In this document: in pieces, positions 1 through 32,658 of the stretch
How positions within the stretch are numbered: the stretch's first letter is position 1
How the letters are laid out: every line of letters begins with the position of its first letter
Origin: Spirochaetaceae bacterium
GTDB lineage: Bacteria > Spirochaetota > Spirochaetia > B11-G9
Reading direction: 5' to 3'
NCBI GenBank assembly: GCA_030600745.1
Contig: JAUVLL010000003.1
Span: 1 to 32,658 of the forward strand
DNA length: 32,658 bases
Made by a program: the position numbers and the translations under genes
The notes under the pieces: generated by a model
Databases searched by the model: none
Told to the model about the DNA's origin: nothing
The model's input: only the letters and a program-made list of their open reading frames with translations

Positions 1-952
1 GCAGAAGATGAATTGCAAACCCGGATATCTCCTTATCCAGATAGACTGCTATCATTTTACCATTTTTTTCTTTCGCTGTTTCGGGGAGGGTATTTACACC
101 ATTTCTTTTGAAATATGCAATGGCTCTTTCTATACTGTTTGTTCCAATGGCAATGTGACCATGTTCTCCCAAAAACTCTGTTTTCATTATTTCAAACTCT
201 GTTCCTGCAAAAATCGAACTGCTTCCCTCTTTGACAGGAAAGGAGAGTAAAGATGCAAAATCATCTGCAGCAGATTTAGCACTGCTTTCATTTTCTTCAT
301 TTATTCCAAGATGCATCAGTTCAAAACCAAGCATATTCATAACTGCTTCTTTAGTTATCTTTGTTATCTCTTCGAAATTACCGGAACTTATCATATCCGG
401 TTTAACCATCCATGTCCCACCGCAGGCCAGTACTCTTTCCGATGCAAGATAAGTGTTTAGATTCCCTGTATTAATGCCCCCTGTAGGCATGAATTTTAAA
501 TTTCCATAGGGAGAAGCCATTGAGTTTAACATAGAAAGCCCTCCGGAAGCTTCGGCAGGAAAAAACTTCAGAACTTTCAGATCCATTTTTAATGCCATCT
601 CTATTTGTGTTGGATTATTAACACCAGGAATTACTGGTATGTTATTGCTAATGCAGTAATCAACAACATCAGGATTAAAACCCGGAGCTACAATAAACTC
701 TGCCCCTGCACTAATAGCTTTTTCTACCTGATCTATCGTTAGAACAGTCCCTGCTCCCAGAAGCATATCAGGAAGCTCATTATGAATTCTCTTTATGGCC
801 TTCTCTGCTGCATCTGTACGAAAAGTAATTTCTGCAACAGGTAAACCACCCATAACCAGAGCTCTCCCCAGATTTACCGCATCATCTGCATCCATAATTT
901 TTACTACCGGGACAATCCCCAGCTCACCAATTCTTTCTTCCATTGTGTCCAT
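1..952 (-). CDS. KDPG/KHG aldolase (Eda-like) with C-terminal VOC/glyoxalase-like extension; partial, runs off left edge
   Basis: Translated by hand from ATG at 952..950: MDTMEERIGELGIVPVVKIMDADDAVNLGRALVMGGLPVAEITFRTDAAEKAI...LLGAGTVLTIDQVEKAISAGAEFIVAPGFNP...FFPAEASGG...FMPTGGIN, typical KDPG aldolase motifs. Same frame continues into ...EFEIMKTEFLGEHGHIAIGTNSIERAIAYFKRNGVNTLP..., VOC-like. Absent from the ORF track because it has no stop in the window. SD AGGAGAAGG upstream. Confidence 0.88.
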   Translation of the reverse strand, partial: MDTMEERIGELGIVPVVKIMDADDAVNLGRALVMGGLPVAEITFRTDAAEKAIKRIHNELPDMLLGAGTVLTIDQVEKAISAGAEFIVAPGFNPDVVDYCISNNIPVIPGVNNPTQIEMALKMDLKVLKFFPAEASGGLSMLNSMASPYGNLKFMPTGGINTGNLNTYLASERVLACGGTWMVKPDMISSGNFEEITKITKEAVMNMLGFELMHLGINEENESSAKSAADDFASLLSFPVKEGSSSIFAGTEFEIMKTEFLGEHGHIAIGTNSIERAIAYFKRNGVNTLPETAKEKNGKMIAVYLDKEISGFAIHLL

Positions 953-973
953 GTTTAATCCTTCTCCTAAAAA

Positions 974-2005
974 TTATCTTATTCTCTTCAAAGATTCTCG
1001 TTCAATAATTACTGAACGAAGATATATATGTTTTTCCTGTAGTTTTTCTCCATCAAGTAGTGTTTTAAGCATTCTAAATGCTAAAATACCTCTTCTATGT
1101 CCTTCCACTTTCTCTGTTGTAAGGGGTGGATGTATATACTTTGAAATAGGAATATTATCTACACCTACAACACTTATATCATCCGGAACTTTCATTCCTG
1201 CAGCGGTGACAGCTGCTATGAATGAGATGGCAATATCATCGGCAGAAGCTATTACTACAGACGGCTTTGTTTTAAGCTGAAGAAAATTGTCCGCACCTTT
1301 ACGCCCTGCATTTCCTGCATCAAGATCTTCAAAAACAAAATGCCAGTCACTGTTATATTCTATACCAGATTCATCCAGAGCAGTTTTTACACCATTCATT
1401 CTGTTTTTTACTGAAAGAATATCTGAAGAATTATCAATGGTTCCAATATTACTATGTCCCATAGAAATTACGTACATCGTAAAATCATATGCATTACTCT
1501 CATTACTGAATGAAACAGAAGGAAACCTCTCAAAAACTTCAGAGTAGTTCAGGAGCACAACAGGAATTTCAATATCACCGGGATTATCAATACTTTCCAA
1601 AGCTCTTTCAGTTTTCTTAAGCCCCATTACAATAAGCCCATCTACACTCTGGTCCTTCAATATTCGTGGCAGAGCATCGGTGCATTTCTCAACAATTACA
1701 GATACTTTTAATCCCATTTTATTCGCTTCAGAACTGATTCCCCGGAGTGTCTCCATGGAGATATAGTCAGTGAAATGATAATTGGGATTCAGATTTAAGA
1801 TTACGCCAATTGTTCCGGTGCTTCTGCCTCTTAGACTTCGGGCAGCAAGATTGGGAACGTAGCCTGTATCTTCAATAACTTTAAGAATTTTAAGGCGTTT
1901 GGATTCCTCCACAAAAGAGTTGCCTGTCAATACTCTCGATACAGTACTCTTTGAGACCCCTGCAATCCTGGCAATATCAGAAATAATAATATTTTTCTTT
2001 TCCAT
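974..2005 (-). CDS. LacI-family transcriptional regulator
   Basis: N-terminal HTH IIISDIARIAGVSKSTVSRVLTGNSFVEESKRLKILKVIEDTGYVPNLAARSLRG plus periplasmic-binding-like C-terminal domain. Confidence 0.93.
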   Translation of the reverse strand: MEKKNIIISDIARIAGVSKSTVSRVLTGNSFVEESKRLKILKVIEDTGYVPNLAARSLRGRSTGTIGVILNLNPNYHFTDYISMETLRGISSEANKMGLKVSVIVEKCTDALPRILKDQSVDGLIVMGLKKTERALESIDNPGDIEIPVVLLNYSEVFERFPSVSFSNESNAYDFTMYVISMGHSNIGTIDNSSDILSVKNRMNGVKTALDESGIEYNSDWHFVFEDLDAGNAGRKGADNFLQLKTKPSVVIASADDIAISFIAAVTAAGMKVPDDISVVGVDNIPISKYIHPPLTTEKVEGHRRGILAFRMLKTLLDGEKLQEKHIYLRSVIIERESLKRIR

Positions 2006-2020
2006 CTGTTTTATTGTTGA

Positions 2021-3067
2021 TTATAAATCAACAGCCTTTTTTTCTTTATTTGACTGATAAAGAGTATGAATTATTTTCAAGGCATTTAATCCTGTTTCTG
2101 CCGTTGTCCCTGGCTGTTGTGCAGAACTGCCTTCAACACAGTCCAGAAAATGTTTCATCTCATCCTTATACCCCAGTGATTCATGTTCATTTACTGCAGG
2201 TTTTGTCCACCCTTTTGTTGTATCTGCTTTTTCCACTGCATATTTAAACCCGTTCCTCGAATAAACAGTTAGAGGATTCCCAAAGGTCATATCCACTTTA
2301 AGTACCCCTTCTGTTCCATAGAACTCCACAATATCATCCATTCCGCCAGTAGTAATATAATTAGCTTCTATAAGAACACGTGGTCCATTTGTGTAGGTTA
2401 AAATACCTATTCCCCAGTCTTCTCCTTCCATTTTTTTATGAACAAAATTTCCATCAAGACCATCTGTACATACACCAACAATAGAGTCGGGCATTCCAAA
2501 AAGATCGTAAAAGAAAGTGGCTGCATGAATACCAAGATGAACAACAGCACCCCCTCCGCAAAACTTAATTGTCTGGGCAAAGGGAGAATGGGAGCCGTTA
2601 TGGGTTTCCTTCCCCTTGCAGTAAAGAAGGGTGCCAATTCCACCTTCATCTATTATCTCTTTAGCCCTGACAAGAGCAGGGGCAAAAATCCAATCCTCAG
2701 CATAAAAATAGATGCGCCCTGTTTTTTTCTGAACTGTTGCAACCTTCTCTGCATCTTCTATGGTTGTGGCCATGGGTTTTTCACAGATAACATGTTTTCC
2801 CGCTTCCATAGCTGCTATAGCCACTTCTGCATGAAGAAAGTTAGGCAGACATATATCGATAACATCTATATCCGGATCAGAAAGCATCTTCTGGTAAGTA
2901 TCATAATCTTTTCCGACGCTATATTTTCCCTTGTAGGCAGTCCTTGTTTTCTCATCCAGATCTGCAATCGCGTATATATCGGCATTATGCATGGTTTTCC
3001 ACATATCCCCATGGAATTCTCCTGCAAATTTTGCGCCGACTATCCCTATTTTGATTCTGGTGCTCAT
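2021..3067 (-). CDS. Gfo/Idh/MocA family oxidoreductase
   Basis: KIGIVGAKFAGEFHGDMW..., EKPMATTIEDAEKVA, GGAVVHLGIHAATFFYDLFG; 4-nt ATGA overlap with the upstream gene. Confidence 0.92.
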   Translation of the reverse strand: MSTRIKIGIVGAKFAGEFHGDMWKTMHNADIYAIADLDEKTRTAYKGKYSVGKDYDTYQKMLSDPDIDVIDICLPNFLHAEVAIAAMEAGKHVICEKPMATTIEDAEKVATVQKKTGRIYFYAEDWIFAPALVRAKEIIDEGGIGTLLYCKGKETHNGSHSPFAQTIKFCGGGAVVHLGIHAATFFYDLFGMPDSIVGVCTDGLDGNFVHKKMEGEDWGIGILTYTNGPRVLIEANYITTGGMDDIVEFYGTEGVLKVDMTFGNPLTVYSRNGFKYAVEKADTTKGWTKPAVNEHESLGYKDEMKHFLDCVEGSSAQQPGTTAETGLNALKIIHTLYQSNKEKKAVDL

Positions 3068-4281
3068 TCCGTATCTCCCTTTTTAACCATAGTAATTGCG
3101 CTTGTTGGACAAATATCTACACAGGTAGAACAGCCCATACAGGTTTTTGATTTTATTGTAGTCACCTTAACAGGGTGGGTTATTGCAGTGCAGTGTCCAA
3201 TTTTCCAGCAAAGACCGCAGGATGTACATCTATCAAGATCAACTACTGCATATCCCTCATCAATCTTTAAATCTTTTGCAGCCTTTATATTCTGAAGAAG
3301 TAGATCTCTAAAATCACTTATTTTATTATAACTCATATCAGACATATACTGTTTTAACTCATCAATCAATTTCGGCAGCCATGCAAATCCCCGAAGCATT
3401 GTTTCTGTACATATCCAGAGGGCATCTGCTCCAAGCATAATATGTTCAACAGCGGATTGAAGATCATGAATACCGCCGGAATTTAAAAGTGTTGGATTGG
3501 GACCAAGAAGGCTTCTCATTTCATAGATGTCACGTAATGCTAAGGGACGTATCCATGGACCGGAAAGACAACCTAGTGTAATATTGCTTTGAAGACGGAA
3601 TATTGTTCCCATAGGATTTCTAATATCAATATCGGGAATACCAAGCCTGCTGGCAGTCCCTCCTACAGCATCAGCACCTGCCTCAATGCAGGCCCGGGCA
3701 GATTTTGCAATTTCACCGCCTTCGGGAGTTATTTTTACAAGAACTGGAATAGAAACGCTATCTTTTACTATTTCAACTATCTCTTTTAATGCTTCCGGTT
3801 CTTTCCCTAAACTGGCTCCTGTCAGCTGGACAGAGCTGTCACCGGTTGTTTCGGTGTTAAAAGACATATTTGGACAGCACATATTAAGTTCAATTATGTC
3901 TGAACCTGCATCTTCAAATTGCTTTGCAAGTCTTCCCCACCCTTCAGGATCGGGTCCATCATAGGTCAGATTAGGAATAAGCGCTATATCCTTAACTATC
4001 TTTCTGGCCTCTTCCAATAATTTGAGACCTTCCCCTGTAGTAAGGCGTTTTTCTGCAGAAAAAATATTATATCCCTTTTTTTTAAGCCATCTGTATCTGG
4101 GGGGAAGGCTTATGTAGGGTTCAGGATCTATAACCAGTTTCATGGAAACACCTGCCCATCCACTATCCTCTGCAGCACGAATTTGATCAAGATTTTTTAC
4201 AGTTGGACCGGAGCCTACAATAAAGGGATTTTTTAATGTCACATCACCAATTTTTACGGATAGATCTACAGTTTTACTCAT
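3064..4281 (-). CDS. PreA-like dihydropyrimidine/dihydroorotate dehydrogenase-type flavoprotein fused to C-terminal 4Fe-4S ferredoxin domain
   Basis: LKNPFIVGSGPTVKNLDQIRAAEDSGWAG..., NMCCPNMSF, VLVKITPEG; C-terminus CTSCGLCWKIGHC and CMGCSTCVDICPTSAI. Confidence 0.85.
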   Translation of the reverse strand: MSKTVDLSVKIGDVTLKNPFIVGSGPTVKNLDQIRAAEDSGWAGVSMKLVIDPEPYISLPPRYRWLKKKGYNIFSAEKRLTTGEGLKLLEEARKIVKDIALIPNLTYDGPDPEGWGRLAKQFEDAGSDIIELNMCCPNMSFNTETTGDSSVQLTGASLGKEPEALKEIVEIVKDSVSIPVLVKITPEGGEIAKSARACIEAGADAVGGTASRLGIPDIDIRNPMGTIFRLQSNITLGCLSGPWIRPLALRDIYEMRSLLGPNPTLLNSGGIHDLQSAVEHIMLGADALWICTETMLRGFAWLPKLIDELKQYMSDMSYNKISDFRDLLLQNIKAAKDLKIDEGYAVVDLDRCTSCGLCWKIGHCTAITHPVKVTTIKSKTCMGCSTCVDICPTSAITMVKKGDTE

Positions 4282-4295
4282 GAAGCTTTCTCCTG

Positions 4296-5957
4296 CTAAG
4301 CCTGGAAAACAACTTTTCCTCCAAGAACTGTTGTTTTGACTTTTATGTTTTTAATGGTATTTTCATTACAGAATAGATAATCAGTATCAAGAATAAGCAT
4401 ATCGGCAAGTTTGCCAGGTTCTATGGATCCTTTAATACTCTCTTCACCTGTGGAGTAAGCTCCGGCAATGGTATACAATCGGAGTGCTTCTTCTCTTGTA
4501 ATTGTTTCTTTTCTATTGATAATTCGTCCATCTTCCACTTCCCTTGTAATCATAGTCTGAATAGACAGAAATGGATTGTAGGGATTTATTGAGCGAATAG
4601 AATCAAACTTTACCATATGGTCCGATCCTCCGGCAAGTTTTACATTTGAATCAAGCATCGAACGTAGGGGCAGAAACTTATCCCGGTATTCTTTCCCCAG
4701 AATATATTCAATATAGGAAGCATCCTTATACAGCCAGGCAATTTGAAACTCTATAATAACTCCCAGTTTTGCTGCCCTCTTTATTGCAGCAGAATCAAAG
4801 AAGTTCCCATGAATTACAGACCAGCGCAATTTTTTTATCTTTTTAATTTTATCTGCTTTCTCATAAGCAGTAAGAAGCATCTCCAGAGCTTTGTCTCCAA
4901 TACAGTGTGCTGTAAACTTCCAGTTATACTTTACTGCAGCCATGGCAATCTCTGTTAGCTGCTCCTGTGTGTAATTGAGATGCCCATAATAGTCGCTTCC
5001 GTCAAATCCGAATATTCCCTGACATTTTTTACCCCAGGGTTTATTTATTGCTGCAGTGCCTGTTAAAATGCCTCCATCCAGAAATATTTTTAAAGGACCT
5101 GTTCGAACAAATTCATCTCCATATCCGGTTCTATTCTTCATTTCTGCAACAACACTCTCTGCTGATTGACCGGAGGTCTTGAAATCCGGGATATGACACA
5201 TATTCACCCGGACATTCAGGCGGCCTTCTTTTTTCAGGGTCAGGTACTGTCCGTAATCCGAATCCTTGACCATCCCGTCGGTGATGCTTGTAATTCCGAC
5301 ATGATTGTACCGGTTCAGCATGGTCTCAAGATTCTCTGTTGTTAATGCATTCCCGGCCTTCTTATTCCTGTTGCACCCCAGAATAGGAAAAAGTTCCGGG
5401 CGTATAATGCCCAGAGGATTCCCGGTTTCCGGATCGGTCAGGATTCCCGGATGCAGTTTCTCTGTCAGAAGCCCGGAGTCCCGGAGTGCCCTGGTATTCA
5501 CCATACCGCTATAGGTTCCATCCAGAAAAAGGGGATGATCAGGGGCAAGAGAATCCAGATCTGCCAAAAGAGGGTACTTCCTCTCACGGGTTCTGGTAAT
5601 AAAAAATTTCGGATGGATAATCCATTCACCCGGTTTTTTCAAGGAGACTTCCGTCTCTATCCAGGCCAGGAGTTCTTCCCTGGTATGGATATCCGGAATT
5701 TCTCCCGAAACTTCACTTACCGCAGCCATGGTGGGATGAAGATGGGAATCATTTAAACCAGGAATAATAGTAGAGCCTTCGAGGTCTATCAGTACAGTGT
5801 TATCTGAAGCTAAAGAGAGCACATCAGTATCAGATCCAACAGTCAGAAATCTATCTTTCGAGACAGCAAGTGCCTGTGCAATGCTAAAATTTGCATCTAC
5901 AGTAACTATTTTGCCATTATAATAGATTGTATCCGGATTAGAGACATTTGGAACCAT
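4296..5957 (-). CDS. Amidohydrolase, YtcJ-like (amidohydrolase family 3)
   Basis: DTIYYNGKIVTVDANFSIAQALAV..., IIPGLNDSHLHPT, FTAHCIGDKAL, AGGSDHMV, SIEPGKLADMLILD. Confidence 0.9.
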   Translation of the reverse strand: MVPNVSNPDTIYYNGKIVTVDANFSIAQALAVSKDRFLTVGSDTDVLSLASDNTVLIDLEGSTIIPGLNDSHLHPTMAAVSEVSGEIPDIHTREELLAWIETEVSLKKPGEWIIHPKFFITRTRERKYPLLADLDSLAPDHPLFLDGTYSGMVNTRALRDSGLLTEKLHPGILTDPETGNPLGIIRPELFPILGCNRNKKAGNALTTENLETMLNRYNHVGITSITDGMVKDSDYGQYLTLKKEGRLNVRVNMCHIPDFKTSGQSAESVVAEMKNRTGYGDEFVRTGPLKIFLDGGILTGTAAINKPWGKKCQGIFGFDGSDYYGHLNYTQEQLTEIAMAAVKYNWKFTAHCIGDKALEMLLTAYEKADKIKKIKKLRWSVIHGNFFDSAAIKRAAKLGVIIEFQIAWLYKDASYIEYILGKEYRDKFLPLRSMLDSNVKLAGGSDHMVKFDSIRSINPYNPFLSIQTMITREVEDGRIINRKETITREEALRLYTIAGAYSTGEESIKGSIEPGKLADMLILDTDYLFCNENTIKNIKVKTTVLGGKVVFQA

Positions 5958-5959
5958 TC

Positions 5960-6667
5960 CTACTCTGTTCCTCCCAGGTAAGCTCTTTTAACTACAGGGT
6001 CATCCATAATTAGTCTACCTTCCCCTTCTGCAACTATCCTGCCTGTTTCCATTACATAGGCATAATCAGAAATCGAAAGGGCTTTCCGGGCATTCTGTTC
6101 TACAAGAAGTATTGTTAATCCTTCGTTATTTAATTTCTGAAGAAGCTCAAAGATCTCCAGTACAATAAGGGGTGCAAGACCAAGAGATGGCTCATCAAGG
6201 AGAAGAATTTTGGGCTCTGACATAAGAGCTCTGCCAATGGCCAGCATCTGCTGTTCTCCCCCTGAAAGAGTTCCGCCACCCTGATTTCCCCTTTCTTTAA
6301 GAATAGGGAACCAGCTATAAACTTTTTCAAGACTTTTTTCAGTTTGTTTTTTACTCTTAATCCTATAGGCACCAAGAATTAAATTCTCATAAACAGAAAT
6401 TGAGGGGAAAATTCGCCTCCCTTCAGGGACCTGCACAACTCCACGATTAACTATTTTTCTTGGTTTTGTAATAAGGCTCTCATTATCCAGAAGAATTTTA
6501 CCGGATTTAGGGGAGACCATTCCGCTTATTGAATTTATTGTGGTTGATTTACCAGCTCCATTAGCACCGACTATACTAACTATCTGGCCCTTTTGCAGCT
6601 TTAATGAAATACCATGCAAAGCTGTAATTCCACCATATGTAACTACTAAATCTTTAACTTCCAACAT
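5960..6667 (-). CDS. livF: Branched-chain amino acid-type ABC transporter ATP-binding protein
   Basis: Walker A GANGAGKST, signature LSGGEQQMLAIGRAL, Walker B ILLLDEPSLGLAP; LivF-like length and order. Confidence 0.94.
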   Translation of the reverse strand: MLEVKDLVVTYGGITALHGISLKLQKGQIVSIVGANGAGKSTTINSISGMVSPKSGKILLDNESLITKPRKIVNRGVVQVPEGRRIFPSISVYENLILGAYRIKSKKQTEKSLEKVYSWFPILKERGNQGGGTLSGGEQQMLAIGRALMSEPKILLLDEPSLGLAPLIVLEIFELLQKLNNEGLTILLVEQNARKALSISDYAYVMETGRIVAEGEGRLIMDDPVVKRAYLGGTE

Positions 6668-6670
6668 CTA

Positions 6671-7435
6671 TTATACCTCATCTCCAAGATATGCCTGTAG
6701 TACTTTCTCATTTTTTCTAATCTCTTCAGGTTTCCCCTCTGCAATCTTCTGACCAAAGTCAAGAACATGAATCCTGGTACAAATTTTCATTACAAGCTCC
6801 ATGTGATGTTCCACAAGGATAATGGAAAGTTTCTGCTCTTCCTGTATTCTGGATATCAAATCAATTAGATCATGGATTTCCTGAGGGTTTAACCCGGCAG
6901 CCGGTTCATCGAGCAGGACAAGCTTAGGGTTCACTATCAATGCTCTGGCAAATTCCAGCCTTCGACGCAAACCATAGGCAAGACTGTCAGGTTTATAATT
7001 TTTGTACTTTTCAAGTCCAAAATCAGTCAGATAGCTCATTGCAAACTCATGAACCTCTTTTTCAACTCTTCTTACTTTTCCGCTATTGATCATCTGCTGC
7101 CAGAAGTTATACTCAGTTTTAAACCCATAAGCTACTTTGAGATTATCTATTACATTTAAATTGTTGAATAACCTAATATTCTGAAATGTTCTGGATATCC
7201 CCATCCTTGTACGTTCAAAAGAACTGTTTTTTGTAATATTATTTCCATTAAAAAAAACCTTACCGGAACTCAGCTGCTGGACTCCGGAAATAAGGTTGAA
7301 TATTGTAGTTTTCCCTGCTCCATTTGGTCCGATAATTCCTGTAATAATATTATCATTCTGGATCATGGAGTAATCTTTTACAGCCTGAACTCCGCCAAAA
7401 TTCTTTGATATTGAATCAACTTTTAAAACCTCCAT
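6671..7435 (-). CDS. livG: Branched-chain amino acid-type ABC transporter ATP-binding protein
   Basis: GPNGAGKTTIFNLISG, ISRTFQNIRLF, LAYGLRRRLEFARAL, LVLLDEPAAGLNP. Confidence 0.94.
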   Translation of the reverse strand: MEVLKVDSISKNFGGVQAVKDYSMIQNDNIITGIIGPNGAGKTTIFNLISGVQQLSSGKVFFNGNNITKNSSFERTRMGISRTFQNIRLFNNLNVIDNLKVAYGFKTEYNFWQQMINSGKVRRVEKEVHEFAMSYLTDFGLEKYKNYKPDSLAYGLRRRLEFARALIVNPKLVLLDEPAAGLNPQEIHDLIDLISRIQEEQKLSIILVEHHMELVMKICTRIHVLDFGQKIAEGKPEEIRKNEKVLQAYLGDEV

Positions 7436-8308
7436 CTATTTACCCTCCTTTGAAGTGGGTAGACGATGAATAAGAAAACGGAAAATCTTAGTAATTGAAA
7501 ATTCCCAGTTCCCAAATAATCCTTTTTCTCTGAACAATATTACAAGAATTACAATAAAACCAAGAATAACATCTCTCCACACATTGGCAAATCTGAATAC
7601 TTCCCCAAATGTGTAGTAAATAACAGATGTTAAAAAAGCACCCGTAAGGGAGTTTAATCCACCTACAAATACAATGATTATAAGTTTTGCAGATTCAATC
7701 CAGTTAAAAAGATTAGGTTCAATAAACATAATATTGAAGGCATACAAAGCACCGGCATAGGCACTTACAGCAGCAGAAAGCATAAAAACCTTCATTTTGT
7801 GGGAAAATACGTTTATACCTATTGCAGAAGCAGCTAACTCATCATCTTTAATGGCAATACAGTTTTTCCCAAAACGTGTTTTTTTTAAATTACTCATAAA
7901 CAACAGAATAACCAGTACGGATATACTTATTGTCGGTAGTCTTACATACTTTGGAATACCTGCAATACCCATTGCACCGCCTGTAAGCTGGGCAGTCCAC
8001 AACAATAATCCCCGCATCATTTCACTGAAACCAAATGTAATAAGGAGAAAATAATCTTTTCTTAATCTGAGTGTTGGTAATCCTATCAGAGCACCCACAG
8101 CAATACCCAGAAGAACTGCAAAAATAATAGCAATAACAGGATTAAAACCAAATTTTAAATAGCTGATAGCAGCCGTATAAGCTCCAAGAACAATAAAAGC
8201 GCCCTGTCCAAGTGAAAATAAACCGGTTAATCCGGTTAAAGGATAAATCCAAATAACAAAAATTGTATATAGAAGTGTTATTTCAAGAACTCTTGCATAA
8301 AACATCAT
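7436..8308 (-). CDS. livM: Branched-chain amino acid-type ABC transporter permease
   Basis: LTGLFSLGQGAFIVLGAYTAA, multiple TM segments, IAIKDDELAASAIGIN permease motif. Confidence 0.93.
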   Translation of the reverse strand: MMFYARVLEITLLYTIFVIWIYPLTGLTGLFSLGQGAFIVLGAYTAAISYLKFGFNPVIAIIFAVLLGIAVGALIGLPTLRLRKDYFLLITFGFSEMMRGLLLWTAQLTGGAMGIAGIPKYVRLPTISISVLVILLFMSNLKKTRFGKNCIAIKDDELAASAIGINVFSHKMKVFMLSAAVSAYAGALYAFNIMFIEPNLFNWIESAKLIIIVFVGGLNSLTGAFLTSVIYYTFGEVFRFANVWRDVILGFIVILVILFREKGLFGNWEFSITKIFRFLIHRLPTSKEGK

Positions 8309-8317
8309 ATCTGACTC

Positions 8318-9202
8318 CTAAGCCTTAACCGCATAGAGTTTTCCGGAAATACCCTGGGGTCGGACAAGCAGTAAAACAAAAATACTAAGATAAATTAAGA
8401 TTGGGGTCACCGAAGCTCCCACTTTGGCAACAATGATGCTTTCTGTAATACCAAGGAGGATCCCGGCAATAACACCACCACCAAGACTTCCCATTCCTCC
8501 GATAATTGCAGCAATAATACCCTTAAGCATCAGTTCACCTATAAAAGGGGTGACTGTATAGGTCATTCCAAGAAAAAATCCGGTAATACCGGCAAGAATT
8601 CCAGCTATAAAAAAGGTTAGAGATATTATAAAATCCGTATCCACTCCCATTAGTGCAGGGGCCCATGAATCGGAAGAAGCTGCCCTTATGGCAATTCCCA
8701 TTTTTGTTTTTTTAAGAAAAATAGTAAGTCCAAGAAGAACAATTGCTGTTATTGCAAGCATCATTAGATAAATCTTGGAAACAACAAGTTCACCAAAGGA
8801 TGTTACAGCACTTTTCATCATTTCCGGATATGGAAAGTAATATCTTCCCCATAATGCGGAGAAAGTTTTTTGTACAATCATCATTACTGTTATTGAAGTT
8901 ACAAAAAAATAGGTCAGTGGTCTCTTTTTTATACGAATAGGTCTAAAAACAAGTTTTTCAAGTAGAACAGCAATAAAACCACCTAGAACAGCAGTAATAA
9001 CTAATGCAGGAATCATTTGTGATACTATATGTGTAGATATAAAAAAACCAATATAGGCACATATAGTCAAAACCGCACCATGAGAAAAATTCGAGAATTT
9101 AAGTATATTAAATATTATCCCGAATCCCACTGCTTCAAGGGCATATACACCACCCAGAGAAACACCATTAAGAATCTGCTGCAGAATAAAATCCATATTC
9201 AT
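8318..9202 (-). CDS. livH: Branched-chain amino acid-type ABC transporter permease
   Basis: QQILNGVSLGGVYALEAVGFGIIFNILKFSNFSHGAVLTI, IGGMGSLGGGVIAGILLGITESI. The second ATG (MDFILQQ, 9196) is the alternative start. Confidence 0.93.
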   Translation of the reverse strand: MNMDFILQQILNGVSLGGVYALEAVGFGIIFNILKFSNFSHGAVLTICAYIGFFISTHIVSQMIPALVITAVLGGFIAVLLEKLVFRPIRIKKRPLTYFFVTSITVMMIVQKTFSALWGRYYFPYPEMMKSAVTSFGELVVSKIYLMMLAITAIVLLGLTIFLKKTKMGIAIRAASSDSWAPALMGVDTDFIISLTFFIAGILAGITGFFLGMTYTVTPFIGELMLKGIIAAIIGGMGSLGGGVIAGILLGITESIIVAKVGASVTPILIYLSIFVLLLVRPQGISGKLYAVKA

Positions 9203-9229
9203 TTTATTACCACCAACTATAAAAATTTA

Positions 9230-9243
9230 AAGAAACCGATTTC
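9230..9243. promoter_or_regulatory. Putative LacI-family operator, copy 1 (liv operon leader)
   Basis: AAGAAACCGATTTC; core GAAACCGATTTC is a near-palindrome with central CG, typical of LacI-family sites. Exact reverse complement occurs at 9416..9429. Confidence 0.65.
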
Positions 9244-9415
9244 ATGATATGAGATACTTTTCCAATTGTCAATATAAATTACACTGATATTTCCTTCTAA
9301 ATTTCTATGTTACTGTGATTTCCATATATTTTTCTATCTTTTACTTGCTTTATTAGATAAAATGAGCTAATATCTTCTTAATATTGGTGGAATTGGTTGT
9401 TGTTAGTATTTGTAC

Positions 9416-9429
9416 GAAATCGGTTTCTT
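9416..9429. promoter_or_regulatory. Putative LacI-family operator, copy 2 (binding-protein gene leader)
   Basis: GAAATCGGTTTCTT, exact 14-bp inverse of 9230..9243, about 40 nt upstream of ATG 9469. Confidence 0.65.
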
Positions 9430-9468
9430 CAAAAAATACAATAATTTAGTGAAGAAAGGAGAACGAAA

Positions 9469-10656
9469 ATGTTAAAAAAGATCTTAACTGTTTTTCTCTG
9501 CCTCGCATTTATTACCACTGCAGGTTTTGTAATGGCTAATGGAGAGAAGGATTCAGAAGCAGGATCAATCAGGATCGGAATGTATGGTGATCTAACTGGT
9601 CCCACAGCACTTTGGGGGACAAATGCAGAAAGGGGAGCTAAACTTCGTATAAAAGAGGTTAATGAAAATGGAGGAGTCCTTGGAAGGCAGATAGAGTTAA
9701 TTAGCTACGATTGTCAGCTAAGCCCTACAGAAGCTATAAAAGCATATACCCGACTGGTTCAGGAAGATAAAGTTGTTGCTGTAAATGGTTCACTTATTTC
9801 GAACACAGCTCTGGCTGTTTCTCCGGTTGCTATTGAAATGGAAGTTCCTGTTGTTGCAAGAGCTATGGATGAAAGGGTTACAACCCCTGGATTTGATCCT
9901 GATAACCCGGATAAGAGTATACCTCCAAACCCATACTTTTTCCTTCTTCAGCCATCAGCATTTCAGCAGGCAGCTGCAATTGCAGGATATGCTATTGATG
10001 AACTGGGAATGGATACCTTTTCCATGCTGTACACTCCAGGGAATGCCTATGCTCAGTATCTTGCAAAGGGATTTGAGTATTATGTAAAGAAAAGAGGAAA
10101 GACAATGCTTAAAGCATTTGAGTTCCAGATGGGTGATTCAGATTTTAAAACTCAAATTACTGCCATTAAGCAATTAAACCCGGATGGATTATTTATACCG
10201 AATTATACTGCCCAGAATGCAAATATTGCTAAACAATCTGTTGAGCTTGGACTGAAGTCAGTAATGATTGGAAATAATTCATGGGATGCCCCAATGGACA
10301 AAGTTGCGGGTACTGCTGCAGACGGAGCCTATTTTCCACTTAATATCAGCCATGACAATCCTGATCTTCAATGGTATCGGGATAAATATAGTGAAGAATA
10401 TGGAGAAGAACCACTCTTAAACTCATTTGCAGGATGGGATGATGTAGGTTTTATTATTCAGGCAATTGAAAAAGCAGGATCTACTGATCCTGTAGCAATT
10501 GCAAGAGCAATGGCAGACACAGTTAACTATGAAGGTATTATTGGTACAATTAATATGAACAGAAAAACCCATAGACCAGTGGATCTGGCAATGTCAATTC
10601 TTTACTATGAAGGCGACAAAGTAAAAACTGCCGAACAAAAATATCTTCCAAAATAA
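9469..10656 (+). CDS. ABC transporter substrate-binding protein, Liv-type (type 1 periplasmic binding fold)
   Basis: Signal peptide MLKKILTVFLCLAFITTAGFVMANG; IRIGMYGDLTGPTALWGTNAERGAKLRIKEVNENGGVLGRQIELISYD; SD GAAAGGAG. Confidence 0.93.
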   Translation: MLKKILTVFLCLAFITTAGFVMANGEKDSEAGSIRIGMYGDLTGPTALWGTNAERGAKLRIKEVNENGGVLGRQIELISYDCQLSPTEAIKAYTRLVQEDKVVAVNGSLISNTALAVSPVAIEMEVPVVARAMDERVTTPGFDPDNPDKSIPPNPYFFLLQPSAFQQAAAIAGYAIDELGMDTFSMLYTPGNAYAQYLAKGFEYYVKKRGKTMLKAFEFQMGDSDFKTQITAIKQLNPDGLFIPNYTAQNANIAKQSVELGLKSVMIGNNSWDAPMDKVAGTAADGAYFPLNISHDNPDLQWYRDKYSEEYGEEPLLNSFAGWDDVGFIIQAIEKAGSTDPVAIARAMADTVNYEGIIGTINMNRKTHRPVDLAMSILYYEGDKVKTAEQKYLPK

Positions 10657-10668
10657 TTCTTTGATTTC

Positions 10669-10696
10669 ATAACTCCCTGGGATTTCAGGGAGTTAT
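10669..10696 (+). terminator. Strong hairpin (intrinsic terminator or attenuator) after binding-protein gene
   Basis: ATAACTCCCTG-GGATTT-CAGGGAGTTAT, 11-bp perfect stem, 6-nt loop, followed by GCTTTTCT. Confidence 0.75.
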
Positions 10697-10747
10697 GCTT
10701 TTCTATGTATAAAAACAATATTTATTTACACTAAAAGGAGTGGTATT

Positions 10748-11509
10748 ATGATTTCTTTTAAAAAAAAGAAACTGAAAGTTTTTGTTTTTGATAAAACTGA
10801 ATCTATGGCAGATCAGGCAGCAGAAGATGTTACTGCTAAAATAAAAGAGTTACAAAACAATAAAACAGAGATAAATATTATTTTTTCAGGAGCTGAGTCC
10901 CAGGAGCTTTTTTTAAGAAATCTTGCTGCTGCAAAAGAGATTATGTGGGAGAAAATAAATGCATTTGCTGTTGATGAATTTATTTCTCCCGGTATGAACC
11001 CTGATTTTAGAGTCTCCAGTCAGCCCGAAAAACTCCTTTACTCCAATGTAAATTTAAAAAGTGTAAATATAATAAATTATGCTGCAGAGGATATTGAGAA
11101 AGAACGGGAGAGATATGAAGAAATTATAAAAAAGAATCCACCGGACATTGTATGTCTTGGAATTGGTAAATCGGGTCATATTGCCTTTAATGAACCCGGG
11201 CAGAGCAGTTTTAATGACTCTCAGTATGTAAGTATAATGGAGCCTGATGAAAATTCGGAAGATCAATTGATGCGGGATCCAAATTTCAAGTCTCTTGGTA
11301 TAATTCCAAAAAAAGCAATTACAGTAACTATTCCTCCTTTAATGAAATGTCCAAATGTCTTTGTAGTTACACCTTATAAAATTAAGGCGCCGATAATTAA
11401 AAGATTAATGGAGAGTGATGTTGATGAAAGCCTGCCTGCATCTATTCTTCAGACCAAAGAGGGTGCTAAACTATATCTTGACAGAGAGTCCTACAGTCTC
11501 TGTAAATAA
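10748..11509 (+). CDS. Glucosamine-6-phosphate deaminase-like protein (NagB superfamily, divergent active site)
   Basis: FAVDEFISPGMNPDFRVSSQPEKLLYSNV, VCLGIGKSGHIAFNEPGQSS; SD AAAAGGAG. Confidence 0.82.
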   Translation: MISFKKKKLKVFVFDKTESMADQAAEDVTAKIKELQNNKTEINIIFSGAESQELFLRNLAAAKEIMWEKINAFAVDEFISPGMNPDFRVSSQPEKLLYSNVNLKSVNIINYAAEDIEKERERYEEIIKKNPPDIVCLGIGKSGHIAFNEPGQSSFNDSQYVSIMEPDENSEDQLMRDPNFKSLGIIPKKAITVTIPPLMKCPNVFVVTPYKIKAPIIKRLMESDVDESLPASILQTKEGAKLYLDRESYSLCK

Positions 11510-11542
11510 ATTACAGAAAACGAAACCATAGGAGTATAACTA

Positions 11543-12508
11543 ATGGGAAAATACAAAGTAGTCGTAACAGACGACAGATATGAAAGCTATAAAGAGGAGA
11601 ATGAAGTTTTAAAAGAACTTGAAATTGAGGTTGAAATTCACAATCTGACAGGACCGGATGACGCAAAAGAGGTTTTAAAAGATGCCGATGCAGTTTTAAA
11701 CAATCTGTTTCCCCTTACAAAAGAAATTATAAGTAAGATGGATAAGTGCAAAGTAATAAACCGTTATGGGGTTGGATATGACAATGTAGCTGTGGAGGCA
11801 GCAACAGAAAAAGGGATATGGGTGTCAAGAGTACCTGACTACTCACTGGAAGATGTATCTGATCATGCACTTGCACTGTTATTGGGCAGTGTAAGAAAAA
11901 TAGCCTATAAAGACAGAATGATCAGGACAGGAAAATGGAATCTTCATAAGGACTGGCCTTCCTTCAGAATTGCAGGGAAAACTCTTGGGCTTATAGGGTT
12001 TGGAGCTATTTCCAGAACATTGTTCAGAAAAATCTCCGGATTAGGCCTTGAAAAAGTTCTGATTTATGATCCGTTTGTAGATATTGATGAGATAAAAAAA
12101 GCAGGCGGTGTTCCTTCAACACTGGTTGAACTGCTTGAAGGTTCAGACTATATCTCCATTCATGCTCCATTGACAGGTAATACCAAAGGGATGATTGGGG
12201 AGAATGAATTTGCAAAAATGAAAGATAACTGTCTATTAATAAATACTTCCAGAGGACCTCTTATAGATGAAAATTCTCTTTATAATGCTTTAAAAGAGGA
12301 ACAAATAGCCGGGGCGGCAATTGATGTTTATACAGTAGAACCTCTGCCCAGGGAGAGCCCTTTACGATCTTTGGACAATATTATATTAACCGATCATGCA
12401 GGCTGGTATTCTGAAGAATCTATTATCGAATTAAAAACAAAGGCAGCCAGAAATATCCTTGAGGTGCTGAAGGGGGGGAAACCCATTTATTCGGTAAATA
12501 AGATATAG
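11543..12508 (+). CDS. D-2-hydroxyacid dehydrogenase (C-terminal-binding-protein-like), paralog 1
   Basis: GKTLGLIGFGAISRTL NAD motif; RYGVGYDNVAVEAATEKGIWVSRVPDYSLEDVSDHALALLL; INTSRGPLIDE. Confidence 0.92.
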   Translation: MGKYKVVVTDDRYESYKEENEVLKELEIEVEIHNLTGPDDAKEVLKDADAVLNNLFPLTKEIISKMDKCKVINRYGVGYDNVAVEAATEKGIWVSRVPDYSLEDVSDHALALLLGSVRKIAYKDRMIRTGKWNLHKDWPSFRIAGKTLGLIGFGAISRTLFRKISGLGLEKVLIYDPFVDIDEIKKAGGVPSTLVELLEGSDYISIHAPLTGNTKGMIGENEFAKMKDNCLLINTSRGPLIDENSLYNALKEEQIAGAAIDVYTVEPLPRESPLRSLDNIILTDHAGWYSEESIIELKTKAARNILEVLKGGKPIYSVNKI

Positions 12509-12581
12509 TATAAGTGGAGAGTCACCCATCTGTTGAGGTTTTTCACAATTAATAATTTTAAAGAACCTTGATATATGTTTA

Positions 12582-13538
12582 CTACTTCTTAAATTCGTCT
12601 CTTATCTTAAAAATAAGATCCGGATCCGCGTTGTAGGGCAATATTCCAGAACCAGCCAGTGTAAAGGGATATCTTTTCATCAGACTCTTTATTCTTTCAA
12701 TCTCTTCTTTTATCTGCGGCCAGTTACCGTACATAAAATTTTCTACAGACATATTAATTCTTACTGGTATTTTCATGTTTTCAATATTTTTAAGAAACAA
12801 ATCCTGATCTGTCTCTGCGGGACATATTAAAAACCCGGCACCAATATTTCCCAGGGCTTCTGTTATTAAAGCGTTGTCACCACCTAAAATACATGCAGGA
12901 TGCTGCCCTGTTTTATTAAATAATCCTTTTGTAATAATCTGTAGAGAGGGGACAATGAGTTTTTCAACCAGAGCCGGGGACAGTAGTGGAGGTGTTGCAG
13001 CAGATTCAAATAGCGAAATACCAAACCCCTGGTCAATAATTTGCTCCGCAATTATCAGTTGATTTTCGGCCAGATAAGAAAGGGCATCTCCTACCCTTTT
13101 AACCTCTGTAAATGAGGCTATAAGGAGAGGCTCAAACCCTGTAAGATTTGCTGCAATGGAGTAGGCTCCGGAAAGAGGCAGTCGGATATCAGCTTCCGGC
13201 AGTTCCCTTTTTACAAGTCCGGCGGCTTCAATAACCAAAGGCCATCGCCCGCTTGTGTTTATATCCAGTTCAGGAAGCTTTAAAATTTCGTCTGTGCTTT
13301 TTAAAAAAGCTTCTTTAATAGCCGGAACTTCATTCCCATCAGGTTTATCAACTACTGCACCGTATGCTTCAGGTTCCAGATTATAGATATCAATTCCCAC
13401 TGTAATGGGGGAGTGATTATACTTGTGGTATGCTGCAATATGTGCTTTGGCCATTAAAATTGCATCTCTTGAAACATCCCAGGGAGACCTTGCTATAAAC
13501 CTGGCTGCATGTTCGTAAACTACCGGTGTAAAATTCAT
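12582..13538 (-). CDS. Uroporphyrinogen decarboxylase (URO-D) superfamily protein (UroD/MtaA-like)
   Basis: MNFTPVVYEHAARFIARSPWDVSRD..., LPLSGAYSIAANLTGFEPLLIA, FESAATPPLLSPALVEKLIVPSLQ. ORF opens at 13601 but ATG 13538 has SD AGGGAGT and avoids overlap with the upstream gene. Confidence 0.78.
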   Translation of the reverse strand: MNFTPVVYEHAARFIARSPWDVSRDAILMAKAHIAAYHKYNHSPITVGIDIYNLEPEAYGAVVDKPDGNEVPAIKEAFLKSTDEILKLPELDINTSGRWPLVIEAAGLVKRELPEADIRLPLSGAYSIAANLTGFEPLLIASFTEVKRVGDALSYLAENQLIIAEQIIDQGFGISLFESAATPPLLSPALVEKLIVPSLQIITKGLFNKTGQHPACILGGDNALITEALGNIGAGFLICPAETDQDLFLKNIENMKIPVRINMSVENFMYGNWPQIKEEIERIKSLMKRYPFTLAGSGILPYNADPDLIFKIRDEFKK

Positions 13539-13554
13539 ATTAAACTCCCTGGTG

Positions 13555-15558
13555 TTAGTTGAAAATATCTTTATTTCTGTTTTGTTCCCAGACAAATTCA
13601 AACCAAAATTCTTTGTCTGGAATAGGACGTCGCTTAATATATTTATGGTTTATTTCACCATTTTCAGTAAAACAGCTTACAAGAATTCTGTTAAAATCCT
13701 TATTTTTCGTCTCTCTGTATATAATGTTCAGCCCCTCGGGATTTATTATTTCATTCCCTTCTACATCCATAATCATATACGATCCTCTACTTCTTCCTCC
13801 ACTACTAATATAATATTCTATTGCAGAGAGATATACCCAATGTGCAAGTACCAGATGCCTGTTTTTTAGAGCAAAGGGGAGAAGGTTTATATTGTTAATT
13901 GTACATTCATTAAAGCTTTTAAACTGCTTTTTTGCATCAATAACTCCCTGGTGGGTAATATCATCTTTTCTAATATATCCGCCAGCCAGTGACATTCTGA
14001 TCTGAAATTTATCTCTATAGTTTCTAAGGGAAGAACATTGAGCATCTTCATCATCAGAATGTTTTAGAATTTTAGATATTATTTCTGTAAGATCATTAAT
14101 GCTGCTCTTAATACCCTTTATGGTATCCTCAATAATAAGAGTAGATTCTCTGTATGTTTCAGAAATTTTTTGTGCGGCTCGAAGGGAACCTACCTGCCCG
14201 GAATTTAGAGCAGAACCTCCAGGGCGGTAAACACCATGGCTTCCGTTTACTTCACCAATAGGAAAGAAGTGTTTAAGGTTAGTGGATTCCCACCAGATGT
14301 CTCCTGAGAGGCCTCCATTATTATGCTGGGAGCAGACAGCTATCTCCAGGGGTTCTTTAGAAAGATCTATACTATGGCTTTTGTACATATTTACCGCATC
14401 AGGATTCATTTTTGTTAATCTGTCTATTGGTAAACCAAATAATGCATTTGATTTTGTAAGATACTTTTCTGCTTCAGGGGAGAGTTTATCGAGTTTAAAT
14501 TTACCAATTACTAAATTCCCTTCAGGATTCCTTCGGAAATCAAGAAATACCCTTCGCCTTTTTTCATGAATTTCCTTATAAACAAGAATATCAATAAGGG
14601 ATGATCCATAGTTTTCCACTTTTCGGGGATCAAAGGGCCATTGATAACCCTTAAGAAAGACAGCATTTGTCAGCAATTCAATATCTGGAAACCAATTACA
14701 AAGAAATTCTTCTTCATGCCTGCCATCCTGGTCAGTACTTATATAGCGGGGAATAACCTGTTGAAAGGCTCCGGAGACATTCCATCGGTGCTTTATGGAA
14801 GCAAGCCCAAACTGTGATTCAGAGAGATTAACAGCTTCGGCACCTATTTCCAGGGCAAGACCAATTGCACCGGTATGTCCATGAGGGTAGACTGATTCCT
14901 TGTAGAGTCCTCCTGGGCCGCCGACACCAAATACAGTATTTTCAGCAAGATAACAGATAAGCCCCAGGTTATCATTTTCTATTTTTCGTTTATCAAGGCA
15001 AAGGGCCCCAACAACTCTGCTGCCAATTTTTAAGATTTTTACAACATCGGTATTATCAGAGATCTCTATCTTTTTTCGCATGACCTCACTAAGAAGTAAT
15101 TCTACCATCTCTCTGGAAGTGTAGGGACCGGCAGATGTTCCCCTTTGCATTGTATCATGATCAGTTTTATACCCAACAAAGGATCCGTATTCGTTGTGGG
15201 GGAACTTTACTCCAATATTAACCAGATGATAAAACGCCTGAAGAGAGCAAGTGGCCTCTGTAAGAGCAATATCTCCATGCATAGAACCTCCGTCAAACAG
15301 AGATTTCGCCATAAGGAAGGAAGAGTCGGGAATTTTGATCATATCTGAAAGTTTGTAATAGGTCTGTTTATCTGATCCCGTATTTCTGGAAGTCCCCGAT
15401 TTTAACCCCTCTGTAACTATAAGGAGATCATCAACTCCAAATTGATGTAATCGATCTGCACAATTTAAAGAAGCTGCACCGCTGCCTATTACCAATGTAT
15501 GAATGTAGAAAATCGGTATATCAAATTGTGAGCTTAGAATAGAATCAAGTTGCTTCAT
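13555..15558 (-). CDS. FAD-binding oxidoreductase (fumarate reductase/succinate dehydrogenase flavoprotein-like)
   Basis: Dinucleotide-binding TLVIGSGAASLNCADRLHQFG; RGTSAGPYTSREMVELL; SQHNNGGLSGDIWWEST...FFPIGEVNGSHGVYRPGGSALNSGQVGSLRAAQ. Confidence 0.83.
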   Translation of the reverse strand: MKQLDSILSSQFDIPIFYIHTLVIGSGAASLNCADRLHQFGVDDLLIVTEGLKSGTSRNTGSDKQTYYKLSDMIKIPDSSFLMAKSLFDGGSMHGDIALTEATCSLQAFYHLVNIGVKFPHNEYGSFVGYKTDHDTMQRGTSAGPYTSREMVELLLSEVMRKKIEISDNTDVVKILKIGSRVVGALCLDKRKIENDNLGLICYLAENTVFGVGGPGGLYKESVYPHGHTGAIGLALEIGAEAVNLSESQFGLASIKHRWNVSGAFQQVIPRYISTDQDGRHEEEFLCNWFPDIELLTNAVFLKGYQWPFDPRKVENYGSSLIDILVYKEIHEKRRRVFLDFRRNPEGNLVIGKFKLDKLSPEAEKYLTKSNALFGLPIDRLTKMNPDAVNMYKSHSIDLSKEPLEIAVCSQHNNGGLSGDIWWESTNLKHFFPIGEVNGSHGVYRPGGSALNSGQVGSLRAAQKISETYRESTLIIEDTIKGIKSSINDLTEIISKILKHSDDEDAQCSSLRNYRDKFQIRMSLAGGYIRKDDITHQGVIDAKKQFKSFNECTINNINLLPFALKNRHLVLAHWVYLSAIEYYISSGGRSRGSYMIMDVEGNEIINPEGLNIIYRETKNKDFNRILVSCFTENGEINHKYIKRRPIPDKEFWFEFVWEQNRNKDIFN

Positions 15559-16550
15559 TAAATTGTTGTCCCCTTTATATAACTCCCAATAATTTTCTGT
15601 CTAATCCCGTGAGTATCTCTTTGAACAATTTTCTTTTGCAGATATTTGCCAGCTTCATATCCCAGTTTATAAACAGATAGTTCAATTGTATCTATTCTAT
15701 CTGAAAGCAGATCCAGTATTGGAGAATTATCGAATCCTGTCAGTGAAAAGGATTCAGGAATTTTCAGTCCCCTGCGAATTGCTTCCTGATAGAAATAAAC
15801 AGCAAAAACATCGTTAAAACAGAGGACAGAATTATAGTTTCTGTTTATTATTTCCGCCATTATATAATTTGATATCTCATCAATTCCTGAAGCGATAAAT
15901 ATATCTTTTTCAGTGAAATCAACACCATATGCTCTGGATGCTTCAAGAATACCCTGCTCACGTTCTCTGGAAACTTCAATTTCAGAAAATCCAATATAAC
16001 AAGGCTGGGGCTTTGTATTTCCCCATTACAGCTCTCCAACTAGAGTATTGATTCCGGCTTTACTATCATTGGCAATATACTTTTCTTCCGGGACTGTTCT
16101 GTTTAAAAGGAGATATGGGATTCCTCTTTCTTTAAGAACTGAAGTCAGTTTTTTACCAGGAATTCCAAAGGCAAATATAGATCCATCTATGTCACCTAAT
16201 TTTTTATTTTGAAAAACTGAAATATCTCCATCATTTATCTTTGTAATAATATTAACTTTAACCTCTCCAAACCCATCCTGAATACCCATAATCAGTTCTG
16301 CAACATCATAAAACAGATGAATATATGAATACCTTGCAACTGGAAGAAAAAGCTTGATGTTAAGTATGGCCCTTCTGCTTTGCTTTTTTATTGGCCGCTT
16401 TATGTATCCCATATCTTCTGCGGTTTTAAAGACAATATCTCTTTTTTCTTTGCTGTAAAGTGTTGAGTTATTCAGTATTCTGGATACTGTGCTGGTTGAG
16501 ATATTTAACTTTGAAGCAATATCATATATTGTAATTTTTTTTTCTTTCAT
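15558..16550 (-). pseudogene. LacI-family regulator interrupted by a single in-frame TAA (codon 175, 16028..16026)
   Basis: HTH ITIYDIASKLNISTSTVSRILNNSTLY... in 16026..16550. After TAA the same frame continues as WGNTKPQPCYIGFSEIEVSREREQGILEASRAYGVDFTEKDIFIASGIDEISNYI into MAEIINRNYNSVLCFNDVFAVYFYQEAIRRGLKIPESFSLTGFDNSPIL to 15558. Combined length about 330 codons, a normal LacI size. Confidence 0.85.
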
Positions 16551-17725
16551 TTCTCTTTTAAAAGATCTCTGTAATACTTATTTGTAACTACACAGCCAAC
16601 ATATTTTTGGCTTGCCAATAGCTTTGAACATCCTGAGCATGCTGTGCAGTAATCTACCTTTTCTCCATCTGTAATCTTTTTGGGAAAAAGGGGATCTGAT
16701 AAAATTTGCCGTCCGTAACCAATAAAGTCTGTATTTAGATCCAGGATATTTTCTTCTGCAAGATCAAGCCCCTCCTCTTTAAGAATTGAATATGCCGATC
16801 CAATTACTTTCATTTTTGAAACAAGGGATTTTGCTCTTTTTGCATAACGAAACTGGTGGAGATAAAATAGTTTTGAAGGAGGAGTTGGACGTGTAATTTC
16901 TGATGTTACCCCTGGAATACCTGCAGAAATATTTACATAATCCATACCGATGGATTCCATTAAAAGAATAAGAAGATCCATCTGCTTCAAATCCTCAATA
17001 AGTTCGTCCTCATTAAGAGTCCCGCATCCACCTCTAATACCTTCATAGTATGAGATTCTGGATCCCAGGATAAATGATTTATCCTTTAGTTTTGTACGAA
17101 TCTCAGTAATGCTTTCGTTCAGCAGACGGGTTCTGTTTTCGAAAGAACCTCCCCATCTGTCACTTCGAATATTAGCAGGTCTTAATATTTCACAGCCAAA
17201 ATATCCATGGCACATTTTAAAATCAATTCCATCCGCACCAGCTTTTTCCGCCAGTAGTGCAGTTTCAATAAAGTTGTTTTTTATTTCCTCTATTTCCTCA
17301 GTTTCAAGGAGGTGTTCCCCTTCCTCTGCATTATACAAAGCTGTAGGCTGGGAAAATTTCTTACCGCTTCTTCTGCCTGAGTGGGTAATCTGAAACAGAA
17401 TAATTGTATCCGGAGCTTTCTTTTTCATCTCTGTAACAAGATTCTTAAAACTGTTAAAAGTATCTATATTTAGTATCAGCTGATTTTTTCTCGCCAAAGC
17501 AGCAGAGCTTACTGATATTGCTTCAATAATTATTACTCCCCAGTCTCCTTTTACTAACTGAATATATTTTTCTATCTCCATGTTTGAAACACTGCCGTTA
17601 TCGCTGTCGTTACCTTCCATAGGCTGGGCAACAAATCTGTTGGGAGCTGTTTTTTTTCCTATTCTACAAGGACTGAAGAGAGCAGGATATTCTTTCATTT
17701 GAAACCGCCCGGTTATTTGTTGCAT
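16547..17725 (-). CDS. Old Yellow Enzyme-family NADH:flavin oxidoreductase
   Basis: LFSPCRIGKKTAPNRFVAQPMEGND, ITHSGRRSG, GADGIDFKMCHGYFGCEILRPANIRSDRWGGSFENRTRLL. ATG 17695 (MKEYPALFSPCRIG) is the more family-like start; neither start has a clear SD. Confidence 0.9.
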   Translation of the reverse strand: MQQITGRFQMKEYPALFSPCRIGKKTAPNRFVAQPMEGNDSDNGSVSNMEIEKYIQLVKGDWGVIIIEAISVSSAALARKNQLILNIDTFNSFKNLVTEMKKKAPDTIILFQITHSGRRSGKKFSQPTALYNAEEGEHLLETEEIEEIKNNFIETALLAEKAGADGIDFKMCHGYFGCEILRPANIRSDRWGGSFENRTRLLNESITEIRTKLKDKSFILGSRISYYEGIRGGCGTLNEDELIEDLKQMDLLILLMESIGMDYVNISAGIPGVTSEITRPTPPSKLFYLHQFRYAKRAKSLVSKMKVIGSAYSILKEEGLDLAEENILDLNTDFIGYGRQILSDPLFPKKITDGEKVDYCTACSGCSKLLASQKYVGCVVTNKYYRDLLKEK

Positions 17726-17732
17726 ACAACAA
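17717..17732. promoter_or_regulatory. Palindrome overlapping -10 of the OYE operon promoter; candidate operator
   Basis: TTGTTG-CATA-CAACAA. On the minus strand it follows -35 TTGACA (17757..17752), 17-nt spacer, -10-like TATTGT (17734..17729). Confidence 0.5.
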
Positions 17733-17787
17733 TAGAACTATGATAGAATTGTGTCAAGGTTTGTAGTAAATATCAAAGGAAAAAAAG

Positions 17788-18573
17788 ATGAATAGAGTAG
17801 TGTTGGTTACAGGGGGCAGTCGGGGTATTGGAAGAGGTATCTCTACCACACTGGCTTCCAGAGGGTATTCTGTTGCAATAAATTACGCAGGGAATAAGGA
17901 AGCAGCAGAGCTTACAAAAAAGCAATGTACTGAAGCTGCCATGGAGCAAACTCAGAGATTTGAAATACTTCAGGCTGATATAAGCAGTCAAAATGACAGA
18001 TTGGAGCTTAGTGAAAATATTTACAATACATTTGGGCGCCTGGATGGGTTAATAAACAATGCAGGGATTGCCCCTTTGGAAAGAGCAGATCTTCTTGAAA
18101 TGGATGAAAAATCCTATAACAGAGTTATGGATGTTAATCTGAAGGCTCCTTTTTTTCTATCCCAGTTAATAGCAAAAAGATGGAAAAATGAAAAATCAAT
18201 CCCATCCAGCGAACAAAATAAAACTATTATTTTTATCTCTTCTGTATCATCAGAGATGGTTTCCATCAATAGAGGAGAGTACTGTATAAGTAAAGCAGGA
18301 ATATCAATGACATCCCTTCTTTTTGCTGCAAGACTTGCCGGGGAAGGAATAGATGTTTTTGAGATAAGACCCGGGATAATTGAAACAGATATGACTGCCG
18401 GTGTGAAAACTGCTTATACAAATAAAATAGAAGCGGGCCTTGTCCCGGCAGCCAGATGGGGATTACCTGAAGATATTGGGAAATCAGCAGCTGCATTGCT
18501 GTCAGGTGATTTTTCATTTTCCACAGGCAGTGTTATTTCGGTCGATGGGGGGATGCATATTTCGAGACTTTAA
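17788..18573 (+). CDS. Short-chain dehydrogenase/reductase (FabG-like)
   Basis: VLVTGGSRGIGRGISTTLASRGYSV, LINNAGIAP, YCISKAGISMTS, GSVISVDGGMHISRL. Confidence 0.93.
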   Translation: MNRVVLVTGGSRGIGRGISTTLASRGYSVAINYAGNKEAAELTKKQCTEAAMEQTQRFEILQADISSQNDRLELSENIYNTFGRLDGLINNAGIAPLERADLLEMDEKSYNRVMDVNLKAPFFLSQLIAKRWKNEKSIPSSEQNKTIIFISSVSSEMVSINRGEYCISKAGISMTSLLFAARLAGEGIDVFEIRPGIIETDMTAGVKTAYTNKIEAGLVPAARWGLPEDIGKSAAALLSGDFSFSTGSVISVDGGMHISRL

Positions 18574-19805
18574 ACATTCGTTCTGGTCCTAAGCATCGGT
18601 CTCAAAGCATCCCTGAACAGGTGATAAACACTTCCTGAAACAGCTCCCCGGGATCCGGATACCACATCAAGTTCTACAGAAGAGTGAGCATATCCCGGAA
18701 TCCTCTCCATGAGTCCTTTTTTCAGATCCTGATAAATCAAATTGTCCTGTGCAAAAGGTCCCAATAGCAGAATCCTGTCAGGGTAAAAAACTTTATAAAG
18801 ATTAGCCAGACTCATGGTGACATATCCAAGGGCCTTCTTTATTACTTCCAGGTTTCCAATATCAATGTTTTGAATGAACCTGGTAAATTCCGGTTCATCC
18901 TCAGGTGCAGTAGGATAGACTTCCCTTATTTCAGGAAGTATGGCCCAAAGAGCAGCCTCTGTCTCCAGACATCCTATGGAACCGCAACTGCATCGTTTGG
19001 TTGAGTTATGATTAACCTGCCAGTGCCCCACTTCTCCAAACCTGCCAAGGCTCGATTTCAGGACTTTACCTTCCGAAGCAAAAGCAGAACCAATTCCATA
19101 CCCCCAGTGAAAAAGCAGAGTGCCGCCTTTTCTGAAGTTCTCATTATTAAAGAGTAAATATTCAAGTTCAGGGTCAAGGCTTCGGTTTAGAGATAATGGG
19201 ACATTGAATTCTGATATCAGTTCAGTAAAACTGATATTACTTAGCTTAGGCCAGCGGGCCGAAGAGGTCCATTTACCTTTTTCTCCATTTACTGTCCCGG
19301 GCAGGGATGTCCCAATTCCAATTAATTGTGATTTTTCAGGCAGTTTATTGACTAAAAATTTCAGTATTTCTTGTAATTCTTTAATTATTGCTATGTTATC
19401 TACTTCTTTTGGGATAAGAATTGATTGTGATTCAAGGATCTCTCCATTCAGATTTACAAGTGTACCTTTAATCTCCCTGGAAACCACATAAATTGATATT
19501 GCTGAAAAACGGCAGTAGTTAGGAGCAAGTTGTATTTCAGGCCGTCCTTTACTGTTTCGTTCTTTTGAATCTCCTTCAAGTACAAGCCTGTCCTCGATAA
19601 GTTCCTTAATAATTTTTGAAACTGTAATTGGTCTTAATCCAAGATTTTCAGCTATCATTTTCCGTGTATTGCTATTTGAAACACAGAGCTTGTGAAAGAC
19701 TAAGGCCTTCTCCTTATCTTTAATGCGATAATTACTATTTTCGTGAATTGTATCAATACTAAAGAGCATTTCTGTTTTTACTCCTTGACAAATAATCATC
19801 CACAT
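18570..19805 (-). CDS. ROK-family transcriptional regulator/sugar-binding protein with N-terminal HTH
   Basis: NTRKMIAENLGLRPITVSKIIKELIEDRLVLEG winged HTH; GIGTSLPGTVNGEKG; WGYGIGSAF; zinc motif CSCGSIGCLET. Possible start at 19769 (MLFSIDTI). Confidence 0.9.
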   Translation of the reverse strand: MWMIICQGVKTEMLFSIDTIHENSNYRIKDKEKALVFHKLCVSNSNTRKMIAENLGLRPITVSKIIKELIEDRLVLEGDSKERNSKGRPEIQLAPNYCRFSAISIYVVSREIKGTLVNLNGEILESQSILIPKEVDNIAIIKELQEILKFLVNKLPEKSQLIGIGTSLPGTVNGEKGKWTSSARWPKLSNISFTELISEFNVPLSLNRSLDPELEYLLFNNENFRKGGTLLFHWGYGIGSAFASEGKVLKSSLGRFGEVGHWQVNHNSTKRCSCGSIGCLETEAALWAILPEIREVYPTAPEDEPEFTRFIQNIDIGNLEVIKKALGYVTMSLANLYKVFYPDRILLLGPFAQDNLIYQDLKKGLMERIPGYAHSSVELDVVSGSRGAVSGSVYHLFRDALRPMLRTRTNV

Positions 19806-19866
19806 AATAACATATTACGATAATATATGTAAAGAGATTAATTCACTATAATAGGAGGCATAGATT

Positions 19867-21111
19867 ATGGCTAAAAAAATCGATATAACCATAGTTGGTG
19901 GAGGTATGATCACTAACGATTTACTGCTCCCGTCAATCTATCACCTGCAGAGAACAAGGATTGTCGGGGAGATAAATATCTGTGCATTAAACAATCCTCC
20001 TCTTAAAGCACTAAAAGGAAATGCAGTAATAAAGGAAGCATTTCCGGAACAGGATTTTACACCTTATCCCTCTCTGGAGGAGAATCAGGACAAGAATTCC
20101 CCCGAACTTTATAAAGAAGTTCTATCGAAGATGAAACCAAGGCAGGCTGTAGTTGTGGCAATGCCCGACCAGCTCCATTATCAGGTTGTTATGGAAGCAT
20201 TAAATGCCAATCAGCATATTCTTTCAGTAAAACCTCTGGTTTTAAGCTATAATCAGGCCGAAGAGATAAAGGACTTTGCATTTTCCAAAGGCCTCTTTGT
20301 AGGAGTTGAGTACCATAAGCGATTTGACCGAAGATCTCTTGAAGCAAGAAAGCGCTACCAGGACGGGAATTTTGGTGAGTTTAAAATGGGGGAGGCAAAA
20401 TTAATAGAACCCTGGCTTTACAGACACTCCAATTTTCAAAACTGGTTTACCACAGATAAAACAGATCCTTTTACCTATATTGGCTGTCACTATGTGGATC
20501 TTGTATATTTTATAACAGGTCTTAAACCTGTGGAACTAACTGTTGCAGGAATTAAAGACAAATTTCCCAATGGGAAAACCGGCTATATGTGGGCACAGGG
20601 AAGAGTTCGTTTTGAAAACGATGCATTGTTAACTGTCACAACCGGCCTTGGATATCCGGATGACGGCGCTGGAAGCAACGATCAGGGGATAGTTATGTAC
20701 TGTGAAGGAGAAGATTGCGGCAGCATGATTAAACACAACGATCAATTTCGGGGTGTTTCCCACAGCTATGTGGATAACATTGGAGTTGCCGGCAGTAAGT
20801 TTAACTTTATAAACCCTGATTTTTTCAGGTTGATACCATGGGAAGGTGAAGGGGCCAAACCTGTGGGTTATGGATACGATTCTGTTGCTGCGAATATAAC
20901 ATCAATGGCGGCTATTGAGAATTCTGATAATGCTGAGGATATCCAAGTACGTCAGGAACAAATTAGGGAAATAGATGCTAAAGGAATTATCGCAACGCCT
21001 GCAAATAGTTTTATTAACGAACTGGTAGTTGAAGCTACAAGAGAATCTATAGAGAATGATGGCAAATCAGTAAAGATTATTTACGGAGATCATCCGCATA
21101 TAAAAAGATAA
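19867..21111 (+). CDS. Gfo/Idh/MocA family oxidoreductase, second copy (divergent, about 414 aa)
   Basis: IDITIVGGGMITNDLLLPSIY, VVVAMPDQLHYQVVMEALNANQHILSVKPL, GVEYHKRFD, TYIGCHYVDLVYFITG; SD AGGAGG. Confidence 0.85.
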   Translation: MAKKIDITIVGGGMITNDLLLPSIYHLQRTRIVGEINICALNNPPLKALKGNAVIKEAFPEQDFTPYPSLEENQDKNSPELYKEVLSKMKPRQAVVVAMPDQLHYQVVMEALNANQHILSVKPLVLSYNQAEEIKDFAFSKGLFVGVEYHKRFDRRSLEARKRYQDGNFGEFKMGEAKLIEPWLYRHSNFQNWFTTDKTDPFTYIGCHYVDLVYFITGLKPVELTVAGIKDKFPNGKTGYMWAQGRVRFENDALLTVTTGLGYPDDGAGSNDQGIVMYCEGEDCGSMIKHNDQFRGVSHSYVDNIGVAGSKFNFINPDFFRLIPWEGEGAKPVGYGYDSVAANITSMAAIENSDNAEDIQVRQEQIREIDAKGIIATPANSFINELVVEATRESIENDGKSVKIIYGDHPHIKR

Positions 21112-21144
21112 AATGGGCGACATATAATGTCGGGGACCCATTTT
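21110..21144 (+). terminator. Long bulged hairpin between oxidoreductase and aminotransferase genes (terminator, attenuator or processing element)
   Basis: AAAATGGG-CGACAT-ATA-ATGTCG-GGGA-CCCATTTT: 6-bp inner and 8-bp outer perfect stems with a 4-nt one-sided bulge. Confidence 0.55.
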
Positions 21145-21198
21145 AGTCGCAAGAAAGATAATAGAAGTCCCATTAATTGAGTAAACAAGGAGCAGAAA

Positions 21199-22572
21199 AT
21201 GGCACAGTACAATCTTACACCGGTAGATGTTCAGGCAGTAGAAACAAAATACAGAATAATAAAAACAAAACTTCCGGTACCGGAATCTTTGGAAATATTT
21301 CGAAGTCTTGCAGAATCGGAACCAAGAAGCATGATGGGGCAGCCACCAATTATCTGGGACAGGGCAGAAGGGTTTCAGGTAGAGGATAGATGGGGAAACA
21401 GATGGATTGACTGGTCCGCAGGAGTGTTAATTGCAAACTCAGGACACGGAAGAGTCGAGGTTAGGGATGCCCTTAAAAAGATAATTGATAAACCCCTTCT
21501 GTCCTCCTATGTATTTGTTCATGAAAAAAGAGCAGAGCTAACAGAAATGCTTCAGGCTCTTACCCCAAAGCCGGAGGATTATTCTGTATTTCTTTTAAGC
21601 ACAGGAAGTGAAGCTGTTGAAAATGCAATTAAGCTTGCAAGAACATATGCCATTGAAAAACATGGTAAGGAGAAACGCTATATTATCTCATTTGAAAATG
21701 CCTTCCATGGAAGAACTCTTGGATCCCAGCTGGCAGGGGGAATGGATAAACTTAAAACATGGATTGTTGGAGAAGGGGAAACTTTTATCCAGGTTCCTTT
21801 TCCCGATGGTTATAAAAATGAAGACACAGGGTTTGAGTTGTTTTTAAAGAGTATTGAGGATCAGGGAGTAACAGGAGATCAAATAGCAGGCGTTATTACC
21901 GAATCCTATCAAGGTGTCGGTCCTGATTTTTTACCTGTAGAGTATGCACAGAAACTGCAGGATTTCTGTCTTAAGTACGATATCATCTCAATCTACGATG
22001 AGGTTCAGGCAGGATTCGGACGATCGGGAAAGATGTTTACATATGAACATTACGGTGTGGAGCCTGATTTAATTGTCTGTGGTAAAGGAATAACTTCATC
22101 GCTGCCTCTGTCTGCAGTGATTGGCAAAAAGAAAGTACTGGATCTCTATACACCAGGATCGATGACATCAACTCATTCAGGAAGTCCCTTACCTGTTACT
22201 GCAGCTGTTGAGAATTTAAAACTAATTAAGAAAGAAAATCTTGTAGAGAACAGCAGAATACTTGGTGAAGTTCTAATGGCGGGTTTGCAGGAGATAGTAA
22301 ATAAATATCCGGACAGACTTGGATGCCTCCATGGAAAAGGTCTGGTTGCAGGAATACAGGTTGTAGAATCAGGTACAAAGACTCCCGATCCGGAAACTGC
22401 AAAAAACATAAATGAAAAATGTTTTCATAAAGGTCTGTTGATGTTTGCACCTGTAGGAATTGCTGGAGAGTGTATAAAAATTTCACCTCCTTTAATGATA
22501 GCTGAAGATGCTCTTATAGAAGGGTTGGAAGTTCTTAATGAAGCCTGTGATGAAATATTGGGAGTAAACTAA
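21199..22572 (+). CDS. PLP-dependent class III aminotransferase (GabT/ArgD superfamily)
   Basis: STGSEAVENAIKLARTYA, FENAFHGRTLGSQLAGG, IYDEVQAGFGRSGKMFTYEHYGVEPDLIVCGKGI; SD AAGGAG. Confidence 0.93.
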   Translation: MAQYNLTPVDVQAVETKYRIIKTKLPVPESLEIFRSLAESEPRSMMGQPPIIWDRAEGFQVEDRWGNRWIDWSAGVLIANSGHGRVEVRDALKKIIDKPLLSSYVFVHEKRAELTEMLQALTPKPEDYSVFLLSTGSEAVENAIKLARTYAIEKHGKEKRYIISFENAFHGRTLGSQLAGGMDKLKTWIVGEGETFIQVPFPDGYKNEDTGFELFLKSIEDQGVTGDQIAGVITESYQGVGPDFLPVEYAQKLQDFCLKYDIISIYDEVQAGFGRSGKMFTYEHYGVEPDLIVCGKGITSSLPLSAVIGKKKVLDLYTPGSMTSTHSGSPLPVTAAVENLKLIKKENLVENSRILGEVLMAGLQEIVNKYPDRLGCLHGKGLVAGIQVVESGTKTPDPETAKNINEKCFHKGLLMFAPVGIAGECIKISPPLMIAEDALIEGLEVLNEACDEILGVN

Positions 22573-22579
22573 ATATGTC

Positions 22580-23395
22580 TTAGATTGGCATTTCTTTTAA
22601 AAATGCTGAAGTCTCTGAAAGAACCTGTTCCGGATTTTCCGGAACAGTAAAAATCTCGAGGGATATCCATCCATTATATTTAAGATCTTTCAATACTGAA
22701 AAAGATTTCCTGTATTCCTCTGCATCTTCCGGATTGGGATGTCCCCCGGAGGGAGTATTTAAGTGAACATGTTTGATTATATTTATATTCTTTTTTATAA
22801 GCTCAGGCCAGCTGTCTGTCTCGTCTCCACAGTTATGAAAATCAAACATACCGGAAATACTACTTCTGTTTACCCGGTTTATCAGCTCAGTAGATTCTTT
22901 CAATGTATTAATAACATTGGTATCTGTAGAAGCCAGGGCTTCGATGCATACAGTGGAATTACAGTCAGCGGCAGTATCAGCTATCCCTGCCAGACCCTCC
23001 TCCATATATTTCCGGGCTTCTGTCACACTTATTTCTGAGGCTATTCTCTGTTTTGGAGATCCTAAAGTAAGATATCCCCCTCCAAGCTCTCCTGAGAGGT
23101 GTAGCAGTCTTTTCAAATGGTCCCAGGACCATTCCCTTTTCTTTTTATCCGGGGAAGTTATATGCAAATTTTCCGGTTTAACAAACAGCCAGTGAAGACC
23201 TGCAAAAACAAGTCCGCTGTTACTCAGGGTGTTCTTAATCATAGTAATTGTATCTGCTGGAATTGAAGTCACATCCCCAAAGAGTGTGAAGGGGGCAATC
23301 TCTATTCCATTAAACCTATGAGCTACAAGTAAATCACAGCTTTTCTGGAATTCCATGTTTCCAAATAATTCATTACAGATAGCGGTTTTAATCAT
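22580..23395 (-). CDS. Sugar phosphate isomerase/epimerase family (xylose isomerase-like TIM barrel)
   Basis: MIKTAICNELFGNMEFQKSCDLLVAHRFNGIEIAPF..., GGGYLTLGSPKQR, FDFHNCGDE, HVHLNTPSGGHP, GWISLEIF. ORF extends to 23446 but ATG 23395 has SD AGAGGTG and the family-like start. Confidence 0.86.
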   Translation of the reverse strand: MIKTAICNELFGNMEFQKSCDLLVAHRFNGIEIAPFTLFGDVTSIPADTITMIKNTLSNSGLVFAGLHWLFVKPENLHITSPDKKKREWSWDHLKRLLHLSGELGGGYLTLGSPKQRIASEISVTEARKYMEEGLAGIADTAADCNSTVCIEALASTDTNVINTLKESTELINRVNRSSISGMFDFHNCGDETDSWPELIKKNINIIKHVHLNTPSGGHPNPEDAEEYRKSFSVLKDLKYNGWISLEIFTVPENPEQVLSETSAFLKEMPI

Positions 23396-23523
23396 ACTGG
23401 CAACACCTCTTAACTGCATTCTACCATGTTTATTACCCAACACCAATATTTGATTCTATAATTATATGAATAGATAATAGAAATAGCTTATAATGATTAT
23501 GACAGATATCAGGAGAGGTATTC

Positions 23524-24681
23524 ATGGAAGATATTAAAGGATGTTCAGTTTTTTCCGGAAAAAATATTAGAATCAGCTTTGATAGAGGTGTAATTACTGC
23601 AGTTACAAAGTTGGATAGTTCCAATCGTCTGCCCTACATATCACCTGGATTCATAGATACCCAGGTTAATGGTTACGCTGGTCTGGACTATAGCGCTCGA
23701 AACCTTGAACAGGATGATGTTGTAAAGATAGTACATATGTTAGCTGCCTTTGGGACCAGCAGTCATTTTCCTACTATTGTTACAAATTCACAGAAACTTA
23801 TTGTAAAAAATCTCAAAACAATAGACCAGGTAATTAGAAACAATCCGGAAATTTCTACTTCCATCCCTGGTATACATATTGAGGGTCCCTATATCTCTTC
23901 AGAAGACGGCCCCCGGGGGGCGCATAATATCCGGTTTATAAGAGATCCGGACTACCATGAGTTTTTAGAATGGCAGAAAGCTTCCGGGAACAGGATCAGG
24001 CAGGTTACTCTGGCCCCCGAATTACCAGGTGCTATGGATTTTATAAAAAGAGTCTCTCTTGATGGTGTCGTGGTTTCTATTGGCCACACAGCAGCCGAGC
24101 CGGAGGTAATAAAGGAGGCAGTAAAGGCAGGGGCTTCCATGTCTACCCATCTGGGAAATGGAAGCCATGGAATGATACCCCGGCTAAAGAACTACATATG
24201 GGAACAAATGGCCTCTGATAATCTATCTGCCAGCATTATTACTGATGGATTTCATCTTCCCCCTGCTGTTGTTAAGGTCATACTACGAGCCAAGATGCTG
24301 AAAAATTTGGTTCTGGTAAGTGACATAGCAGTGCTGGGAGGTATGAAACCCGGTATACGTAAATGGGGTGATATTGAAGTAGAGGTATTCAAAGATGGTC
24401 ATCTTGGTCTTGCCGGAACTGAATATCTGGCAGGCTCCGGGCATCTTCTAAATCATTCACTGTCATGGCTTATGAATGAACTTAAGCTAAGTCCGGCTGA
24501 TGCAGTAAGATTATGTACGGTTAACCCCCGGAGGAAGTTTTTTCCGGATGAATATATTCCGGAACTGAAGCATGGTGATCCGGCAGATCTTACTATGTTT
24601 GACTGGAAAAAAGGAGATCCTTTACTTACAATACTGGAAACCTGGCGCTGCGGCAAAAAGGTGTACTCTAAACCTCATTGA
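23524..24681 (+). CDS. N-acetylglucosamine-6-phosphate deacetylase-like amidohydrolase (NagA family, variant motifs)
   Basis: YISPGFIDTQVNGYAGLDYS, GIHIEGPYISSEDGPRGAHN, VSIGHTAAE, STHLGNGSHGMIPR, ITDGFHLPP, LVSDIAVLGG; SD AGGAGAGG. Confidence 0.86.
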   Translation: MEDIKGCSVFSGKNIRISFDRGVITAVTKLDSSNRLPYISPGFIDTQVNGYAGLDYSARNLEQDDVVKIVHMLAAFGTSSHFPTIVTNSQKLIVKNLKTIDQVIRNNPEISTSIPGIHIEGPYISSEDGPRGAHNIRFIRDPDYHEFLEWQKASGNRIRQVTLAPELPGAMDFIKRVSLDGVVVSIGHTAAEPEVIKEAVKAGASMSTHLGNGSHGMIPRLKNYIWEQMASDNLSASIITDGFHLPPAVVKVILRAKMLKNLVLVSDIAVLGGMKPGIRKWGDIEVEVFKDGHLGLAGTEYLAGSGHLLNHSLSWLMNELKLSPADAVRLCTVNPRRKFFPDEYIPELKHGDPADLTMFDWKKGDPLLTILETWRCGKKVYSKPH

Positions 24682-25627
24682 CCGGATATACAGGTTTCCC
24701 GCCCTTCAGCACTGCCGCAATATTCAGCGCTGCTTTTGTCTTAAGTTCCTCTTTGGATTCTTCGCTGTACCAGCCTGTATGATCAGACAGAATTACATTA
24801 TCAAGTTTACGCAACGGACTCTCCATGGAGAGTGGTTCGTTTTCAAAAACGTCCAGCCCTGCACCATTGATTACTCCAATTTCCAGTGCCTCTGCTACAT
24901 CAGCCTCATTCAACACGGCCCCTCTGGAGGTGTTTATCAGGATTGCACCATTTTTCATTAATGCAAGCTGTTCTTTCCCTATCATTCCCCGGGTAGAATC
25001 AGCCAAAGGAACATGGACAGATATAAAATCAGAATCAGCCAGAACTGAGGAGAGATCTGCAGGAATACCGCCTTTTCCTTTAATATTTTTTTCATCAACA
25101 AAGGGATCGTAAACCAGTACTTTGGAGAATCCTAATCCCATAGTTTTCTCATGAAACCTTCTGGCTATAGCCCCGTAGCCTATAAGGCCTAAAACTCCAT
25201 CTTTTATCCTGTGACATGGCTGATCATCATGAAGGTTCCATTTCCCCTTGCGGATCATTCTGTCTTTATACGCAACCTTTCTTACACAACCCATCAGCAG
25301 GGCAAGGGCCTGATCAGATACATCTTCAATAGAATAATCCGGTACCCGTGCTACCCATATCCCTTTTTTTGTCGCAGCATCAACATCTACGTTGTCATAA
25401 CCAACTCCATACCTGGACATCACCTTGCATTTATCAAGTTCGGATATCAGATCCGCAGTCATTGGATGGAGATTAACTAAAAGGGCATCAGCTTCCCTGA
25501 TTATTCTGTCAAACTCTGTCTTGTTGTCCGGATTTAGTATAATAAGCTCTGCATCTATTTTTTCCAGAACATTTATTTCTTCTGTGTAATTTCCATATCT
25601 GTCATCGGTAACTGCAACTTTGAACAT
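24668..25627 (-). CDS. D-2-hydroxyacid dehydrogenase (C-terminal-binding-protein-like), paralog 2
   Basis: Extensive collinear similarity to 11543..12508 (RYGVGYDNVDVDAATKKGIWVARVPDYSIEDVSDQALALLMGCVRKVAYKDRMIRKGKWNLH); SD AAAGGAGG. Confidence 0.92.
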   Translation of the reverse strand: MFKVAVTDDRYGNYTEEINVLEKIDAELIILNPDNKTEFDRIIREADALLVNLHPMTADLISELDKCKVMSRYGVGYDNVDVDAATKKGIWVARVPDYSIEDVSDQALALLMGCVRKVAYKDRMIRKGKWNLHDDQPCHRIKDGVLGLIGYGAIARRFHEKTMGLGFSKVLVYDPFVDEKNIKGKGGIPADLSSVLADSDFISVHVPLADSTRGMIGKEQLALMKNGAILINTSRGAVLNEADVAEALEIGVINGAGLDVFENEPLSMESPLRKLDNVILSDHTGWYSEESKEELKTKAALNIAAVLKGGKPVYPVNEV

Positions 25628-25680
25628 TGGTTTCCTCCTTTAAGAATTATACAGGATATTTCTATTATCTGCCAGAATAA

Positions 25681-25861
25681 TATTCTGATCATACTCCGGG
25701 CGTTACCCCTTTCATAAGGGGTCATGCTTTTCGGGGGTTCCGTATTTTATAGGGGCGAATATGGAATTCGCCCCTACAAAACACCGCCTGCGGCGCCCCT
25801 ACAATCATTAACGTATTGGCTAAGAAAGTTATTCAGCTGATCTATTAGTATTCTGATCATA
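25681..25861. repeat. Intergenic hairpin-rich element bounded by 13-bp direct repeats (REP/MITE-like)
   Basis: TATTCTGATCATA at 25681..25693 and 25849..25861. Inside: ACCCCTT-TCAT-AAGGGGT (25705..25722), AGGGGCGAAT-ATGGA-ATTCGCCCCT (25751..25775) and CGCC-TGC-GGCG. Confidence 0.6.
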
Positions 25862-25868
25862 ACACATT

Positions 25869-26585
25869 CTATACTATCCTCACTTCAATATTTTCATTCA
25901 GATAATCCCGCCACTTTTTCCAGTCAGGATATACTCTGGAAAGTAGAGCATAAAACCTTGAGCTATGATTATGCTCTTTTGTATGGCACAGTTCATGGAA
26001 GATAACATAATCAATGCATACTTTAGGTGCAGAAACAAGTTTTGGATTCAAAAAAATCTTTCCCTCCCTTGTACAACTTCCCCAGCGCTTCGCCATTATC
26101 TTTACCTGCCAGACAGGTTCCTTTTTAATGCCTATTACTGCAGAAACTTTTATACATTCCATAAATCGCTCTTTAAATATCTGCAGGCTCCTCTCTCGAA
26201 ACCAATTTAGAAGAAGCTTCTCCCTTTGTTCAATGGAATGAGATTCTGGTGCAGAAAGATGAAATCTTCCATTTTTCAGCTTAACATAAGGCTTTCCTGC
26301 AAGAACCTTAAGCCTGTACTGCTTACCCAGATATCGGAATGTCTCACCTGTTTGATATTTCGGCTTTGGCTGAGACGGCTGTAATCGTGAAAACTCCAGT
26401 CGTTTCTTATATATCCATGGAGCACGCTTCTTGACTTTCTGCAGAACTTCATTAAGATCCACATACTCCGGAGCTACAACTTCTATATGCTGATCCGGAT
26501 AAACATGGATTGCAAGTGTTTTTCTATTTCTTCTATCAAGACTGAATTCAATATCTGTTGTACCGTATTGTATTTTATAATTCAC
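25869..26585 (-). CDS. YgjP-like/M48-type metallopeptidase (DUF45 family)
   Basis: VIFHELCHTKEHNHSSRFYALLSRVYPDWKKWRDYL (HExxH), KRWGSCTREGKIFLNPKLV. ORF opens at ATG 26627; GTG 26585 (V-NYKIQYGTTDIEFSLDRRNRKTLAIHV) gives the family-like N-terminus and an 11-nt overlap with hsdR. Confidence 0.87.
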   Translation of the reverse strand: MNYKIQYGTTDIEFSLDRRNRKTLAIHVYPDQHIEVVAPEYVDLNEVLQKVKKRAPWIYKKRLEFSRLQPSQPKPKYQTGETFRYLGKQYRLKVLAGKPYVKLKNGRFHLSAPESHSIEQREKLLLNWFRERSLQIFKERFMECIKVSAVIGIKKEPVWQVKIMAKRWGSCTREGKIFLNPKLVSAPKVCIDYVIFHELCHTKEHNHSSRFYALLSRVYPDWKKWRDYLNENIEVRIV

Positions 26586-29500
26586 GGCTCTTTGCAATCT
26601 CCAGTGTTTGCTCAATGATTCTATCAATTACCTCATAACTCCACTTAAGATCAAAATTGCCTTTAATTTGAAGTAAATAATCTTCAATATCATTGAACAT
26701 TTGATTATGAACACCCGGATCATGAACCCAGTCTCTTTTTTCCAGGTTTTTAATTATTGTATCTATTTTTACTGCTGCATCAGCTCCAAGGTAAGCAGGA
26801 GCAGTCTCTTTAACCATACCATCAGGAAGTTCTTCCAATACTACGCGATAATATGGACGTGCCGATTCATGTTGCTTTAACTTATCCGGTATATCAGAAG
26901 AACCTTTTGTTCTCATTTCATCCATAGCCTCTCTAATACGGTTAAGATAATTTGCGTCTGATAGTCTTTTAGCTCTATGTTCAGCAATTGCTGCATTTAT
27001 TATTTCTGATAATTTTTTATAGAGTAATGGATCTTCCTGCATTTTATCATGAATAGTTTTTCTCATTCTTGCTGCTATTGTATCTGCTTTAGCTGCATCT
27101 CCTTCAACCCCTCCAATTTCCCGCTCAAAATCTTCTATATTAAACAAATCAACAGGTTCAACAATTTGTTTTACAATCTTTGCTCCAATGTATTTATTCA
27201 CCATGTTCCTGATTTGTACTTCATAGGATGAATAATCTACAGTCTCACCATATCGCTGTTTTACCGTATTTCTTAGTGAAAGAAACATTTTTAGATCATC
27301 TTTATATCGTTGGATAGACGCAAGTGAAGTGTCCTCGTGAAACCTGGCGTTTCCAAGAGCCAATCTCAATGTATTAGCAAATACCCGAAGTGAATCATAA
27401 AATTTCTGTCGTGTATCTTCAGGTTCCAGATGAAGCTGCATCGCCTCAGTGTCTGATTTATTTTTGACAGAATTAAATACTTCCCGGACATTAGTATGAT
27501 ATTGAGCCAGTTTTCCTATTTCTTCGAGAACATTTGTAATTATTCCATCAACATCTTCCCTGTCAAAACCTTCCTCTTCAAGAGCTTTGTAGAGTTCAAT
27601 GGCATCATTAAGCTGACCGAAAACACCTCGATAATCGATAATAAGCCCATATTCTTTACCGTCATACAGTCGATTCACCCTGGCGATAGCCTGCAGAATA
27701 TTGTGTTCTTTTAAGCGCTTATCTATGTAGAGTACTGCATTTCTAGGAGCATCAAATCCGGTGAGAAGCTTATCGATTACTATAATAATTCCCGGTTCAT
27801 CGGATTTTTTAAATCGTTCAATAAGCGTATCCTGATATACTTTCGCTGAGCCGAACTGATCCATCATGGATTTCCAGAATCTTTGGACTTCCGGAATATC
27901 GGCTTCATCAACCTCAGAATGATCTTCCCTTGTGTCAGGAGGGGACATGATGACTGCTGTTGAAAGCCCTCCAAAATCATCAAAATACTTTTTATATTTT
28001 ATAGCTTCCTGCCTGGATGATACTGCAAACTGACCCTTTAGCCCTGAGTTTTTATAATCAGTTGTAAAGTGCTGGATGATATCATATGCAATTTCCTGAA
28101 GACGTTCTTCTGATTTTGTTAACTCTTCTTCCCGGCGGAATTTCTTCTTCAAATCTATTTTTTGATCTTCTGTTAAATCTTTTGCAATACGTTCAAACCA
28201 CTTATCAATCTGCTTCTTATCTCCTCTAAGCTCACTCATTCTCCCTTCATATATAAGGCGTGTAACTGCACCATCGGTAACGGCCTGATTCATTGAATAA
28301 GAATGGATGAATCCACCAAATTTAGCTGCTGTACTTTTTTCTTTCTTTAATAATGGAGTTCCTGTAAAGCCAATATAACAGGCGTTTGGGAATACTCTCT
28401 TCATACTGGCATTGGCAACACCGTATTGTGACCGGTGGCTTTCATCTACCAGGACAAAGATATTCCTGCTTTCCGATTTAAGTTTGTTTTTACGCAAACC
28501 AGCTTCAAACTTATCTATAATTGTAGTTATGATATTAGCTTTATTCTGTTCAATAAGACGAAAAAGATTTTCGCCGCTGGTTGCTTTTTTAACTTCTTTA
28601 CCACAGTTTTTGAAAGTCTTATAAATCTGATCATCAAGGTCCACTCTGTCAGTTACAAGAATGACCTTTGGATCAATAATTGATGGATTAAGGCTGATTG
28701 CTTTTGCCAGTAATACCATGGTAATCGACTTGCCCGAACCTGTTGTATGCCAGATAACACCTCCTGGACGTAGAGAATCCCCTGCTACATTGGTAATCCT
28801 GATAATTGTATCCTTAATGGCAAAATACTGCTGATATCTTGGAACTTTCTTTATCTTATTATCATAAACAACATAACTATGTGTAATTTCAAGGAGCCTC
28901 TTGGGCTTAAGAAGGCTGAATATTGTCTTATCCTGTACTGATGGTATTCTTTTCCCTGCACTCATGATTTCAAGCATTTTATTCTTCTGCCAGTCATCCC
29001 GTTCATTGAATAGATATTGAATATTTTCGCCATCAAGCTTCTTATTAATTGAATGATTCAGCCTCTTTTTGTCCTCATTACTATAGTCCTCTTTCCAGAC
29101 AGACCAGAATTTTAGAGGAGTTCCGGCTGTCCCATACATCGCCTGATTTTGGCTTAGAGAAAAAAGAAGCTGAGAATAAACAAACAGATGAGGTATTTCA
29201 TCTGCAGATTGGTTTCGAATATGCTGGCTTATGCCTTCTTTAATGGAATTCTTTTTATCCGGTCTTTTGCATTCTATTACGGCCAGAGGTATTCCATTTA
29301 CAAAGACTATAATATCAGGACGACGAGTCTGGTTGCTATGACGTCTTTCAATAATAAATTCATCGCAAACGTGAAAAACATTTTCCTGGGGATTCTCCCA
29401 ATCGATGTACTTCAGGGAAAAACTTCTGGTGTACCCTGCAATAGTCTGCTCAAAGCTTTTGCCAAGAGTTATAAGATCATACACTTGTTCATTTGTGGTT

Positions 29501-29769
29501 ATAAGGCTGTCAAATGGAATATCCCTAAGCTCCTGAACAGCCTTTTCAATATTGGCATCGGAGAATGTATGTGTCTTACCTTTAAATGTGAAAGAGTTAA
29601 TTTTATGCAGCTGTTTCTTAAGTATTGTATCCAGAACCGGTTGACTGAATTTATCGCTGCGAAGCTTCCTGGCAACCGATGGCGGGATATATTCATAACC
29701 CAGATTTATGAGCTGATGGAGAGCTGGAATTAGTGAGATAAAGTCTTCCTGGTATTCTGATACAGACAT
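26575..29769 (-). CDS. hsdR: Type I restriction-modification system restriction (R) subunit
   Basis: Nuclease motif RRPDIIVFVNGIPLAVIECKRPD, Walker A WHTTGSGKSITMVLLAKAI, VDESHRSQYG, FTGTPL, LLTGFDAP, QAIARVNRLY; 1064 aa. Confidence 0.96.
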   Translation of the reverse strand: MSVSEYQEDFISLIPALHQLINLGYEYIPPSVARKLRSDKFSQPVLDTILKKQLHKINSFTFKGKTHTFSDANIEKAVQELRDIPFDSLITTNEQVYDLITLGKSFEQTIAGYTRSFSLKYIDWENPQENVFHVCDEFIIERRHSNQTRRPDIIVFVNGIPLAVIECKRPDKKNSIKEGISQHIRNQSADEIPHLFVYSQLLFSLSQNQAMYGTAGTPLKFWSVWKEDYSNEDKKRLNHSINKKLDGENIQYLFNERDDWQKNKMLEIMSAGKRIPSVQDKTIFSLLKPKRLLEITHSYVVYDNKIKKVPRYQQYFAIKDTIIRITNVAGDSLRPGGVIWHTTGSGKSITMVLLAKAISLNPSIIDPKVILVTDRVDLDDQIYKTFKNCGKEVKKATSGENLFRLIEQNKANIITTIIDKFEAGLRKNKLKSESRNIFVLVDESHRSQYGVANASMKRVFPNACYIGFTGTPLLKKEKSTAAKFGGFIHSYSMNQAVTDGAVTRLIYEGRMSELRGDKKQIDKWFERIAKDLTEDQKIDLKKKFRREEELTKSEERLQEIAYDIIQHFTTDYKNSGLKGQFAVSSRQEAIKYKKYFDDFGGLSTAVIMSPPDTREDHSEVDEADIPEVQRFWKSMMDQFGSAKVYQDTLIERFKKSDEPGIIIVIDKLLTGFDAPRNAVLYIDKRLKEHNILQAIARVNRLYDGKEYGLIIDYRGVFGQLNDAIELYKALEEEGFDREDVDGIITNVLEEIGKLAQYHTNVREVFNSVKNKSDTEAMQLHLEPEDTRQKFYDSLRVFANTLRLALGNARFHEDTSLASIQRYKDDLKMFLSLRNTVKQRYGETVDYSSYEVQIRNMVNKYIGAKIVKQIVEPVDLFNIEDFEREIGGVEGDAAKADTIAARMRKTIHDKMQEDPLLYKKLSEIINAAIAEHRAKRLSDANYLNRIREAMDEMRTKGSSDIPDKLKQHESARPYYRVVLEELPDGMVKETAPAYLGADAAVKIDTIIKNLEKRDWVHDPGVHNQMFNDIEDYLLQIKGNFDLKWSYEVIDRIIEQTLEIAKSREL

Positions 29770-29844
29770 TGATGCTCCCTTTATTAAATAGTTTGATTCT
29801 CTGTAAATTTAGTATAACAAAGAGGTATATTATTATCATTCATT

Positions 29845-30333
29845 TTATTCCGGAAGTAAATCATAAAAATCTTCCAGGATTTTTGAACTTATTTCTCTGT
29901 TTGTTTCTGATATCTTGTTTGCGATTGTTTTTGCTCTTCTTTTAGATATTAAACCGGTTTCAACCAATTCAGCTATTAACTTCAATCCTCTAACCACTTC
30001 AATCCCGTTATTCAAGCATTCTTTACGTAGTTTACTGTCATTTGTTGCACAAATCCAGTTATTTTTATGCGCTAGAATGAAACAAACTGTATCCTGCAGA
30101 GAACAACCCTGTAAGGTTTCTCCAGCTTTCGCCAACACTTCAATAGGGACAGGAATAACTGTTATTCCAAACTCAGACGCTTCCATCTCACTTAGTTGAT
30201 TGACCTCAGCTAAAATAATATCTGGTACAATAAATTTCGAATAAATACTTACTTTTTCCAGTACTTGTTTATCAGCATTACAATAATCTATCAAAATATT
30301 TGCATCACATATTATAATTTTCTCTTTCCTCAA
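29845..30333 (-). CDS. PIN-domain-like protein (putative ribonuclease, toxin-like)
   Basis: IIICDANILIDYCNAD, ILAEVNQL, CSLQDTVCFILAHKNNWICATNDSKLRKECLNNGIEVVRGLKLIAEL; ATGA overlap with the upstream XRE-ImmA/IrrE gene. Confidence 0.78.
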   Translation of the reverse strand: MRKEKIIICDANILIDYCNADKQVLEKVSIYSKFIVPDIILAEVNQLSEMEASEFGITVIPVPIEVLAKAGETLQGCSLQDTVCFILAHKNNWICATNDSKLRKECLNNGIEVVRGLKLIAELVETGLISKRRAKTIANKISETNREISSKILEDFYDLLPE

Positions 30334-31454
30334 AGGCAGACCTTCCAGCTGTTATTAAGCTCACGTATTTCGTCTAATGACAGCTTTAAAATTTCAGCAG
30401 CTCTATTCAGAGAGATCTCTTCTTTTTCATAAGCTTCTCTTACCATCTTATACAGTCTGTCTTCCACGAAATCATATGAAGATAAAGGATCCGGTTCTTT
30501 TTCTTTGTCTTCTGCTAATGACAAAGGCTCATAATGGTTCTTCAGTGATATCTTATACTTTTTCTTAACAGCCTGAGTAAATTGTGGATATACTTGTCTC
30601 TGGTCTAAATCAAAGTGAGAAATAAATCTATAGAGTACAGTTTTATAACTTACACGGTATTTTCTTTTAATATGAAGAACAGCATCCACCCAATGTAATC
30701 CTTTGGATTCATCCCATTCACGCAGGAAACCTTCTTCTGGCATAAGAAAATAGCCGGCAAAGATGTTGGCTTCTTTTTCTTCGCTATCCATTTCATCTTT
30801 TTCTTTTTGATCATAGGAATCAGAATGTATTAGCAGGTGTCCCAACTCATGAACAACAGTAAATATTCGCCTTTCAATGCTAATTACTTCCGATATATTT
30901 ACTGCAATAGCAGGACCGCCATCCTGCTGTCCTATAGAGAAGCCAAAGAAATTTTTTAAACCAAAGGCAGATAAATGGAATTTAATACCCCACTTTTCCA
31001 GAAGACCAATAACATCAGTTACCGGTTCCATGGTCCCAAGACCGATCATTTTTCTTAATTTATTAGCAACCTTTACAGGATCTTTTTCAGCAATTTCAGG
31101 AAAATCCAGAGGTGCCATTTTTAATAATTCCTGTAAATAATTATAATCCTTCAGCCATTGATCCACATTATATATTATCTGTTCTCTGAGGTTATCCTCT
31201 TGTTTAGTAAGTCTCCGGTTAGTTCGAAAGCGAAGAGACTTAAATTCCGGTGGATCAGCAATAATATCCTTGATATCGACATCCAGAACTTTCGCAAACC
31301 GGATTAAATTTGCAGATTTCGGTTGCGATTTGCTGTTTTCTATGTTGCTGTAGGCAACACGGGATAAACCGCATTTATCAGCCATATCCTGCATATTAAG
31401 ATTATTGGCTTTTCGCAGGCGGTGCAGGTTGGCAGCTATATGTTCAATAGCCAT
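30330..31454 (-). CDS. XRE-family HTH protein fused to ImmA/IrrE (M78) metallopeptidase domain
   Basis: N-terminal HTH RLRKANNLNMQDMADKCGLSRVAYSNIENSKSQPKSANLIRFAKVLDV; TVVHELGHLLIHS (HExxH); NIFAGYFLMPEEGF. Confidence 0.92.
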   Translation of the reverse strand: MAIEHIAANLHRLRKANNLNMQDMADKCGLSRVAYSNIENSKSQPKSANLIRFAKVLDVDIKDIIADPPEFKSLRFRTNRRLTKQEDNLREQIIYNVDQWLKDYNYLQELLKMAPLDFPEIAEKDPVKVANKLRKMIGLGTMEPVTDVIGLLEKWGIKFHLSAFGLKNFFGFSIGQQDGGPAIAVNISEVISIERRIFTVVHELGHLLIHSDSYDQKEKDEMDSEEKEANIFAGYFLMPEEGFLREWDESKGLHWVDAVLHIKRKYRVSYKTVLYRFISHFDLDQRQVYPQFTQAVKKKYKISLKNHYEPLSLAEDKEKEPDPLSSYDFVEDRLYKMVREAYEKEEISLNRAAEILKLSLDEIRELNNSWKVCL

Positions 31455-31543
31455 GTTTGTTCCCTTTTCTAGTATTATTTTTACTTTACATATTTATACT
31501 ACTATCTATATTGTAAAGTGCTCTTAACGTTAAGTCAAGAAAA

Positions 31544-32005
31544 TTATTTATAGATTTCACTCTCAATTTTTCTAATCTGGTGGAGAGTCAGCTTGTGTTT
31601 GTTCTTTTCGAATTGTACGAAAAAGTTTTCCGGTTTATCCATTGATTGGATTAGATTACTTACTGCCTTTGAAGTTAAAGTTCCTTGTTCATAACATTTA
31701 AATGCTAATTCCTCTAATTCAAGTATTTTAGCAAAGGTCTTTTGGTTCGTGCCATATTTTTGTCTGATGGAGATAATCTCCTCAGGAAAGATTATATTCT
31801 CAAGTTTACGATATTCGTTATAACCGTTTGTCAAAGTAAAGCCCATTTGATCCATAGTTGCAAAGTCTTTTCCACAAACAGTACAAAGAGAGAACTCTGC
31901 TTCGGATTCAATTTCTATTCCCCGAATGATATTTTTTTCCATTTTTTTTATAATTTCAATTTCTCGAAATTCTTCGCAATATGGACACATACCGTTCATG
32001 ATCAT
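31544..32005 (-). CDS. MqsA-like protein (YgiT-type zinc finger plus HTH), antitoxin-like
   Basis: MCPYCEEF...CTVCGKDF, then PEEIISIRQKYGTNQKTFAKILELEELAFKCYEQGTLTSKAVSNLIQSMDKPENF. Confidence 0.75.
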   Translation of the reverse strand: MIMNGMCPYCEEFREIEIIKKMEKNIIRGIEIESEAEFSLCTVCGKDFATMDQMGFTLTNGYNEYRKLENIIFPEEIISIRQKYGTNQKTFAKILELEELAFKCYEQGTLTSKAVSNLIQSMDKPENFFVQFEKNKHKLTLHQIRKIESEIYK

Positions 32006-32046
32006 CTCCTTATAATAACTTTGCTATTGTTATGGATTGAAGTAAG

Positions 32047-32364
32047 TTAAATCTCTTCGGGCTTGTTGCGTATCGAAACTGATAACTCACAATTCAACAC
32101 AGATGAGAATTGAGCCAGAGTTTCTATGGAAAAATTAACTTTTTCGTTCAGTACTCTGGATATATATTTACGGGACTTCCCCATCCTCTTTGCCAGTTCT
32201 ACCTGAGAAATATTCTCTTTTTCTAAAACCCACAAAATATCTTCTACTATCCTCCCTCTGGTATAACTTTCAATAAACTCAGGATCTTTCTCAAGCTCCA
32301 GATCCGGAAGGTGCTTAATCTCTTCAAGTGTTTCTGTTGTAGTTCTTTTAACTTTTTCTTTCAT
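32047..32364 (-). CDS. XRE-family helix-turn-helix regulator
   Basis: ISQVELAKRMGKSRKYISRVLNEKVNFSIETLAQFSSVLNCELSVSI. Confidence 0.85.
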   Translation of the reverse strand: MKEKVKRTTTETLEEIKHLPDLELEKDPEFIESYTRGRIVEDILWVLEKENISQVELAKRMGKSRKYISRVLNEKVNFSIETLAQFSSVLNCELSVSIRNKPEEI

Positions 32365-32406
32365 GTGATTGCCTCAGATGGGGAAAAAAAATGGTGCCCC
32401 CAGTTT

Positions 32407-32459
32407 TGATCAGCGACAATTACTTTTCCCGGCCAGGTATTTTTAATTGTCGCTGATCA
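32407..32459. repeat. Perfect 16-bp inverted repeat at the truncation point of the hsdR remnant (possible mobile-element end)
   Basis: TGATCAGCGACAATTA (32407..32422) and TAATTGTCGCTGATCA (32444..32459), 21-nt spacer. Confidence 0.7.
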
Positions 32460-32527
32460 CAGTTTATCGGTAGGTGAATAGTTGGGAAACGTGATATAAA
32501 ATTTTCTCTATATTCTGATACAGACAC
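32420..32527 (-). pseudogene. Truncated second hsdR 5' end (hsdR remnant)
   Basis: GTG frame: VSVSEYRENFISRFPTIHLPINCDQRQLKIPGREK*. First 22 residues align to intact HsdR start MSVSEYQEDFISLIPALHQLIN. A 16-nt exact match TATTCTGATACAGACA is shared by 29753..29768 and 32511..32526. Confidence 0.75.
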
Positions 32528-32538
32528 CTAGTTATTCC

Positions 32539-32658
32539 TTATTTATATTCTATGAATGATATTTTTACTTTGAAATCCATCCTATTTAGATTTGAAACAA
32601 ATCCCTTTAGGTTAATTTTTGAAAATAATGGAATTGTAAAATTTCCATATCTATCCTT
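32539..32658 (-). CDS. 3' end of an unidentified CDS running off right edge
   Basis: Open frame ...KDRYGNFTIPLFSKINLKGFVSNLNRMDFKVKISFIEYK* with stop at 32541..32539, 11 nt before the hsdR-remnant GTG, so operon-like spacing. Confidence 0.5.
   Translation of the reverse strand, partial: KDRYGNFTIPLFSKINLKGFVSNLNRMDFKVKISFIEYK

Follow-up and report, generated by a model that had tools for sequence, protein, structure and literature searches.

Organization of the locus

The window analysed here is a 32,658-nucleotide stretch of a Spirochaetaceae genome (GCA_030600745.1, contig JAUVLL010000003.1, positions 1 to 32,658), and the genes of interest lie toward its right end on the minus strand, where they form part of a type I restriction locus. 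Reading inward from the contig end, the tail of a DUF6119/TIGR04141 gene is followed by a short stump of a second hsdR (hsdR′), which is interrupted by a 53-bp element, and then by a block of six complete genes. The block opens with an XRE-family regulator (32047..32364; HTH_3, E 8e-12), whose protein is 61% identical to its counterpart at the orthologous site of the sister species (G001), followed by an MqsA-family antitoxin-like gene (31544..32005; TIGR03830, E 4e-21) with orthologues next to hsdR in G001 and in G004. Next come a gene for an XRE protein with an ImmA/IrrE (M78) domain (30330..31454) and a PIN-domain gene (29845..30333; PIN_9, E 4e-6) that overlaps its end. The intact hsdR follows (26575..29769; 1064 aa; TIGR00348, E 2e-149, with HSDR_N and SWI2_SNF2 domains), and the last gene encodes a YgjP/SprT-like metallopeptidase (25869..26627; PF01863, E 7e-57). 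This ygjP is the usual gene after hsdR in the subfamily and is also found there in loci L001-L003, L024-L026 and the plasmid loci described below.

The XRE-M78 protein is RmrA-like, that is, of the RosmerTA antitoxin type (RmrA profiles to 7e-35; Peptidase_M78 7e-18, HTH_3 5e-13), and with the overlapping PIN gene it forms a candidate RosmerTA-like pair (29845-31454) inside the restriction locus, in which the PIN gene would act as the toxin. RosmerTA (RmrTA) joins an ImmA-protease antitoxin to varied toxins (PMC10440598). The pair in the window is like it in having an XRE plus ImmA/IrrE protease protein that matches RmrA profiles and a small gene adjoining; it differs in that the partner is a PIN-domain gene and in that the pair is known from sequence alone.

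An hsdR stump interrupted by a 53-bp element

From position 32527 the minus strand reads GTG TCT GTA TCA GAA TAT ... and translates as VSVSEYRENFISRFPTIHLPIN, which faces MSVSEYQEDFISLIPALHQLIN, the N-terminus of the intact HsdR at 29769. The initial annotation had proposed that this stretch is a remnant collinear with the HsdR N-terminus, and the alignments bear this out. An independent repeat finder pairs 32463-32526 with 29705-29768 (64 nt, 70%, spacing 2758), and the 16-nt exact core claimed for the two copies is present as TGTCTGTATCAGAATA. The ungapped identity is 45/64 nt, while 200 dinucleotide-preserving shuffles, compared over the whole window on both strands, gave a mean of 32.9 and a maximum of 39. 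A profile built from five HsdR N-termini has only two matches in the whole genome, the intact hsdR (E 4e-38) and 32459-32527 (E 0.002). When the same profile was run against 347 genomes of the class, almost every strong match fell at the beginning of a long hsdR frame. The motif thus retrieves HsdR N-termini, and the concern that it might be a widespread unrelated leader falls away. The first part of the stump (32460..32527) thus comprises the GTG start, codons 1-22 and the first two bases of codon 23, and it ends in one copy of the hexamer AAACTG (32460-32465).

The initial annotation also had the similarity stop abruptly at an inverted repeat, which is correct for a continuous alignment, but the repeat is a 53-bp insertion beyond which the homology resumes and runs to ~32370. 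The element (32407..32459) has 16-bp perfect inverted repeats of IS21 type and the sequence TGATCAGCGACAATTA-21 nt-TAATTGTCGCTGATCA, and AAACTG stands on both of its flanks, the second copy of this 6-bp target duplication being at 32401..32406. If the element and one AAACTG are removed, the second part of the stump (32370..32400; codons 23-34, WGHHFFSPSEA) continues in frame with the first across the empty site, and the frame reads VSVSEYRENFISRFPTIHLPINWGHHFFSPSEAIT followed by a stop; its counterparts are LINLGYEYIPPSVARK in the intact hsdR and LINLGYKYISPTQAEE in a gene of the same genus. Scored with an HMM from which the remnant had been left out, the first part by itself reaches 19.0 bits, and joining the second part raises this to 32.0 bits. 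A score of 32.0 was reached by 0 of 2000 shuffles of the second part and by 3 of 5000 random peptides from the window, the latter drawn from a window that includes hsdR itself, not separated out. From these scores HsdR homology therefore extends to ~32370, a few bases short of where XRE starts, and with the insert closed the stump measures ~99 nt, or about 34 codons. The breakpoint, as judged from the joined alignment, is accordingly shown to lie at the XRE start codon and not at the inverted repeat. A 53-bp element inside a pseudogene can, in other words, mask the true end of homology.

The element is best explained as a non-autonomous element with IS21-type ends, as its perfect terminal inverted repeats, several copies, target duplication and lack of coding capacity suggest. 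Contigs C100 and C107 of the same genome carry copies at 95-96% identity, and a clean target duplication is seen at one of the three full-length 53-bp copies, the one in the stump; a further match from that search, on contig C228, proved spurious. Its end, TGATCA[G/A]CGACAATTA, differs at one position from an end that lies next to IstA/IstB in G017:C308, where the other end matches incompletely and sub-terminal repeats accompany the element-like end. Sub-terminal repeats are a known feature of IS21 ends. The element thus resembles IS21-family elements and bacterial MITEs in its terminal sequence, its 6-bp duplication and its several copies, and differs in being only 53 bp long and having no gene. 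An intact IS21 with exactly these ends was not found in the same genome, whose IS21 on contig C296 is without them. Because the element is multi-copy, has a target duplication and has homology continuing beyond it, we rejected the inverted repeat as a terminator or recombination breakpoint.

Two single arms of the element lie inverted and 1.4 kb apart on contig C36 of the same genome (L055, 2477-3890). They enclose what look by eye like a cysteine-desulfurase-like gene, apparently deleted internally, and a small DUF2442-type gene, with no transposase seen, so that C36 was rejected as a full-length parent; these arms may be either a cassette with such ends or two half elements. A 52-bp relative occurs in a genome of another family (L083, G009:C60, 2726-2777), between ATACTT and TTACTT, an imperfect 6-bp duplication.

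The junction of stump and XRE gene is tight: XRE begins at the stump end, and its ATG overlaps the TGA of the stump frame. Such an ATGA overlap raises the idea that the stump is a functional leader, since a 35-codon frame ending at the XRE start could, before the insertion, have served XRE translation, and TCTGAGGCAATCACATG stands before XRE, where GAGG precedes the ATG by seven bases. We regard this as very improbable, because the frame is now broken by a 59-bp insertion with a stop inside the element, protein constraint has been lost (see below), and the sequence upstream of XRE in G001 is different. At 32361-32380, the GAGG ahead of XRE falls within former hsdR codons, and the XRE ribosome-binding site may come from the stump.

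Decay and age of the stump

With about 34 codons left, the stump lacks the HSDR_N nuclease and helicase domains, and neither the window nor the rest of the genome yielded a second hsdR body. By its reading frame and domain content it is a fragment, a truncated pseudogene copy, and not an HsdR. The divergence beyond the exact core had been described as silent, and this proved wrong: over codons 2-22 (21 codons only) the stump differs from the intact hsdR by 8 non-synonymous and 4 synonymous codon changes, and L13, I14, A16 and L17, which are invariant in five aligned HsdR starts, are lost in the stump. Over the same codons the intact hsdR differs mostly silently from its counterparts in G004 (2:7, non-synonymous to synonymous) and G029 (3:11). 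On these counts the stump has lost protein-level constraint.

The remnant had further been taken for an older homologous copy and not a recent duplication, and the nucleotide identities agree with this. Over 99 nt the stump is 63% identical to the intact hsdR, while the intact hsdR is 80% identical to the hsdR start of the sister species and 74% to that of G004; a recent duplication is unlikely because the stump is more distant from its neighbour than that neighbour is from its orthologue in another species. An old tandem duplication within one locus, in which an hsdR-ending unit was doubled and a later deletion left only the first 34 codons of the upstream hsdR copy, would account for two hsdR starts in the same orientation 2.76 kb apart, both belonging to the genus-like HsdR group and not to the type of L001. 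At 63% identity, however, such tandem copies must have separated before the species did, or the stump must have decayed very fast, and no second copy of XRE, MqsA or ygjP is seen; we therefore consider an old duplication unlikely. A mosaic origin of the intact hsdR was rejected, as its identity to G004 and G029 runs along the gene without a step near the 5′ end.

The DUF6119 neighbour and intact operons

The gene that enters from the contig end is represented by its last 39 codons (32542..32658), which match positions 492-524 of the 524 in PF19614 (E 1e-5) and also TIGR04141 (E 5e-5), with scores below the curated cut-offs because only the gene tail is present. Its stop codon lies ~12 nt before the GTG of the stump. 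DUF6119 stands directly before hsdR in five intact loci, one in a Bdellovibrionales MAG (L001) and four on alphaproteobacterial plasmids. The order in L001, whose HsdR is 61% identical, is hsdS′-hsdM-hsdS-DUF6119-hsdR-ygjP, and this order recurs on Mameliella pKUB257, Mesorhizobium pB2-1-8 and Paracoccus albus p3; Actibacterium pNS6001 has hsdS-DUF6119-hsdR-ygjP, its listed genes beginning at hsdS. In all four plasmids DUF6119 and hsdR overlap by a few bases. An hsdR start ~12 nt after DUF6119 is thus what the remains of such an operon should look like, and the earlier proposal that a second hsdR once lay directly behind the right-edge gene is strengthened by the identity of that gene. The window is like these operons in having DUF6119 immediately before an hsdR start and ygjP after hsdR; it differs in that the hsdR behind DUF6119 is a stump, the whole hsdR coming 2.76 kb later.

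DUF6119 occurs in 5 other genomes among the 347 of the class. None of the four loci and one remnant (in G025) read there (L108-L112) has it next to hsdR, so the evidence for this adjacency comes from outside the class. In the literature searched, TIGR04141 is not mentioned, and DUF6119 is mentioned once, in an unrelated wheat paper.

The window's contig breaks off within DUF6119, and on contig C113 an hsdM of the G004 type is truncated at the contig end; the missing genes presumably fall into the C113-C291 gap. Judged by eye, the cut hsdM on C113 (L082, 623-4090) has next to it an hsdS-like gene of half size, a gene of 570 aa that resembles coiled-coil/ATPase genes and an HNH-like gene, which may be a further embedded defence module. 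No contig was found that shares the right end of the window. As this is a MAG-like assembly of 375 contigs and the stump is less than 300 bp away from a contig end, a chimeric end would be one way to produce the arrangement. We give an assembly artefact almost no credence, since the position of DUF6119 ahead of an hsdR start, the target duplication and the in-frame continuation are each biologically sensible on their own, and the terminal 120 bases match no other contig beyond 19 nt.

The orthologous site in the sister species

The orthologous site in G001 lies beside genes for PGDH, NagA and an isomerase, and it contains XRE, a small gene, an MqsA-like gene and an hsdR fragment of 59 codons, with no hsdR stump before XRE. 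This hsdR fragment is a second, independent case of hsdR decay at the site, so the loss of hsdR bodies here is recurrent. At this locus (L051, G001:C228, 5100-7905) a fragment of a REP-associated tyrosine transposase precedes XRE, and the 59-codon hsdR fragment runs into a stretch resembling that transposase fragment and then into part of another, different hsdR-type gene.

Because G001 has XRE, MqsA and an hsdR start at this site without a stump before XRE, it could instead be the DUF6119-hsdR′ side that arrived later, as a foreign hsdS-DUF6119-hsdR′ end that became attached to an XRE-MqsA-...-hsdR locus already resident, and the rarity of DUF6119 in the class fits such an origin. Against this, the genome's own hsdM on C113 is of the G004 type that is usual in the genus, and the stump peptide is nearest to genus genes and not to the DUF6119-carrying L001. 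We hold a foreign DUF6119 side to be possible but doubtful.

Our preferred reading, to which we assign a probability of roughly 0.8, is that an older hsdR once lay directly behind DUF6119/TIGR04141 and was cut off when the locus was rebuilt around the XRE/MqsA/XRE-M78/PIN/hsdR genes, after which its stump decayed; the 53-bp element also entered it. The ancestral type I operon would have been hsdS′-hsdM-hsdS-DUF6119-hsdR-ygjP, and the stump would be the 5′ end of its hsdR, ~34 codons long, the rest having been lost during the rebuilding. The XRE-MqsA-(XRE-M78)-PIN-hsdR-ygjP block would now start at the old cut point, and that this block replaced the old hsdR is plausible. Afterwards the stump would have drifted, its protein no longer under selection. 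The element entered after codon 22, either before or after the truncation, duplicating 6 bp and making the stump look shorter than it is. Both the direction of the rebuilding and its recombination mechanism, which may have been homologous or illegitimate, are what we infer from this arrangement. The core of the initial annotation is supported in this form, and its observation itself is partly confirmed. The stump is a true and well-supported pseudogene scar, ordinary in kind. On the preferred reading it would be a scar of the rebuilding of an anti-phage locus, an ordinary event that is unusually readable here. It would give a before and after of cargo turnover in a type I restriction operon, from the old DUF6119-hsdR to XRE, MqsA and the RosmerTA-like pair before hsdR.

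The variable slot before hsdR

We compared what lies between hsdS and hsdR in some 20 related loci, which were chosen by HsdR or DUF6119 similarity so that their count is not a survey. The slot holds DUF6119, Abi, Fic, DUF3800 with a small gene, a small gene with a Ser/Thr kinase, a HAD hydrolase, Shedu with HAD or DUF3800, SMODS/SLATT/AlbA, Abi_alpha with DUF4062, DUF4917, DUF6880 or an MqsA-containing block. In G004 the gene immediately ahead of hsdR is MqsA, and in an S. meliloti locus hsdS abuts hsdR. Evidently the slot directly upstream of hsdR changes often, and the event in the window was probably an exchange of cargo in this slot. Most of the loci L001, L002, L003, L024-L026, L053, L133-L140 and L167 have a differing, often defence-type gene in the slot, and ygjP follows hsdR wherever the locus extends that far.

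A more general proposal would be that in hsdS′-hsdM-hsdS-[slot]-hsdR-ygjP loci the gap before hsdR is a dedicated site of defence-gene exchange across phyla, operating by recombination in the hsdR 5′ end. We think this distinctly improbable; if true, the stump and the 59-codon hsdR fragment of the sister species would both be scars left by such exchange.

Embedded genes have been described in type I loci before. They include the rlo/mlo ORFs of C. jejuni (Miller et al. 2005, to the extent described in PMC5183652), TgvAB (PMC12409362) and PrrC, which is embedded in EcoprrI (PMC3874165). The locus in the window is like these in having extra, variable and often defence-type genes between hsdS and hsdR, and in varying between strains or species. 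It differs in its cargo, which consists of XRE, MqsA, the RosmerTA-like pair and DUF6119, and in that the old hsdR stump keeps an earlier arrangement readable.
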